DNA from: a virus
Direction: 5' to 3' (one strand)
Virus record (IMG/VR): IMGVR_UViG_3300025044_000049
Location: 1 to 42,726 of that record
DNA length: 42,726 nucleotides
The position numbers were made by a program, and so were the translations under genes. The notes beneath the pieces are model-generated. The model did no database searches, was not told where the DNA came from, and was given only the letters and a program-made list of their open reading frames with translations. Numbering within the stretch: the stretch's first letter is position 1; the number at the start of each line of letters is the position of its first letter. Shown here piece after piece: positions 1 through 42,726 of this stretch.

Positions 1-1485
1 CTATGCGAGCTCCTGATACTGCTTTTCCAGCTTTTTCAGGCGTTTTTTACCTACCCCACCCAAGACTTCTATGGCATGACGCAATCGCGCTCTGCTCATA
101 TCTGGGCCTAACACTTCCATCGAATCAACAACTGAGATCGACGAAGTTGTACCCGCAATAGCGATAAACAATGGCGGCATAAAATCCTTTAACTTGATTC
201 CCAAGCCATCGGCCAAGGATTTCACCTCTGCGAAAATTCGATCACGCTGCCAATCATTTAACGATTCCAAGCGCCACGCCGCGCACTGCAACAAGGTGAC
301 TAACTCTTCTTCACTTAGACTTGAAGCGGCGAAGCTCGCGGGAGTAAGCGGCAACATACCCGACAAAAAGAACGCCGCCAACGGTGCCATATCGCTAAAC
401 ACTTCAATTCGGGACTGCACATGCGGCAGCATTTTCATTAACGTCTCGCGGTTAAAGGCCCACTCTTGCATACGATCCGCCAACTGCTCAAGACTGCAAT
501 CTTCACGAAGCCACAAGCCGTTTAGCCAGCGCAGTTTTTCAACATCGAATATCGGCCCACCCAAACTCACTCGGGTGATATCGAAGTTGTCGATCATGGT
601 TTGCAGACTGAATTTCTCGCTTTCATCAGGCATCGACCAGCCCATGCGGCCTAAATAATTCAACAGCGCCTCGGGCAGGAAACCCATGCGTTGGTAGTAC
701 CAAATACTGGTCGGATTTTTGCGTTTACTGAGCTTGCTTTTATCGGGATTTCGCAACAGGGGCAGATGGCATAACACCGGCATTTCCCAGCCAAAATACT
801 CATACAGTAATTTGTGTTTAGGGGCAGAATTAATCCACTCCTCACCGCGCAGCACATGGGTGATCTGCATCAAGTAGTCGTCGACCACGTTTGCCAAATG
901 GTAGGTCGGCAAGCCATCAGATTTTAAAAGGATCTGGGCATCTACCTGCCCCCACTCCAATTCAATTTTACCCCGCAGCATATCGTCAACTTCGCAGCGG
1001 CCATCGTCCTCAGGCACGTGCATTCGAATCACATAAGCATCACCAGCCGCTTCGCGACGCGCATGCTCAGCATCGTCTAATTTCAGATCTGAATACTTTA
1101 GAGCGGTATGCCCGCCTGCCTCGCGACGGGCTTCACGCAGCACATCCAATTCTTCAGCTGTCCTGTAGCAGCGAAAGGCATGTCCGGCAGCAATAAGTTG
1201 TTCACAATGCGCTTTGTAAATTTCACTGCGTTCGCTCTGGCGATACGGCCCGTGCGGCCCACCAACGTCTGGGCCCTCTGCCCACTCTAAACCCAGCCAG
1301 CGCAGTGAATCCAAAATCGCCTGCTCAGACTCTGGAGTAGAACGCTGTTGGTCGGTGTCTTCTATGCGCAGCAAAAACTCGCCACCTTGGCTTTTCGCAA
1401 AACAATAATTGAACAGTGCAATATAAGCCGTGCCTACATGCGGGTCACCGGTGGGCGAAGGAGCAATACGAGTGCGAACAGTCAT
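1..1485 (-). CDS. gltX: Glutamyl-tRNA synthetase (complete)
   Basis: Class I aminoacyl-tRNA synthetase that charges tRNA(Glu) with glutamate in the cytosol. The first ATP-binding signature appears as HVGT at residues 16-19 after the family's usual N-terminus (TRIAPSPTG), and the second as KLSKR at about residues 251-255. At 494 residues it matches bacterial GluRS length. The start at 1485 is chosen because family members begin [13 protein letters not shown]; the in-frame extension to 1512 adds nine residues with no homology and no ribosome site. This is a host gene and marks the chromosomal side of the window. The gene ends exactly at the window edge with a TAG stop, so it is complete. Confidence 0.97.
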
Positions 1486-2035
1486 GGAGTGTTTATTACC
1501 ATTTGAATACAATAGACATTTAGCCTCACATCAATTTGCGTGAGCGGGCCATTCAGGCCGCCATTATACGTGCCGGACGAGGCAAGATTCACCCACCCGC
1601 AGAGGTATTTCGCGGCAGATGCACAAAAAATTACTTAATCGCCGCTTTTGCGTCGCCCCCATGCTGGACTGGTCTGACCGAAATTAATTTTTATTTAAAA
1701 TCAATTACTTACAAAATTATAAAAATAAATTGAAGCAAATTTTAAGCACATACTTTAGCTTCCGGCGAGTAAAACGCGAGTTTACACCCACCAGTTAGCC
1801 AAATATTGGATTTTCGATTGCTTTATTTAGGGGTCGGGTTTAATAATCGGGATATCAAAAGGCAATTACAGGGAGGAAGGATTAGCGCGAAGTGTTTAAA
1901 AAGATGGCCCCTTTCAGAAAGGGGCACAGGTTCTTGGGATCTCGCCGTCAAACCAGACCCAAGGTATTACAACGGAATCATAGCCAATCAGGATGCGGTT
2001 GGCTACTTTTCCTTCAAATATCGGAGATTCACTCG
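1486..2035. other. Intergenic stretch upstream of gltX, no convincing gene
   Basis: No tRNA, rRNA or well-supported protein gene is visible here. It holds an AT-rich run (about 1680-1740) and a perfect short hairpin (GCCCCTTT at 1907-1914 against AAAGGGGC at 1918-1925). Two overlapping open frames (1806-2042 and 1892-2164) lack ribosome sites and look like decayed or chance coding. The phage/host junction may lie between here and about 2440, but only one attachment half would be inside the window, so it cannot be identified. Confidence 0.5.
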
Positions 2036-2164
2036 ATGCTGATTGCTTTGCAAACGATTGAGTTAGCCCTCGCGATCATTGCCAATGTAGCGCAGATTCT
2101 TTCTATATTCTGCCCCTACATTTGCGAAGATCACATTTTGCGACACTTATTGTTGTTGTCGTAG
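2036..2164 (+). CDS. Possible 42-residue hydrophobic peptide
   Basis: A short open frame starting at ATG 2036 with GGAG nine bases upstream (2023-2026). It ends six bases before a strong intrinsic terminator. The product is mostly hydrophobic over residues 1-27, with two cysteines at about 26 and 30, so it could be a small membrane peptide. I do not recognise a family. The pairing of a ribosome site with an adjacent terminator is the main support; the alternative is a small RNA that happens to contain a frame. Confidence 0.3.
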   Translation: MLIALQTIELALAIIANVAQILSIFCPYICEDHILRHLLLLS

Positions 2165-2169
2165 GGACT

Positions 2170-2204
2170 GCCGCCTGACCGATTAGCAGGGTCAGGCGGC
2201 TTTT
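2170..2204 (+). terminator. Strong Rho-independent terminator
   Basis: An 11-bp perfect stem (GCCGCCTGACC at 2170-2180 with GGTCAGGCGGC at 2190-2200), a nine-base loop and a TTTT tail. It ends whatever transcript crosses 1.9-2.16 kb on the plus strand. Confidence 0.85.
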
Positions 2205-2443
2205 GGATCGCACCCCACGAAGACCGACGCTTTAACTATTAATAGCTACCCCAACAGTGACCACTGGGGATTAACAGAGTTTTTACTCTGCCCCCAAATA
2301 TCCCAATTCCCCAGCCACTACAGCGATATACGACTAATTCAATTCCAGCGCACCACACCCCCAGAGTGCCGTGGACAATAGCGCAACATATTGATTAATA
2401 TAAATTTACAGTGCTTTTACTAAAAACCAATACACTGCCTTTA

Positions 2444-2686
2444 TCACTTTTTAACTTGCACACACCTCACCCGAACAACTGGACTTTGATCAGGTGTATT
2501 AGCAGCAATTCCTTGCTTGGCCCTCGATTCACCCACCATAACGATTAATGCAGATGCGATATCAGTCGACGCGTTGTCACACGCAGCTTTAGAAGAGAAC
2601 CCGCCCACCGTACTCATGCTTGGGTCGCGAATAGTCCCGCGGGGCGAATCAATATGCATTGTCACAATCAGTATCCATTCCAACAT
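2444..2686 (-). CDS. Small hypothetical protein, phage accessory type
   Basis: An 80-residue protein starting at ATG 2686 with AAGGA about eight bases upstream. The first ten residues are hydrophobic, the middle carries a cysteine (KAACDN) and the end has another (VRCVQVKK). This layout recalls small phage proteins with a short hydrophobic N-terminus and two paired cysteines, but I cannot name a family. It is divergent from the gene at 2768; the 16-bp LexA-type box at 2751-2766 lies between the two starts and could control either. Confidence 0.55.
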   Translation of the reverse strand: MLEWILIVTMHIDSPRGTIRDPSMSTVGGFSSKAACDNASTDIASALIVMVGESRAKQGIAANTPDQSPVVRVRCVQVKK

Positions 2687-2750
2687 AGAAAATCCTTTTA
2701 AGTTGCTAAGCTAGCCGCATTATCGCTATATTTGCGTCACTTAAAAATAA

Positions 2751-2766
2751 CTGTATATTCATACAG
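2751..2766. promoter_or_regulatory. LexA (SOS) box
   Basis: CTGTATATTCATACAG fits the gammaproteobacterial LexA consensus CTGT-N8-ACAG perfectly. On the plus strand it covers a -10-like TATATT (2754-2759) that has a weak -35 (TTGCGT, 2732-2737) 16 bases upstream. The transcript would start within a base or two of the ATG at 2768. This predicts LexA repression and DNA-damage induction of the plus-strand genes at 2768-4086, and possibly of the divergent small gene. Confidence 0.8.
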
Positions 2767-2767
2767 C

Positions 2768-3103
2768 ATGATTACACTCAGATACAGATATAACTCGATA
2801 TTCAAATCGGTACGCGAAGGCGACATCCCGAAGCACGAGCTATTGCCGGTACTGACCAAAGACGGTGATTTTGAGCGTGTGAAGTGGCTTGGCTTTATAG
2901 ACCTTGAAGACGCGAAGGCAATGGCGAATGCCAAACCCGTGAAGCTGGATATTCACCAATACAGCACATCCGTCGACCCAATGCCTAAGTGGCGATATAT
3001 GCCAGAAGGCTTGGCGGTACAGGGCTGCTTAACGAATCTGGGTGTTTACGCGGTAGCTGAAGATGGAAGGCCGCGAATGGTCAAAAGGCCCGCTCCAGAA
3101 TAA
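2768..3103 (+). CDS. SOS-box-associated hypothetical protein
   Basis: A 111-residue protein of unknown family, hydrophilic, with no membrane segment. The ATG at 2768 lies one base after the LexA box and has no Shine-Dalgarno sequence, so the mRNA may be leaderless. The only alternative start is TTG at 2732, which also lacks a ribosome site and would sit in the promoter. Visible features are a charged N-terminal half and a basic C-terminal tail (RPRMVKRPAPE). It is followed after 40 bases by the CsrA-like gene on the same strand, so the three plus-strand genes probably form one operon. Confidence 0.7.
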   Translation: MITLRYRYNSIFKSVREGDIPKHELLPVLTKDGDFERVKWLGFIDLEDAKAMANAKPVKLDIHQYSTSVDPMPKWRYMPEGLAVQGCLTNLGVYAVAEDGRPRMVKRPAPE

Positions 3104-3125
3104 TCGTGCTATATTTCAGCAAACA

Positions 3126-3141
3126 TGATCACGGAGGATCA
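3126..3141 (+). promoter_or_regulatory. CsrA-type hairpin over a ribosome binding site
   Basis: TGATC (3126-3130) and GATCA (3137-3141) form a five-base-pair stem that displays the hexaloop ACGGAG. This is the A-N-GGA loop that CsrA/RsmA proteins bind. The loop holds the GGAG of the Shine-Dalgarno for the ATG at 3143, so binding would block translation of the CsrA-like gene and, through coupling, of the gene after it. Confidence 0.6.
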
Positions 3142-3142
3142 C

Positions 3143-3328
3143 ATGCTAGTACTCACAGTCAAAGAAGGCGAAAGCATTTATATCGGCGATGATACTGTCG
3201 TAACGCTAATCGCAAAGCTGACCGGCGAAGCTGTTTTAAGAGTCGACACCGATCAGGTTATTACGATTGATAACAACGCACCCAAAACAATATTGCCAAA
3301 TAAAACTGAAGCTTTCGGGAGCAATTAA
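3143..3328 (+). CDS. CsrA-like small protein (divergent)
   Basis: At 61 residues it has the exact length of CsrA and opens with the family signature (MLVLT...EGE..YIGDD). CsrA proteins are dimeric RNA-binding translational regulators. Two arginines central to RNA binding in E. coli CsrA (R6 and R44) are Val and Asn here, so RNA binding may be altered or lost; it might act through mixed dimers with the host protein. The start at 3143 is preferred to ATG 3125 because the Shine-Dalgarno (ACGGAGG, 3131-3137) precedes it and the CsrA homology starts there. Its TAA overlaps the next ATG by one base (TAATG), indicating translational coupling. Confidence 0.75.
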   Translation: MLVLTVKEGESIYIGDDTVVTLIAKLTGEAVLRVDTDQVITIDNNAPKTILPNKTEAFGSN

Positions 3329-4086
3329 TGGCTTTAATTAAAAATATACGAATGGAGGGAGGTGCGGGTTATGGAATATTGGTTCAAGTTTTGGCGAAGT
3401 GCACACAATCACCATACTCCCACTGCCACTGGAAGCGCTCGCTTTACAAATACATGAAGGCAGACCATGCCAAAAGTCTTATGGTCAACGGTACCGTGAA
3501 GGTCGGGAGCCTTTATGATTTTCGAAATATCGACGAGCACGACGAGTGGATCGGCGACCGCCTAGAGGGATTCCAGAGCAGGTATACAACCAATACCTAT
3601 TTTGAAAAAGAGAACTTCCACGGCGCAAACCTTGAAAATGTAAGGATCGATATGGGCGGCAGAGCGACCGCTACAGTTTTGTATAGCTCTCCAGATTATT
3701 ACCTTTATTGCACAAGTATTCGCAAAGACAAAAAGATTCTATTGGAATCAGAAAAATATGATACGTGCGTCGAGATAACAAACCCGAACTTATTTTTTGA
3801 CGAGCTCACAAAAGCAATTTCGAAAAGATTCAACCTCCTTTATCAATCCTACGAATGCAGGCCTGTTATATACAAAAAAAAATCTCTGCTGATTGATACT
3901 AAAAAGAAAATAATAACAAATGATCTTTGGTATACGAAATGCGACATTGCTCGCTATAGAAACCAAAGAGAAGTTCGAACCCGATGGGCCCCAATTAACA
4001 GAACCAAAAACCCCATAGACCCAAACTCTTTATCTCCCTTTGATGTACCGTCACTTTCACAATACTGCCGAATTATCGAGGTATGA
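3328..4086 (+). CDS. Unknown 252-residue protein, DUF2971-like pattern
   Basis: The start at 3328 overlaps the CsrA-like stop (TAATG) and has GGAG six bases upstream. Residues from about 40 on (LYKYMKADHAKSLM, GSLYDFRNI, then DYYLYCTSI near the middle) resemble the general plan of DUF2971 proteins, which begin LYKY and carry a C-terminal aromatic/Cys core. The match is by eye and weak. The gene is AT-rich and lysine-rich compared with the phage structural genes, a sign of separate origin. Its place at the end of a LexA-box operon beside the late genes suggests a lysogenic-conversion or defence function. There is no signal peptide or clear membrane segment. Confidence 0.65.
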   Translation: MALIKNIRMEGGAGYGILVQVLAKCTQSPYSHCHWKRSLYKYMKADHAKSLMVNGTVKVGSLYDFRNIDEHDEWIGDRLEGFQSRYTTNTYFEKENFHGANLENVRIDMGGRATATVLYSSPDYYLYCTSIRKDKKILLESEKYDTCVEITNPNLFFDELTKAISKRFNLLYQSYECRPVIYKKKSLLIDTKKKIITNDLWYTKCDIARYRNQREVRTRWAPINRTKNPIDPNSLSPFDVPSLSQYCRIIEV

Positions 4087-4127
4087 TAACTAAAAAATCA
4101 AACTAAAACGAACAGTCGCAATTTTTT

Positions 4128-4147
4128 GCTGCCCAGATATGGGCAGC
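4128..4147. repeat. Perfect inverted repeat between convergent units
   Basis: GCTGCCC (4128-4134) and GGGCAGC (4141-4147) are separated by AGATAT. It lies between the ends of the accessory operon (plus) and the late operon (minus). It lacks a following T-run on either strand (the T-run precedes it on plus), so it is not a standard terminator. Confidence 0.6.
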
Positions 4148-4169
4148 CCATGCGCCAGCCCCATGAACA

Positions 4170-4928
4170 TTAAGTCCCAATAGGGCATGAAGTCTCTATT
4201 AAATCCTGCACCAGCGCGAGCAACTCAGCGTTCGCGGCCTCAAACAGATCGACATCAATGTGCATAAAGTCGGTCATGTAACCGTCGAAGAAACCAGTCC
4301 CGGCAGTCGCTTTAGAACCCAGCGCAATCGCGCCGGTAACTGTAGGTGGTGTTAATCCTACAAACACAGATGCAGCGCCGCCGTTTATCGATAAGCGGAT
4401 CTTGTCGGTGCCATCAAACGTAGCGATGTAATAATTCCACGACTCTTCTTGGCCCGCATCTAAATCAATTTGAACGGTGGCACCAGTACCGAACTTAAAG
4501 ATAATTTCGTCAGCGCCAGTCTGGCCGACAAAAAAACCATTACCACTGTCAGCACCCAACATATAGCGCGCCTCCGCGTAGGCAGCAGCAGCTTTAAATG
4601 TGCCAACAAACGAAAACGCAGCATTAAAATCTGGGGCGTCTCCAGTTAACGCGCACTGTTGTGATGCGGCCTTATCAAACAAGGCAGATGCATAGTCACC
4701 AGCAGTACCAAGCGCAAGTGATGGCCTCTTAGTGTTTGTTGACTGCGTAAAAGTTTGACCCGTACCTTTGCGGTCAACAAAAGTGACTATTTTTGGCCCG
4801 TTCAGCGTGACGTGACTTGGGTCAGCTTGAAACCAATTTATTAGATTGTCGTTAGCAATTAGCGTTTCGGCTAATGTCGCACCAACCGGGCACTCAGTAA
4901 ACGCGCCATCAATTACAAATCCAGACAT
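4170..4928 (-). CDS. Phage tail fibre/appendage protein, LamG-like
   Basis: A 252-residue protein, the last gene of the late operon, 15 bases after the esterase fibre. Residues of about 60-225 have the alternating strand pattern of concanavalin A/LamG-type lectin folds (AFSFVGTFKA, WNYYIATFDGTDKIRLSINGG, IALGSKATAGTGFFDGYMTDF). Such domains in phage fibres usually bind surface carbohydrates, so it is probably a receptor-binding accessory protein. No enzyme motif is visible. The assignment rests on fold-like pattern and position. Confidence 0.65.
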   Translation of the reverse strand: MSGFVIDGAFTECPVGATLAETLIANDNLINWFQADPSHVTLNGPKIVTFVDRKGTGQTFTQSTNTKRPSLALGTAGDYASALFDKAASQQCALTGDAPDFNAAFSFVGTFKAAAAYAEARYMLGADSGNGFFVGQTGADEIIFKFGTGATVQIDLDAGQEESWNYYIATFDGTDKIRLSINGGAASVFVGLTPPTVTGAIALGSKATAGTGFFDGYMTDFMHIDVDLFEAANAELLALVQDLIETSCPIGT

Positions 4929-4943
4929 GGTAAAACCCTCAAA

Positions 4944-7415
4944 TTAAGAAACAGAAACAATATCGCGGCAAAGGCGAAAACGAATTTCAGGCGTGCAAGC
5001 TTCAGTAAAGCCTTTTGCGTACCAAAATGAGCGCGGGCCTTTTACGTAAAGACTGCACAGACCACCCGCCCATGTGTTGTCCCTATCAGGGGCACCCACA
5101 CCGTTATTAGTCCCACCGATATATAGTTTTGGATTAGACCCGCTAGGCACTCCATCTAGGGTGATCAAAAGCTCTCGCGCTGACGCCGATGTATTGACTA
5201 TCTCTACTGACGTGATCGCAGCACTGCTCGTATCGTCGTCGAAATAAATGCCAAAGTTTTCTGGTGGAACGCCGCCGCGAAGCCAGTCGGTATCTTCTGT
5301 GACCAAACCTTCTGGGCCATCGATGGTGCACGTAATCTCGTCACCATCAAGCACCGCAGCCGATACATAAAGGGGGATAAAGTCTTCGCCTTCGCGAATA
5401 AGACGATAAACATGCGCAAACAGCTCGCCAGTTTGCAGTTTGTAGCTCATATGGATGCCGCTATCGACGGCAATTTCACCGTATACCGGCCCAATACAAA
5501 CCACATCAGGATCAGCCAAGGAAGTGGCTAACGCCTGCACGCATGTAAGTGGAACATTGGTTTCATCGAATGCATCAGAATTACGATTGTTCGGCTGGTA
5601 GGTCAGAACCTTTGGTCGTACGCCTGCGGCAATGTTGCCTGGTAACGCTTCACCATACCCACACACCTCGTCCGCAAACGCAGAGAGCAACGCACCATAA
5701 GTCGGATTAGCTCCGCCATCACCATCGTCAGGGCCAGCTTCATGGCCAATCAGGAAGTGTGCGTACATGATGCTTTCTTTTCCGTACACACCCGCTAACA
5801 TCGAAGAGGTGGCAGGGATCATTTGCGCAATGTTGTCACCCTTAGTAGTGCCTGCCATAAACTCGGTCAGCGGCGTACCGCCTTCGTTGCTTGTGATCTG
5901 CACGTATACACGCTGCTCAGTTGAATTAAGCGTACTAAGTGGCTGCGAGTCCATTGCAACAATGGAAAATTGAATACAGTCTGGCGTCCAAGAGGCCACG
6001 CCATTTATAAACTCCGCATCCTGTCCGGCAGATGTAAGCTCTGCAATATCCCCCGGCTGATACTCAATTGGCGTATCCCCCCAATTCCGTGATCCCTTTA
6101 TACCCATCGCTCGGTGCGCGTCACGAATTCCGAGCAGAATAGTGCGTAAGTTATTTGATGCGCCACCGGCACCAACATTAGACTGACCTGAATAAGACAA
6201 ATTCTCTATTGGCTTGCTCGTCGCAGCAAATCGTATACCATTCCCTGTTTTTGGGACTATGACATCAACCGGCCCGAAAAAAGTAGGCATCGTCATTAAA
6301 TAATTATTGTCGTCAAAGTTGCGATGGTCGTACCCCGCGAAACCAGCGATATGCTCAGCAGATGAACCGCCCGCGCTAATGAGATCCCGAATCATTTGCT
6401 CGGTACGCGCTGCGAACTTCCAGATATACGACTCACCCTTAGTGTTTACTGCTATCGCTGTGCGGCCGTCACTATCCGCAGCCAGAGGCGTGCCGTATGC
6501 TCCGTCACGGGCAATCTCAGAAGCCTGACCGGCCTGCACCGTCTTGGCAGACCAGACGCCGCCGCGCTTCCAGCCACCCGCAACGCGCAGCGCTTTATCT
6601 GTCCATGCCTGTATATACCCTACGATACCGTCACGAGGGTTGGCATTTACACGGCCTTCGATGGCTTGTTTATTTGGCTGTGTATCGATGTAATTAGCCT
6701 CTGGGCCCTCAATCACCTCGTACAAATCAACGTAGCCGTAAACGCTGCTACTAGGCACAGTGAAGCTCTGCCCCACTTCCCTATTTGCTGAAATTACAAC
6801 AGTGGCGGACGCGCCAGTTAAACCAGGCGCAGCTGCAAAACTAACCGTAGGTGCTGATGTATATCCGCGCCCACGAGCTGTGATTTCATACGCGCTAACT
6901 GCACCACTAACTACAGTAAACCAACCCGCCGCACCACTACCCGCACCACCCGTAAATGCCAGTGCGTATATGCCTTCTGTGCCGCCAGAACCAGCAACCA
7001 GTGAATCGAGTGAATAAACACCACTACTCAGAGCGTCAGCAGTATTGGCGTATCTCTCACCCGCAGCCTGAGCGGAACTTGCTGACGCTGCAGCATTAAT
7101 GGCGGACTGAGCTACCTGGCTATTTAAATCTTGGATTTCAACTAATACCTCAGTCACATCAACAACCAAAATATCCCGCAGTAACGGTGCCGCATACCCA
7201 CCTTTACTGACTTGAATGTCTACCCTTTCCGCCGATGTGTAGACAAATACTTTCGCGCTGGCATCTGCATATGCGGGATTACCGAGCGGGGTTTCGCTGT
7301 TGTCTGAAAAAAGGGTGGCGCGGGTTTGTGTGCCTGCCAAATAAACATCTATGGTTGCGCCAGGCAGCAAGGCGCCGTCCTCGGCCCTTGCAGCGAAGAA
7401 TTGAATGGGTTGCAT
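4944..7415 (-). CDS. Tail fibre/tailspike with SGNH (sialate O-acetylesterase-like) domain
   Basis: An 823-residue virion protein. Residues 1-85 resemble phage fibre head-binding modules (PIQFFAARAEDGALLPGATIDVYLAG). An Ala-rich helical linker follows (about 95-125), then Gly-rich repeats. The region at about 405-665 carries SGNH-esterase signatures: GQSN at 410-413 with the nucleophile Ser 412, GHEAG at 557-561, and Asp 651/His 655 in DSGIH. It probably removes O-acetyl groups from host surface polysaccharide during adsorption. The C-terminal 160 residues look like beta-rich trimer or binding modules. It follows the gpJ-like gene, the usual site for side or central fibre genes. Confidence 0.82.
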   Translation of the reverse strand: MQPIQFFAARAEDGALLPGATIDVYLAGTQTRATLFSDNSETPLGNPAYADASAKVFVYTSAERVDIQVSKGGYAAPLLRDILVVDVTEVLVEIQDLNSQVAQSAINAAASASSAQAAGERYANTADALSSGVYSLDSLVAGSGGTEGIYALAFTGGAGSGAAGWFTVVSGAVSAYEITARGRGYTSAPTVSFAAAPGLTGASATVVISANREVGQSFTVPSSSVYGYVDLYEVIEGPEANYIDTQPNKQAIEGRVNANPRDGIVGYIQAWTDKALRVAGGWKRGGVWSAKTVQAGQASEIARDGAYGTPLAADSDGRTAIAVNTKGESYIWKFAARTEQMIRDLISAGGSSAEHIAGFAGYDHRNFDDNNYLMTMPTFFGPVDVIVPKTGNGIRFAATSKPIENLSYSGQSNVGAGGASNNLRTILLGIRDAHRAMGIKGSRNWGDTPIEYQPGDIAELTSAGQDAEFINGVASWTPDCIQFSIVAMDSQPLSTLNSTEQRVYVQITSNEGGTPLTEFMAGTTKGDNIAQMIPATSSMLAGVYGKESIMYAHFLIGHEAGPDDGDGGANPTYGALLSAFADEVCGYGEALPGNIAAGVRPKVLTYQPNNRNSDAFDETNVPLTCVQALATSLADPDVVCIGPVYGEIAVDSGIHMSYKLQTGELFAHVYRLIREGEDFIPLYVSAAVLDGDEITCTIDGPEGLVTEDTDWLRGGVPPENFGIYFDDDTSSAAITSVEIVNTSASARELLITLDGVPSGSNPKLYIGGTNNGVGAPDRDNTWAGGLCSLYVKGPRSFWYAKGFTEACTPEIRFRLCRDIVSVS

Positions 7416-7429
7416 TTTTGGTTTCCCGA

Positions 7430-9970
7430 TTAGGTGGTAAAGGTTATTGCGGTGGCGAAGGTAAGTTCGCTGCGGTCGCTACTCCAGGTGTCGTAAGCGG
7501 CTGCGCATAGGTAGTAGGTTTCGGCTAGGTCTAGGCCGGTAATATCGCCGGCTGGGTCTGTGCCGCTGTAGCCCACGGTGCCTTCGGTATTTGGGTCAAA
7601 ACCTGAGTCAGTGGAGTAAACGAAGACGTAACCCGCGGCGTCTGTTGCGCTGCTGGCATCGCAACTTACAGATGCGGTCATCAGCGTTACCATCGCGGCT
7701 GTTCCTGTGACGGCAGCAGGCGCGGTGTTGGTCACGGTTATTGATGTTGGTGCGGCGTTGCCGGCGGCGTTGCGTTCTACAATTTCAATTTTGTAGCTGC
7801 GTTTTACTGCGCCATCTGTAACCGCATCATCACGCAGATAGCTGTATGCAGTGCTGGTGGTGATGACTTCTCGCAGTAGCGCATCAGTATCGGCCCTGCG
7901 AATGCGCACCAATCTGTCTTCTGCGCGGGCACCCGCCGCCCAGCTAACGGTAAAATAGATGCTTTCAAACGCGCCGACTAGTGCTAAGTTTTGAGCTTGG
8001 CTAGGGGCTACCTTTTCCGGTGACAACAACACGCTGTAGGCGGTTACATCTGCCAGATCTTGCAGGGCGCGACCGTACACATTAAAAGAGCGAAACTTTA
8101 ACCAGACGGTGTCGCCAATTTGATCTTCTGCATAGTTTTGTTTCCACACAGCATCATCCAAACGCACAAACGGTGTTTCGGCAGCATGGGCACTATTTGC
8201 CGTGCTTAGTCTGCCTCTGCGCAAGTACTCAAGGTCGTATTCACCCAAGCCCGTGATGGTTGAATCGCGGTAGCTCAGCAGCTCGCCACCTACCCAGCAT
8301 AGCGTTGAGCCAGCATCTGCCTCGGCAGTGGTCGCGGCGGTGAGTTCTGCAAAGGTGGTTAACTGAACTGACAGGGTATTGGCTTCGTCCGGATCCGCAC
8401 CGGCTAGCAATTCTTCTGTGAGCTCACCGTATCGCGCTGGTCCATATATCGCGCTCAACAAGCGATAACTATCACCGTCGGTACTGCCCCATACTTCGCA
8501 GCCACCCCAGGCATTAGTTTGGCCTGCAACTGCAACCCAAACTTGATGCTCACCCGTTAATAGCAGGCTTTCTGGCGGATTAAAAATAACGGGGGCAATA
8601 ACATCACCAGGGTCAGCATTTTGGTTGCTTTCGAAACCGCTAGCGCTTTGCACCGGGTAACGCTGTGCACTGCCCACACCGAGTAAGGCATCTTCAGCGA
8701 CAACGGTTAATTTGCCGTTGTCGTCTTCTTCAACAGATATGAGCCGTACTAGGTGATCATCCAAGCCCAAGCCCGGTTCTGTAATGCTGACTAAGTCCAT
8801 TGCTTCAAGCAGCACATGCTGCCAGCCCAATGCAAACTCATATTCGTTACGCACATAGAGTTTGCGCTGTACTAGCAGCTGGGAAATATGCGCTGCTATT
8901 TCAGCATCGCAAATTTCATAGGCTTTGATGGTGTCCATTGGCCGCAAGCCGAATTGCTCTATCGCGGCTTGGTCTGCCGCTTTGGCCACATCGGTATTGT
9001 ATTCGTGATTGCGGTCTAAAAATTCAAGTGAGACTTCGTTATAACTATCGGCACTGCTGCGGATTTTAACGGTAACCGGTGGCTCGCCTTCCGCCGGCAA
9101 ATAGTCGTCTAAACCAAGCGATGCAACCGGCGTATTGTCTGGCGTCCAAGTGGTGCTGTTGCCGGTGACTTCTTCATCACCATAGGGGATGATTTTTAAT
9201 TTACCGCCAGACCACACCATTTCGCTGTTGGTCAGTGTCATCCACCGAGACAGCACCTCACTTGCCGGGGTTTGCTCATCTAATACAGGGCTAAGCAATA
9301 AGCCTTCTGCCAGGCAGTAATCTTGGTAGTCACTTAAATCTGCGATCCACAAAGGGTCAAAGCCAACGCCGCTCATAGGGTCAATTAACAACGCGGGAAT
9401 AAATACGCCGGGGTTAGCATCTGGCAGGCCGCTTACTTGATATGGGCCATCCACCTCAAACGTATGGTTTGGCACACCGGCATTGTCGTTAAGCAAATAA
9501 TCACTGGCGTAGACATAGGCTGTATCTGAGTACGCCAGTGCCTCTAAAGGATGATTAGTCTCTAAATAACCCCACACCGGCTGATCGCGCTCACCTGATG
9601 CAAAGTTAAGACCTATCTGCGCCAAGGCGGTGATGGGAAAGCCAGGTATTAACTCAATGGTTTCAAACACTTCTTTATCGCGAAATACTCGGCGCACACC
9701 TTCCAGCTCGCCCACGCCCAAACCTAAAATAATAGAGGCATAATAGGTGTAGGTAGTATCTCTTTGAGTCACCCCGCCGCCACCTTTACCACCAGACTTC
9801 TTTTTGGTGGTGTGCGCTACCGCTTCAAAATCGGTGTAGTAAATAAGGTTTGGACTAATGCGACCGCGCCCAGCCAACCACACAATGGGGCTACCACTTG
9901 CACTACGCTGCACTTGCAGGGCATTTATGCGCGGAGCGCTTGTCGAGATTGTGCTGCTACTCCCCCCCAT
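7430..9970 (-). CDS. Tail tip/host-specificity protein (gpJ-like)
   Basis: An 846-residue central tail-tip protein. The N-terminus carries a Gly/Lys-rich loop (KKKSGGKGGGG, about residues 57-67) followed by TYTYYASIILGLGVGEL, typical of the phage tail-hub J family. The C-terminal third has fibronectin-III-like repeats (for example YKIEIVERNAAGNAAPTSITV, and the last about 90 residues). The protein closes the tail tip and contacts the receptor. Its start overlaps the NlpC/P60 gene's end by 14 bases. The order peptidase, J-like protein, fibres is the lambda tail-tip order. Confidence 0.88.
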   Translation of the reverse strand: MGGSSSTISTSAPRINALQVQRSASGSPIVWLAGRGRISPNLIYYTDFEAVAHTTKKKSGGKGGGGVTQRDTTYTYYASIILGLGVGELEGVRRVFRDKEVFETIELIPGFPITALAQIGLNFASGERDQPVWGYLETNHPLEALAYSDTAYVYASDYLLNDNAGVPNHTFEVDGPYQVSGLPDANPGVFIPALLIDPMSGVGFDPLWIADLSDYQDYCLAEGLLLSPVLDEQTPASEVLSRWMTLTNSEMVWSGGKLKIIPYGDEEVTGNSTTWTPDNTPVASLGLDDYLPAEGEPPVTVKIRSSADSYNEVSLEFLDRNHEYNTDVAKAADQAAIEQFGLRPMDTIKAYEICDAEIAAHISQLLVQRKLYVRNEYEFALGWQHVLLEAMDLVSITEPGLGLDDHLVRLISVEEDDNGKLTVVAEDALLGVGSAQRYPVQSASGFESNQNADPGDVIAPVIFNPPESLLLTGEHQVWVAVAGQTNAWGGCEVWGSTDGDSYRLLSAIYGPARYGELTEELLAGADPDEANTLSVQLTTFAELTAATTAEADAGSTLCWVGGELLSYRDSTITGLGEYDLEYLRRGRLSTANSAHAAETPFVRLDDAVWKQNYAEDQIGDTVWLKFRSFNVYGRALQDLADVTAYSVLLSPEKVAPSQAQNLALVGAFESIYFTVSWAAGARAEDRLVRIRRADTDALLREVITTSTAYSYLRDDAVTDGAVKRSYKIEIVERNAAGNAAPTSITVTNTAPAAVTGTAAMVTLMTASVSCDASSATDAAGYVFVYSTDSGFDPNTEGTVGYSGTDPAGDITGLDLAETYYLCAAAYDTWSSDRSELTFATAITFTT

Positions 9971-10412
9971 TTTCTACCCCATAGCTATTAAATGTGTAAA
10001 ACAAAACCGGCCTACTGCTTAGCCTTTCTTCGTGCATATCTGCCCACTCAACGCCAATGCCGCGATAAGAATGAATGACTCGTCGGTCATCCATCACCAC
10101 CGCGCCGTGGCTGTAAGTCCGGCCAAATTTCCATATCGCCACATCACCAGGTTGTGGCTGTTCCACTGGGTGGCCGTAGGTATCCATCCAACCCAAATAC
10201 AATTCTTGGCCACGGTGTAAATGCCAGTCTTGGGGGTAGTCACCGGGGTCAATTGCGGGCAGCAAACCGCACTGGTTATAGACTTTGATTAACAACCAGG
10301 CGCAGTCAACGCCTAGACCACGAACGCGCTGGCGGTGCATATATGGTGTGCGTAACCATGTTTGTACTTCTGCGAGTACCGCGGCGCGCTGTTGTTGCTC
10401 TAAAGGGCTCAT
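9957..10412 (-). CDS. NlpC/P60-type tail peptidase (gpK-like)
   Basis: A 151-residue papain-like cell-wall hydrolase of the tail tip. Visible catalytic residues are Cys 37 in GVDCAWLL, His 102 in YSHGAVV and a third polar residue near His 114 (VIHSY). Lambda gpK pairs a JAMM domain with NlpC; here only the NlpC part is present, as in many gene-transfer-agent-like tails. It probably helps the tail cross peptidoglycan during DNA entry. ATGA overlap with the upstream gene indicates translational coupling. Confidence 0.88.
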   Translation of the reverse strand: MSPLEQQQRAAVLAEVQTWLRTPYMHRQRVRGLGVDCAWLLIKVYNQCGLLPAIDPGDYPQDWHLHRGQELYLGWMDTYGHPVEQPQPGDVAIWKFGRTYSHGAVVMDDRRVIHSYRGIGVEWADMHEERLSSRPVLFYTFNSYGVENGGE

Positions 10413-11272
10413 AGTGCAGCCTCTGCAACGGGTATAAATGGGAAGCCACGAAAGCGAGCGCGGTTATTAAATTTGTTGGTACAGGCGCCCAAGGTTCGCG
10501 GGCAGCCGGGATAAATTAAAAATTCATCGCCTTCCGATGGCGCCGTAGGCAACGCAAGAATCAAGCTCACTTCGCCACTGTCTACTTGGCGCCGCACCGT
10601 GCGCGCAACACCTTCGTTAGCGCCGCTGGTAAACCGAATAACGCCTTGGTCAAAATAGCCTGTGTCGTCGCTAACATCTGTGAGAATGACTAAACCGGTA
10701 TTAGCGCCTGCTTGCACCGTTCCCGCTGTTTCAAACAAGCTGCGATCAACACCGCAATCATCGCTATAGACCGTGCGCAAACAGGCTGGCCGATACACTC
10801 CGCGAGGCACTTTGGTGTCTAATAATTCCAACGGAGACTTAACAGTAAGCACTGCGCTTTGGCGGTCAGCTGGGTCTACATCTGCAACGCGGCCAATAAA
10901 GCGCGGCACAGTACCCACAACGGGCTGGCCCCAATCGGCCATAAATGCTCTTTCTAGTTCAACTGTTGCACCGTCGAAACCCCGACCAATAATGAATGGC
11001 AACAACGGCTCACCCAGCAATGTATCTTGCAGGCCAGCACGCAAGGTAATACTTAGTGTGTCTACTTCTATACCGCGCACTGAGCGAATTCCTGTGCGGG
11101 TAATTAAAGGCCCAGATGCCGAATAATTATTGCCCTCATAAAAAATGGTGGTGTCTACATCTGTGTAGCGCAACACCTGACCGCCACCCAAACTGAAGGT
11201 GTATAAATCGGCCATTACAAAGCTACGAGCTGACGCCAGAAAGGCTTTAAGCTCTGGGCTTGCATCAATCAT
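10409..11272 (-). CDS. DUF2163/BR0599-type tail protein (gpL-like)
   Basis: A 287-residue tail-tip hub protein. The N-terminus (ADLYTFSLGGGQVLRYTDVD) and the C-terminus (GCPRTLGACTNKFNNRARFRGFPFIP) are characteristic of the DUF2163 family found with DUF2460 and NlpC genes in lambda-like tails and gene transfer agents. Four cysteines (in PACLRTVYSDDCGV and GCPRTLGAC) match the arrangement through which lambda gpL is known to hold an iron-sulfur cluster; metal binding here is inferred. Confidence 0.87.
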   Translation of the reverse strand: MIDASPELKAFLASARSFVMADLYTFSLGGGQVLRYTDVDTTIFYEGNNYSASGPLITRTGIRSVRGIEVDTLSITLRAGLQDTLLGEPLLPFIIGRGFDGATVELERAFMADWGQPVVGTVPRFIGRVADVDPADRQSAVLTVKSPLELLDTKVPRGVYRPACLRTVYSDDCGVDRSLFETAGTVQAGANTGLVILTDVSDDTGYFDQGVIRFTSGANEGVARTVRRQVDSGEVSLILALPTAPSEGDEFLIYPGCPRTLGACTNKFNNRARFRGFPFIPVAEAAL

Positions 11273-11283
11273 TAATTAGCTCG

Positions 11284-11931
11284 CTAGGGTTTAATGCTGG
11301 TGAACGACAGGGATTTAATTTCCCATATTTTTGAGAACGGCTGACCTAAGCCAAGGCTGTCATTGTCGAATCTGCACAGAAAATAAAACGCACCAGACCA
11401 GTTCAGCACTGCATCTAATGCAGGCGCGGTGCTAAATGTTATTTGCCCCAATTCACCAATGGTGTAATCGAAATTAGGCACACCATCGACAAGAACAGCA
11501 TCGACACCCGCAACCGCATAAACCGGCTCAGTCCAACCCATAAAACCACGGCACAACTGGAAGGTGACCGTTGAGCCATCGCCAATACCAAAGTCTTGTT
11601 CGGTCACTAAATGGTCATAGCGGTCAAAGTAACGAAACTCACCAAACGCACCACGACGGCGGTTATAAAAAGATAACATTTCTGACCATTCATCAAGACC
11701 CGGACGCTTACGAACAGCGTTATAGCCAAGCTGAAAATGCCACAACGGCGCAGACCTATAAGAGGTTGTTCTGGTGCGACCGCTGGCCGCCATTTGCGTA
11801 CCAGTGGCCCATTCTGGCTCTTTCTTTTTTAGTAGAGTTTGACCAGGCATATAGGGCAGCACGTCATCTTCTACAGCCCCAACATCCGGCAAGCTCGCGA
11901 TCCAACGTGCCGGCCAAAAAGGACCTATCAT
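11284..11931 (-). CDS. DUF2460 tail protein (distal tail/hub component)
   Basis: A 215-residue protein with the family's conserved central segment (WHFQLGYNAVRKRPGLDEWSE, then FYNRRRGAFGEFRYFDRYD). DUF2460 members sit between the tape measure and the DUF2163/NlpC genes and build the tail hub. The gene overlaps the tape measure stop by four bases (ATGA). Its length is normal for the family. Confidence 0.85.
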   Translation of the reverse strand: MIGPFWPARWIASLPDVGAVEDDVLPYMPGQTLLKKKEPEWATGTQMAASGRTRTTSYRSAPLWHFQLGYNAVRKRPGLDEWSEMLSFYNRRRGAFGEFRYFDRYDHLVTEQDFGIGDGSTVTFQLCRGFMGWTEPVYAVAGVDAVLVDGVPNFDYTIGELGQITFSTAPALDAVLNWSGAFYFLCRFDNDSLGLGQPFSKIWEIKSLSFTSIKP

Positions 11932-14690
11932 GCTATTGATACCCCATTATTGCGGCGCAAGCGTTGCAACTCTTTGGCGATAACCCCGACGTTCCTGCGG
12001 ATTTCAGAGGGTGATAAACGGCCACTGTTGTCGTGGTAATTGATGGTGTCGCCACCGCCACCCAAGCCGCCTTCACCACTCGCTGCATTACGAATCACAT
12101 TAGCGTACTGTTTAGGTAATACCATTTCTTGTTCATGCAACTGAGTTAGCGGGTTAGTTCCTGCGGGTATGTCGTAACCACCTTCTGCAGACGCCACGTT
12201 TTTCACTAAACCAAACACAAAGGCGCCAGCAGCAGCGGCCGCAATTACACCCAGCGCGGGGCCAATAATGGGTATGGCAGCCATAGCAGCGAAGGCCGCA
12301 GCCATCGCTTGATACCCACTTACCAAAATATTTTTAACCGCAACACCAGCCCACAGCAATACCGACTTAACCGCGCCAACCTCTTCAGCAGCGCCACGGG
12401 CTGCTACGCCAGTCACTGTTGCCGTGGTTTTTGCTGTCTCACCAAACAACCACGCCATAAGCGGCTTAGTTACCATGTTATCGATAAAGGCCACGCCAAT
12501 GCTGCTGAATATCCCTTTCAGTAAACCTTGGGTGCTCATGGTGCCGGTAAGAATTCCGTTAAGGCCATTCGTCCATGTTTGCTGCAAGCTACCCATCATT
12601 CCCGCCCAGTTACTGCGAGACTCCATAGATTGCCGCTGACTAATAAGCTGGATGTTATTGCTATGCTGGCGCTGTAGTTCAAGCATTTGCTGCTGAACTT
12701 GCTGCATTGCAACGGGGTTGCGATCGGGATCCTGCTCTAAGAGTAATCGGCGCTGCTCTAAAGCATTACGCTCGATCTCATATTTGCGGTTTTCAAACTC
12801 CTGCTGCGCTGCCAACAATTGCTGCTGAGTCATCACGCCATCTTGCACAGCCAACTGAGCCATTTGCTCAGCGTGGGCAATGTCTGCCAGACGCGCTTTT
12901 TGATTTGCAGCTAATTCCTGCTGCCGCATGTTCTGAATTTGCTGTTGTTTTTCGCGTTCAATGGCCACCACTTCAGTTGCGGCACGCTGATATTCACGAC
13001 TGTCTGTACCATAGAGCTGAGCGCTACGCTGCAAGGTTTGCTGCGCAATTTGCAGCCTTGCGTCCATATTATTACGGTATTGTTGGGCTTGGGCTTGCAA
13101 GTCAGCAAAGGCAACACCTTCACTTTGGCGGCGCTCTGCCGTGAGTGCAGCCAGATACTTGCGCTGTACGCCGATGCGTTCACCAGACTTGATATCTTCA
13201 CGCTGCAGAACAGACTGCCAATATTCAGCCTCTTTGCTCAGCGAGAATTGATGATAAGTACCCTGCTCTGACTGCTGTTGTTGATGGGCAAGTTTTTGCG
13301 CATCTAACACCGACTGCCATTCATTTACACGTGATGTGCTACCTGCCCCGCCGGTTGCGTCATCTTCACTAGTGGGTTTATCTTTGATTGCAGCTTTAAG
13401 CGCATTCTGATGCTCTATTGTTTTAACCAACTGCGCTTGCAATTGTTCTAAAGCAACCATTTCACGACCATAAGCCGTCAACTGCGTTGTCCTGCCCCTC
13501 TTCTCAGACCTTGTCGTGTCACCGCCTGCCGCTGCCGCGTCTACTGATTTTTGCTGTTCAACAATACGCAGGGTCAGCTCCGCAATACCTTTACTTACTT
13601 GCTCTGCATCTAACGATGTCAGCCTAGCCGCTTGCAACTCAGACTTTAAATCGTCCAAAGTACGTTCAAAAGTTTGTTTATTCGCGCCTCGGCGTTTATT
13701 CGACAAATTACTGAGGCTAACTTCTAACCGAGCAATATCACCCTCTATTTCGGGTATGCTGCGCTGCAAACCACCCATTGAGCGAAACATGTCGTTAAAA
13801 AAGCGGGAAGTATCTGCAAGCGTTTTATTCAATGTAACAAAAGCAGGCTCCAACAACGTGCCTACAGTAATTTTTAAATCCAAACTGCTTTTTTCTAAAT
13901 CTGCCTGACTACCAGACAACCCCTCTGCGGCTTTTGCGGCATTGCCTACCTGCGCGCTGGTTTCGCGCATAATTCCCGCGTGCTCTGCTTGTATCTTCTC
14001 AGTTTGAGAAAGTTGATCACGAGTTTTACCAATCTTAGATGCGTACTCCTCCCACATCTTTGACACATTTTTAGTTACACCAGCATTATCAACCAATATC
14101 GAATTTTCATTCTTCAAACCTTCAGTAGCGGTTAGTACCGCATCTGACAGCCCAAGGTTTGCTTGCCGATTAAATGCAGCAGCATCCTTCAATCTATTAA
14201 TCGTTTCTACTGCTTGATCAATGTTATAGCCACGACTTAATAGATTTTGTAGTGACTTACTCGCATCCGTTACTGTCATTAGCCCGTCGGCTGTAAGTTT
14301 TTGCGCTTCAGCCATAGCACGACCAATACCAATGCCTGAACTGTTTGCAATAGATTCCAAACCGCGAAACGAAGACTGCGACTCTAATAGCGCTGTTTTA
14401 CTTTCAGCAGCAAAGTTCTTAATTGCTACAACTGAGAATGCTGCCGCCATAGCAACACCCAAACCCTTAAAATCACTTCTAAGTTTGGCACCCATAACAC
14501 CAAACGCATCATTGGCTGCCTGACCCATTCGGCCAACAACTTTTTGGGTACCATTCATGTCCGTATTAATGCCACGCAACTCACGATTAAACGTAGTGCG
14601 CGCGTCCTTCATTTTGCGCTCAATACTGTCTATGGCTTTATCAAAGCCTGCATTATTCGCAGAGACTTGATACTGAATGCGTTTTTCCAT
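11928..14690 (-). CDS. Tail tape measure protein
   Basis: A 920-residue protein that sets tail length and is ejected with DNA. The first 120 residues are helical with FKGLGVAMAAAFSVVAIK. A long Gln/Glu-rich coiled-coil stretch follows (about 470-690, with many QQQ runs). A hydrophobic region near 780-830 (IPIIGPALGVIAAAAAGAFVFGLV) is typical of tape measures that insert in the membrane. The C-terminus carries a Gly-rich hinge. It follows the G/T chaperone pair, which coats the tape measure before tail assembly. The length predicts a tail of roughly 130-140 nm if the usual ~1.5 Å per residue holds. Confidence 0.93.
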   Translation of the reverse strand: MEKRIQYQVSANNAGFDKAIDSIERKMKDARTTFNRELRGINTDMNGTQKVVGRMGQAANDAFGVMGAKLRSDFKGLGVAMAAAFSVVAIKNFAAESKTALLESQSSFRGLESIANSSGIGIGRAMAEAQKLTADGLMTVTDASKSLQNLLSRGYNIDQAVETINRLKDAAAFNRQANLGLSDAVLTATEGLKNENSILVDNAGVTKNVSKMWEEYASKIGKTRDQLSQTEKIQAEHAGIMRETSAQVGNAAKAAEGLSGSQADLEKSSLDLKITVGTLLEPAFVTLNKTLADTSRFFNDMFRSMGGLQRSIPEIEGDIARLEVSLSNLSNKRRGANKQTFERTLDDLKSELQAARLTSLDAEQVSKGIAELTLRIVEQQKSVDAAAAGGDTTRSEKRGRTTQLTAYGREMVALEQLQAQLVKTIEHQNALKAAIKDKPTSEDDATGGAGSTSRVNEWQSVLDAQKLAHQQQQSEQGTYHQFSLSKEAEYWQSVLQREDIKSGERIGVQRKYLAALTAERRQSEGVAFADLQAQAQQYRNNMDARLQIAQQTLQRSAQLYGTDSREYQRAATEVVAIEREKQQQIQNMRQQELAANQKARLADIAHAEQMAQLAVQDGVMTQQQLLAAQQEFENRKYEIERNALEQRRLLLEQDPDRNPVAMQQVQQQMLELQRQHSNNIQLISQRQSMESRSNWAGMMGSLQQTWTNGLNGILTGTMSTQGLLKGIFSSIGVAFIDNMVTKPLMAWLFGETAKTTATVTGVAARGAAEEVGAVKSVLLWAGVAVKNILVSGYQAMAAAFAAMAAIPIIGPALGVIAAAAAGAFVFGLVKNVASAEGGYDIPAGTNPLTQLHEQEMVLPKQYANVIRNAASGEGGLGGGGDTINYHDNSGRLSPSEIRRNVGVIAKELQRLRRNNGVSIA

Positions 14691-14722
14691 AAATCACCAC
14701 ACCACATAGGTGTAAATAGGAG

Positions 14723-15010
14723 TTAATCGACAGGAATAAAATTATCTAATGCCTTGCGCAAATGCGGCGGCAGGTCGTCGCCAAAATCGGCGGCAAGTTC
14801 TGCAATAGTCGCATTTAATTCGGGTGCGCCTTTGGTTTGGGTTTCTGGCTTATAGCCCATATAGCCGGCCACCAAAATATGAACCGGTGGATGTTTGGTC
14901 CAGTATTCCGTCATGCTGGCCACCATAGGGAAGTCCCATTCACGCCTCAACGTTAAGGGGCTATGCCCTGTGCTGGCCACCAGGTGTGCGTAAAGTTGGC
15001 CCCAGTCTAT
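14723..15010 (-). CDS. Tail assembly chaperone, T domain made by -1 frameshift
   Basis: This frame has no ribosome site of its own. Its conserved start (IDWGQLYAHLVASTGHSPLTL, split across the G stop) runs in from 15010, in the -1 frame relative to the gene at 15007-15333. Translation is predicted to slip at CCC-CA just before the G-frame TAG: Pro-tRNA on CCA re-pairs with CCC, then reads ATA-GAC-TGG. This gives a G-T fusion of about 203 residues, analogous to lambda gpGT. The WGQLY...W..M..Y pattern is typical of T-domain chaperones, which recruit tail tube protein to the tape measure. Confidence 0.7.
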   Translation of the reverse strand: MDWGQLYAHLVASTGHSPLTLRREWDFPMVASMTEYWTKHPPVHILVAGYMGYKPETQTKGAPELNATIAELAADFGDDLPPHLRKALDNFIPVD

Positions 15011-15333
15011 GGGGCCTGAACTTCCCCCGCTTCACCCGCCGCAACCGGCTCCATACCAGATGCGTTCATGATGGCCTGAACCACGTCTCGCATGTTGCTC
15101 AGGTCGATTAGGCTACCCACTTCTGCACGTTCCATGTCTGGGTAGTTACGACGAAGCGCAGCGTGGGTAGCATCGATGACCGTGCCAATGGCGGCCATAT
15201 CAATAACGCCATTCATTACATGGTTGATTGGCTCTAGGAGCTGCTCTAAATCACCCAGCGACAGCGGCGGAATAACCAGCACTTTGCCACCAGCGAAGGT
15301 GAAGCTAATGCCTGGTACGCTCACTACGCTCAT
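15007..15333 (-). CDS. Tail assembly chaperone (gpG-like)
   Basis: A 108-residue protein between the tail tube and tape measure genes, the fixed place of G-type chaperones in siphophages. Residues 1-45 (VLVIPPLSLGDLEQLLEPIN) resemble the helical head of the family; the C-terminus is Ala/Gly/Glu-rich. It overlaps the tube gene stop by four bases and ends exactly at the predicted slip site for the T extension. It is thought to coat the tape measure in the cytosol during tail assembly and is absent from virions. Confidence 0.72.
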   Translation of the reverse strand: MSVVSVPGISFTFAGGKVLVIPPLSLGDLEQLLEPINHVMNGVIDMAAIGTVIDATHAALRRNYPDMERAEVGSLIDLSNMRDVVQAIMNASGMEPVAAGEAGEVQAP

Positions 15334-16085
15334 TCGTTCGCGCTCCAGTAGGCGACCTCGCCAAATTCATCGGCATAGCCGGTAAATTCAAAGTCGGGAA
15401 TGGTGTAGTCGTCTTGCTTGGTGGCAATACCCAGCTTGTTACTGACAAAGTTGGGCACTTTAACGTACATAGATTTGCCTTTGTACTTGAGGTAAAGCTC
15501 GCCTTGGAATACCGGCATATCACCCATTGGCAGGTTCTTAATAGACAGGCTAGTGCCGGTTGCCAATGTGTAGCGGTAGTCGATAAACACCGGCACATCT
15601 TCGTCTGCTGCTGCAAATGTGTAGGTTGCTGTGCCAAGGTCAAAGGTGTATTCACCCGTAGCTGGTGTGCTGGCCACGCGAGTAAGTGCAACACCGCCTG
15701 TGGTGCGCACACCCAAGTCACCGGTTAAGGTGCCGCTGTTCGGTGGGGTAACTACAATAGTGGGCGTTTCAGGTACTGGTGTTGCAGTGGTTTCGTGGTG
15801 AACCAATACTTGGCCGGCAGTAACCGTTTGCCCAAAGATCAATTTATTCCACTGCTCAACGCTGATCTGAGCGGACTTAGCCTTACCACTCAACTTGCCC
15901 ATACCGCGAGCGGCGTCAACAGCAAATTGATCACCACCAAAAAGTTCTTTGGTGTCGAAAGTGATATCAATACCACATTCTTGCATTACACCAAGCAGAA
16001 TGGGGGTTGGGTTTGCGATGGCATTACCCATTGCGTCCATTAATGGCGTTGCGTAAAACAAGCCGCTACCAAATGCGATTTGCAT
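15330..16085 (-). CDS. Major tail tube protein
   Basis: A 251-residue tail tube protein. The N-terminal part (MQIAFGSGLFYATP... ILLGVMQECGIDITFDTKELFGG) and the C-terminal part (VPNFVSNKLGIATKQDDYTIPDFEFTGYAD) match tube proteins of DUF2460-type siphophages. Thr/Val-rich residues at about 105-150 could be a surface insertion. Start 16085 (GAGG eight bases upstream) is chosen over the longer frame to 16148, which runs into the neighbour. It is probably a major virion protein. Confidence 0.8.
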   Translation of the reverse strand: MQIAFGSGLFYATPLMDAMGNAIANPTPILLGVMQECGIDITFDTKELFGGDQFAVDAARGMGKLSGKAKSAQISVEQWNKLIFGQTVTAGQVLVHHETTATPVPETPTIVVTPPNSGTLTGDLGVRTTGGVALTRVASTPATGEYTFDLGTATYTFAAADEDVPVFIDYRYTLATGTSLSIKNLPMGDMPVFQGELYLKYKGKSMYVKVPNFVSNKLGIATKQDDYTIPDFEFTGYADEFGEVAYWSANE

Positions 16086-16095
16086 AGTGTTTACC

Positions 16096-16548
16096 TCAGT
16101 AATAAGTGGGGCCAATGGCCAAGTCAGATGAATTACACAGGTAGGCAAAGCGGTACCGCATCATGCAGTTGCCTGCAGTGTTGTCGCCCTCTTCTTCTAC
16201 CCAGTCGGTATAAAACCGTTGCACTCGGTCGGCCATCGGAAATACATCTTGGGCCATGAGTGCGCGGTGAATGACAACCTTGACCTGATCGGCCAGCTTG
16301 TCCCACGGGGTGCTTCCGTCCGGTGATTCGCGAGTTAAGATCTCTACCGACATTTCAAATTGGCAGCGATCTACATCAAAACTTTCACGTTCTGCTGTTT
16401 CTAAATCTGGGCTAAGTACAATGGCAGGTGTTCCGCCACGGGTAATGGCTTCTGTTCGACTGCGATACACACGATCTTCAGCCAATGACCCACAGTTAAG
16501 CAGCAGCGTTAATGCCTGCTGCATAATCAGTTCTTGCATTGATTCCAT
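16096..16548 (-). CDS. Probable tail terminator (gpU-like)
   Basis: A 150-residue protein immediately before the tube gene, where lambda has gpU. The sequence is a mixed alpha/beta protein (MQQALTLLLN ... FEMSVEILTRESPDGSTPWDKLADQV ... RFAYLCNSSDLA) with the spacing seen in tail terminator and minor tail proteins that cap the growing tail. No specific motif is decisive; position carries much of the weight. Confidence 0.6.
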   Translation of the reverse strand: MESMQELIMQQALTLLLNCGSLAEDRVYRSRTEAITRGGTPAIVLSPDLETAERESFDVDRCQFEMSVEILTRESPDGSTPWDKLADQVKVVIHRALMAQDVFPMADRVQRFYTDWVEEEGDNTAGNCMMRYRFAYLCNSSDLAIGPTYY

Positions 16549-16562
16549 GACTTAGCTCTGAT

Positions 16563-16850
16563 TTACAACTTAGCTAATGACGCAACGCTAAATGCGCCAT
16601 CGTCAATTTTGCGAAGGTCTCTCACGCGATAAGATTCGCTGGCTACCATCACTATTTTTTGTTGCACAATACCTAAGGCAGCAGCTTGGGCAGTCATGAC
16701 TAGAATCTCGTAGTTGCTCGATTGGCTATTCAAACCACCCAAGCCGTTGATTTCATCCGGCATGTCGCGAATGGCCAGAAACGGTTGCCCGTCTACCTCG
16801 CCACCTACGTCAAAGTCTTCGAGAAATCCTGCAAGATCCTCATCAATCAT
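16563..16850 (-). CDS. Probable head-tail joining protein (gpFII-like)
   Basis: A 95-residue protein with an acidic N-terminal helix (MIDEDLAGFLEDFD) followed by strands ending YRVRDLRKIDDGAFSVASLAKL. It has the small beta-barrel style of lambda gpFII, which sits between the head completion ring and the tail terminator. Overlap of eight bases with the upstream gene suggests coupling. The family call is by position and general pattern. Confidence 0.55.
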   Translation of the reverse strand: MIDEDLAGFLEDFDVGGEVDGQPFLAIRDMPDEINGLGGLNSQSSNYEILVMTAQAAALGIVQQKIVMVASESYRVRDLRKIDDGAFSVASLAKL

Positions 16851-17034
16851 CGCTTTTTACTTCTGAAGATTTTTTGGCTGGCAATTTAACTTGTGCGGAT
16901 TTCTTCAATCGCAAACGAGCACGGTGCAAGGCTGCAACGTCGTCTGAAAGTTGAATTTCATCACCAACCGGCACCTTTGAACCATCTGGTAACAGAAACG
17001 GCATACCAATGACTTTGTACGTTTTATTTGTCAT
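16843..17034 (-). CDS. Small head-completion-region protein
   Basis: A 63-residue lysine-rich protein whose start (ATG 17034) overlaps the end of the acidic gene upstream. The readable core is VIGMPFLLPDGSKVPVGDEIQLSD, and the tail is KKSAQVKLPAKKSSEVKSDD. I do not recognise a family. It lies where lambda has gpFI-type head completion or DNA-packaging accessory genes. The core resembles small proteins of that region, but this is a guess from location. Confidence 0.5.
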   Translation of the reverse strand: MTNKTYKVIGMPFLLPDGSKVPVGDEIQLSDDVAALHRARLRLKKSAQVKLPAKKSSEVKSDD

Positions 17035-17434
17035 CACCGCCGTCCTCTTTCTCGTCGGCATCACCTTCGCCATCTAATTCAAGCTCAGAGTTTTCGCCGG
17101 TATCGTCATCAGCAACGCCAGATCCATCATCAGAACCGCCTACCCCATCATCACCCGCGTTCTTGCCAGATCCTTGATCGCCGCCGCTATCATCTTCGTC
17201 ATCGTCGACAACTCTGCCGTTGACCATTGGTGACAGGCGTTGCGCCAGGGCTTTGTCCGGTTTACCGGGGATATCGATTACCTCGCCGACCTTGAACATA
17301 ATCGGTTCAATAATTTCAAACTTATTCTTTGCCAGTTTTTTGAGGCAATGCATGCGCGGAGCTGCTTGCTGTGCTGTAAGCACAATAATCCCCGCAAACA
17401 AGGTCACCGGCATATTTACTCGGTACTTGGCCAT
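17024..17434 (-). CDS. Hypothetical protein with long acidic tail
   Basis: A 136-residue protein with a folded N-terminal 75 residues (YRVNMPVTLFAGIIVL ... KVGEVIDIPGKPDKALAQRLSP). The last 60 residues are almost only Asp, Glu, Gly and Ser. GGAG lies eight bases before ATG 17434. It follows the major capsid gene across a terminator. Acidic tails on small head-region proteins can mimic DNA or bind the packaging motor, as with lambda gpFI, but no family is recognised. Confidence 0.55.
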   Translation of the reverse strand: MAKYRVNMPVTLFAGIIVLTAQQAAPRMHCLKKLAKNKFEIIEPIMFKVGEVIDIPGKPDKALAQRLSPMVNGRVVDDDEDDSGGDQGSGKNAGDDGVGGSDDGSGVADDDTGENSELELDGEGDADEKEDGGDDK

Positions 17435-17452
17435 AATTCAGGCTCCATAAAT

Positions 17453-17484
17453 AAATAAAGAGGCCTAAAAAGACCTCTTTATTT
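17453..17484 (-). terminator. Terminator after the major capsid gene
   Basis: An 11-bp AT-flanked stem (AAATAAAGAGG at 17453-17463 with CCTCTTTATTT at 17474-17484) in the 78-base gap after the capsid gene, with U-rich sequence after it on the minus strand. It is nearly symmetrical and could work in both directions. It probably lowers expression of the connector and tail genes relative to the capsid. Confidence 0.75.
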
Positions 17485-17512
17485 TGGGGTTTAGTGGTTA
17501 CAAAACGGGTGA

Positions 17513-18460
17513 TTAAACCAGTTGGTTAAGCACCGCGTACTGCCAGCGACCAAAGCCCACGTTACGCCAAGTGTCTACACCGTATTGGTGAGCATCGTTG
17601 TCGAATTCGTACTCTGAGCCTTCTGCTTTTGCCTTCATCACCACATCAGTTTCTTGCTGGCGGATGAATGCTTTTAAGCGGCCATCGGTACGGAAGGTTG
17701 CGAACTTGTCTGTCCAGGCACTCAGGCGCACGTTACCAACCACTTTGGTTACTACGTTGTCTGGCATGATGATTTCAGTCATACCAGTGCCCCGAGGAAC
17801 GGTTAGTGCTGTTTGCGCAACTGACAACATGCTGTATGGCACCATTACCAAGAATTCCCGCGCCGTTTCGTTGATCGGTTCACCCTGATCGTCTTTAAGA
17901 CTGGTCAATTGGGTAATCGATTTCGATACAGCGTGTTGAAATTCTTCTACGCTCGGTGCGGCAGCAGACGCGCCATGCACCGTTGTAGGTAACGCGCTAA
18001 TGTCAGTCGTGATCAGGTTTGACTGGGCACCGCTGCTGCCTTCTTGGTGATCGGTGTCGAAAAAGTACTGCCCGTCGTAGCAAAGCTGGGTTTCGCCATT
18101 AAGGATGAGCACCGACAACAAACGGGCCCAATGAGTATTGGTTCGGTCTGCTAGCTCACCAATGCGAACTGCAAGCTGGCCTGTTTTGTCGCGACGCAAT
18201 TCACGAACCAGAATTTCTAAAGTCGCTTCAAAGTGCAGGTTTTCAATGCTGAGTTCAGCAGAGTTAAAGCCTTTAGCGTGGCGACCACCAATCCACTCGC
18301 GCAGTGTTGGCACCATACCGATCCAAGGATAGGTTTCTAACGCTTGGTCTGAGTCGAATAAATTTGATACAGAATCAATCCAGGTGGTGCCTGTGTTCTG
18401 TTCCAAAATCTCATAAAACATGCCGATAATGGCACGGCTCGAAAGTACTTCAGCGCCCAT
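17513..18460 (-). CDS. Major capsid protein, Mu gpT-like
   Basis: A 315-residue HK97-fold head protein whose sequence follows Mu gpT rather than lambda gpE. Readable matches are YPWIGMVPTLREWIGGR (about 39-55), SIENLHFEATLEILVRELRRDKTG and LCYDGQYFFDTDH. It is preceded by the decoration protein and the lambda-type protease/scaffold gene, so the head module is a lambda/Mu hybrid. A terminator follows directly, consistent with high expression of the upstream part of the head operon. Confidence 0.9.
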   Translation of the reverse strand: MGAEVLSSRAIIGMFYEILEQNTGTTWIDSVSNLFDSDQALETYPWIGMVPTLREWIGGRHAKGFNSAELSIENLHFEATLEILVRELRRDKTGQLAVRIGELADRTNTHWARLLSVLILNGETQLCYDGQYFFDTDHQEGSSGAQSNLITTDISALPTTVHGASAAAPSVEEFQHAVSKSITQLTSLKDDQGEPINETAREFLVMVPYSMLSVAQTALTVPRGTGMTEIIMPDNVVTKVVGNVRLSAWTDKFATFRTDGRLKAFIRQQETDVVMKAKAEGSEYEFDNDAHQYGVDTWRNVGFGRWQYAVLNQLV

Positions 18461-18507
18461 GGGGGAGCCTCCTATAAAATTAATTTGGGGGTTAAATTAC
18501 CCAGCGA

Positions 18508-18924
18508 CTATTCCGCTGGGATGATTGGCTGCGCTGCAAACTTAATAATGCCAACACCGGTACTAACAAAGCGGTGAACATGGCCAATCAAGCTATTGCT
18601 GCTGGCTGTGAGCGTAAAAGTGCCGTCTGCACTGGCGTAAACCAGTTTGTGAATGTCGGTAGCGGCTAAGCTGCCAACAGCAAGTTCTGCTTTACCCTCT
18701 TCACGCACTCGTACACGAGTAGCACTTGCGGCGCCGGCTGAGTTGTCTGCTTGGCGGTCTGCAAAGCCAGCGAACTGGTCACCAGCAACCAATGCACGAG
18801 CCAAACCGGTGCCGACAACGATGCCCACTGCTGAGCCTTCAAAAATCTTGGTGGCGGCTGCCACTGGGATTTCATTAATATCCCCAGTCTCGTAAGAACG
18901 GGGGGTGTCTTGAGTCAAAGCCAT
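18508..18924 (-). CDS. Capsid decoration (cement) protein
   Basis: A 138-residue beta-rich protein between the protease/scaffold gene and the capsid gene, the position of lambda gpD. Readable segments are IFEGSAVGIVVGTGLARALVAGDQFAGFADRQADN and VRVREEGKAELAVGSLAATDIHKLVYASADGTFTLT, typical of small capsid-stabilising proteins of the D/DUF2190-like type. It probably sits on the outer capsid surface and stabilises the expanded head. Confidence 0.75.
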   Translation of the reverse strand: MALTQDTPRSYETGDINEIPVAAATKIFEGSAVGIVVGTGLARALVAGDQFAGFADRQADNSAGAASATRVRVREEGKAELAVGSLAATDIHKLVYASADGTFTLTASSNSLIGHVHRFVSTGVGIIKFAAQPIIPAE

Positions 18925-18972
18925 GGTGTTTCTCCTGTGGCGTTGTGGTTGGTTCCAGCGTTATTGCTGGGT

Positions 18973-19503
18973 TTATTTAGCCAGGCGTTTGACCTGACCC
19001 CCTTCTTCAGCCTTGCGATAGGCGTGATAGGTTTCGAATTTACCGAACTCTGAGCGCAGCTCTTTGTCGGCATCCCAAGTTGCTTTTGCGCGTTCTTCTA
19101 GCGGCGCTTCTGGGTCTTCATCTTTTTTAGCGGCTGGCGTATTTGGTGCCGGCGTGTGATTTACCGGATCTGGTGAGTTAGCTCGTAATTTAGCCAGTTC
19201 ATCACCGCGCAGCGCTTTTTCTGCTGCAATAACTTGGGCAGCAGCTTCTGCACCGCTGGTAACGCCGTCGAATTTAAGCTTGGCGATAAGCTCTTCATGA
19301 CCCGGTAAAGCAGCAGCTTCTACAGCCTGAATACGTTCACGCTCAGCGGTAGCCGCTGCGGCAGTAGCAGTAGCAACTTCAGCTTTTGCCTCTGTTGCGC
19401 CTGCGCTTTTAATGCTGGCAACTAAGTCGGCATGATTTGCCGCGAGGTATTCGCTGGTGATCTCGGTGGCCAGCACCGATTTAGGGTTTTGGTTGGTAGA
19501 CAT
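18973..19503 (-). CDS. Nested head scaffold protein (Nu3-like)
   Basis: An in-frame internal start inside the protease gene: ATG at 19503 with GGAG nine bases upstream, exactly where the peptidase domain ends and the helical part begins. It would yield a 176-residue scaffold protein (MSTNQNPKSVLATEITSEYL...), the same arrangement as Nu3 within lambda C. The sequence is rich in Ala, Glu and Lys, as expected for a scaffold. Confidence 0.7.
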   Translation of the reverse strand: MSTNQNPKSVLATEITSEYLAANHADLVASIKSAGATEAKAEVATATAAAATAERERIQAVEAAALPGHEELIAKLKFDGVTSGAEAAAQVIAAEKALRGDELAKLRANSPDPVNHTPAPNTPAAKKDEDPEAPLEERAKATWDADKELRSEFGKFETYHAYRKAEEGGQVKRLAK

Positions 19504-20349
19504 GGTGGTGACTCCAGTTGTTTTGCCGTTGATTTCGGCGATCAGTTGTTCAAGGGTTGATTCGCGGTCGGCCATACCGGCGGCAATTGCGTCGGCGCCT
19601 AAGCGCATGTCGCCCTGACCGAAATCAGACAGGACTGTTTCTTCACTAACGCCGCGATAATTCGCGACGTCGGCAATGAAGATGCTGGTGAGTTTGTCGA
19701 CAAAGGTTTGTGCTAAAGCTCGGCCTTCTGGTGTACCGTAGTCGGGGCGTTTATGTGGGCTCTGGGTGCTTACAATCTCGATTGATCCGGTATCGCGGTT
19801 CGGATACACCGTAAGCACACTGCCAATAGAGCCAACGGCACCAGTGCGCGCAATAACAATTTCACCAGCGGCAGAGGCCATCCAGTAACCTGCACTGGCA
19901 GCGTTGCCGCCCACATAGGCAATGACCGGTTTAGTGCTGTTGTGGATCATGGCCGAAAACTCAGCGATGCCACTGGCAATGCCGCCCGGTGTGTCCATCA
20001 TCAATACGATGTGTGTGGTGCGCGGGTCTGCCTCAGCCGCTGCAAACTCAGTCGCTAGGGTCTCTACCGCTGGCCAGCCGTAGTAGTCAGTCATCCAGTT
20101 GCTGTAACGAAACACGGGCCAACAATAGGCATTTAACGCTACGTTTTCGCGCTGGGTAACGGTTCGCGTATTTACAATTGGGCGACCAAGGCGACTTTGC
20201 AGAGCAGATATGTCGCTGGTTTGATTCAGTGCAATTTCACTGATGGAACGCAACGCTTCTGGCGTAATGGCCCACGGTTCATTGCACAGCAATTCAAACT
20301 CCGCCCCGCGGTGAATACTGGGCGAAGATTCAGTTACTGGATCTGACAT
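18973..20349 (-). CDS. Head maturation protease, S49/SppA-like (gpC-like) with scaffold tail
   Basis: A 458-residue protein built like lambda gpC: an S49 serine peptidase (about residues 75-270) fused to a helical scaffold. The nucleophile is Ser 152 in GGNAASAGYWMAS, after the conserved MMDTPGGIASG loop. From residue 283 on the protein is Ala/Glu/Lys-rich and helical, and is separately translatable. It should process the portal and scaffold inside the prohead. It lies three bases after the portal gene. Confidence 0.9.
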   Translation of the reverse strand: MSDPVTESSPSIHRGAEFELLCNEPWAITPEALRSISEIALNQTSDISALQSRLGRPIVNTRTVTQRENVALNAYCWPVFRYSNWMTDYYGWPAVETLATEFAAAEADPRTTHIVLMMDTPGGIASGIAEFSAMIHNSTKPVIAYVGGNAASAGYWMASAAGEIVIARTGAVGSIGSVLTVYPNRDTGSIEIVSTQSPHKRPDYGTPEGRALAQTFVDKLTSIFIADVANYRGVSEETVLSDFGQGDMRLGADAIAAGMADRESTLEQLIAEINGKTTGVTTMSTNQNPKSVLATEITSEYLAANHADLVASIKSAGATEAKAEVATATAAAATAERERIQAVEAAALPGHEELIAKLKFDGVTSGAEAAAQVIAAEKALRGDELAKLRANSPDPVNHTPAPNTPAAKKDEDPEAPLEERAKATWDADKELRSEFGKFETYHAYRKAEEGGQVKRLAK

Positions 20350-20351
20350 AA

Positions 20352-21965
20352 TTAATTCCGCTCGGGTAGGTCGGGGTTATTTTTTGGATCACTTTGATCG
20401 TTGGGGTCTGGGTCGGCTTTGCTCTCTTTAATTGGGCCGAGTCCGTCTTCCATACGACGCTTATTTTCGAGTGCGAGCTGTTCGTGGTTTTCTTCCCAGT
20501 CGCTGCCGTCGTAGAGCATGCTTTCTTTGGCGCGAGTGCTTATGCCAATAGAGAGGCGTTTCTCTGCTGCATTAGCGTCTTTCAATGGGTCTACCGTGCC
20601 GGGGCCATCGCCCACCCAAATGCTGCCGCAGTAAGCCCAGCGTAAAAGTGGATCCTTGAAAAATCCGGGGGCGTCTACATCACCGAGTGCAACAGCTTCT
20701 TCTAGCCAGTGTTCATAAATCGGCTGACAATATTCATTGGCCAAGAATTCACGGCAACCGCGCACAAATTGCCATGCTTCCATAACGGCAGCGCGGGCTG
20801 CGGTGTAGCTTGCGGTAAAGTGTTTAATCAGCACTTCGTAGGGCAGTTCTAGTGCAATACCAACTTGACGCAGCATGGCCAACACAAACGGGTCAAAGGC
20901 TTGGTTTGGTCTACCGGGTGTAGCGGTATCTACCTCGCAACCGTCGTCTAACTCGGCAACGATGCCGCCAGTTAGGGTGCCATCCCATCCGCCTTGTCGT
21001 TTATCACTGCCATTCGGTGTTTCACCGGTAGCCGCAGACGCTAACGGGCTCATACCACTACCGCCGGGCTTTTTAATAAACACGGCGAAGAAGGCGCTGA
21101 CTACTGCCGCTTCTAGTTCTGCATCTGTGTAACGGTCTAGTTGTTTTAGTTTTTCAATTACCGGCGCGAGGTATGGCACACCACGGGGCTGGCCCACGCG
21201 ACGTTTACGGTACAGATGCAGCAATGCGCGCTTGCCGGTTTCAGTAAAGAAATCGCGTTCATCCCAGTGCATGTCCTTCACACCCAGCGCGCCGGGGTGA
21301 CTGCGCAATATGTGCGCTTTTAGCGGCGCGCCATCGTCGTCACGCTCTATGCCGGCGGTGAGTTTTTCGGTGTCGGATTTACGCTGCGGGTTGCAAACGC
21401 GGTCTGCCTCAATAAGCTGCTGACAGGCGCTATAGCGGTGACCGGGACGTTCTTTGTGTACCAATAAGCTGAATACATCGCCGCTGCTTAATACAGAGCG
21501 CCACGCCAGATCTTGCAGGCCGTAAAAGTTTTGTTCACGGCAAATGTCTGGCGCGGTGCTTTCGGCGTATGAGCGAAACAGGGCCTCGGTTTTACGCTGC
21601 CATGTACGGGTTTTTTCTTCATCCCAACCGAGTACTTCGCGGTTTACTGCGCATTTAAGCGCTAGGCCGGTACCGACCGTTTTTGTAACAACGGTGTTAA
21701 TAGCGCCACCGGCAATGGGGTTGTTGCGCTCAAGATCACGACTGCGTTCGCGAAGCGTTGGTAAATCTGGTAACAGGTCTGCGGCAGCGCTGCCGTTGGA
21801 GGCATTATATTTACTCAAGGTACGCTTACGACGAGACGCACCTGAATAGCCACCCAACGCTTGCAATGCCATTCTGGCTCTTAGACGATTGGCGCCGAGT
21901 TCTGGCGATGCCCAGGTAATGACTTTGTCTAATACCGTTGGCTCTGGCAGTTTGTTGCGGCTCAT
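20352..21965 (-). CDS. Portal protein (lambda gpB-like)
   Basis: A 537-residue portal of the lambda family. It forms the dodecameric ring through which DNA enters and leaves the head. Family marks include RDLERNNPIAGGAINTVVTKTVGTGL (about 73-99), the stretch RKRRVGQPRGVPYLAPVIEKLKQLDRYTDAEL and the C-terminal DPLLRWAYCGSIWVGDGPGTVDPLKDANA. It overlaps the gpW-like gene by four bases (ATGA). The C-terminus is acidic and probably disordered. Confidence 0.93.
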   Translation of the reverse strand: MSRNKLPEPTVLDKVITWASPELGANRLRARMALQALGGYSGASRRKRTLSKYNASNGSAAADLLPDLPTLRERSRDLERNNPIAGGAINTVVTKTVGTGLALKCAVNREVLGWDEEKTRTWQRKTEALFRSYAESTAPDICREQNFYGLQDLAWRSVLSSGDVFSLLVHKERPGHRYSACQQLIEADRVCNPQRKSDTEKLTAGIERDDDGAPLKAHILRSHPGALGVKDMHWDERDFFTETGKRALLHLYRKRRVGQPRGVPYLAPVIEKLKQLDRYTDAELEAAVVSAFFAVFIKKPGGSGMSPLASAATGETPNGSDKRQGGWDGTLTGGIVAELDDGCEVDTATPGRPNQAFDPFVLAMLRQVGIALELPYEVLIKHFTASYTAARAAVMEAWQFVRGCREFLANEYCQPIYEHWLEEAVALGDVDAPGFFKDPLLRWAYCGSIWVGDGPGTVDPLKDANAAEKRLSIGISTRAKESMLYDGSDWEENHEQLALENKRRMEDGLGPIKESKADPDPNDQSDPKNNPDLPERN

Positions 21966-22183
21966 AGCGGCGTGATGCCTCGCAAGGTAATGCCGCGTGG
22001 TGTGCCAGACGCTAAGCGGTCAACTTGGTTTTGCCAGTAGTCGATCATGCGGGTAACTTCTGCCGCGTCGGCGTATTCCAACTGACGACCACCAATGCGA
22101 TAGCTTTGCTTTTTGCTAACCGCAATGCTGGCATCTAGCCACGCCTGCAGTTGGCTTTGTGCTTGTTCTAGCGTTATCGCCAT
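21962..22183 (-). CDS. Head-tail joining protein gpW-like
   Basis: A 73-residue protein between large terminase and portal, the exact place of lambda gpW. The pattern (LEQAQSQLQAWLDASIAVSKKQSYRIGGRQLEYADAAEVTRMIDYWQNQV, two helices flanking a short hairpin) fits gpW-family connectors, which seal the portal after packaging and provide the tail docking surface. Confidence 0.8.
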   Translation of the reverse strand: MAITLEQAQSQLQAWLDASIAVSKKQSYRIGGRQLEYADAAEVTRMIDYWQNQVDRLASGTPRGITLRGITPL

Positions 22184-22189
22184 GCTTAT

Positions 22190-24292
22190 TTACCTAGTTT
22201 GAGTAAGCACACGTAGTCGGCTACGTCGCCCAGAAACAACAACCCCGCCAGTTGGCGGGGTCTCTGTGGGTTTGTTTGGTTCGTCCGGAGAATCATCCGG
22301 TTCTGGCTCAATCGGTACCGGCGCGGGTTCAAATAACGCGCCTTGGCGAATATTGCCTTCTATGGTTGTCCAGTCTGCCTCTGATAACAGATGCGTTTTA
22401 AGCGATCGTGCGGCGTGCAGTGCGTAGGTTTCGCAGTCGGTGCCTTCATTGGCTTCACCGGCTTTTTTCTGCCATACCTTTCGGCCATGATGCTTACGGC
22501 TTGGTGCTTTGATTTCTGCCGTGATTTGGCGCCAGTAGTCGGGTCGCACGGTGTCGTAAAAGTGCATACGTCCGGGGCCAGATCCCTTAAGCGGTAAGCG
22601 ACCTTCAATCCATAAATCTTTTGCCCGAGACGTGCCGACAATGTAAGGACGCAGCCCGTATTTATAAGCCTTTTGCTCATGGTCGGTGTCTAGCGCCTGA
22701 CGCGGTGGACTGAATATTTCACGGCGTTCATCGTCGCGGGTGTTGGCGCGTTCACTCGCGCCTTTTACTGCCATTACGCCTTGGTGCTGGTATTGCCGAC
22801 AGAACGCATAAGCTGCGTCTTGAGTGGCGGTACCGTCTGAGGTATCTAGCGATATCGCAAGTACGCGAAGTTTTGCGCCACTCTCATGCACTATCGGGCT
22901 AAATATTCGTTTGGCTAGGTCTACCCAAACACCCTGACCGGGCAAAGTGACTTGGCCAAATATTTCACCCCAGTAAACCAGCCAGCTTTCTTCGCCACGG
23001 CCCCATGCGCGAATGACAATTGCCACGCGGTCATGCTGTACGTCGACACCGGCGGTAAGTACTAAACCGCCAGCCGGTACGAATAATTCTGGGTAACTTT
23101 CTGCGCGCTCTGCCAGCTTGTCAGCGTCTGGCAAGTCAGATTTGTACTCGTAGGCGCGGCCTTGTTTTTGGTTTACAAACTTGATGATCATGGAAAGATC
23201 ACCTTGCCGCGCTCGGTGTTCAGCGTTGAGCTGTTCCCGAATTAAGCCGGCTAAAGTGGTGCCTTCCATGCAGGCATAAAGTTCGTTGAGTTCTAAAAAT
23301 CCAGCGCGACCGGCGAAGGGCTTGGTTTGCACCCATCCACATAATGGATCGCCACGTTCTACCGCGTTGAATACGGTGTTGCGTATGTTTTCGCGGCGCT
23401 GGTAGTCGTCCCACATTTCACCGCAGTGTGGGCAGGAATAAACCGCCGTACTGGGATCCACCTTTCCATAAATTTCGTGGGGTAGTTCGCCCTCTGGTAT
23501 GTCCAGCGCGCTTATGTGGGCAAAGTCCAGCACATGGCCTTTGCCGCAGCCATTACAGATAATTGGGAGTACTCGACAATCTGTTTGGGCGAGGCGCGCT
23601 TCTGTTTTACTAACGCCTTTAATGGCTGGCGTACCACCCACCAGCATCTTCGAGCCGGGGTAGCGTTTGATTCGCTCTTCAAGCAAACCGATCGCATCGC
23701 CCTGCCCCTTTACATCGTCGCTGGTATCGTCTGGCTCTTCGACAACGGCCAAACCAACTGACGATGTAGACTTAACGTTACCCGGTGAATTAGATGCGAC
23801 CAGTTTTAAGAATCCACCAGGGAAGTTCTTATGGTCCCATCTATTACCGCTTACCCTGCTAGTCGATACCGGCATCAGCTTCGCGATGGCTGGGTTATCT
23901 TCTACCGTGGGTTTTAGTTTTTCGTCATGAAAATTCTTACCGTCTTTTTCTTTGGCAAACAGCACCATGATCGGACGCGGCAAGAAATGTATAAATTTAA
24001 AAATGTAGCCGATTAGAAAGTAAGTCCAACCGATCTGACTGGCTTTCATCAAATCGACTTCGTCTACGTCTGGATCATCCAGCGCAGCGGCAACCCCTAA
24101 AAAATAAGGTGTATAGAAAAAATCATACAGGCCGTGCAGCACACCCGAGACCGGCGGCAAATAGAAATTCTTTTGAATATACTCAGCTGTCGCAATTTCT
24201 TGCTGAGGCAAAAAGTTATTCGCTGCCTCCTGTAAGCTCGCGGCCAAGTTTTCCCGCGTAGCCAGCAATTCGCTCGGTTGTAGCTCCAGCAA
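22190..24292 (-). CDS. Terminase large subunit (lambda gpA-like)
   Basis: A 700-residue packaging ATPase/nuclease. The atypical Walker A of the gpA family is at residues 82-90 (MKASQIGWT), a Walker B-like VVEEPDD at 183-189, and a nuclease Asp in TAGVDVQHDR near 417. Two CxxC pairs (246/249 and 287/290) form a probable zinc finger, seen in many gpA homologues. The C-terminal 50 residues are Pro/Glu-rich. The gene overlaps the small subunit by 77 bases. A gpA-type terminase implies packaging from a cos site. Confidence 0.95.
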   Translation of the reverse strand: MLELQPSELLATRENLAASLQEAANNFLPQQEIATAEYIQKNFYLPPVSGVLHGLYDFFYTPYFLGVAAALDDPDVDEVDLMKASQIGWTYFLIGYIFKFIHFLPRPIMVLFAKEKDGKNFHDEKLKPTVEDNPAIAKLMPVSTSRVSGNRWDHKNFPGGFLKLVASNSPGNVKSTSSVGLAVVEEPDDTSDDVKGQGDAIGLLEERIKRYPGSKMLVGGTPAIKGVSKTEARLAQTDCRVLPIICNGCGKGHVLDFAHISALDIPEGELPHEIYGKVDPSTAVYSCPHCGEMWDDYQRRENIRNTVFNAVERGDPLCGWVQTKPFAGRAGFLELNELYACMEGTTLAGLIREQLNAEHRARQGDLSMIIKFVNQKQGRAYEYKSDLPDADKLAERAESYPELFVPAGGLVLTAGVDVQHDRVAIVIRAWGRGEESWLVYWGEIFGQVTLPGQGVWVDLAKRIFSPIVHESGAKLRVLAISLDTSDGTATQDAAYAFCRQYQHQGVMAVKGASERANTRDDERREIFSPPRQALDTDHEQKAYKYGLRPYIVGTSRAKDLWIEGRLPLKGSGPGRMHFYDTVRPDYWRQITAEIKAPSRKHHGRKVWQKKAGEANEGTDCETYALHAARSLKTHLLSEADWTTIEGNIRQGALFEPAPVPIEPEPDDSPDEPNKPTETPPTGGVVVSGRRSRLRVLTQTR

Positions 24293-24692
24293 CTTTAATC
24301 ACCAATGATCGATCAATCGTGAGTTTGTTCACGCTTTCGATTTCCTGAATAAGTCGCTCAATACCGCTGCTATATTCCCGATTAGCGAAGGCAGCCCAAT
24401 CACACAAACAATGCTGAGCGTCAGCCGCCGATACCAACGACCCTAATTTTTCGTTGTAAGCCAAGCGACCGTTTGCCGACTTAACTTGCATGTCTTCTAG
24501 TCTCGCCGCGTTCAGCTCTTCAATCATTGAGCCGCCACGCCCTGCCGCCTTTGCGCGCAGATCGCGAATGTAAGCAACGCGAATTTCATCAACGGTTAAT
24601 TTTTGCCAATCAAGGCCAAGCGCCTTCATCACGTCACGCGCATTGCGATCGCTCATGTCTAAGTGGCGAGCAATTTCACGCTGTGTCGGCAT
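24216..24692 (-). CDS. Terminase small subunit (Nu1/DUF1441-like)
   Basis: A 158-residue protein. The N-terminal winged-helix-like segment (TQREIARHLDMSDRNARDVMKALGLDWQ, residues 3-30) recognises phage DNA in Nu1-type subunits; the rest is helical and mediates assembly with gpA. Its order before the large subunit is standard. The start at 24692 has only a weak purine-rich stretch upstream, so initiation may be inefficient or coupled to upstream translation. Confidence 0.75.
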   Translation of the reverse strand: MPTQREIARHLDMSDRNARDVMKALGLDWQKLTVDEIRVAYIRDLRAKAAGRGGSMIEELNAARLEDMQVKSANGRLAYNEKLGSLVSAADAQHCLCDWAAFANREYSSGIERLIQEIESVNKLTIDRSLVIKVAGATTERIAGYAGKLGRELTGGSE

Positions 24693-24925
24693 ATAAAACC
24701 CAAACTAAAAAACACTAAATGGAAGGTAAAACACTGCTATACAAGGGCTAACGCAAAGGCACCATAGAAGCGGAACCCCCCATACAAATTTGAATCTGCA
24801 AAAAGATCGGGGCCCGAATTACCCCGTTGGCCAGATCTGCGAAAGGACCCATTGTTTTTGGGTGAAGGCACCCCTTGACCGCCCTTTGATGGTGCAAAAA
24901 TCGACATTTTTCGTCATATTCGTGG
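24693..24925. other. Non-coding gap before terminase, candidate cos region
   Basis: No gene. The segment is rich in dyads, such as GGGG/CCCC pairs at about 24809-24824 bracketed by AGATC-type repeats. In lambda-type phages cos lies directly before the small terminase gene. The nick site cannot be assigned by eye. Confidence 0.35.
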
Positions 24926-25660
24926 TCATCGCGACATCTCCCGCTCTAATGCCCTCACAAACAGGGCATCGAACTCTTTCAATGCTGTGCGCTGGGCTAC
25001 ACCATAGAAATCAAAGCGCCGCTTGTACGTGGGACGCTTAACAAATATCAGAATAGGTCGAGTGCCGTTGCCTATGCGCTGCCATACACCCAGTGGCCCA
25101 GTGCCATTGCCCGGACGCCCTACAAAGTAGTCAGGCTGGTTGCGCCTGCGCTTGCGGCTTTTAGCTGTGCGGTTGGCCATAAAGCCCGACATACGCTCAG
25201 CAGCGCCCAGCGCAGACAGTATTTGTATGATCTGGCCTCGGCTCATATTACCGGCCGCATCCATACGAGCGCGCCTACCAGGCACAGCGTACATATCAGA
25301 AGGCATTATCCCGTAATGAATAAGCGCCTTCTCAAAGCGCTTGTGTGGTCGATTGCCGCCATCAATGTGTGGGGTTAAGTATTTAGATGCGGGTATACCA
25401 GACGTACCACCAGCCCACTCATCTTTAATCCAAACCTTGGCATACAAGCGCGCTGGTGTAGCGCTTTGCTTATAGATAGACCTCAGCGTCCAGCGTGTGG
25501 GCCTATCAAATACCCTTTGAATCTCGGTCTGTTCAGCAGCCTGTACACGCTCAGCTGTGAATGTGAGTGCCTTAGCCGTAGCCATGGGCACCTTGGTACG
25601 CTTAAGAATCTTAGCGTCCCGAACAACACGATCAATGTTGTCCCTCATTTCCAAACGCAC
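24926..25660 (-). CDS. gpZ-like minor tail/virion protein
   Basis: A 244-residue very basic protein. The opening (KRTKVPMATAKALTFTAERVQAAEQTEIQRVF) and the end (KRPTYKRRFDFYGVAQRTALKEFDALFVRALE) resemble phage proteins of the gpZ/tail-completion type, which also carry an RKRRR-like basic middle (here SRKRRRNQPDYFVG). It lies between the lysis genes and terminase rather than beside the tail genes, which is unusual for gpZ. The start is GTG 25660 with CGGA upstream, or ATG 25648. Confidence 0.5.
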   Translation of the reverse strand: MRLEMRDNIDRVVRDAKILKRTKVPMATAKALTFTAERVQAAEQTEIQRVFDRPTRWTLRSIYKQSATPARLYAKVWIKDEWAGGTSGIPASKYLTPHIDGGNRPHKRFEKALIHYGIMPSDMYAVPGRRARMDAAGNMSRGQIIQILSALGAAERMSGFMANRTAKSRKRRRNQPDYFVGRPGNGTGPLGVWQRIGNGTRPILIFVKRPTYKRRFDFYGVAQRTALKEFDALFVRALEREMSR

Positions 25661-25664
25661 AGAA

Positions 25665-25979
25665 CTAATTCCGTAGTTCGCGAAGTATGTGTCTAATATC
25701 CTCGCGGGTTTGTTTCATGTCTTCTCTAAGCTGGCTCATTTGGTCAGTTCGATTAATCGACTCACTTTCTTGATTAGCTTTAATCGTCGCTACGTCCAGC
25801 TTTATCTCCTGAACATCCTTAGTCATTGCAGCAGTCTTAACCTGCAGCGCTGCTGTCGCCTCTTGTTGATTAGTATCAGCCGCGCTTAACGTTGCATAAC
25901 TAACGCCAACACTAAAAATGACCGAGCCAAGAAAAAACACATTCTGTGGTGTCAGAATGGTCTGTATACGATCAGACAT
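25665..25979 (-). CDS. Probable inner-membrane spanin-like protein
   Basis: A 104-residue protein with one N-terminal membrane segment (VFFLGSVIFSVGVSYATL, about 14-31) followed by a long charged coiled coil to the end (KTAAMTKDVQEIKLDVATIK..., MSQLREDMKQTREDIRHILREL). This is the plan of i-spanins such as lambda Rz, which sit directly after holin and endolysin genes. No nested lipoprotein (o-spanin) frame was recognised, so the family could also be a second holin or antiholin. Confidence 0.5.
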   Translation of the reverse strand: MSDRIQTILTPQNVFFLGSVIFSVGVSYATLSAADTNQQEATAALQVKTAAMTKDVQEIKLDVATIKANQESESINRTDQMSQLREDMKQTREDIRHILRELRN

Positions 25980-26236
25980 TATTCGCCCTGCATCTGCCGA
26001 CGATAGAAATATAATCCAAGGCTTGCTATCAACGTTATGATCGCGACATCTGGCGGAGTATCAGGGTCGATAAACAGAACACCTGCGGCACCGATACCAA
26101 CCTTCGCAATTGATGTGCTTGGCTTAGTGTCATTGTCTTTGCGCGTATCGCGATCAACCAAAATACGTGCGGCCTCGGTAATATCTGGCAGGTATTTAAG
26201 CAATGGGCCGATAAGCTGGGCCAGCAACGTGGTCAT
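25979..26236 (-). CDS. Holin-like membrane protein
   Basis: An 85-residue protein with hydrophobic segments near both ends: a weak amphipathic one at 3-20, then VGIGAAGVLFI and VAIITLIASLGLYFYRR at about 46-79. It has a charged linker (DRDTRKDNDTKPS) and a basic C-terminus. Size, topology and position between the lysozyme-like and coiled-coil genes fit a small phage holin. It overlaps both neighbours by one to four bases. Confidence 0.6.
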   Translation of the reverse strand: MTTLLAQLIGPLLKYLPDITEAARILVDRDTRKDNDTKPSTSIAKVGIGAAGVLFIDPDTPPDVAIITLIASLGLYFYRRQMQGE

Positions 26237-26700
26237 AGGTTTGGCTCCACAAGTCTTTTAAAATTTTGGATATATTGTTTCGCAGTGCCTTTACCACCAG
26301 GCGTGTTGTAATGCTGTTTGTAGTAAGCAGCCTGCCCTTCTAAATCAACTGGCAAAGGCTCTTTCACACGTAAATAATGGACTCGCGCCATAGCGCAAGC
26401 GTAGGAAAGGTTTTTAATTAGATTATTGCAATCAAGACCTGCACAACCAGAAGCACGAAACACCTTAGCTGCCAACTCAGGTCGATATTTAAGATATTTA
26501 TTAACTATATCGCTGTGTGTTGCTGGCTCCATCTGCCACAAACCCATTGCAGGGCCACCACCAACCTGATGAATAAGCTCAAAGCTGCTTTCTTGTGCAG
26601 CCGTGCCAAGCAGTAGCATTTCTGCATGCTCACTATATGCATCAAGCTCACGCAGCACTGGGCGAACCACATACTCCCGTAGCTGTTTCACATTGAGCAT
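26233..26700 (-). CDS. Endolysin, lysozyme/transglycosylase-like
   Basis: A 155-residue protein of a lysozyme-like phage family. The segment LGTAAQESSFELIHQVGGGPAMGLWQMEPATH (about 31-63) carries the expected catalytic Glu 37 followed by the GLWQ-type motif of SLT/lysozyme folds. It probably cleaves peptidoglycan at the end of the lytic cycle. The start at 26700 has GGAG six bases upstream; the longer frame to 26781 would cross a terminator. There is no signal peptide, so export depends on the holin. Confidence 0.75.
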   Translation of the reverse strand: MLNVKQLREYVVRPVLRELDAYSEHAEMLLLGTAAQESSFELIHQVGGGPAMGLWQMEPATHSDIVNKYLKYRPELAAKVFRASGCAGLDCNNLIKNLSYACAMARVHYLRVKEPLPVDLEGQAAYYKQHYNTPGGKGTAKQYIQNFKRLVEPNL

Positions 26701-26716
26701 ACAAAACTCCAGAAAT

Positions 26717-26748
26717 AAAAAAACCCCGCAACACTTCCGTGGGCGGGG
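26717..26748 (-). terminator. Terminator in front of the lysis genes (tR'-like)
   Basis: A GC-rich stem (CCCCGC at 26748-26743 with GCGGGG at 26729-26724, with possible inner CAC/GTG pairing) followed by seven Ts on the minus strand. It lies in the leader of the late transcript, 17 bases before the endolysin start. This is where lambda has tR', read through only when Q acts. Confidence 0.85.
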
Positions 26749-26928
26749 CTGAGGGTGCAGGCTGGGTGCGACGCCAACCAACTGACAGAGTTATACAACA
26801 ATACACGCTTTTTACACCTCTACCCCCAATGGCGTAAACCCCCTATTTTCGCCATTTGCGTCTATGGTGTGTGCAAGGTGTGTGGTCATAGAAAAACAGC
26901 TAAAAAAATAATAAATAAATTAAAAAAA
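26749..26928 (-). promoter_or_regulatory. Probable late promoter/leader region
   Basis: A 180-base non-coding stretch between the Q-like gene and the tR'-like terminator. Weak -10-like elements are readable on the minus strand (TATAAC near 26792), and a long A/T-only run follows the Q-like stop. No clean -35/-10 pair was found, as expected for a Q-dependent promoter. Confidence 0.35.
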
Positions 26929-27363
26929 CTAACCTGCGCGCTTCAACCAAGGCAGCTCAACCATCAGGTTAGGCTCAATAGCGCGATGCAATTGGTCTAG
27001 CTTGCTGTAGTACGTTGTTTCAGTTCGCCAGCCCATTCGCTTCATCTGGCGCGACACAATCGGCATAGGATCCGTTAGGTACCTAACCCGCGCCAACTTC
27101 ACAAGCTCAACACCCGCCGCGCCCATACCGCCAATCTCGGGGCTTTGACGCATGGCAACTAGCGCTGCCTCTACCGCCGCACCCACAACGCCAAGATCAC
27201 CGGTATACAAAGCCCTACCGCCTTCACCGCCCGTACCTACAATCATCACACCCTTGTTGGCGATAGCCGCACCCAGTGGGCATTGCAACGATGCCGTACC
27301 GTGCCGTCTAAACTCGTCGCCCCAGGCAATCAGCGCCACTTCAATCGCATTAATCACTGTCAT
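26929..27363 (-). CDS. Probable late-gene antiterminator (Q-like)
   Basis: A 144-residue protein with the layout of phage antitermination Q/DUF1133-type regulators. An N-terminal helix holds a WGDEF/R motif (INAIEVALIAWGDEFRRHG), the middle a helix pair (VEAALVAMRQSP). A C-terminal helix-turn-helix-like part (MPIVSRQMKRMGWRTETTYYSKLDQLHRAI) follows. Its place after the replication genes and before the lysis genes and a leader terminator is that of lambda Q. The start ATG 27363 has GGGGAG only two bases upstream; GTG 27357 is the alternative. The iteron array lies directly upstream. Confidence 0.55.
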   Translation of the reverse strand: MTVINAIEVALIAWGDEFRRHGTASLQCPLGAAIANKGVMIVGTGGEGGRALYTGDLGVVGAAVEAALVAMRQSPEIGGMGAAGVELVKLARVRYLTDPMPIVSRQMKRMGWRTETTYYSKLDQLHRAIEPNLMVELPWLKRAG

Positions 27364-27379
27364 TACTCCCCAAAAATCC

Positions 27380-27667
27380 AACCCTAGTAAAATCGCTCAA
27401 CCCTAGTAAGACCCTAGTAAATTATTTTCTTTATATTTCATACATTTATATGTCATTTACTAGGGTTACTAGGGTTACTAGGGTTGTTTTGCCTCGCGTA
27501 GAGAAAAAAACGCCTCAAATATCGCTATATTTACGCGTGTGCGCGCGCGTTTAACCCTAGCAACCCTAGTAAATCGGAAAAACGCCCCGCAAACCCGCGT
27601 GAATGCTGCACCTCATTTACTAGGGTTGAAAAAACCAACCCTAGTACAACCCTAGCAACCCTAGTAA
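27380..27667. repeat. Iteron-like array, probable replication origin
   Basis: Twelve copies of the nonamer CCCTAGTAA (three are variants, with CAA or TAC ends) lie within 288 bases. Eight are in plus orientation (27382, 27401, 27412, 27555, 27564, 27639, 27650, 27659) and four inverted (TTACTAGGG at 27457, 27466, 27475, 27617). An A/T-rich 36-base segment (27421-27456) and a GC-alternating run (about 27535-27550) lie inside. The array sits directly after the helicase gene's stop, as an origin with iterons and an AT-rich melting region would. A regulatory role for the adjacent Q-like gene is possible too. Confidence 0.7.
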
Positions 27668-27669
27668 AT

Positions 27670-29418
27670 TCAGCTCCCATATGCGCCACTTCCCGCCGCT
27701 GGCGCGGTAAAGCACACGCTTTTTTCCCATTTTTCGGGGTGCCAGCCGGCTTTTAATGCCTCTAACCGCCACTCATGCACGTATTCGCCCACTTGCCTTG
27801 CGTCATTCATCTTTAAATCTTTAGGCGGGCACGGCTGAAAGAAAATAGATCGTCGTCGTTGATTGTTTTCATCCATCCACCCAATTTGGCTTTCAGACTT
27901 CGCCAAATCTTGCTTGGTAGACATAAACAAACCGAACTTGGTGTCAGACAGCGAATGCTCTTTGAGCTTACTACACCACTCCAAGAACAAGTCGTGCAAA
28001 TCCTGCGTGCGACACAGCGTAAATGGTACACCCAGCTCGCCGGTACGCCACTGATTATAAAACGTCTCCCAGCTTGCTCTACTCAGCTCAACGAGCCGTT
28101 GGCGCGCTGGTGTATGCGGTGGCCTTGTGCGTTCGTCAAACTCGCCTACATCGTAATTAAGCAGGTAGTCATAAAACGCGGCAATGCCTCCGTTCTCAAG
28201 CTCCCAGCCAATCCGCTTTTGCGCTTTCTCTGGCAGGGTAAGCAAGGGCCATAACACCAACATTCTGCGATCGTTCTCGCCAATGGGCCACGGCATAATC
28301 TCATTCGACAGGAAAACAGCGTTCATGTAGTTCGCCTCTTCCCAGCCATTCACAAACTTACTTTCAATGCGCACCGTTTTACCGGTCACCATGTGTTTAA
28401 TTTTACCCACCTGGTTATACCGCTGGTCTCGGCTTACCACCTCTTCAAACAAACCATAAAGCTTATTGGCCTGCCACGCTGTCCAGTTAGACTCTAACTG
28501 AGCCTGACCAACCGTGGCGCCGTAGTCGCCATAAATTGGCCGCATAATACCGTCAAACAGCAGCGACTTACCCGAGCCTTCCATCGTCGAATGCATCAGC
28601 ACCGCCGTGTCCATTTTGGCCCCCACACGCTGTAATGGCAGTGCCAGCCAGCATGTTAACCAATGCACCGCATCGTCCTGCTTATTGCATAAAAATCGTA
28701 ATAGGCCACGCATACCCGAGCACAATTCAAGATCGGGGTGCGGGGTAAGAGGTAAACCCTCAAAGGTATTAATGGTGTCAGCGGGTGGCTCTTTCATACG
28801 CGGGTCAAACAGTAAATTCTCAGAAGGAATAACCCGCCGCTGATTACTGTTTTGCCACATTGTAAACGTATCACCCAACGCCAACTTAACCGCCGCCGCC
28901 GGCAAGCGCAGCCGTAATCGACGGTCATAAATATCTTGCGACCCATCTAAATACACATAGCGCCAAAATACATCGTCGGCATTGCTAACGTCCGACGACT
29001 TAAGACGCTTGCCCAGCTTAGCTTCTGTTTCTAACCGTTTAGCCTGGTCAGGATCTATGCCTTTTTTATCTGGCAAGTTGTACCACGCCGTCGCCAGCGC
29101 CTTACTTACCAACACCTCAAACCCTGTCTTCTTAACGACAGCCTTGCGGTATAAATCAAATACCTTGGTCTCACCTTCCACCAGCGCAAACCGAGTGGTC
29201 ACCTTAGCCAGCGTCCACCCCTCCCCGTACCCCTCGGTAGCTGGAGCCGCGCCAAATTCGACCTCGTCTTCAGATGGGGTTGGGGGAAGATCTACATCAG
29301 GCGAGCCAGCAGGCCGCACAGTAGGCTCACTATTAGCCGCCTGCAACAACTGAAACCGCACTACCTCTATGCCGTGCTCACAATGCAGGTCATTCCAATC
29401 TAACTTGCCGCCGCTCAT
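27670..29418 (-). CDS. Phage replicative helicase/primase-helicase (DUF5906-like)
   Basis: A 582-residue superfamily-3-style helicase. Walker A is STMEGSGKSLL (about 277-287), Walker B LYGLFEEV (about 320-327) and a sensor-like AVFLSNEIMPW follows near 370. The N-terminal 200 residues lack primase motifs, which are in the neighbouring gene. The two genes overlap by four bases and together resemble split primase-helicase replication proteins of temperate phages. It probably unwinds the phage origin; the adjacent iterons end within three bases of its stop. Confidence 0.85.
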   Translation of the reverse strand: MSGGKLDWNDLHCEHGIEVVRFQLLQAANSEPTVRPAGSPDVDLPPTPSEDEVEFGAAPATEGYGEGWTLAKVTTRFALVEGETKVFDLYRKAVVKKTGFEVLVSKALATAWYNLPDKKGIDPDQAKRLETEAKLGKRLKSSDVSNADDVFWRYVYLDGSQDIYDRRLRLRLPAAAVKLALGDTFTMWQNSNQRRVIPSENLLFDPRMKEPPADTINTFEGLPLTPHPDLELCSGMRGLLRFLCNKQDDAVHWLTCWLALPLQRVGAKMDTAVLMHSTMEGSGKSLLFDGIMRPIYGDYGATVGQAQLESNWTAWQANKLYGLFEEVVSRDQRYNQVGKIKHMVTGKTVRIESKFVNGWEEANYMNAVFLSNEIMPWPIGENDRRMLVLWPLLTLPEKAQKRIGWELENGGIAAFYDYLLNYDVGEFDERTRPPHTPARQRLVELSRASWETFYNQWRTGELGVPFTLCRTQDLHDLFLEWCSKLKEHSLSDTKFGLFMSTKQDLAKSESQIGWMDENNQRRRSIFFQPCPPKDLKMNDARQVGEYVHEWRLEALKAGWHPEKWEKSVCFTAPAAGSGAYGS

Positions 29419-30461
29419 GCAGCCACCTGCTTAGGCGCATCCGGAAACACCGCCACCAAACCCAACTCATTCGCCAATTCAGTTGCCTTGGTGCGTCCGG
29501 GGTTACCTTTGCTTGTTGGGTCATCATCACCGGCAATAATAATTTTTGCCTTGGGGTAACGCTCACACAAACCCCGCACCACCACAGCCATATTACCCAC
29601 ATCAATGGTCATTACCGTGGGCCACTCAGACGCCAAATAAACAGACGCAGCCGTGGAATACCCCTCAGCCACCGCAATCACATCGGCATCATCCACAGAC
29701 CCTATGCAATGCATACAGCCCTTTTTACGAGCATATTTAGGGAACAACTTAGTGCCATTGGCCGCTATAGACTGAAAAGACCACAACACACCCTCAGCAT
29801 CTACAAAAGGCACCAAAAACGTGTCGGGCTTCAACATCATAAAACTGTGGTTATCTGGGCGCGGATTCGGCAAATCATCAAAAAAGCGTTTAATGTCATC
29901 ACCGGTCCACAAATCGCAGCGCTGCAGTTTGTCATCAATACTCAGCACCACGGTGCACTTCATAAACCGCACACCAAACGCCCCAACCTGCTTGCGGTCT
30001 AAATACTCACTCTTGCCACGGGCAACGGTAAACTCTGCCAACAAGCGCTGAGTGGCCAACTGCACCTGATGTTGCATAACGGCTAAACGGGCTTCGTCGG
30101 CCTCTACCTCTGCTTTGCGTTGTTTGCGACGTGCTTCGTTCTCGGCTTTGCGCTGCCGCTTTTCTTCATCCGTTAACTCTTCTTTGTCAGGCGCCCAACC
30201 TTTATCTTTGGCTAAATAAATAACCGTTCCAATAGTGACAGAGCCGGCTTTGACGCCGTTCCAAACTGATTTCGCCGCACCACTATCGTAAACTTTACCA
30301 GCTCCGCGACTCCAACTATCCCAATCAGCAAAGCCATCTTCGCCAAACTCAGATTTAACACCGGTTGCCACTTTCACCCAGGTATCACGATCAATATCAG
30401 GTGAGATAAAGCTCAACAAATTCCGCAGATCAGACAATTCTAAATTTGGGTAATCAGGCAT
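29415..30461 (-). CDS. Phage DNA primase (PriCT-2 and TOPRIM domains)
   Basis: A 348-residue protein. The first 75 residues are a PriCT-type domain (LRNLLSFISPDIDRDTWVKVATGVK ... WDSWSRGAGKVYD). A charged helical linker follows (EEKRQRKAENEARRKQRK). The C-terminal TOPRIM fold has its catalytic Glu in DVIAVAEGYSTAASVYLA and the acidic triad in IIIAGDDDPTSKG. No zinc-binding motif is visible at the N-terminus. It makes primers for phage replication together with the helicase. The start at 30461 has GAGG seven bases upstream and overlaps the previous stop. Confidence 0.88.
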   Translation of the reverse strand: MPDYPNLELSDLRNLLSFISPDIDRDTWVKVATGVKSEFGEDGFADWDSWSRGAGKVYDSGAAKSVWNGVKAGSVTIGTVIYLAKDKGWAPDKEELTDEEKRQRKAENEARRKQRKAEVEADEARLAVMQHQVQLATQRLLAEFTVARGKSEYLDRKQVGAFGVRFMKCTVVLSIDDKLQRCDLWTGDDIKRFFDDLPNPRPDNHSFMMLKPDTFLVPFVDAEGVLWSFQSIAANGTKLFPKYARKKGCMHCIGSVDDADVIAVAEGYSTAASVYLASEWPTVMTIDVGNMAVVVRGLCERYPKAKIIIAGDDDPTSKGNPGRTKATELANELGLVAVFPDAPKQVAA

Positions 30462-30762
30462 TGTCAGCCTCACTTTTGCTGCTATGCTCAGATCTTTGGG
30501 TTAAGCGCACACGATCAGAAAGGAGCTCTACAGATGCACTCAACAGACTTGACCGAAACCCTTGAACTTCTGCGTAAAGCAATTGATGCATACGACCGGA
30601 TACCGACAGTAGAAAATCTTCCAGCGCTTCGTCTGCACAGTCGACTACTATCCCTTCACCTAGACATGCATAAACTTCATGAGAAACTTCAAAAGCAAGA
30701 GAGCAAGACACGCCCCCCATTGTGAGCTTTGCCTCTGATTTTTTAACAGTCTTATCACCCAC
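30454..30762 (-). CDS. Hypothetical early-operon protein
   Basis: A 102-residue protein of unknown family starting at GTG 30762, which overlaps the TraR-like stop and has GGAG seven bases upstream. The middle (SLAFEVSHEVYACLGEGIVVDCADEALEDFLLSV) looks like a small mixed fold; the end is charged. It fills the operon between the zinc-finger and primase genes with overlaps on both sides, which supports it being real. A plus-strand frame (30534-30725) occupies the same DNA. Confidence 0.55.
   Translation of the reverse strand: MGDKTVKKSEAKLTMGGVSCSLAFEVSHEVYACLGEGIVVDCADEALEDFLLSVSGRMHQLLYAEVQGFRSSLLSASVELLSDRVRLTQRSEHSSKSEADNA
30534..30725 (+). CDS. Antisense small ORF, possible gene
   Basis: A 63-residue mostly helical, Leu-rich product (TLELLRKAIDAYDRIPTVENLPALRLH...). 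It has a good Shine-Dalgarno (AAAGGAG) eight bases before ATG 30534. It lies wholly inside the minus-strand gene at 30454-30762, so at most one of the two is likely to be expressed strongly. No family is recognised and there is no clear promoter. Confidence 0.3.
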   Translation: MHSTDLTETLELLRKAIDAYDRIPTVENLPALRLHSRLLSLHLDMHKLHEKLQKQESKTRPPL

Positions 30763-30967
30763 GGCCCGACTCCTGTAATTGCTGGCAATACACACAACAC
30801 TCAACACCAGGTAACAATGCACGGCGCTTTTCAGGGATCTCTTCGCCACATTCCAAACAATGCGGATGATCTACCGCGGGGCGCGCAGCTTTACGCTTAG
30901 CCTCTGCTAGGGCCAAGTCCAACGCACGTTGGCTTTCTTCTGCGGCGTAGTCACATAAATCAGCCAT
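30755..30967 (-). CDS. DksA/TraR-family zinc-finger protein
   Basis: A 70-residue TraR-like protein with a C4 zinc finger: Cys 37 and 40 (HCLECGEEIP) and the CCVYCQ pair near 57-61. TraR/DksA proteins bind in the RNA polymerase secondary channel and change promoter choice; phage versions can act without ppGpp. The N-terminal helix (CDYAAEESQRALDLALAEAKRK) fits the short coiled coil of TraR. The start at 30967 has GGAGG six bases upstream and overlaps the CII-like stop. Confidence 0.88.
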   Translation of the reverse strand: MADLCDYAAEESQRALDLALAEAKRKAARPAVDHPHCLECGEEIPEKRRALLPGVECCVYCQQLQESGRG

Positions 30968-31445
30968 GGTTTTCCTCCGCAGATTGACGCGCACCGGCCA
31001 CAATACCCAGCACCTTGCTAATCACCTCGTAGCCGTAATGCTCAAGCTCTGCCACCTCATGAGCGTCCCAGCGCTGGTCTGCCACGCCGCTATTCAGGCT
31101 TTCTACAAACTCACCCGCCGCATTCAGCACCTCGCCTAGTGCCTTTAACGCATCACGCGTGCCCGGTACCGGCGTTACATCAAACAACACCTTGCCACGC
31201 GCACGGGCATACGCCTCGTCTATACGCGCATCGTCGGTAATGCTTAACAGGGTTTCAAATTCAGGCAGGGTTAAATGATGTGTGGTATTGGCAATACTCA
31301 GTTTCTTCTGAAGCGTGTCGTAATTAGTGACCATAATGGCCGCTATGGCCGTTAAACCGCCCCTGTATTCACGCGCAGCGCAGTACAACGCTTGGTGTAA
31401 ATCCATCACAGGGCCAGCGTCTGGCATCAAATGGTTTCGACTCAT
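30960..31445 (-). CDS. Phage regulatory protein CII-like (CP76 family)
   Basis: A 161-residue protein. Residues of about 14-75 (MDLHQALYCAAREYRGGLTAIAAIMVTNYDTLQKKLS ... LTLPEFETLLSITDDARI) match the CP76/phage regulatory CII family, helix-turn-helix proteins encoded just after cro in many temperate phages. The C-terminal half is helical and probably drives oligomerisation. The start ATG 31445 has GAGGGAA eight bases upstream. It probably activates lysogeny functions or early transcription; which one cannot be told from sequence. Confidence 0.82.
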   Translation of the reverse strand: MSRNHLMPDAGPVMDLHQALYCAAREYRGGLTAIAAIMVTNYDTLQKKLSIANTTHHLTLPEFETLLSITDDARIDEAYARARGKVLFDVTPVPGTRDALKALGEVLNAAGEFVESLNSGVADQRWDAHEVAELEHYGYEVISKVLGIVAGARQSAEENHG

Positions 31446-31525
31446 GGCGAAAATTCCCTCATATCGCCGTAGCCAAGACGCGGTGAATCCGCTTATTCTT
31501 GAACTGCGGCATGGTTGTGTCGCAC

Positions 31526-31575
31526 GCCTCGGGGTGGACTGTCTGTGGTGGGTGGACCACTCCGAGGCACTTTTT
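31526..31575. promoter_or_regulatory. Hairpin with CCACCCACCACAG loop (nut-like) and plus-strand terminator
   Basis: A 12-bp stem with one mismatch (GCCTCGGGGTGG at 31526-31537 with CCACTCCGAGGC at 31557-31568). On the minus strand, the sense of the early-right transcript, the loop displays CCACCCACCACAG (31555-31543), a motif shared with the early-left leaders. It lies between cro and the CII-like gene, the place of lambda nutR. On the plus strand it is followed by TTTTT and would act as an intrinsic terminator. Confidence 0.6.
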
Positions 31576-31627
31576 AATTATTTAAGTTAGACCTAATCCG
31601 GTTTAACACACCGCTATAGGACGGTTA

Positions 31628-31834
31628 ATGAGCATTCCAAACATCAGTCACCCCACAAAATTTAAAATCAAAGGAATGATTTTTGAGGTGATCTCCCACG
31701 GCCAGCTTACCAACGACCAAGCGTCCAAGATTGCGATGCACTTTTACCGCTCTCATAAATTTAAGAAGTCGGATCAAGGCAAATTATTTCAGGTGATGAC
31801 TCAGTTCGATTCCAATTCTGCAAACCTGCTATGA
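31628..31834 (+). CDS. Small hypothetical protein
   Basis: A 68-residue protein with AGGA six bases before its ATG. The sequence (FKIKGMIFEVISHGQLTNDQASKIAMHFYRSHKFKKSDQGKLFQVMTQFD) has a coherent beta-alpha pattern typical of real small conserved proteins, but I cannot name the family. It runs against the early-right operon and overlaps the minus-strand gene at 31761-31946 by 74 bases, tail to tail. The hairpin at 31526-31575 would insulate it from antisense transcription from the left. Confidence 0.5.
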   Translation: MSIPNISHPTKFKIKGMIFEVISHGQLTNDQASKIAMHFYRSHKFKKSDQGKLFQVMTQFDSNSANLL

Positions 31835-31946
31835 GCATGTCCTTATCAACCAATGGCAGCATCAACACGGTATCGGTTTCACAGGAATAAATTTCAATCA
31901 CATCGCCTTCACCTGCTGAGAGTGCTAACCGAATATGCTTATCCAT
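31761..31946 (-). CDS. Small hypothetical protein after cro
   Basis: A 61-residue protein beginning at ATG 31946 with GGAG seven bases upstream (chosen over ATG 31973 and 31964, which lack one). The sequence (HIRLALSAGEGDVIEIYSCETDTVLMLPLVDKDMLIAGL) is a compact mixed alpha/beta type. It sits directly after cro in the early-right operon and overlaps a plus-strand frame at its 3' end. No family is recognised. Confidence 0.5.
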   Translation of the reverse strand: MDKHIRLALSAGEGDVIEIYSCETDTVLMLPLVDKDMLIAGLQNWNRTESSPEIICLDPTS

Positions 31947-31975
31947 ACCTTGCTCCGTCAACATAGTAAACATAG

Positions 31976-32179
31976 TTATGCGGCCTTACCTATGCCCAAA
32001 GAATCAGAAGCTACTTTCTCTGAATGCGTTTTCTCGATTGATTTACCAACGTCATAACGGACTTTCGATCCATTTAATGCACGATAAATTGTTGGCTGGC
32101 TGCAACCCACAAGCTCTGAGATTTCACGCTGCGACATTCCCAGCGCAACCAGCTGTTTAAGCATGGCTTTAATTGTCAT
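31976..32179 (-). CDS. Cro-like repressor
   Basis: A 67-residue helix-turn-helix protein: LVALGMSQREISELVGCSQPTIYRALNGSKV (about 10-40) is a complete HTH with the recognition helix SQPTIYRALN. It is divergent from cI and separated by a 99-base operator region, the standard Cro position. The Shine-Dalgarno AAGGTG lies four bases before ATG 32179. It should repress the early promoters and cI transcription during lytic growth. Confidence 0.8.
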   Translation of the reverse strand: MTIKAMLKQLVALGMSQREISELVGCSQPTIYRALNGSKVRYDVGKSIEKTHSEKVASDSLGIGKAA

Positions 32180-32189
32180 ACGTCACCTT

Positions 32190-32239
32190 ATTCATTTGCG
32201 TATTTTTAATACAATACCCGAATGAATTAAAGCTCGCAA
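32190..32239. promoter_or_regulatory. PR promoter and CI/Cro operators
   Basis: The minus-strand promoter for cro: -35 TTGCGA (32239-32234), 17 bases, -10 TATTGT (32216-32211). The operator element ATTCATT-N3-GTAT overlaps the -10 (32227-32213, minus strand) and recurs on the plus strand at 32190-32204, forming a long imperfect dyad of about 38 bp. On the plus strand TACAAT at 32210-32215 or 32240-32245 are candidate -10 elements for cI transcription; no good -35 is visible. Confidence 0.75.
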
Positions 32240-32278
32240 TACAATATGCATATTTATTCAAAAGAGAATAGGCAGGTC

Positions 32279-32941
32279 ATGCAGAATCAGATCCCAAATC
32301 AGGGCACTTGGAGCAGGCTCAAAGCCACGATGGAGAAGCTTAACTGGAGTGAGCAAGAGTTAGCAGACCGCTCAGGCGTCCCACAACCCACTGTTCACAG
32401 AATTATAAATGGTCAATCCAAAAGCCCCCGCTACGAGAACTTATTCCGCATTATTAAAGCCCTAGGGCTTGAAGAGAACCCACTTCAAGTGCGCGAAGAC
32501 ACCAAAAGCTATGCGGCCAATACCCTTGAGGGCCCAACTTTGCAAGGCAAAGTACCACTTATATCTTGGGTTCAAGCCGGTGACTTATGCGAAGCCATTG
32601 ACCTATTCTCGCCGGGCTTAGCTGACGAGTGGCTCAACTGCCCTTTCAAGCATAGCGATAATGCATTCTGCTTAAAGGTAGTCGGGCTAAGCATGCACCC
32701 CGAATACCGCGAAGGCGAGATTATCCTTGTTGAACCTGCTCTTGAGGCAAGACATGGCGATGACGTAGTAGTTAGGACTCCAGAAAATACCACCACCTTC
32801 AAACGGCTACACGCCTCAGATGACGGCACCTATTTAATTGCATTAAACCCAGACCTAAAAAACCGCATTATTGAAATACCCGCAGATACCGTCTTTTGCG
32901 GCGTAGTAACCGGATCGTGGACTAACCGAAGAAACAAATAA
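32279..32941 (+). CDS. CI-type prophage repressor (HTH plus S24 peptidase)
   Basis: A 220-residue LexA/CI-like repressor. Residues of about 10-70 form the HTH (LNWSEQELADRSGVPQPTVHRIINGQ). The C-terminal S24 domain keeps the cleavage site Ala 100-Gly 101 (QAGDL), the nucleophile Ser 138 (GLSMHPEY) and Lys 175 (TTFKRL), so RecA-stimulated self-cleavage and SOS induction are expected. Start 32279 is preferred for its purine-rich site (AGGCAGG); ATG 32246 lies on a putative -10 and lacks one. A terminator follows. Confidence 0.93.
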   Translation: MQNQIPNQGTWSRLKATMEKLNWSEQELADRSGVPQPTVHRIINGQSKSPRYENLFRIIKALGLEENPLQVREDTKSYAANTLEGPTLQGKVPLISWVQAGDLCEAIDLFSPGLADEWLNCPFKHSDNAFCLKVVGLSMHPEYREGEIILVEPALEARHGDDVVVRTPENTTTFKRLHASDDGTYLIALNPDLKNRIIEIPADTVFCGVVTGSWTNRRNK

Positions 32942-32945
32942 CATG

Positions 32946-32985
32946 GCAAACGGACATAACGACTCGCATGCCGTTTGCTTATTTC
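32946..32985 (+). terminator. Terminator after cI
   Basis: An eight-bp stem (GCAAACGG at 32946-32953 with CCGTTTGC at 32971-32978) and a U-rich tail (TTATTTCATTTT), four bases after the cI stop. It separates cI from the convergent membrane-protein gene. Confidence 0.65.
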
Positions 32986-32997
32986 ATTTTGTTGCTA

Positions 32998-33378
32998 CTA
33001 ATACCTGCTTGAAGCACCCACAAAAATTCCGCCAAAAATACCCGTGACTATTAGAAAGATGACGGTAAGAATTATCATCGCCGGAATAGAGGCAAGCGCC
33101 CATTTCACCATAAAAGAAACCATAGATGAGAACGACATTTGAATATCAGTGATGACCACCCCATTAATGTTTTCTTGATCTACCTTTATGCCTGCAGACG
33201 TTTTTGAGCGAGCTACGCCAGCGCCTGAGAGCTCATTAGCGTTAACAAACCAATCGTCCCCCACCTTTCTGCCGACATAAAATCCATCGCGAATCATATC
33301 AACGGCCTTTGCCGGCGTAATCCCTTTGCTTCTTGCAAAGTCGTTAACTGGGATCATCCCTTCTATTTTTTCTGGCAT
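32998..33378 (-). CDS. Membrane protein with N-terminal HTH-like segment
   Basis: A 126-residue protein with GGAG and AGGG before ATG 33378. Residues 8-50 (IPVNDFARSKGITPAKAVDMIRDGFYVGRKVGDDWFVNANEL) resemble an excisionase/MerR-type winged helix. Residues of about 88-118 hold a strong membrane segment (WALASIPAMIILTVIFLIVTGIFGGIFVG). It is convergent with cI inside the immunity region, so it is probably expressed in the lysogen. This is a common position for superinfection-exclusion genes; that role is inferred. Confidence 0.65.
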   Translation of the reverse strand: MPEKIEGMIPVNDFARSKGITPAKAVDMIRDGFYVGRKVGDDWFVNANELSGAGVARSKTSAGIKVDQENINGVVITDIQMSFSSMVSFMVKWALASIPAMIILTVIFLIVTGIFGGIFVGASSRY

Positions 33379-33572
33379 ACCCTTGCTCCAATTTAATTGT
33401 CATTTATAGCTCACCCGCCGATTTACAGGCTGCATCTGCAATCCTATCTAATTAGGAAAAGTTTGCAACGATGCGGTAGGCAAAAGAATTGGACATCAAC
33501 GAACGTTAATGTCCTGTTTGCGTGGTAAGCAGATGATCACGAAGCGACTAAATACACCCATGCATTAAAATA

Positions 33573-33614
33573 ATTCATTTCAGTATTGATTTATTTAATT
33601 CATTTACGTATCGT
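33573..33614 (+). promoter_or_regulatory. PL promoter and operators
   Basis: -35 TTGATT (33586-33591), 17 bases, -10 TATCGT (33609-33614). Operator element ATTCATTTACGTATC (33598-33612) overlaps the -10 and ATTCATTTCAGTATT (33573-33587) overlaps the -35. The same ATTCATT-N3-GTAT element overlaps the PR -10 at 32227-32213, so CI and Cro should control both early operons. Confidence 0.75.
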
Positions 33615-33649
33615 TGTGTTGAACCCACCCACCACACAGGGTCAACACA
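33615..33649 (+). promoter_or_regulatory. Leader hairpin with CACCCACCAC loop (nut-like)
   Basis: TGTGTTGA-CCC (with a bulged A at 33623) pairs with GGG-TCAACACA, displaying ACCCACCACACA in the loop (33627-33638). It lies between PL and the first gene of the early-left operon. The 5' arm overlaps the predicted transcription start, so the full stem would exist in RNA only if the start is a few bases upstream or another promoter is used. Confidence 0.5.
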
Positions 33650-33844
33650 ATGAACCAGACACAACCATGCCGTATTTATTTACACCCCACGGCGGCCAAT
33701 AGCCCTGAAAAGATTCAGGCCGTTATTGCGCGCACCGGCTTAGCCGTTGTTATTGGCGGCAACAGTAAAGCCGCCGCCTTAACCCCCGCCACTATCTCAA
33801 GCAACGATCAGGACGATTTTGGCCCTTGGGATGGTGCCGCATGA
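33650..33844 (+). CDS. Early-left operon small protein 1
   Basis: A 64-residue protein, first gene after PL. The sequence (IYLHPTAANSPEKIQAVIARTGLAVVIGGNSKAAALTP) has a beta-alpha-beta flavour; the end is acidic. CAGGG lies upstream of the ATG as a weak ribosome site inside the leader hairpin. It overlaps the next gene (ATGATG at 33841). No family is recognised. Confidence 0.6.
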   Translation: MNQTQPCRIYLHPTAANSPEKIQAVIARTGLAVVIGGNSKAAALTPATISSNDQDDFGPWDGAA

Positions 33845-34125
33845 TGCTAACCCCCACACAGCGCTCACAGCAGCGCATTAAATCACTGCTCTTGTCGGCG
33901 TCATCTATTGTGGTGTGCCTGTCTAGCAACAACGCCACTGACACATGGGCACTACTGGCGCAGCTAGACATACAGCGCTCGCCAGAAGGTATAGCCCTGC
34001 GCCTTACCTGCCAAGACACCGTGAATAGCATCAGCATGGCTAACACGCCCTCACTCTGTGATGACGTAATTGGCTGGATAGAGAGCTGTGCCAACACCGA
34101 AACCTATCAGGAGGTGGCCGCATGA
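33841..34125 (+). CDS. Early-left operon small protein 2
   Basis: A 94-residue protein of unknown family (MMLTPTQRSQQRIKSLLLSASS...DDVIGWIESCAN). The start at 33841 overlaps the preceding stop; its own stop overlaps the next ATG (ATGA at 34122). It has no membrane segment. The tight chain of four-base overlaps shows that genes 33650-35320 are translated as a coupled series. Confidence 0.6.
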   Translation: MMLTPTQRSQQRIKSLLLSASSIVVCLSSNNATDTWALLAQLDIQRSPEGIALRLTCQDTVNSISMANTPSLCDDVIGWIESCANTETYQEVAA

Positions 34126-34448
34126 ACCCTCAACATCAAGAAAAAATAAACGCCCTACTGCTGCTGTGCATGCAAGTAACAGCTGAAGGCAAGTGGCACT
34201 GTTTTTTTGATTACTCAGGTCACGTTGATTCTATTAGCATTCGCGCTACTGACTCCTCATACCTATGGAATGAAGATAATCCAGCCACAGCAATAGAAGC
34301 CTTCAAGAGTCCACATATCAGGCTATATACACGTGAATTCGTCGATAACTCTGAGGTCGATCGCATCACCCGCGTACACGCCGAGCTAGATGCCGCCATC
34401 GCCTTGGTACAAGGCATCCTCAAACAGGAGGTGTGCCATGCCGCATAA
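34122..34448 (+). CDS. Early-left operon protein 3
   Basis: A 108-residue protein of unknown family with a mixed fold pattern (GKWHCFFDYSGHVDSISIRATDSSYLW ... AIEAFKSPHIRLYTREFVDNSEVDRITRVHAELDAAIALVQG). It overlaps the next gene by 11 bases. It is typical of small conserved early proteins in temperate phages of Pseudomonas and relatives; function unknown. Confidence 0.6.
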   Translation: MNPQHQEKINALLLLCMQVTAEGKWHCFFDYSGHVDSISIRATDSSYLWNEDNPATAIEAFKSPHIRLYTREFVDNSEVDRITRVHAELDAAIALVQGILKQEVCHAA

Positions 34449-34743
34449 ATACACCTTAGGCGCCGCCGCGAAAATGCTTGGCACTGGCCGCAACCGCCTG
34501 ACCGCACAGCTTAAACAGCGCGGCATTCTCGACCACAAATGCCTACCCAAAAAGCAAGCCGACATCGATGCCGGCCGCTTTGCTGTAGAGCTAAAACTGC
34601 ACACTGGCAACCCAGCGTGGAATCAGGGTAAAGGCCAGCTTTACCACCAAACCCTAGTGACCCAAAAAGGCCTTAGCTGGTTAGCTACATTACTGAACGT
34701 AAAAGTAATACACGCCGACGAGCAAAAGGAGCGCGCCGCATGA
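34438..34743 (+). CDS. KilAC-domain antirepressor-like protein
   Basis: A 101-residue protein that matches the KilAC C-terminal domain of phage antirepressors: YTLGAAAKMLGTGRNRLTAQLKQRGILD (3-30), then the QLYHQTLVTQKGLSWLATLLN end. The N-terminal Bro/Rha half usually fused to KilAC is absent. It starts at ATG 34438 with AGGAGGTG upstream. KilAC is thought to bind DNA or protein partners in antirepression, so it may modulate CI or Cro. Confidence 0.8.
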   Translation: MPHKYTLGAAAKMLGTGRNRLTAQLKQRGILDHKCLPKKQADIDAGRFAVELKLHTGNPAWNQGKGQLYHQTLVTQKGLSWLATLLNVKVIHADEQKERAA

Positions 34744-35081
34744 TGCACTTAATAGACAGCGCCAAAGGTGCATTAAAGCTTTGCCTGCTGCACATGCAAC
34801 ACCCCAGCGCAGTAGATGCGGCACAGGTGCAGGCCACTGCGAATGAAGCCATTGAACGGCTTGATTTAATAGCCACCAAAAACCAGCTAGAAGAAACCTA
34901 TTCAGCCGTGCGAGCTGTTATACCCCAAAACCTTCGGCTGGCCGTGGCACCAAGCAGCGTAAACGGCAGCTGCTGCGACGTTTTTATTTTTGACTTGAAG
35001 GGTTGCATGGGTGTTTACACCGGCAAGACCCCAAGCGGCATAGCAGAGTTCTTGCGCCTCAAATTCACGGAGGCCGCATGA
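34740..35081 (+). CDS. Early-left operon protein 5
   Basis: A 113-residue protein of unknown family. The N-terminal half is helical (LIDSAKGALKLCLLHM ... VQATANEAIERLDLIATKNQLEETYSAVRAV). The C-terminal half has cysteine-containing strands (SCCDVFIFDLKGCMGVYTGKTP). It starts with tandem ATGs overlapping the previous stop and ends overlapping the next ATG. Confidence 0.6.
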   Translation: MMHLIDSAKGALKLCLLHMQHPSAVDAAQVQATANEAIERLDLIATKNQLEETYSAVRAVIPQNLRLAVAPSSVNGSCCDVFIFDLKGCMGVYTGKTPSGIAEFLRLKFTEAA

Positions 35082-35320
35082 ACACCCTCGAACAGCTTCA
35101 GCGGCGCTACACAAAGCCCTACCTCACCCTAGAAGAAGTGCGGGCAGACCACCTGCCCCACATCAAGACCGACAGACACCTACTGCGCTTGATTAAAGAA
35201 GGCGTGGTAGATCTGCACCCCTCGCGGCTGCACAACTCAAACCGTGCACCGCGAGTGGTTTACCTACCTGACCTAGCGCACTGGCTTAACGCCACCATAG
35301 CTCAGGCCCACGCCGCTTAG
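35078..35320 (+). CDS. PrtN-like regulator (pyocin-activator family), copy 1
   Basis: An 80-residue protein resembling the PrtN family: TLEEVRADHLPHIKTDRHLLRLIKEGVVDLHPSRLHNSNRAPRVVYLPDLAHWLNATI. PrtN activates pyocin genes in Pseudomonas; phage homologues are small DNA-binding regulators. The longer frame to 35003 is discarded because the ATG at 35078 overlaps the prior stop. A second, clearer PrtN homologue is at 39950. Confidence 0.6.
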   Translation: MNTLEQLQRRYTKPYLTLEEVRADHLPHIKTDRHLLRLIKEGVVDLHPSRLHNSNRAPRVVYLPDLAHWLNATIAQAHAA

Positions 35321-35343
35321 GCACCCAACCAAGGAAAGCAACC

Positions 35344-35700
35344 ATGAAACCAACTGACCCAGGCGAAATGATCGCCCATTTAAACGCAGGTGTATTTGCT
35401 CAACAAATCGGCACAGCCTTATCTGCCGTGTCAGCCGCAGTTGTTAATCACAGCAAAAAAGGCCAAGTAATAATAACTTTGGACATGACGCAAATTGATG
35501 GCAGCCACCAAGTCAATATTGCACATACCCTGTCAGTTACTGAGCCGACCAAAACGGGAAAGCGTACCGAAATTGGCACACGAAAAACCCCCATGCATGT
35601 CACTTCAAATGGTCTGCAACCGTTTCCAGAAAACCCCACCGGCGACATGTTCAAAAACAAAGAGCCGTCGTCTCAATCACAACCAGCAGAGCGCCACTAA
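35344..35700 (+). CDS. Hypothetical protein upstream of DUF2303 gene
   Basis: A 118-residue protein of unknown family, with an AGGA-rich site (AAGGAAAGC) before its ATG. The central part (KKGQVIITLDMTQIDGSHQVNIAHTLSVTEPTKTGKRTEIGTRKT) is strand-rich; the end is Pro/Ser-rich. It is followed by the DUF2303 gene and the two may act together, as comparable pairs are common in temperate phages. Confidence 0.6.
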   Translation: MKPTDPGEMIAHLNAGVFAQQIGTALSAVSAAVVNHSKKGQVIITLDMTQIDGSHQVNIAHTLSVTEPTKTGKRTEIGTRKTPMHVTSNGLQPFPENPTGDMFKNKEPSSQSQPAERH

Positions 35701-35737
35701 GCGCGCTCAACCCTCCACCCACCACAGGATTTAAACC

Positions 35738-36553
35738 ATGTTTACAGCAGAAGCCTTAGACAAAATTACCTCAGCGTCATTTCTAGCCGCCGGTAAATCA
35801 CTAGTTACCGATGTACCGGTTGCAATCATTCCCCACGGCTACGACATTAAAAACATTGAACACCTGCAAGATCAACGCAGCCGCTTTCGGGGTGTGCTCA
35901 GCACCCAATCGCTACCAGATTTTTGTGATTACGTTATTGACCAATCTACCGCCGCGAACAAAGTACCCACCTTTGTAGACGCCGAATGCATGGCCGCCGT
36001 GGCCATATTCGACCTTGGCGACACAGCCTTACCACTGCATGCAGAGCACCAAGCCAAGCTCATTTTAAAACCCACCGCTGCCTATAACGCACTGCGCTTA
36101 ATTGCCGGTGGCCGCCACAGCCAACAGCAACTGGCCGAATGGGTAGAAGACTGGAACCAGTACCTAAAAGTAAAAGACAAAGATGGTGCAGACATACCGA
36201 TTGGCGTGGCCGTGCAAAAAATCCGCAGCATCACCATCAAAGCCAAATCAGAGGTCACCAGCACGCAAGAAAACTTTGGCGCCAGCCGCTCAGCCATGGA
36301 CAGCATAGAAGCCGCCCACGCAGAGCAACAACCACACGACCTAATCTTTACCACCAAACCCTACGAAGGCCTGCCACCCTTCGCCTTTACGCTACGCCTC
36401 AGCATCATCACCGGCGAAAAGCCCATGATTTGCCCCCGCTGGGTGCAAAAAGAAGCTCAGGAAGAAGAAATCGCCCAAGCCTTTAAAGACGTGCTCAAAA
36501 AGGAAATTGGCGGCATTAGCGTACTAACGGTTGGCACGTTTAGTACTAAGTAA
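35738..36553 (+). CDS. DUF2303 (YfdQ-like) phage protein
   Basis: A 271-residue protein of the DUF2303/YfdQ family, recognised from AVAIFDLGDTALPLHAEHQAKLILKPTAAYNAL and QQQLAEWVEDWNQYLKV, the usual middle section. Function is unknown; members occur in early-left regions of P22/Sf6-like and Pseudomonas prophages. Its leader holds a copy of the CCACCCACCACAG motif at 35715-35727, ten bases before the start, overlapping the ribosome site (CAGG). Confidence 0.85.
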   Translation: MFTAEALDKITSASFLAAGKSLVTDVPVAIIPHGYDIKNIEHLQDQRSRFRGVLSTQSLPDFCDYVIDQSTAANKVPTFVDAECMAAVAIFDLGDTALPLHAEHQAKLILKPTAAYNALRLIAGGRHSQQQLAEWVEDWNQYLKVKDKDGADIPIGVAVQKIRSITIKAKSEVTSTQENFGASRSAMDSIEAAHAEQQPHDLIFTTKPYEGLPPFAFTLRLSIITGEKPMICPRWVQKEAQEEEIAQAFKDVLKKEIGGISVLTVGTFSTK

Positions 36554-36642
36554 AACACAGCAATTTTTATTCAGCGGGCGGCATAGCGTGTCCGCTGAAG
36601 CTTGTTGATTTGAACTATTTAACTACAGAGCGAGATTTAAAC

Positions 36643-36924
36643 ATGGAAAACCAACATCGAAAAATTAGCGGCTATCGCGAACTTGATCAGGAGGAAATAG
36701 ACCTGATGAATGAAATTAAAGCACTTGGTCCACAGATAGAAGGGGTTCTTGTAAAGGTAGATGCCCATATTTGTAAACTGAACAAGCAAAGTACGATGGA
36801 TGAAGCCTTACAGCTCCGCTTGCATCAATCAACGGCATACCGCTTTTTAGATTTGGCTAAGACTGAAATGCAAACAGGCTTGATGTATGCGACGCGCGCT
36901 GTTGCGCAGCCTGAATTTTTCTAA
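36643..36924 (+). CDS. Acb2-like anti-CBASS cyclic-nucleotide sponge
   Basis: A 93-residue protein that matches the Acb2/Tad1 hairpin family: HRKISGYRELDQEEIDLMNEIKALG at the start and DLAKTEMQTGLMYATRAVAQPEFF at the end. Acb2 hexamers bind the cyclic di- and trinucleotides made by bacterial CBASS defence and so block abortive infection. Length and both signatures fit the family. It starts at 36643 in frame with no strong Shine-Dalgarno. It sits between DUF2303 and other small early genes, a usual place for anti-defence genes. Confidence 0.8.
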   Translation: MENQHRKISGYRELDQEEIDLMNEIKALGPQIEGVLVKVDAHICKLNKQSTMDEALQLRLHQSTAYRFLDLAKTEMQTGLMYATRAVAQPEFF

Positions 36925-36960
36925 CGATATTAAGTAGAGACCAGAAGCACTAAAAACCAA

Positions 36961-36998
36961 GCCCCAGCGCCTCCACCCACCACGTACCGGCGCTGGGC
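36961..36998 (+). promoter_or_regulatory. Leader hairpin with CCACCCACCACG loop
   Basis: A stem of about ten base pairs (GCCCCAGCGCC at 36961-36971, one bulged C, with GGCGCTGGGC at 36989-36998). It displays CCACCCACCACG (36973-36984) in the loop. It lies between the Acb2-like gene and the next gene cluster and has no U-run, so it is not a terminator. It shares its loop motif with hairpins at 31526 and 33615. Confidence 0.6.
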
Positions 36999-37033
36999 AC
37001 CAGACACAACCACTGAGCTTAATCGGAGCCGCT

Positions 37034-37252
37034 ATGAGCGAAACAATAGGCAATAAATTGCGGGGTATGGAACATGCCCGCAACGCACACAATGAAAATA
37101 TCGCGCGTATTACAGCGATTCTGCCCACGCTAAAAGGGCCGGAAAAATTACGTGCAGAAAAAAGCATCGCCAACCTTAGCACCCAAGTGCGCGAAATAGA
37201 CAAGCACCTGTTCCGCTCTGAATGCACAAAATTCAGCGGGGTGGCGGCATGA
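37034..37252 (+). CDS. Small coiled-coil hypothetical protein
   Basis: A 72-residue helical protein (NKLRGMEHARNAHNENIARITAILPTLKGPEKLRAEKSIANLSTQVREIDKHL), likely a coiled coil or helical hairpin. CGGAG lies about seven bases before ATG 37034. It ends overlapping the next start (ATGA at 37249). No family is recognised. Confidence 0.6.
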   Translation: MSETIGNKLRGMEHARNAHNENIARITAILPTLKGPEKLRAEKSIANLSTQVREIDKHLFRSECTKFSGVAA

Positions 37253-37767
37253 TCTTATTTCAAATAACCATGGCCCTAACCGTGCTACTCATCGCCATGC
37301 TTGTCTGCCGCACAATTGTAGACGGCTGGCCAATAAAACCCAAAGTCATTGGTAAAAATTACCTGTCACGGTGGCACATCATTCCGCGCAACCGCTATTT
37401 TAATATTTACCTGCACAAATTTGTCGGCAGCGACGACGATCGCGCACTGCACGACCACCCGTGGCCCTCACTGTCATTCCTGCTAGCTGGCGGCCTTGCA
37501 GAAATAACCGACGAAGACAAAATAGCCGGCTGCCAAACGGTAAACTACCCGCGCTTTTTAAGGCCCATATTCAGACGCCGCAGCCACCAACACCGGCTAA
37601 TACTGCTAGGTAACAAACCCGCATGGACCTTATTTATTACCGGCCCACGCAAACATTTTGCCGACGGCGTAACACCGCGCTGGTTCTTCTACTGCCCGAA
37701 CGGCAGAAAGCCCTGGTACACCATGACCACACCAGACGGGCAGCAAAGCGGAGGCTGCGAGGAATGA
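37249..37767 (+). CDS. Cupin-like phage protein with N-terminal membrane anchor
   Basis: A 172-residue protein. Residues 3-22 (LFQITMALTVLLIAMLVCRTIV) form a membrane anchor. The rest (YLSRWHIIPRNRYFNIYLHKFVGSDDDRALHDHPWPSLSFLLAGGLAEI ... HRLILLGNKPAWTLFITGPRK) matches a widespread phage cupin-like family with the conserved HDHPW metal-type motif and WTLFITGP. The usual closing RxWGF motif is altered to RWFFYCPNG. Function unknown; metal binding through the two histidines is inferred. Confidence 0.75.
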   Translation: MILFQITMALTVLLIAMLVCRTIVDGWPIKPKVIGKNYLSRWHIIPRNRYFNIYLHKFVGSDDDRALHDHPWPSLSFLLAGGLAEITDEDKIAGCQTVNYPRFLRPIFRRRSHQHRLILLGNKPAWTLFITGPRKHFADGVTPRWFFYCPNGRKPWYTMTTPDGQQSGGCEE

Positions 37768-38045
37768 TGCCGTTTGCCACATACCGCGGAACCAACGATG
37801 AAGACGGAAAGTTTCTAAAGCTGAATCACCCCGGCCACAGACACTTTCGGTACCGCGTAAATATGTGGGTAGAAACACCAACCGGCGCACGCCTAACAGA
37901 CGACTACACCAGCAAACGACCTTGCCGGCCGAATGACTTGCTAGAGCAAACCATCACACCAGCAGTAGACAAATTAATTAACGAAGCCAAGAAAGAATAC
38001 GGCGGCGTAAGTCGCTACGGCTTCAATTGTTATAAATGGGGTTAA
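37764..38045 (+). CDS. Hypothetical protein after cupin gene
   Basis: A 93-residue protein starting at tandem ATGs that overlap the cupin stop. It is rich in aromatic and basic residues (GHRHFRYRVNMWVETPTGARLTDDY ... EYGGVSRYGFNCYKWG). Neither family nor function is recognised. Genes 37249-38045 are evidently co-translated. Confidence 0.55.
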   Translation: MMPFATYRGTNDEDGKFLKLNHPGHRHFRYRVNMWVETPTGARLTDDYTSKRPCRPNDLLEQTITPAVDKLINEAKKEYGGVSRYGFNCYKWG

Positions 38046-38049
38046 CAAA

Positions 38050-38364
38050 ATGCATTTGTTAGAAGAAGTAAAAGCAAAAATAATATACCTCAGCTCCTGC
38101 ACTGCAGCTTACCTGTTAGCGCACGCGGCGTGGTCAGCCTGCGACCACCGCAAACTACCAGGGCCAAGCGTATTGCAACTCAGCGCAGCACTAGATCACT
38201 CAAATAAAGAACTTATCAACCAGCTGCAGCGCATAACTGACCAGCCAGACTACAGCAACCGCGACCAAGCAGAAATGCTCCGCTGGCTTAACGACCACGG
38301 CTATACCGCCTACATCGCAAAGCAACTCAAAACCACTAAAAATAAATTAGTGGACTGGAGCTGA
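38050..38364 (+). CDS. Hypothetical protein before methyltransferase
   Basis: A 104-residue protein, helical throughout (VKAKIIYLSSCTAAYLLAHAAWSACDHRK ... AEMLRWLNDHGYTAYIAKQLKTTKNKL), with a mildly hydrophobic N-terminal helix at 10-27. The last 40 residues could be a small DNA-binding helix bundle. There is no recognisable family; its ribosome site is weak and it may depend on translation of the gene upstream. Confidence 0.5.
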   Translation: MHLLEEVKAKIIYLSSCTAAYLLAHAAWSACDHRKLPGPSVLQLSAALDHSNKELINQLQRITDQPDYSNRDQAEMLRWLNDHGYTAYIAKQLKTTKNKLVDWS

Positions 38365-38366
38365 TC

Positions 38367-39953
38367 ATGAATCTCAACACCCAGTACCAACTCAACTACG
38401 CCAATAAAATTCGTGTGGATCTGTTCGCTGGTGGCGGCGGCGCGTCTATCGGCACCGAAATGGCTACCGGTATGCCGGCTGATATTGCCGTTAATCACAA
38501 TGACAACGCCATCAGCATGTATCGCGTCAATCACCCGCATACTAAGACATTTCAGTGCGACGTTTACGAAGTAAAACCACACGAAGTAACCCAAGACAGA
38601 GGCGTGGCACACTTGCATGCAAGCCCAGACTGCACCCATCACAGTCAAGCAGCAGGCGGCCAGCCTCGCAGCAAAAGTAGCCGGTCATTGTCTTGGGTAA
38701 TTGCTATGTGGGCAGGTCAAGCAAAGCCCGACCTGATCACTATGGAAAATGTAAAACAGATCAGAAATTGGGGGCCACTGATTGCGAAGCGATGCAAAAT
38801 GACAAAGCGCGTGATTAAACTAGACCGCAGTGTTGCTGCGCCAGGTGAATACGTCCCCGTTGACCAACAATTTTTAGTGCCAGACCCAAAACGCAAGGGT
38901 AAAACATGGCGCCGTTTTATTCAGCACTTAAAACGCTTAGGGTATGACGTAGAGCATAATTTATTAGTCGCTTGCGACTATGGTGCCGCCACCAGCCGTG
39001 AACGTCTTTTTTTAGTTGCACGCTGCGACGGACAGCCTATATGCTGGCCCGAGCCAACACATTTTAAAAACCCAAAACGCGGTCAAAAACGCCACCGCCC
39101 CGCATCAGATCACATCGACTTTTCACTGCCGTGCTCATCAATTTTTGATCGCGAAAAACCCTATGCCGACGCGACGTTGCGCAGAGTAGCCAAGGGCGTC
39201 ATCAAAGAAGTACTGAACTCTGCCAACCCGTTTATTGTGCCGATCGCAAACTGGTCCAACGAAGTGATCCACAATATCAACGACCCGCTACGCACCATTA
39301 CCGCTCAACCAAAGGGCGGCAGCTTTGCCGTGGTGGCGCCAACGCTTGTTAAATTCCGCGCCGATCATATCGGTCAGCGCATTGATGAGCCATTACCGAC
39401 GATAACCGCTGGCGGTAATAGCAAACGCCCTGCAGGCGCGCCACATGCACTGGGGCTAGCTTGCGCAAACCTCATCGAACTTAGACATAATTGCGATTCT
39501 CGATCAGTAAATAGCCCGCTATCAACCGTAACAACTAGCGGGGGTCACCACGCTTTAATCGAATGCACCCTATCGCAAGACGTGATTGAAGAAAAAGCCC
39601 TGCGCGTGGCTGCATTTTTAATGTCTTATTACGGCAGTGGGGGCAACGCCTCATCACTACACGACCCAATACCCACCATTACCACCAAAGACCGCTTGGC
39701 CCTTGTGACGGTTCACTTTGGTGACACGTCGCTGATTCTCATCGATATATGTTTACGAATGCTGCAACCAAAAGAACTGTATGGCTGCCAAGGCATGCCC
39801 AGCAATTTTATATTTGACCGCGGACACGATGACCGCCGCTTCACAAAATCAGCCCAGGTAAAAATGGTAGGCAACAGCGTTTCGCCCTACCCAATGGCCG
39901 CACTTGTTCGCGCCAATCTGCCAAGCACCTCAATGCTAAGGATCGCAGTATGA
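38367..39953 (+). CDS. DNA cytosine-5 methyltransferase
   Basis: A 528-residue C5-methyltransferase. Motif I is VDLFAGGGGASIG (17-29), motif IV SPDCTHHS with catalytic Cys 89, motif VI ENV (127-129), motif VIII TSRERLFLVA (209-218), and a motif X-like KMVGNSVSPYPMAALV ends the protein. Motif IV reads PDC instead of PPC/PCQ, as in a known phage/plasmid subfamily. Residues 305-440 hold four copies of a 'DPLpTITa' repeat in the target-recognition part. It probably protects phage DNA from host restriction; no partner endonuclease is visible. GGAG lies seven bases upstream of the ATG. Confidence 0.9.
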   Translation: MNLNTQYQLNYANKIRVDLFAGGGGASIGTEMATGMPADIAVNHNDNAISMYRVNHPHTKTFQCDVYEVKPHEVTQDRGVAHLHASPDCTHHSQAAGGQPRSKSSRSLSWVIAMWAGQAKPDLITMENVKQIRNWGPLIAKRCKMTKRVIKLDRSVAAPGEYVPVDQQFLVPDPKRKGKTWRRFIQHLKRLGYDVEHNLLVACDYGAATSRERLFLVARCDGQPICWPEPTHFKNPKRGQKRHRPASDHIDFSLPCSSIFDREKPYADATLRRVAKGVIKEVLNSANPFIVPIANWSNEVIHNINDPLRTITAQPKGGSFAVVAPTLVKFRADHIGQRIDEPLPTITAGGNSKRPAGAPHALGLACANLIELRHNCDSRSVNSPLSTVTTSGGHHALIECTLSQDVIEEKALRVAAFLMSYYGSGGNASSLHDPIPTITTKDRLALVTVHFGDTSLILIDICLRMLQPKELYGCQGMPSNFIFDRGHDDRRFTKSAQVKMVGNSVSPYPMAALVRANLPSTSMLRIAV

Positions 39954-40228
39954 AAACCCTATTCCTACTCATGGCTCAATACAACGGCCAAGCAATCATA
40001 CCGCTGGCCACCATCTGCGCGGACTACTTCAGCCACCTCACACCCGAAAAAATGCAGCGCAAAGTGCTGGGCGGCGAAATAGACCTACCCATCACCCGCA
40101 TAGAAGGCAGCCAAAAAGCCGCCAAGGGTGTGCATTTAGAAGACCTGGCCAAATACCTAGACGACCAGCGAGAAAAGGCCATCACAGAGAATGACAAACT
40201 GCATGGCCGTTATGAGAGGGCATCATGA
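39950..40228 (+). CDS. PrtN-like regulator (pyocin-activator family), copy 2
   Basis: A 92-residue PrtN-family protein. The opening (TLFLLMAQYNGQAIIPLATICADYF) and the core (MQRKVLGGEIDLPITRIEGSQKAAKGVHLEDLAKYLDDQRE) are the family hallmarks. PrtN binds P-box promoter DNA and activates pyocin genes after DNA damage; phage copies are common near methyltransferases and early-left ends. It overlaps both neighbours by four bases (ATGA). Confidence 0.85.
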   Translation: MKTLFLLMAQYNGQAIIPLATICADYFSHLTPEKMQRKVLGGEIDLPITRIEGSQKAAKGVHLEDLAKYLDDQREKAITENDKLHGRYERAS

Positions 40229-40572
40229 TACCAAGCAAAATTGAGAGCCTTGTAGAAGCTATTTACCTAGAAGCACAAACACAAGCTTTGGCCAAACTGC
40301 AAGAATCGGAAGCCTTTTGGGAGCAACTAGAAATCGCCACCAAAAAACGGTTAGAAAGAACTTGGTTCTTTTTCTGCAAAGACGTCAATGGCGAGCCAGA
40401 GCTTTATATCTGCCCAGGCGATAGTGGCGATCCGGATGAAGCTGTAACTGTAAGCTTTGCAGAAATGGTAGAGCGCGAGTTATCCGAAGACCCTGAGCAC
40501 TTAGAATTTGTTGCAAAAACACTAGAGAGCGCTGCCCTGAAGTTTCGCGAAAAATTGAGGATTAATAAGTGA
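40225..40572 (+). CDS. Hypothetical early-left protein
   Basis: A 115-residue acidic protein, mostly helical (ESLVEAIYLEAQTQALAKLQESEAFWEQLEIATKKRLERTWFFF ... VSFAEMVERELSEDPEHLEFVAKTLESAALKFREKL). The core strand pair (FCKDVNGEPELYICPGD) is the only beta element. No family is recognised. Its TGA overlaps a GTG start of the next frame. Confidence 0.55.
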   Translation: MIPSKIESLVEAIYLEAQTQALAKLQESEAFWEQLEIATKKRLERTWFFFCKDVNGEPELYICPGDSGDPDEAVTVSFAEMVERELSEDPEHLEFVAKTLESAALKFREKLRINK

Positions 40573-40808
40573 CTAAAAAAGCTTGCGTTGTTATCTGCGG
40601 CGGCCCGTCCAACGACGATGTGCAACGCGTAGTAGCGGCATTATCGGAGCACCGTATAGCGATGCAAGACGAAGTGAACTCGATGCGGGAGTTTAAGATC
40701 ACACCGCACCCTCCCGTCGATATTGAATATGTTTCACCGCGCACAACCGCTCCAGCATACGGGCCGAAAAAGAAGCGTGGCAAGGGCAACAAGTACCATA
40801 GAGTTTAA
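40569..40808 (+). CDS. Small hypothetical protein, last gene before cassettes
   Basis: A 79-residue protein starting at GTG 40569, overlapping the upstream stop, with GAGG nine bases before. The sequence (CVVICGGPSNDDVQRVVAALSEHRIAMQDEV) opens like a small Rossmann-type strand-loop-helix; the C-terminus is basic (GPKKKRGKGNKYHRV). The stop TAA is also the start of the first attC-like site, so this is either a phage gene captured at the cassette border or the first cassette gene. Confidence 0.5.
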   Translation: MTKKACVVICGGPSNDDVQRVVAALSEHRIAMQDEVNSMREFKITPHPPVDIEYVSPRTTAPAYGPKKKRGKGNKYHRV

Positions 40809-40878
40809 CCTTGCGTGTAAGCGGTGGCGAAGCCATCCGTCGCAGTGAAACGAAGCGAAATTAATACGGTTGTTATGG
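40803..40878 (+). repeat. attC-like site 1
   Basis: Begins GTTTAAC at the stop codon of the upstream gene and ends TTGTTATGG. The ends fit the RYYYAAC/GTTRRRY frame loosely (3' core GTTATGG has mismatches). The inside is an imperfect GC-rich palindrome. It separates the 40569 gene from the DUF3850 gene. Confidence 0.5.
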
Positions 40879-40885
40879 TGGATTT

Positions 40886-41152
40886 ATGAAGCGACACAAC
40901 TTGAAGATATTAAAACAGTATTACGAACAGCAGGTTGCTGGGATTAAAAATTTTGAGTTACGACGGCTGGACAGAGATTTTAAAATTGGCGATGAAATCA
41001 AGCTAAATGAGATCGCCCCTGCTGAAAAACTTGGCGAATATAAGCCGACTGGAAACTCTTGTTTGCTTCGCATCACTTCGATAGTTGCAGGGTTTGAAGG
41101 GCTTGAAGATGGTTACGGTATCCTTGGAACTGAACTGGTGTACGCACCATAA
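40886..41152 (+). CDS. DUF3850 (ASCH-like) protein, cassette gene
   Basis: An 88-residue protein that matches the DUF3850 family: KRHNLKILKQYYEQQVAGIKNFELRRLDRDFKIGDEIKL, the typical opening, and LRITSIVAGFEGLEDGYGILGTEL, the closing strand. DUF3850 has an ASCH/PUA-like fold that probably binds RNA or modified nucleotides; the substrate is unknown. It lies alone between attC-like sites 1 and 2, as a one-gene cassette. Confidence 0.8.
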   Translation: MKRHNLKILKQYYEQQVAGIKNFELRRLDRDFKIGDEIKLNEIAPAEKLGEYKPTGNSCLLRITSIVAGFEGLEDGYGILGTELVYAP

Positions 41153-41209
41153 CCCTGAGCACACGGGCGAGCACGCAGTGCGAAGTCCGCGTGCTGTGAG
41201 TTGTTATGA
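41150..41209 (+). repeat. attC-like site 2
   Basis: Starts TAACCC at the upstream stop and ends TTGTTATGA. Inner arms AGCACACGGGC (41158-41168) and GTCCGCGTGCT (41185-41195) pair with two G-T/A mismatches. The arms are repeated almost exactly in site 4. Confidence 0.6.
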
Positions 41210-41223
41210 ATACGGAGAAAAGC

Positions 41224-41508
41224 ATGGAATACCAAGAGATTATGTGGGCAGAAGCAAAACCCGATATTTACGGTGGCGATAACTGCGACCAGATTGAACC
41301 GCGCTGGGAAGCCTACGCGGACGGTGATATGGATTCAGACACTTTTGATCACCCGATTGAGCTTTGCTGCAAAACATTCCCGCCCGGCACAAAAGTGACT
41401 GTTTCTGTGCCCTGCTGCCCTGAGTGCGGACAACAGGTGGAAATGTGCCGCACCGATGATGGATGCGAATTCGACTGGGACGAGTGGGTGCAGAACGAGT
41501 ATTCATAA
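41224..41508 (+). CDS. Hypothetical cassette protein with Cys-rich C-terminus
   Basis: A 94-residue acidic protein (EYQEIMWAEAKPDIYGGDN...). Its C-terminal third has a possible zinc site (CCPECGQQVEMCRTDDGC). ATG 41224 has GGAG six bases upstream, inside the preceding attC end; ATG 41206 is a weaker start. No family is recognised. Confidence 0.6.
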   Translation: MEYQEIMWAEAKPDIYGGDNCDQIEPRWEAYADGDMDSDTFDHPIELCCKTFPPGTKVTVSVPCCPECGQQVEMCRTDDGCEFDWDEWVQNEYS

Positions 41509-41555
41509 CCATTTTATTCAGAAGCCGGAGGTCTGGCTGCAATTGTTTGTTAGCT
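41506..41555 (+). repeat. attC-like site 3 (short)
   Basis: A 50-base site: TAACC at the stop, arms AAGCCGGA (41522-41529) and TCTGGCT (41532-41538), and TTTGTTAGCT at the end. The 3' core GTTAGCT is the closest here to the GTTRRRY consensus. Much shorter than its neighbours, as is normal for attC variation. Confidence 0.5.
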
Positions 41556-41568
41556 GCGGAGGCTGGTA

Positions 41569-41769
41569 ATGCCAATAAAATATGAAGTAAGGCAGAGTGT
41601 TGAATCTGTAAATAAAAGATGGCAGGAAGTTGTTGCGGTTGAGGTTAATGAGCGACTAGGAATGCAGACATTTAAGCGATTAAGTAAAGAGAATCCAAGC
41701 GAATATTTTGAGCTTGTTGAAGTGGAGCAAAAAGAGCGCTGCATACATTTCACAAAAGCAAGCAGCTAA
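41569..41769 (+). CDS. Small hypothetical cassette protein
   Basis: A 66-residue protein (KYEVRQSVESVNKRWQEVVAVEVNERLGMQTFKRLSKENPSEYFELVEVEQKERCIHF), strand-helix-strand in pattern, with GGAGG close upstream of ATG 41569. No family is recognised. It is the only gene between attC-like sites 3 and 4. Confidence 0.6.
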   Translation: MPIKYEVRQSVESVNKRWQEVVAVEVNERLGMQTFKRLSKENPSEYFELVEVEQKERCIHFTKASS

Positions 41770-41833
41770 CCCTTGAGCACACGGGCAAGTGAAGCGCAGC
41801 GTAACGCAGTCCGCGTGCTGTGAGTTGTTAAAA
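41767..41833 (+). repeat. attC-like site 4
   Basis: Begins TAACCC at the stop; inner arms AGCACACGGGC (41776-41786) and GTCCGCGTGCT (41809-41819) are identical to those of site 2. Ends TTGTTAAAA. The shared arms with a different loop show common ancestry, not chance. Confidence 0.6.
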
Positions 41834-41848
41834 AGGCCGGAGACGGAT

Positions 41849-42049
41849 ATGACTGAGCAAGAATATTTTGATGATCTTGATGCCAGTGACGGAGTGATTG
41901 GCGAATGGCGAGAGTGCTGGAAGTGCGGTGGCGAGGGAGTGAGCGACCATGACTGCGGCGAGGACACGTGCTGCTGCTTTATGCCGGAGGATAACGTGCA
42001 GTGCGACATCTGCGACGGAAACGGCGGCTGGTACATAGAGGCCGTTTAA
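41849..42049 (+). CDS. Cassette protein with CxxCxGxG zinc-type motifs
   Basis: A 66-residue protein with two DnaJ-like zinc motifs, CWKCGGEG (about 25-32) and CDICDGNG near the end, plus an acidic cysteine cluster between (CGEDTCCC). The Cys spacing resembles the DnaJ central domain or DksA-like small zinc proteins. The start at 41849 with GGAG six bases upstream is chosen; the frame to 41789 would run into attC site 4. Confidence 0.65.
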   Translation: MTEQEYFDDLDASDGVIGEWRECWKCGGEGVSDHDCGEDTCCCFMPEDNVQCDICDGNGGWYIEAV

Positions 42050-42116
42050 CCCGCAGGACAGCGCGTGAGGAATGAAGCGCAGCGTAATGACGATCCGCTG
42101 CTACTGATTGTTAAAA
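42047..42116 (+). repeat. attC-like site 5
   Basis: Begins with GTTTAAC overlapping the upstream stop (42044-42050) and ends GTTAAAA (42110-42116). The inner GACAGCG and CCGCTGCT arms pair imperfectly. Confidence 0.55.
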
Positions 42117-42132
42117 AGCTTTGCGAGGAAGT

Positions 42133-42477
42133 ATGACAGACAAACCCATTAGGCCAGCAGCAAGCTACGCGCTGCTTATGCCGGAACTGACCGCAGCAGT
42201 GAAACCGCTTGGTTATGCGCTGACACTGCACGGCTCTTTGTGCCGCGATCTCGACTTAGTTGCTGTGCCGTGGGCCGAAGATGCCGCCGAACCGCAAGCC
42301 GTAGTAGATGCAATTACCGCAGCGATTGGCGGCTGGCAGCTACACAAAGAACATGAGCCCGCGATTAAACCCCACGGGAGAATGGTTTACTCAGTGCATT
42401 TTAGAAACGTAACGGGTACGAGCTTGCCGCAAGGTCACCCGTACATTGATCTTAGTGTGATGCCGAGGGCTTTTTAA
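42133..42477 (+). CDS. Nucleotidyltransferase-like small protein, cassette gene
   Basis: A 114-residue protein. GYALTLHGSLCRDLDLVAVPWAEDA (about 28-52) carries the GS...DxD pattern of nucleotidyltransferase-like folds, and PHGRMVYSVHF ... PYIDLSVMPR completes the fold. This family occurs in phages and accessory regions; activity is unproven. ATG 42133 has GAGG upstream. Confidence 0.65.
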   Translation: MTDKPIRPAASYALLMPELTAAVKPLGYALTLHGSLCRDLDLVAVPWAEDAAEPQAVVDAITAAIGGWQLHKEHEPAIKPHGRMVYSVHFRNVTGTSLPQGHPYIDLSVMPRAF

Positions 42478-42534
42478 CCCCAATTAGCAACGGACGTAGC
42501 GAAGCGGAGTTCCGCTTGCCTGATGTTGTTAGTG
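42475..42534 (+). repeat. attC-like site 6
   Basis: Begins TAACCCC at the upstream stop and ends TTGTTAGTG. Inner GCAACGGA and TCCGCTTGC arms pair imperfectly. A further cassette gene follows at 42562. Confidence 0.55.
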
Positions 42535-42561
42535 TGCGGCCAACTACGGAGGGAATAAACA

Positions 42562-42726
42562 ATGTTGATTTGTATTTTGATAGGTGGTTTAGCGATGTTT
42601 TTTGCCGGGACGGCGGCGCAGAAATATCAAGACACGCACAATGCTCAGTGGGCAACCACAACGGTGATTGAGATGGCAATTGGTGGATATTTCTTAATAG
42701 CGGCGATTGGCGCACAAGCACACTAA
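42562..42726 (+). CDS. Small two-segment membrane protein, cassette gene
   Basis: A 54-residue protein, too short to be obvious, with CGGAGGG upstream of ATG 42562. It has two hydrophobic segments (LICILIGGLAMFFAG and VIEMAIGGYFLIAAIGA) joined by a polar loop. It ends with TAA at the last base of the window, so it is complete. No family is recognised. Confidence 0.6.
   Translation: MLICILIGGLAMFFAGTAAQKYQDTHNAQWATTTVIEMAIGGYFLIAAIGAQAH

What the first reader, a model, noticed from the sequence alone, without database searches (positions are those of the whole stretch)
27380..27667. Twelve-copy iteron array after the helicase gene, probably the replication origin
CCCTAGTAA-type nonamers occur twelve times in 288 bases, in two orientations, with an AT-rich 36-base segment between clusters and a GC-alternating tract. 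They start three bases after the primase-helicase stop. Lambda's iterons lie inside O; here the array is intergenic and its repeat sequence is unlike known phage iterons. No separate O-type initiator is obvious, so which protein binds is open.
Basis: partly seen in the sequence, partly recalled or inferred. Interest (0 to 1): 0.75.

Follow-up and report, generated by a model that had tools for sequence, protein, structure and literature searches.

The report
Phage replication origin with helicase-read repeats
A temperate phage carries, right behind its helicase gene, a cluster of twelve short DNA repeats that is very probably its replication origin; related phages keep the same layout but spell the repeat differently, and the spelling changes together with the DNA-reading end of the helicase.

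Summary
Twelve CCCTAG(T/C)A(A/C) nonamers lie at 27382-27667, between the stop of a DUF5906 (D5/NrS-1-type) helicase and the next gene; about one is expected. The same place holds a repeat array beyond all shuffles in 80 of 85 relatives examined. The layout is conserved (typically 6+6 sites, a central GC-alternating tract, an AT-rich spacer), but the word changes between lineages.

The likely reader is the helicase itself. Its C-terminal domain is confidently predicted as a winged helix. Word distance tracks this domain (partial r 0.45 given the helicase core), not the Q-like, CII-like or zinc-finger neighbours (about 0). In five loci the word goes with the nearest C-terminus rather than the nearest core, never the reverse.

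So this is most likely a self-loading helicase origin that works like the pri-rep-ori module of phage-inducible islands (SaPIs/PICIs), here in full-size temperate phages. Origin and binder are inferred; nothing was tested at the bench. The novel part is a conserved, often mirror-like scaffold with many words and a matching reader domain: a new variant of a known kind.

The parts
27380..27669 (.). whole iteron array (proposed origin), between helicase stop and next gene
   Evidence: conserved place in relatives
27382..27420 (+). outer cluster of three iterons: 27382-27390, 27401-27409, 27412-27420
27421..27456 (.). AT-rich spacer, 36 bases; the equivalent spacer has mean GC 0.29 in 41 twelve-site loci against 0.59 in the helicase gene
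27457..27483 (-). inner cluster of three abutting iterons: 27457-27465, 27466-27474, 27475-27483
27491..27513 (-). T-run followed by a CTC-TACGC-GAG box, next to the inner cluster; recognisable in relatives
27532..27550 (.). 19-nt alternating purine-pyrimidine, GC-rich tract in the centre
   Evidence: run of 10 or more in 80 of 83 loci
27555..27572 (+). inner pair of iterons: 27555-27563, 27564-27572
27617..27625 (-). single inverted iteron
27639..27667 (+). outer cluster of three iterons: 27639-27647, 27650-27658, 27659-27667
27670..29418 (-). DUF5906 (D5/NrS-1-type, SF3) helicase, 582 aa; proposed initiator
27673..28131 (-). helicase C-terminal domain (residues 430-582), winged-helix fold predicted with mean pLDDT 90; proposed iteron reader
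   Evidence: covariation
29415..30473 (-). PriCT_2 + Toprim_3-like primase half, separate gene here, fused to the helicase in some relatives
26929..27363 (-). downstream gene, phrog_4300 / weak PA0613-family match ('Q-like'); not the likely reader

Best explanation
The array is the phage's replication origin. The phage's own DUF5906 helicase, a ring-forming type of SF3/D5 helicase, binds the iterons with its C-terminal winged-helix domain, assembles around the origin, opens the duplex (probably at the AT-rich spacer or the centre) and starts unwinding; the neighbouring PriCT_2/Toprim-type primase then primes. Shown: the array, its conservation behind the helicase, the changing words, the covariation of word and C-terminal domain, the predicted winged helix. 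Inferred: binding, ring loading, melting site, origin activity. The word can change because reader and sites belong to one linked module, apparently exchanged together at least once (L045).
For: Array far beyond chance. Same place in relatives: best 8-mer 4-12 copies, beyond all 200 shuffles, in 80 of 85 loci; three control stretches per locus never exceed 3 copies. Word confined to the array: 588 copies inside, 20 outside, 25.0 expected outside, in the 80 loci. Conserved layout: 12 sites in 41 and 6|6 in 33 of 83 loci with six or more sites; FFFRFF|RRRFFF in 25, full mirror FFFFFF|RRRRRR in 4. Central alternating tract of 10 nt or more in 80 of 83. AT-rich right spacer, mean GC 0.29. Helicase: DUF5906, sequence match to NrS-1 C-terminal region E 1e-25, fold match to it and to D5 and AsfvPrimPol rings. 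C-terminal winged helix, pLDDT 90, nearest folds RFX DNA-binding domains and ORC/Cdc6 winged helices, Z 4.8-5.6. Word distance given helicase core: C-terminus 461-575 partial r 0.45, Q-like -0.02, CII-like -0.02, zinc finger 0.02; 0 of 2000 permutations reach it. Of 13 loci whose nearest relative differs by core and by C-terminus, the word follows the C-terminus in 5, the core in 0, tie in 8. Nine of the ten columns best associated with word position 4 lie at residues 451-567. Literature: SaPI Rep reads iterons directly downstream of its gene with its C-terminal domain, apparently as two hexamers; Cch2 likewise binds repeats behind its gene (PMC7581432, passages).
Against: No replication or binding data. 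GC skew does not change sign at 27.4 kb. Five of 85 loci fail the 8-mer test (L028, L030, L033, L082, L087), two of them (L082, L087) with no convincing array in the site model either. Related helicases of four other phages, YuA, AXL_3, MW2 and pPM_01, show no array behind the gene. A second stretch of the helicase (236-260) also reaches partial r 0.37, and the best single column for the whole word is residue 132, outside the C-terminus. In a small subset (8 of 41 loci with a related TerS) TerS tracks the word (0.66) and the C-terminus does not (-0.02). Distances between related phages are not independent, so permutation counts overstate certainty. The winged-helix matches are at Z below 8, which may reflect a common arrangement only. 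Many words share a GGG(T) end, so part of the contact may be constant.
Confidence: 0.85

Rival explanations
1. The array is a control region for the late genes: binding sites of the downstream Q-like (PA0613-family-like) protein or of another regulator, which acts on transcription into the lysis and head genes.
For: It lies directly upstream of that gene, which is found behind the array in 67 of 85 loci; a homologue is annotated as antitermination protein in Halomonas phage H4907.
Against: Word distance does not track the Q-like protein once the helicase core is allowed for (-0.02; -0.05). Arrays stand without a detectable Q-like gene, for example L038, L040, L073, L078, L081, L083, L092. No promoter- or terminator-like site above chance near the array.
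Confidence: 0.06
2. It is an origin, but a different protein (host factor or an undetected phage protein) reads the iterons, and the covariation with the helicase C-terminus is a by-product of linkage.
For: Linked neighbours can covary through shared exchange; the C-terminal coding end is the part of the gene next to the array.
Against: The Q-like gene is just as close on the other side and shows no covariation; a host factor would not explain lineage-specific words; the C-terminus is a predicted DNA-binding fold.
Confidence: 0.05
3. A packaging or partition site read by the small terminase or a similar protein.
For: In the 8 of 41 loci with a related TerS, TerS distance tracks the word (0.66); clusters of repeats occur at some packaging and partition sites (recalled).
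Against: Related TerS is found in only 8 of 41 loci; the array follows the helicase in phages with varied downstream genes.
Confidence: 0.02
4. A structured RNA element at the end of the helicase transcript.
For: The transcribed strand folds better than shuffles, z -6.5.
Against: Inverted copies of a repeat give this for any protein-binding array; no Rfam match; no terminator-like site; copies in the same orientation are kept alike too, which pairing does not require.
Confidence: 0.02

Closest known systems
pri-rep-ori module of phage-inducible chromosomal islands (SaPIs, Gram-negative PICIs)
   Same: Primase and initiator helicase followed directly by an origin of iteron sets around an AT-rich region; Rep reads the iterons with its C-terminal domain, apparently as two hexamers (PMC6092414, PMC7581432, passages read).
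   Different: Here in full-size temperate phages with head, tail and lysis genes; helicase of the DUF5906/NrS-1 group; usually 12 sites in four sets with a central GC-alternating tract. [quoted passage not shown]
SCCmec Cch2 helicase and its putative origin
   Same: D5-related helicase; hexamers and dodecamers; isolated C-terminal domain binds repeats just downstream of its gene (PMC7581432, passages).
   Different: Only three direct repeats there; different element and host.
Phage P4 alpha protein with ori1 and crr
   Same: Primase-helicase with a C-terminal origin-binding winged helix that reads iterons (recalled; winged helix stated in PMC10516667, passages).
   Different: P4-family primase model not reached (11.0 bits against 108.7); one array here, not an ori/crr pair.
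NrS-1 phage polymerase-helicase
   Same: Closest solved relative of the helicase part; hexameric ring (PMC7102993, passages).
   Different: Two copies of an 8-nt recognition site in the whole genome are described there, no array; its tail domain is described as a novel fold.
Geminivirus Rep and iterons
   Same: Iteron words differ between close relatives and are read by the cognate Rep (PMC12548392, start of abstract).
   Different: Rolling-circle initiators of single-stranded DNA viruses (recalled); unrelated proteins.
Lambda O and ori
   Same: Iterons and an AT-rich region near the replication genes (recalled).
   Different: Iterons inside the O gene and a separate initiator; neither is the case here.

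Membership tests
pri-rep-ori origin of PICI/SaPI type (as a replicon layout) | origin directly 3' of the initiator helicase gene, primase next to it | tested here: met
   first site a median 10 nt after the stop in relatives
[quoted passage not shown]
   sets at 27382-27420 and 27457-27483 flank 27421-27456; mean GC 0.29 in 41 loci; further sets exist beyond
pri-rep-ori origin of PICI/SaPI type (as a replicon layout) | initiator binds the iterons with its C-terminal domain | tested here: inconclusive
   covariation and predicted winged helix only
pri-rep-ori origin of PICI/SaPI type (as a replicon layout) | segment drives autonomous replication | not testable with these tools
   needs a plasmid test
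PICI (as an element) | satellite without its own full virion genes | tested here: not met
   tape measure, portal, major head, protease and large terminase genes present
P4-family primase (TIGR01613) | match above the curated cut-off | tested here: not met
   11.0 bits against 108.7
P4 ori1/crr system | two separate iteron regions (recalled) | tested here: not met
   one array in the window and in loci; the whole record is seen only for the window
P4 ori1/crr system | C-terminal origin-binding winged helix of the P4 fold | tested here: inconclusive
   winged helix predicted; P4 domain not in the list compared
DUF5906 / NrS-1-type SF3 helicase | Pfam DUF5906 above gathering score; homology to NrS-1 C-terminal region | tested here: met
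   63 bits against 27.6; E 9.8e-26
DUF5906 / NrS-1-type SF3 helicase | hexameric ring | not testable with these tools
   inferred from relatives
Lambda O-type origin | iterons inside the initiator gene (recalled) | tested here: not met
   array lies between genes

The most novel reading that the evidence does not exclude
The array is a mirror-like landing platform for a double ring: six iterons on each side of a GC-alternating centre place the twelve subunits of two helicase hexamers, head to head, for two-way replication. The scaffold is held for long evolutionary times while the word drifts or is swapped together with the winged helix, so that each lineage founds its own replication-specificity group.
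Probability: 0.35. Interest if true: 0.78.

Novelty: new variant of a known kind. Interest (0 to 1): 0.62.

Why it matters
It gives a large natural set in which a helicase initiator and its iterons change together: by eye about 25 clearly different words (32 distinct top 8-mers, some only shifted) on one scaffold. That makes two questions testable: how a self-loading ring helicase reads and melts an origin, and which winged-helix residues set which base. It also extends an origin layout described for phage satellites to ordinary temperate phages of Pseudomonas and other Proteobacteria, and gives a simple rule for finding origins in unannotated prophages.

Tried and rejected
Near-identical phage records: none by megablast. 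Promoter, terminator and Rfam readings: nothing above chance. GC skew as origin evidence: no sign change at the array. Primase as a control protein: the iterated profile drifted onto the helicase, so that column is void; redone with aligned stretches (21 of 41 loci, -0.13 given the core). The first 8-mer count left out words of two letters by a bug and was replaced. Structural search with the C-terminal domain: no Foldseek match at E 0.001 or better. By sequence, the C-terminal profile gives weak matches to a 'DNA primase' chain 7ola at E 0.021 and to RFX5 at 0.55; that 7ola is a SaPI5 protein is recalled, not checked. P4 and SaPI domains did not appear among the rows shown, which says nothing either way. 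Matched-bin comparison: at equal core identity, loci with different words have lower identity at 461-535 (0.46 v 0.57, 0.55 v 0.67, 0.69 v 0.72, 0.79 v 0.82), so the effect is small among close pairs. A simple one-residue code (492: D/E with C, Q/H with G, A with T or C, G with C at word position 4) fits the 41 representatives but rests on few changes, 4 for the base, 5 for the residue class, 5 jointly, on the core tree; 492 is only 18th of 330 columns for that base, and more distant relatives seem not to follow it by eye.

Rows dropped: of the 24 viral loci, L009 (same as the window), L012 (its array read the same as L011) and L032 (short partial match) were left out of the 85. The covariation set is 54 loci with a clear word register, 41 after collapsing helicases over 96% alike.

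Papers: ten searches of open PMC papers listed none that I could see to describe this array (titles and abstract starts); papers on Mcat prophages and on H4907 were searched for terms and mention no iteron. A paper on the PLE satellite was also searched for terms; its RepA is of another family.

Full report
WHAT IS THERE. The window is a 42,726-base virus record. Twelve nonamers of the form CCCTAG(T/C)A(A/C) lie at 27382-27667 and nowhere else; 1.06 are expected and 4 is the most in 100 shuffles. They fill the gap between a minus-strand helicase gene, whose stop ends at 27670, and the next likely start at 27363.

THE GENES. The 582-aa helicase carries DUF5906 (63 bits, cut-off 27.6) and the gene before it a PriCT_2 domain and a sub-threshold Toprim_3 match; both match PHROGs families named DNA primase. 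The closest solved relative is the C-terminal region of the NrS-1 polymerase, E about 1e-25 by sequence and best by fold, followed by vaccinia D5, mpox E5 and AsfvPrimPol rings. The next gene downstream belongs to phrog_4300, resembles the PA0613 family weakly, and has a homologue annotated as an antitermination protein in Halomonas phage H4907. The window also has a CI-like S24 repressor, a CII-like gene and a DksA-like zinc finger, and head, tail and packaging genes, so it looks like a temperate phage.

THE ARRAY IS A FAMILY FEATURE. I collected relatives of the helicase from viral contigs (24 loci), phage records (8 of the 187 matching records fetched at first) and bacterial genomes (55 loci). 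In 85 loci (three left out, see Tried and rejected) I counted the most repeated 8-mer in the 450 bases behind the helicase stop. In 80 of 85 it exceeds all 200 dinucleotide shuffles, with 4 to 12 copies, while three control stretches per locus never exceed 3. The five others are L028, L030, L033, L082 and L087; a looser site model finds 8 sites in L028 and 12 in L033, 10 doubtful ones in L030, and only 3 and 4 in L082 and L087. The word is confined to the array: 588 copies inside, 20 outside, 25.0 expected outside. Several loci are near-identical to one another, so 85 is not a count of independent cases.

THE LAYOUT IS KEPT, THE WORD CHANGES. Read in the helicase direction (F = G-rich strand), the window has FFFRFF | RRRFFF. 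Of 83 loci with six or more sites, 25 have exactly this pattern, 41 have 12 sites in all and 33 have six on each side of the centre; four distant ones have a full mirror, FFFFFF | RRRRRR. In L081 the spacings are 11, 11, 44, 8, 9, then 91, then 9, 8, 44, 12, 11 (computed from the positions). These counts depend on the score threshold. Neighbouring sites are mostly 9 or 11 bases apart (247 and 101 of 435 same-orientation pairs up to 12 apart). The centre holds an alternating purine-pyrimidine run of 10 or more bases in 80 of 83 loci, where control stretches average 5 to 8 per locus, although the longest of 20 controls also reaches 10 in 50 of 83. A T-run and a CTC...GAG box follow. The right-hand spacer has mean GC 0.29 against 0.59 in the helicase gene (41 twelve-site loci). 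Against this constancy the word varies: TTACTAGGG in the window; TGTCTAGGG, TGGTTAGGG, TGTGTTGGG, TGTGTAAGG, TGTGTCAGG in Pseudomonas-type relatives; TGTGCAGGG in Moraxella phage Mcat4 and Hahella; TGTGCGGG in Stenotrophomonas phage S1; TCAGACAG in Halomonas phage H4907; GTTACGGG in Acinetobacter; GCCGGAGG in Alcanivorax; and more. Some arrays mix two words, for example TGTGTTGGG and TGTGTAAGG in L056-L058 and L075, which looks like change site by site.

WHICH PROTEIN READS IT. (a) The helicase C-terminus, residues 430-582, is predicted as a winged helix with mean pLDDT 90 (42 sequences); the best structural matches include RFX DNA-binding domains and ORC/Cdc6 winged helices, Z 4.8 to 5.6, modest. 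(b) In 41 representatives I asked whether word distance follows protein distance once the helicase core (149-425) is allowed for. The C-terminus 461-575 gives 0.45; the Q-like protein -0.02, CII-like -0.02, zinc finger 0.02. None of 2000 permutations reaches the C-terminal value, and it stays at 0.38 to 0.60 when any one word class is left out. Along the helicase the peak is at 521-545 (0.50); the best stretch elsewhere is 236-260 (0.37). (c) Thirteen of 41 loci have a different nearest relative by core and by C-terminus; the word follows the C-terminus in 5, the core in 0, and 8 are ties. The clearest is L045 (Azotobacter beijerinckii): its core is 0.80-0.82 identical to L046, L047 and L050, whose word is TGTGTCAGG or close to it, but its C-terminus is only 0.35 identical to theirs and up to 0.56 identical to CTAGGG-type helicases, and its word is TGACTAGGG; one CTAGGG-type relative, L048, is also close by core (0.81). 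(d) For word position 4, nine of the ten best-associated columns of 330 lie at residues 451-567. Against: residue 132 is the best single column for the whole word, and in the 8 loci with a related TerS, TerS tracks the word better than the C-terminus does.

ARRAY WITHOUT THE Q-LIKE GENE. The Q-like gene is found in 67 of 85 loci; arrays beyond all shuffles stand in L031, L038, L040, L073, L077, L078, L080, L081, L083, L085 and L089-L093, where it was not detected. A diverged Q-like gene could be missed.

LIMITS OF THE FAMILY. Behind the related primase-helicases of YuA, AXL_3, MW2 and pPM_01 no such array is seen (the many GAGGAAGA copies in L097 probably come from the stretch annotated as a Glu-rich protein). 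Moraxella phage Mcat7 has at most three exact copies of one 8-mer there, TTGGTGCA.

MECHANISM. From this the best account is a self-loading helicase origin. [quoted passage not shown] and that the NrS-1 helicase part is a hexameric ring (PMC7102993). The present family fits this kind by layout, but sits in complete temperate phages and has its own scaffold and helicase group. Origin activity, binding and ring loading remain untested.

NOVELTY. Ten searches of open PMC papers listed no description of this array; subscription papers are not covered. I rate it a new variant of a known kind. The bold reading, a 6+6 platform for a head-to-head double ring, is favoured by the counts but not shown.

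Noticed in passing
L098 (Klebsiella plasmid CP067839, reverse strand), 5422-5761: An 8.7-kb circular record with an integrase, a major-capsid-like gene and a DUF5906 helicase has an array of GAGACA/AAGACA-type words (15 matches) about 555 nt behind the helicase stop, and a GC-alternating stretch beyond it; it may be a phage satellite with the same kind of origin.
   Followed up: partly
L045:5001-7060: Azotobacter beijerinckii prophage with a helicase core close to one word group and a C-terminus plus array of another: probably a natural swap of reader and sites.
   Followed up: yes
L056, L057, L058, L075 arrays: Two words (TGTGTTGGG and TGTGTAAGG) in about equal number within one array, as if caught in change.
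   Followed up: no
window 34650-34660: Single isolated near-copy AACCCTAGTGA, 7 kb from the array.
   Followed up: no
window 38367-39953 and 37222-37767: A 528-aa DNA methyltransferase and a cysteine-dioxygenase-like protein (PHROG names).
   Followed up: no
L038 (Mcat4) and L100 (Mcat7): Phages of one host species, Moraxella catarrhalis, differ in word: TGTGCAGGG in one, few TTGGTGCA-like copies in the other.
   Followed up: partly
window 27491-27513 and equivalents in 18 aligned sequences (A3): A T-run plus CTC...GAG box beside the inner iterons recurs although the words differ; its role is unexplained.
   Followed up: partly

Follow-up and report, generated by a model that had tools for sequence, protein, structure and literature searches.

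The window, by which we mean the whole 42,726-nucleotide stretch of IMG/VR virus record IMGVR_UViG_3300025044_000049, contains a repeated element in its early operons in which a hairpin presents a conserved loop on a stem of variable letters and is followed by a short conserved box. The same anatomy recurs with other letters in related phages, and the element is essentially confined to one family of Pseudomonas and Halomonas phages. Compensated stems and a strict sense orientation together show, as far as a comparison of genomes can, that it is an RNA element; it is restricted to the early operons and to one gene module, and its loop is likely to be read by a phage-encoded RNA-binding factor. 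The whole of the evidence is computational.

The earlier note had described a short motif present in four copies, and all four are found where it placed them, at 31555-31544 (-), 33625-33636 (+), 35715-35726 (+) and 36973-36984 (+). The window has four copies of the exact 11-mer CCACCCACCAC, whereas its dinucleotide shuffles, 200 in number, average 0.04 and never have more than one, a frequency clearly different from that of shuffled sequence; all four copies are sense to the transcript, and all are in the early region. Three of the four are enclosed by a strong stem, as the note had claimed, with fold z scores of -3.46 (the PR copy), -3.68 (the PL copy) and -3.72 (the copy before the 37034 gene) relative to shuffles, and the three stems are unlike one another in sequence. 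A second exact repeat that the note did not report, GACACAACCA, lies 3′ of all three strong hairpins, at 31521-31512 (-), 33658-33667 (+) and 37003-37012 (+). There is no further exact copy in the window, and its dinucleotide shuffles contain a mean of 0.1 and a maximum of two. We refer to these two components as the A hairpin and the B box. All four loop copies are in place in two IMG/VR contigs, L005 and L006, whose DUF2303 proteins are 86% and 73% identical, and L006 has a fifth. Hairpin and box are also kept in the PR leaders of L070/L099 and L028, and L070/L099 have them in the PL leader too.

The PR copy is in the interval between the cro-like and cII-like genes, where the A hairpin (31526..31568, -) has the stem GCCUCGG/CCGAGGC extended by GUGG/CCAC and the loop UCCACCCACCACAGACAG; it is conserved in L005, L006, L070/L099 and L028, and its box, which reads on as GACACAACCATGCCG, is kept in relatives. 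At the start of the PL transcript, the A hairpin (33614..33650, +) has the stem UUGUGUUGA/UCAACACAA plus CCC/GGG and the loop ACCCACCACACA, with counterparts in the PL leaders of relatives. The predicted PL transcription start is inside its 5′ arm, the palindrome overlapping the promoter discriminator, so that the hairpin in the PL RNA may be shorter than the palindrome. The PL box lies inside the start of PL gene 1 (PL1; phrog_13491, 64 aa; 33650..33844, +), the first gene of the left operon, and because it is kept in two different reading frames in the PL1 genes of relatives (MDTAQ and MQTTQH), it appears to be conserved as nucleic acid. Before the 37034 gene there is an A hairpin (36963..36997, +) with the stem CCCAGCGCC/GGCGCUGGG and the loop UCCACCCACCACGUACC, which is kept in L005 and duplicated in L006. 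The copy before DUF2303 (35715..35726, +), with the loop sequence CCACCCACCACA followed by AAACCAUG, has no strong stem and folds no better than its shuffles (z of 0.27); the matching site is likewise unstructured in the phages pAN and LPPA56.

The 12-mer of the window is merely the form that a broader loop takes in this lineage. Related phages have the same hairpin-plus-box anatomy in both early leaders, with loops such as CUCACCA, CUUACCA, CCUACCA, CUCUACC, CUCUGACC and CCCACCA and the box ACACAGCAC. Examples among annotated phages that share the early gene order include the P. stutzeri phage pAN (loop CUCACCA, box GGACACAGCAC), P. aeruginosa LPPA56 (loop CUCUAC(A), box GACACAGCAC) and Halomonas H4907 (loop CCCACCAC, box AAACCAAUG). 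In most relatives the cro-cII interval is 100–350 nt long and contains one to three A hairpins, and the boxes of these PR leaders are in the loops of further hairpins with variable stems. The exact 12-mer was dropped as a diagnostic; TCCACCCACCACAGR alone matches many unrelated viral contigs that have neither hairpin nor box.

Related loci were collected in several ways. A DUF2303 profile search of viral and genome contigs gave 160 locus matches with 63 distinct PL leaders, and PL1 profile searches gave 80 further loci, obtained independently of both DUF2303 and the motif, in which the loop is present in every leader with enough upstream sequence. There are at least 266 PL1 relatives in IMG/VR, and many Pseudomonas prophages besides. 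When IMG/VR was scanned only with the pattern CACCA, a gap and GACACAGCACATG, there were 112 matches on 100 stretches; 72 of the 75 with a real stem are within loci of this phage module, and 23 of the 26 that lack both module genes and DUF2303 are stemless. This near-complete coincidence of stemmed matches with module loci, together with the protein-based scans, confines the element essentially to this family. None of the covariance models of Rfam 15 matches the element, the PR-leader structures included, and a literature search of open-licence papers found no description of it. DUF2303 itself was ruled out as the linked gene, as other Pseudomonas and enterobacterial DUF2303 phages are without the element. 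The note had reasoned that related phages keeping the genes but losing the motif would count against it, and phages with DUF2303 and YfdP but no motif do exist; the rest of the early module is also absent from them, however, and the motif thus belongs to the module and not to DUF2303.

That the element is an RNA, as the note proposed, is borne out by its orientation and by its stems. All 120 oriented sites are sense to the early operon and none is opposite, and there are 143 hairpin-plus-box sites as compared to three in reversed sequence. The stems were examined by swapping 5′ and 3′ arms between sites in 200 permutations, and in all four site classes the observed mean pairing is above every permutation: 15.3 as compared to 10.2 (sd 0.58, maximum 12.5) for the PL stems, 22.7 as compared to 15.9 (maximum 20.3) for the post-DUF2303 stems, 16.1 as compared to 9.2 (sd 0.41, maximum 10.3) for the A loops at 74 distinct sites in the PR leader, and 14.3 as compared to 9.3 (maximum 11.9) for the PR-leader B boxes, values that refer to distinct arms only, a restriction limiting the effect of kinship, because the sites share ancestry and the permutations do not count independent events. 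Arm swapping thus destroys pairing, and the stems co-vary; the compensatory changes that the note looked for are present, with stem letters varying and complementarity kept. The post-DUF2303 stems illustrate this well, with CCGCCGGC/GCCGGCGG, CUGCCGGC/GCCGGCAG, GGCCGGCG/CGCCGGCC and CCGCCGCC/GGCGGCGG in different phages.

The loop behaves quite differently from the stem. Pattern matching gave a loop type to all but a minority of the internal sites, and by these types the loop is uniform within a phage across its PL, PR and internal sites, and different between Pseudomonas phages. Among 49 non-redundant loci, the sharing of a loop type is predicted by protein similarity for KilAC (AUC 0.91), PL1 (0.90), PL5 (0.89), DksA (0.87), CII (0.83) and PrtN (0.82), and among 22 loci for a Q-like protein (0.92), although physical linkage must contribute to this signal within each half of the module. 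It does not track DUF2303 (0.64), YfdP (0.60) or cI (0.51), and since cI sits between the module halves, adjacency alone cannot account for the tracking. Constancy within a phage, variation within one host genus and tracking of a single module together make a phage-encoded binding partner likely. Two genes that belong to the travelling module, the cII-like regulator (Phage_CP76, phrog_101; 30960..31445, -; Pfam 1.4e-18, PHROGs 5.8e-29) and the PrtN-like gene (PyocinActivator; 35078..35320, +; Pfam 4.2e-19), are each found in 54 of the 56 loci with the element. The ligand is most likely a product of the block containing PL1, the KilAC-domain (ANT) gene (34438..34743, +; Pfam ANT 4.4e-12) and PL gene 5 (PL5; 113 aa; 34740..35081, +), judging from the loop associations. 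The structure model of PL1 is poor (pLDDT 57) and is given no reading. The AF2 model of PL5 (pLDDT 86) is arranged helix-helix-strand-strand-strand-helix, and has no Foldseek match to known folds at E≤0.001 and VIA-align Z scores no higher than 6.5, with unrelated proteins as the partners; a dsRBD and a ribosome hibernation factor are matched at Z of about 5, which is within background, so that no RNA-binding fold is assigned to PL5.

Phage lambda has nutL and nutR in its PL and PR early leaders, nutR being between cro and cII, and the note's remark that two copies occupy similar places holds generally, as the phages examined have the element in their PL and PR leaders alike. Like nut and N, there is a hairpin with a box in each leader, sense to the transcript, and there are loop specificity groups among related phages. 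Unlike lambda nut, the box follows the hairpin or occupies the loop of another one, there are more sites per genome, and in place of the short stem and GNRA-like pentaloop of boxB there are loops of about 6–17 nt with a C-rich YNACC core and free stem letters. More than two sites are not without precedent, however, as coliphage mEp021, with Gp17, has three nut sites (PMC11893012). The best match to boxA CGCTCTTA has 2–3 mismatches at all four window sites and in 62 of the 63 PL leaders, and the rrn-type boxA GCTCTTTA is matched with one mismatch at the PR site alone, 78 nt 5′ of the loop. No gene matches a family of N-like arginine-rich proteins, and the arginine-rich small ORFs listed resemble shadow frames. 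The note's suggestion of an RNA-binding protein or an antitermination signal therefore stands in its first part, in that a phage-encoded partner is likely; the second fares less well, with no boxA or N-like gene found, few intrinsic terminators and boxes that abut start codons.

We nonetheless rank first, and give an even chance to, a nut- or put-like early RNA control site that serves antitermination or the shielding of nascent early RNA. A phage-specific loop (YNACC core; here CCACCCACCAC) would top a hairpin whose stem letters are arbitrary, in most cases with a box after it that is either linear or held in a loop (GACACAACCA here and ACACAGCAC elsewhere), and a phage factor would bind these in the nascent leader RNA, at the hairpin near the PL start and at the hairpin array between cro and cII. 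The bound factor would modify RNA polymerase or shield untranslated RNA from Rho, and the outcome would be read-through of the early operons, as by nut with N, or by put. The PR leader, which is untranslated, highly structured and up to ~350 nt long, would otherwise be exposed to Rho. The antitermination step itself, whether by a modified polymerase or a blocked Rho, we infer weakly; the early operons contain few intrinsic terminators, which counts against it and suggests that any antitermination would be mainly at Rho-dependent or pausing events, and extra sites in several left-operon gene gaps are more than it needs. An ATG within 4 nt after 159 of 467 boxes also counts against antitermination and suits translation, and a serious rival, if somewhat less probable, is that the element acts post-transcriptionally, a phage RNA-binding protein on loop and box setting translation initiation or mRNA decay of the early genes. 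Many internal sites have the box directly 5′ of an AUG, the PL1 box overlaps the opening codons of its gene, the cII start is itself within a hairpin, and pAN has sites in left-operon gene gaps and none at genes with overlapping starts; the PR-leader array, however, is 100–300 nt from cII with most of its boxes lacking a start codon, and the most constant sites are those of the PL and PR leaders. On the post-transcriptional reading the hairpins would stabilize or gate start sites, as the SAS/ESAS repeats that Cluster K mycobacteriophages carry are suspected to do (PMC3203893); such repeats are also present in Microbacterium Cluster EF phages (PMC7302621). A hairpin with a start-associated box has the anatomy of an ESAS plus SAS (PMC3203893), and the two systems share a high copy number, a restriction to non-structural genes, an inverted repeat upstream of the box and, at part of the sites here, a position of the box at or close to a start codon. 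They differ in that Cluster K ESASs have conserved 17-bp arms and a variable spacer whereas here the loop is constant and the arms vary, and in that the present box also occurs, with no start codon beside it, in long untranslated leaders; the hosts and sequences are unrelated.

A site that needs no dedicated phage protein, either an RNA that touches RNA polymerase purely in cis or the target of a host factor (Nus, Hfq, Rsm), would accord with the put-like location, the absence of an obvious N-like gene and the tandem hairpins of some PR leaders. In HK022, putL is directly downstream of PL and putR ~270 nt downstream of PR, and the put RNA, of ~70 nt with two stem-loops, requires no phage protein (PMC9378689). 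Structured leader RNA at PL and PR is common to both, but the PL leaders here have a single hairpin, and only some PR leaders have more than one. We consider a site of this type improbable, as one loop would be expected to prevail if the reader were RNA polymerase or a host factor, whereas the loops agree within each phage, differ within a host genus and co-vary with phage genes, which argues against protein-free action. Less probable still is an element that acts as DNA, such as an operator, a recombination linker or an extruded single-stranded hairpin: the PL palindrome does overlap the promoter discriminator and sites are at gene borders in mosaic genomes, but stem letters are free while complementarity is kept, no site is antisense to its transcript, and sites are deep inside operons.

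It is about as likely as not that these phages use an undescribed type of early-gene control, in which multi-copy hairpins with a phage-specific loop and arbitrary stems are read by a phage protein that is not N-like (PL1, KilAC or PL5), and the loops define specificity groups, so that a phage would act on no early RNA but its own. Little is known of how temperate phages other than the lambdoid enterobacterial ones control their early genes, and to our knowledge neither nut nor N has been recognized so far in the Pseudomonas and Halomonas phages considered here. The element is abundant and amenable to study in laboratory strains, and its natural specificity groups make loop swaps straightforward; should the ligand prove to be a new RNA-binding protein of small size, orthogonal RNA-protein pairs would become available.

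The PR leader contains two further structures. In most relatives its order is A hairpins, boxes, a conserved domain C, and then a hairpin with the cII Shine-Dalgarno sequence. In the window the latter (31446..31467, -) has the Shine-Dalgarno sequence in its loop (GGCGAUAUGAGGGAAUUUUCGCC, then AUG), as read from the sequence, and similar hairpins precede cII in relatives. Domain C is a long interrupted hairpin, CCGCAGUUCAAGAAUAAGCGG...CCGCGUCUUGGCUACGGCG, in the interval between the box and cII (31465..31509, -); among 25 relatives 78.7% of its cells are paired, as compared to 32–48% with slid partners, and nine pairs have two-sided change. The window has a short version.

In the PR leader, the interval between cro and cII, the conserved interrupted hairpin that follows the 3′ box of the early-RNA element (domain C), together with a hairpin presenting the cII Shine-Dalgarno sequence, occupies positions 31446–31509 on the minus strand, and this pair of structures could itself be a cis-acting regulator of cII. 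In the KT1-like subgroup (the PR leaders of loci L166, L266 and L275) a short, arginine-rich open reading frame (MHIGRGRRIGR...) comes after the box and traverses domain C; conservation of this frame does not extend to other subgroups.

The C-terminal half of PL5 (34740–35081) is modeled as helix-strand-strand-strand-helix, and dsRBD and ribosome-hibernation-factor folds are among its weak matches, with scores within background. The Pseudomonas phages with DUF2303 and YfdP include a second lineage (e.g. loci L167, L170, L185 and L223) that lacks both the element and the PL1/KilAC/PL5/CII module, indicating that DUF2303 moves between two early-control systems.

Between the Q-like gene and the 3′ end of the primase gene, positions 27381–27670 contain ACCCTAGTAA ten times, counting both orientations; these repeats are probably replication-origin iterons. 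The corresponding place has ACCCAACACA instead in the P. stutzeri phage pAN and the P. aeruginosa phage LPPA56, and ACCCTAACCA in KT1. LPPA56 also contains a match to the Rfam RT-15 RNA (172 bits; L133:12868–13058).

Follow-up and report, generated by a model that had tools for sequence, protein, structure and literature searches.

The right end of the 42,726-nt stretch of viral DNA analysed here (the window) carries six imperfect palindromes that, by their structure and by the self-complementarity of the cassettes around them, are integron attC sites, and their polarity is opposite to the strand of the genes between them. The DNA belongs to a temperate phage in dusC of a Zhongshania-like marine host. 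With at least two attC sites in a phage genome and no integron integrase, the array fits a phage-borne CALIN, and four other prophage or virus records have reversed arrays of the same kind beside or around the phage integrase gene (int).

On the plus strand, every site starts with the TAA stop of a plus-strand ORF followed by C, and ends with TTGTTA. The initial annotation, made from the sequence alone, had reported six imperfect palindromes beginning with TAAC at a stop codon, as all six do; the ending that it gave, (T/G)TTGTTA, fits five sites and fails at site 5, the base preceding TTGTTA being G, G, T, G, A and G in sites 1 to 6. The arms that it saw in common between sites 2 and 4 are also present, as identical stretches of 13 nt (TGAGCACACGGGC) and 23 nt (AGTCCGCGTGCTGTGAGTTGTTA). 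The sites are listed below with their scores in R1, a covariance model made from 22 chromosomal attC sites (the reference attC sites all come from one order).

40803-40878, minus polarity: attC site 1, the weakest (5.9 bits minus, 2.7 plus)
41147-41209, minus polarity: attC site 2 (21.5 bits minus, 4.4 plus)
41503-41555, minus polarity: attC site 3 (8.7 bits minus, 5.0 plus)
41764-41833, minus polarity: attC site 4 (18.7 bits minus)
42044-42116, minus polarity: attC site 5 (19.0 bits minus, 2.8 plus)
42472-42534, minus polarity: attC site 6 (15.6 bits minus)

When the whole 42.7 kb was searched with R1 on both strands, a check that the initial annotation had recommended, the top four matches in the window were sites 2, 5, 4 and 6; the model recovers all six, sites 1 and 3 weakly. 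R2, a model made from the six window sites alone, matches 29 attC sites from 24 sources; of these sites, 28 belong to chromosomal integrons and one to the integron of phage M16-3, and every one is in the orientation defined by intI. A third model, R3, was built from an alignment (A5) of 20 rows, one of them a probable false match (window 9383-9419), which leaves out window site 1 and one site of record L305; site 1 has no match with R3 at E<=1. Covariation is observed among the attC sites in an alignment fitted to the structure, site 5 is close in sequence to sites of L305 and L312, and site 6, judged by eye, has an extra base in its minus-strand 5′ arm, as in a proper attC site. Folding energies calculated for each site as DNA are not significant (z from -1.9 to +0.2), and Rfam and tRNA scans of the window return no match. 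A stricter banded scan for complementary arms finds only part of the window array, and a simple arm scan anchored on AAC did not work, since an unpaired spacer precedes the attC arms.

The two ends of each cassette are complementary to one another, over 9, 11, 9, 6, 10 and 10 nt in cassettes 1 to 6 (the last value assumes that the next base beyond the record is C), and only one of 720 start/end pairings reaches the self-match total of the window cassettes. As a control, 52 chromosomal-integron cassettes, selected at a self-match of at least 7 nt and with ORFs of at least 40 aa, self-match over 7-12 nt, and 51 of 52 same-site comparisons give 4-6 nt. The pairing count and the R1 ranking together bear out the earlier suggestion of attC gene cassettes. 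The single small genes described between the sites are likewise found on one strand, with all of the small ORFs on plus:

40872-41153, plus: cassette 1, ORF 40886-41152 (Pfam DUF3850, E 2e-18; phrog_986, E 4e-21)
41203-41509, plus: cassette 2, cysteine-rich ORF 41206-41508 (phrog_24515, E 4e-15)
41549-41770, plus (putative gene strand; longest ORF 66 aa on plus, 67 aa on minus): cassette 3, ORF 41569-41769, no convincing relative
41827-42050, plus: cassette 4, cysteine-rich ORF 41843-42049, no match among families or phage records
42110-42478, plus: cassette 5, ORF 42133-42477 (phrog_35913, E 5e-19)
42528-42726, plus: cassette 6, ORF 42562-42726

The record ends at the TAA of cassette 6, the far attC site of which lies outside the window. 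The cargo is partly of phage type, three of the six cassette ORFs matching PHROGs at E<1e-14; matches to the cassette 5 ORF occur in 43 phage records, and relatives of the cassette 2 protein occur in five phage records and in none of the viral contigs searched. At the DNA level, 40569-42726 has no similarity in phage and plasmid collections.

The polarity of the sites is evident from several properties of their sequence. With R1, the gene-opposed minus strand outscores the plus strand at all six sites, and an orientation classifier that is correct on 215 of 218 reference sites also assigns minus to all six; with the first two positions left out, it assigns minus to sites 2-5 and plus to site 1, and gives about zero for site 6. 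Of the 218 reference sites, 179 have AA after AAC on the 5′ side and none has it on the 3′ side; all six window sites have it on the 3′ side of the plus strand. The 3′ cores, which the initial annotation had found to depart from GTTRRRY, fit this consensus at none of the six sites on the plus strand and at two of six on the minus strand, and the chromosomal sites of the group also deviate; the odd look of the plus-strand cores is explained in part by the sites pointing opposite to the genes. The direction of the sites relative to the genes had not been remarked upon. It is unlikely that the sites are normally oriented members of a diverged attC subfamily and the polarity an artefact: the plus-strand ORFs are packed in a canonical-looking way, with a stop at TAAC and a start just after GTTA, and the reference sites all come from one order, but the covariance model, the classifier and the reciprocal model R2 concur, and the AA signature is also on the gene-opposite side in 10 of 10 sites of L312 and six of eight of L305.

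Such an arrangement is uncommon in chromosomal integrons. Among 144 reference cassettes from across the order (self-match of at least 8 nt, ORFs of at least 60 aa), genes are reversed in 11 and run in the attC direction in 133, and in the Zhongshania/Spongiibacter group they run in the attC direction in 40 of 43. In four arrays, by comparison, 26 of the 28 closed cassettes have their longest ORF opposed to attC, counted with ORFs of at least 40 aa and with an L314 match of 11.6 bits set aside; in cassette 1 of L315 the longest ORF is in the attC direction (94 versus 88 aa).

The surroundings of the array place it within a prophage:

1-1512, minus: gltX, the host gene left of the prophage (Pfam tRNA-synt_1c, E 6e-104)
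1619-1680: first ~60 nt of dusC, host side of attL
38367-39953, plus: phage DNA methyltransferase, upstream of the array (phrog_116, E 2e-83)
39950-40228, plus: excisionase/PrtN-type gene (phrog_1300, E 1e-31), followed by int in relatives
40225-40572, plus: phage gene, ORF with no match in phage collections
40569-40808, plus: last phage gene before the array, with no Pfam or PHROG match, whose end gives the TTAAAC in a minus-strand core that fits GTTRRRY perfectly

The gltX protein is 99% identical to that of Zhongshania aquimaris, and window 1-1680 corresponds to positions 11479-9800 of locus L084 at 95.7%; similarity stops at 1680 and dusC starts at L084 9861, so that, by this alignment, the phage is inserted in the 5′ end of dusC. 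The comparison with the uninterrupted locus that the initial annotation had called for finds gltX and dusC adjacent, and free of any integron, in 16 of 18 related genomes; the other two have an insertion between them, one being a sister prophage with int adjoining dusC. In sister prophages at this site the gene order is xis, accessory genes, int, dusC, and an excisionase/PrtN-type gene normally adjoins the phage integrase. The dusC site is integron-free in relatives, and the cassettes therefore belong to the phage. The first of the two possibilities raised earlier, that the prophage merely abuts a host chromosomal integron, is thus hardly credible. IntI does occur in the host's genus and the array is cut off by the window's end, but the att site is dusC, the window attC sites are of the type GGGTTA as against GCGTTA in chromosomal attC, an R3 search of 381 genomes returns no chromosomal array at E<=1e-6, and other prophages carry the array.

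The second possibility, that the phage carries cassettes, is supported, and the four other records show the same. R2 matches seven sites in L305 and eight in L308/L312, all opposed to the genes; L314 has eight sites above 16 bits, and L315 has two attC sites. L305 also contains, in a similar place, a homologue of the methyltransferase (40% identity). The array ends beside int in three records (L305, L312 and L315); in L314, int is within the array region. One L305 interval and, with the 11.6-bit match counted, several L314 intervals have no self-match; there, sites were probably missed. On the xis side of the array, the two closest blocks are 97-98% identical between L305 and L315, and the sequence around int is 86% identical; the stretch separating the xis-side blocks from int, where the cassettes differ, has nothing in common. 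On this alignment, one phage lineage has replaced its whole array. Simpler searches returned little: the exact motif CGTGCTGTGAGTTGTTA has no occurrence in viral contigs or in 390 genomes, and CCGCTGCTACTGRTTGTTA has none in viral contigs. The motif TAACCCGCAGGACAGCG occurs in three viral stretches; L308 is a real array, and the other two, L307 and L309, were rejected because they have no attC match. Over 90 sources (88 virus or sister-prophage loci plus the positive controls L221 and L225), R1 at E<=1 matches L221 and L225 only, and a self-match scan shows no clear cassette chain in H101 or ctTUS972 and a short chain in P12002L.

No IntI match is found in the window (the right end of which is cut off) or in L305, L306, L312 and L314, and L315 has one weak 24-aa match inside int. 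The initial annotation had counted a lack of IntI nearby against its own reading; none is present in the phage, but of 18 genomes from the host's GTDB genus, 14 encode IntI, and the nearest host genome, Z. aquimaris (G001), has none over the cut-off. The window has the start of dusC at its left and no int up to its right end at 42726; int and an attI-like end would lie just past that point. A candidate attI, a GTTRRRY-like end noticed only by eye, adjoins int in L305. The proximity of the arrays to int could indicate that the phage's own tyrosine integrase moves the cassettes, a suggestion to which we give little credence: the integrases tested are ordinary phage enzymes (PF00589, with a weak arm-binding match in L305) and not IntI by the TIGR02249 cut-off, and the L314 integrase has no detectable similarity to that of L305.

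There is precedent, in Vibrio anguillarum phages (PMC9892861, as described in the accessible part of that paper), for a phage having taken a piece of a host chromosomal integron. Such an origin seems quite improbable for the present array, as the ORFs of the 28 closed cassettes of four arrays and of window cassette 6 have no match at E<=1e-3 in the chromosomal arrays retrieved, the attC type differs, and reversed genes are rare among the reference cassettes.

The explanation that we favour, and consider probable, is that the right arm of the dusC prophage carries an IntI-less, gene-opposed attC array (CALIN) between int and the early operon, on the excisionase side of the latter, with cassettes presumably exchanged by the host IntI and reversed genes selected by the phage transcript. 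A host integron integrase, the putative recombinase, would fold attC single strands and insert or excise cassettes, the polarity of attC setting the orientation of each insert relative to the phage. If an early phage transcript crosses the array against this polarity, then, because insert orientation would be fixed, only cassettes with a gene reversed relative to attC could be read, and hence retained. The outcome would be a selected pool of reversed cassettes, common among phages and bearing small phage accessory genes. For the broader proposal, that marine gammaproteobacterial temperate phages own a mirror-polarity cassette pool near int, shuffled by host IntI or another recombinase, the chances seem about even; if it is true, the accessory genes of lysogens could be replaced cassette by cassette and still be read by the phage operon.

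Phage genomes with CALINs are already known (Qi et al., 2023; PMC9892861). As far as the accessible text of that paper describes them, they resemble the present array in having attC cassettes with small genes of unknown function and no integron integrase, and the array differs in its recurrent slot near int. In TJE1 and in the M16-3 integron, genes run in the attC direction, opposite to the arrangement in the window. The sedentary chromosomal integrons of Zhongshania/Spongiibacter share the attC structure and cassette self-complementarity, but have intI, another attC type and genes mostly in the attC direction. Insertion in the 5′ end of a dus gene is shared with dusA/dusC-associated prophages (Farrugia et al., 2015; PMC4482086), the available text of which places a PrtN-type gene among the island genes, as in the window, mentions integrons just as a recombinase family or comparison, and does not call the accessory genes cassettes. 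The reversed polarity, recurrent slot near int and common attC type appear to be new, and the recurrence of the arrangement beside the integrase in related prophages suggests a cassette pool maintained by the phages themselves. Phage-borne attC sites have so far looked like scattered captures; a recurrent slot, a common attC type and near-uniform reversal point instead to an established partnership between phage and integron. The array offers a source of accessory-gene turnover in phages that can be tested directly and, as a natural case of attC polarity opposed to gene direction, is useful for learning what sets cassette orientation.

Six sites at the right end of the prophage record are attC. 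The initial annotation had described the layout of attC gene cassettes here, and this is borne out by the complementarity between the start of each cassette and its own end: among 720 possible pairings, the true one alone reaches the observed total. For comparison, 52 cassettes from intI-linked arrays of the Zhongshania/Spongiibacter group, preselected at a self-match of at least 7 nt, have self-matches of 7-12 nt, and same-site comparisons give 4-6 nt in 51 of 52.

attC sites and cassettes of the window, with minus-strand R1 scores and cassette start-to-end complementarity
40803-40878, minus strand, site 1, 5.9 bits; cassette 1, 9 nt
41147-41209, minus strand, site 2, 21.5 bits; cassette 2, 11 nt
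41503-41555, minus strand, site 3, 8.7 bits; cassette 3, 9 nt
41764-41833, minus strand, site 4, 18.7 bits; cassette 4, 6 nt
42044-42116, minus strand, site 5, 19.0 bits; cassette 5, 10 nt
42472-42534, minus strand, site 6, 15.6 bits; cassette 6, 10 nt (assuming C as the base after the record end)

The covariance-model check suggested by the initial annotation was run with R1, a model trained on 22 chromosomal attC and zero window sequence. On both strands of the whole window its top four matches are sites 2, 5, 4 and 6, and on the array region alone its top six are the six sites. Conversely, R2, trained on the six window sites only, matches 29 attC in 24 sources, 28 of them belonging to chromosomal integrons and the remaining one to that of phage M16-3. 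Compensatory changes occur in 6 of 14 pairs of a fitted alignment, which leans towards its own structure.

The window attC point opposite to the cassette genes. R1 scores on the plus strand are at most 5.0 bits, and site 1 is a weak match even on the minus strand. In a reference set of 218 attC, drawn from 37 loci and oriented by the adjoining intI, the dinucleotide AA comes after AAC at 179/218 sites on the 5′ side and at 0/218 on the 3′ side; in the window it lies on the plus-strand 3′ side at all six sites. An orientation classifier of ten positions, tested leave-one-locus-out on these reference sites (all from one order), was correct for 215 of 218 and placed the window sites on the minus strand (6/6); without its first two positions, sites 2-5 remain minus, site 1 becomes plus and site 6 is neutral. 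As for the genes, three of the six plus-strand cassette ORFs have matches below 1e-14 in PHROG (phage protein families), and four minus-strand ORFs tested gave no match below 0.09. The earlier description of small genes all on one strand is therefore proved for only three of six, cassettes 3, 4 and 6 being without convincing homologues. In the reference arrays, the longest ORF runs along the attC direction in 133 of 144 cassettes and is reversed in 11.

At the left end of the 42,726-base virus record is gltX, whose protein is 99% identical to that of Zhongshania aquimaris, and positions 1-1680 match the Z. aquimaris locus at 95.7%, stopping inside the first ~60 nt of dusC. These genes are adjacent in 16 of 18 genomes of the group (one GTDB genus, also including Spongiibacter and Neomelitea genomes), and the other two have an insertion between them. 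In Zhongshania antarctica, a ~2.2-kb insertion separates gltX from dusC at the prophage site (L086, about 7723-9959). The remainder of the window is a tailed temperate phage, with terminase, protease, tape measure, primase, repressor, methyltransferase and excisionase; a gene at 37222-37767 matches phrog_4786 (named cysteine dioxygenase) and has relatives in the S. marinus prophage and L312, a virus record described below. The sister prophage L195, which shares the dusC site with the window phage, and the virus contig L012 both run from excisionase through accessory genes and integrase to dusC; the window array therefore occupies the accessory-gene position. No integrase gene was identified within the 42,726-base window; it probably lies past the right end of the record.

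Similar arrays recur elsewhere. An R2 search of 115 genomes led to a 25-kb contig of Spongiibacter marinus DSM 17750 (G009; L305), ordered methyltransferase, small gene in the excisionase place, small-gene array and phage integrase. R2 finds seven attC there and R3 eight, every one opposite to the genes; of the 20 rows used to train R3, one is probably false, and the window, L305 and L308 contributed 19. IMG/VR 3300047667_001335 (L308/L312) emerged from a motif scan; R3 recognizes ten sites in it, all opposite to the genes, with self-matches of 9-11 nt in 9/9 cassettes; a short gene follows the array, then an integrase 67% identical to that of S. marinus. Over 381 genomes of the order, R3 at E<=1e-6 matched G009 and G303 only, the latter (L314) having an integrase surrounded by eight sites that score above 16 bits and oppose the genes without exception; a 21-genome family search gave a match in G009 only. 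In L315 (IMG/VR 2786546845_000005), whose integrase is 71% identical, the same slot contains two attC, both opposite to the genes. The training set of R3 is independent of L314, L315 and the additional sites in L305 and L312. The longest ORF is opposite to attC in 26 of 28 closed cassettes of four arrays (window 4/5, L305 6/7, L312 9/9, L314 7/7) and in one of two in L315. At L314 8466-9464, the attC array region encloses the phage integrase together with the small gene ahead of it, as though a cassette carried the integrase itself. The lytic Polaribacter phage P12002L (L288, 38038-38933) has two attC-like sites with AAC then A on the plus-strand 5′ side and annotated genes on the minus strand; its cassettes may likewise be reversed.

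The polarity of attC determines the direction in which IntI inserts a cassette. The window attC would face away from the end where int lies and oppose the phage transcript, such that a normal-orientation cassette captured at this slot would be antisense to the phage operon, which would instead transcribe a reversed one. Most likely, selection acting on host-driven exchange, with IntI supplied by the host, would produce the consistent reversed orientation. The sequence at the left junction is in keeping with an IntI-type insertion: on the minus strand, site 1 has the R′ core G|TTAAAC, a perfect GTTRRRY in which TTAAAC comes from the end of the phage gene at 40569-40808. Among the 18 genomes of the group, 14 have an IntI above the curated cut-off, with none over it in Z. 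aquimaris. The initial annotation had seen no IntI, and the phage records agree, save for a weak 24-residue match within the L315 phage integrase; by the TIGR02249 cut-off, none of the phage integrases tested is an IntI. In Zhongshania marina (L194, 738-1947), a ~270-base insert splits intI; having inverted ends, it resembles a small non-autonomous transposon.

Array content appears to turn over. The two blocks of L305 and L315 that lie closest to the array, towards the excisionase-like gene, are 97-98% identical, and the region around the integrase is 86% identical; the intervening DNA (3.0 kb in L305, 1.6 kb in L315) has nothing in common, and the array was therefore replaced, whole or cassette by cassette. 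The window (38367-39953) and L305 (4766-6274) each have a DNA methyltransferase ahead of the array; L315, whose flanks are otherwise nearly identical, apparently lacks one. Cassette proteins have no strong similarity among arrays, nor to the chromosomal arrays compared, and site-5-type attC are nearly alike across the records, a combination that favours a cassette pool shared among phages.

Among 10,705 phages, Qi et al., 2023 (PMC9892861) counted 17 CALINs (attC clusters without an integron integrase) and four carriers of an integron or intI; of six phage attC assayed with IntI1, five were active. In the literature covered, which lacked most subscription papers, no description was found of arrays reversed throughout or of their slot near int. 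Within that literature, phage-borne attC are already known; the reversed arrays and their slot near int appear to be new.
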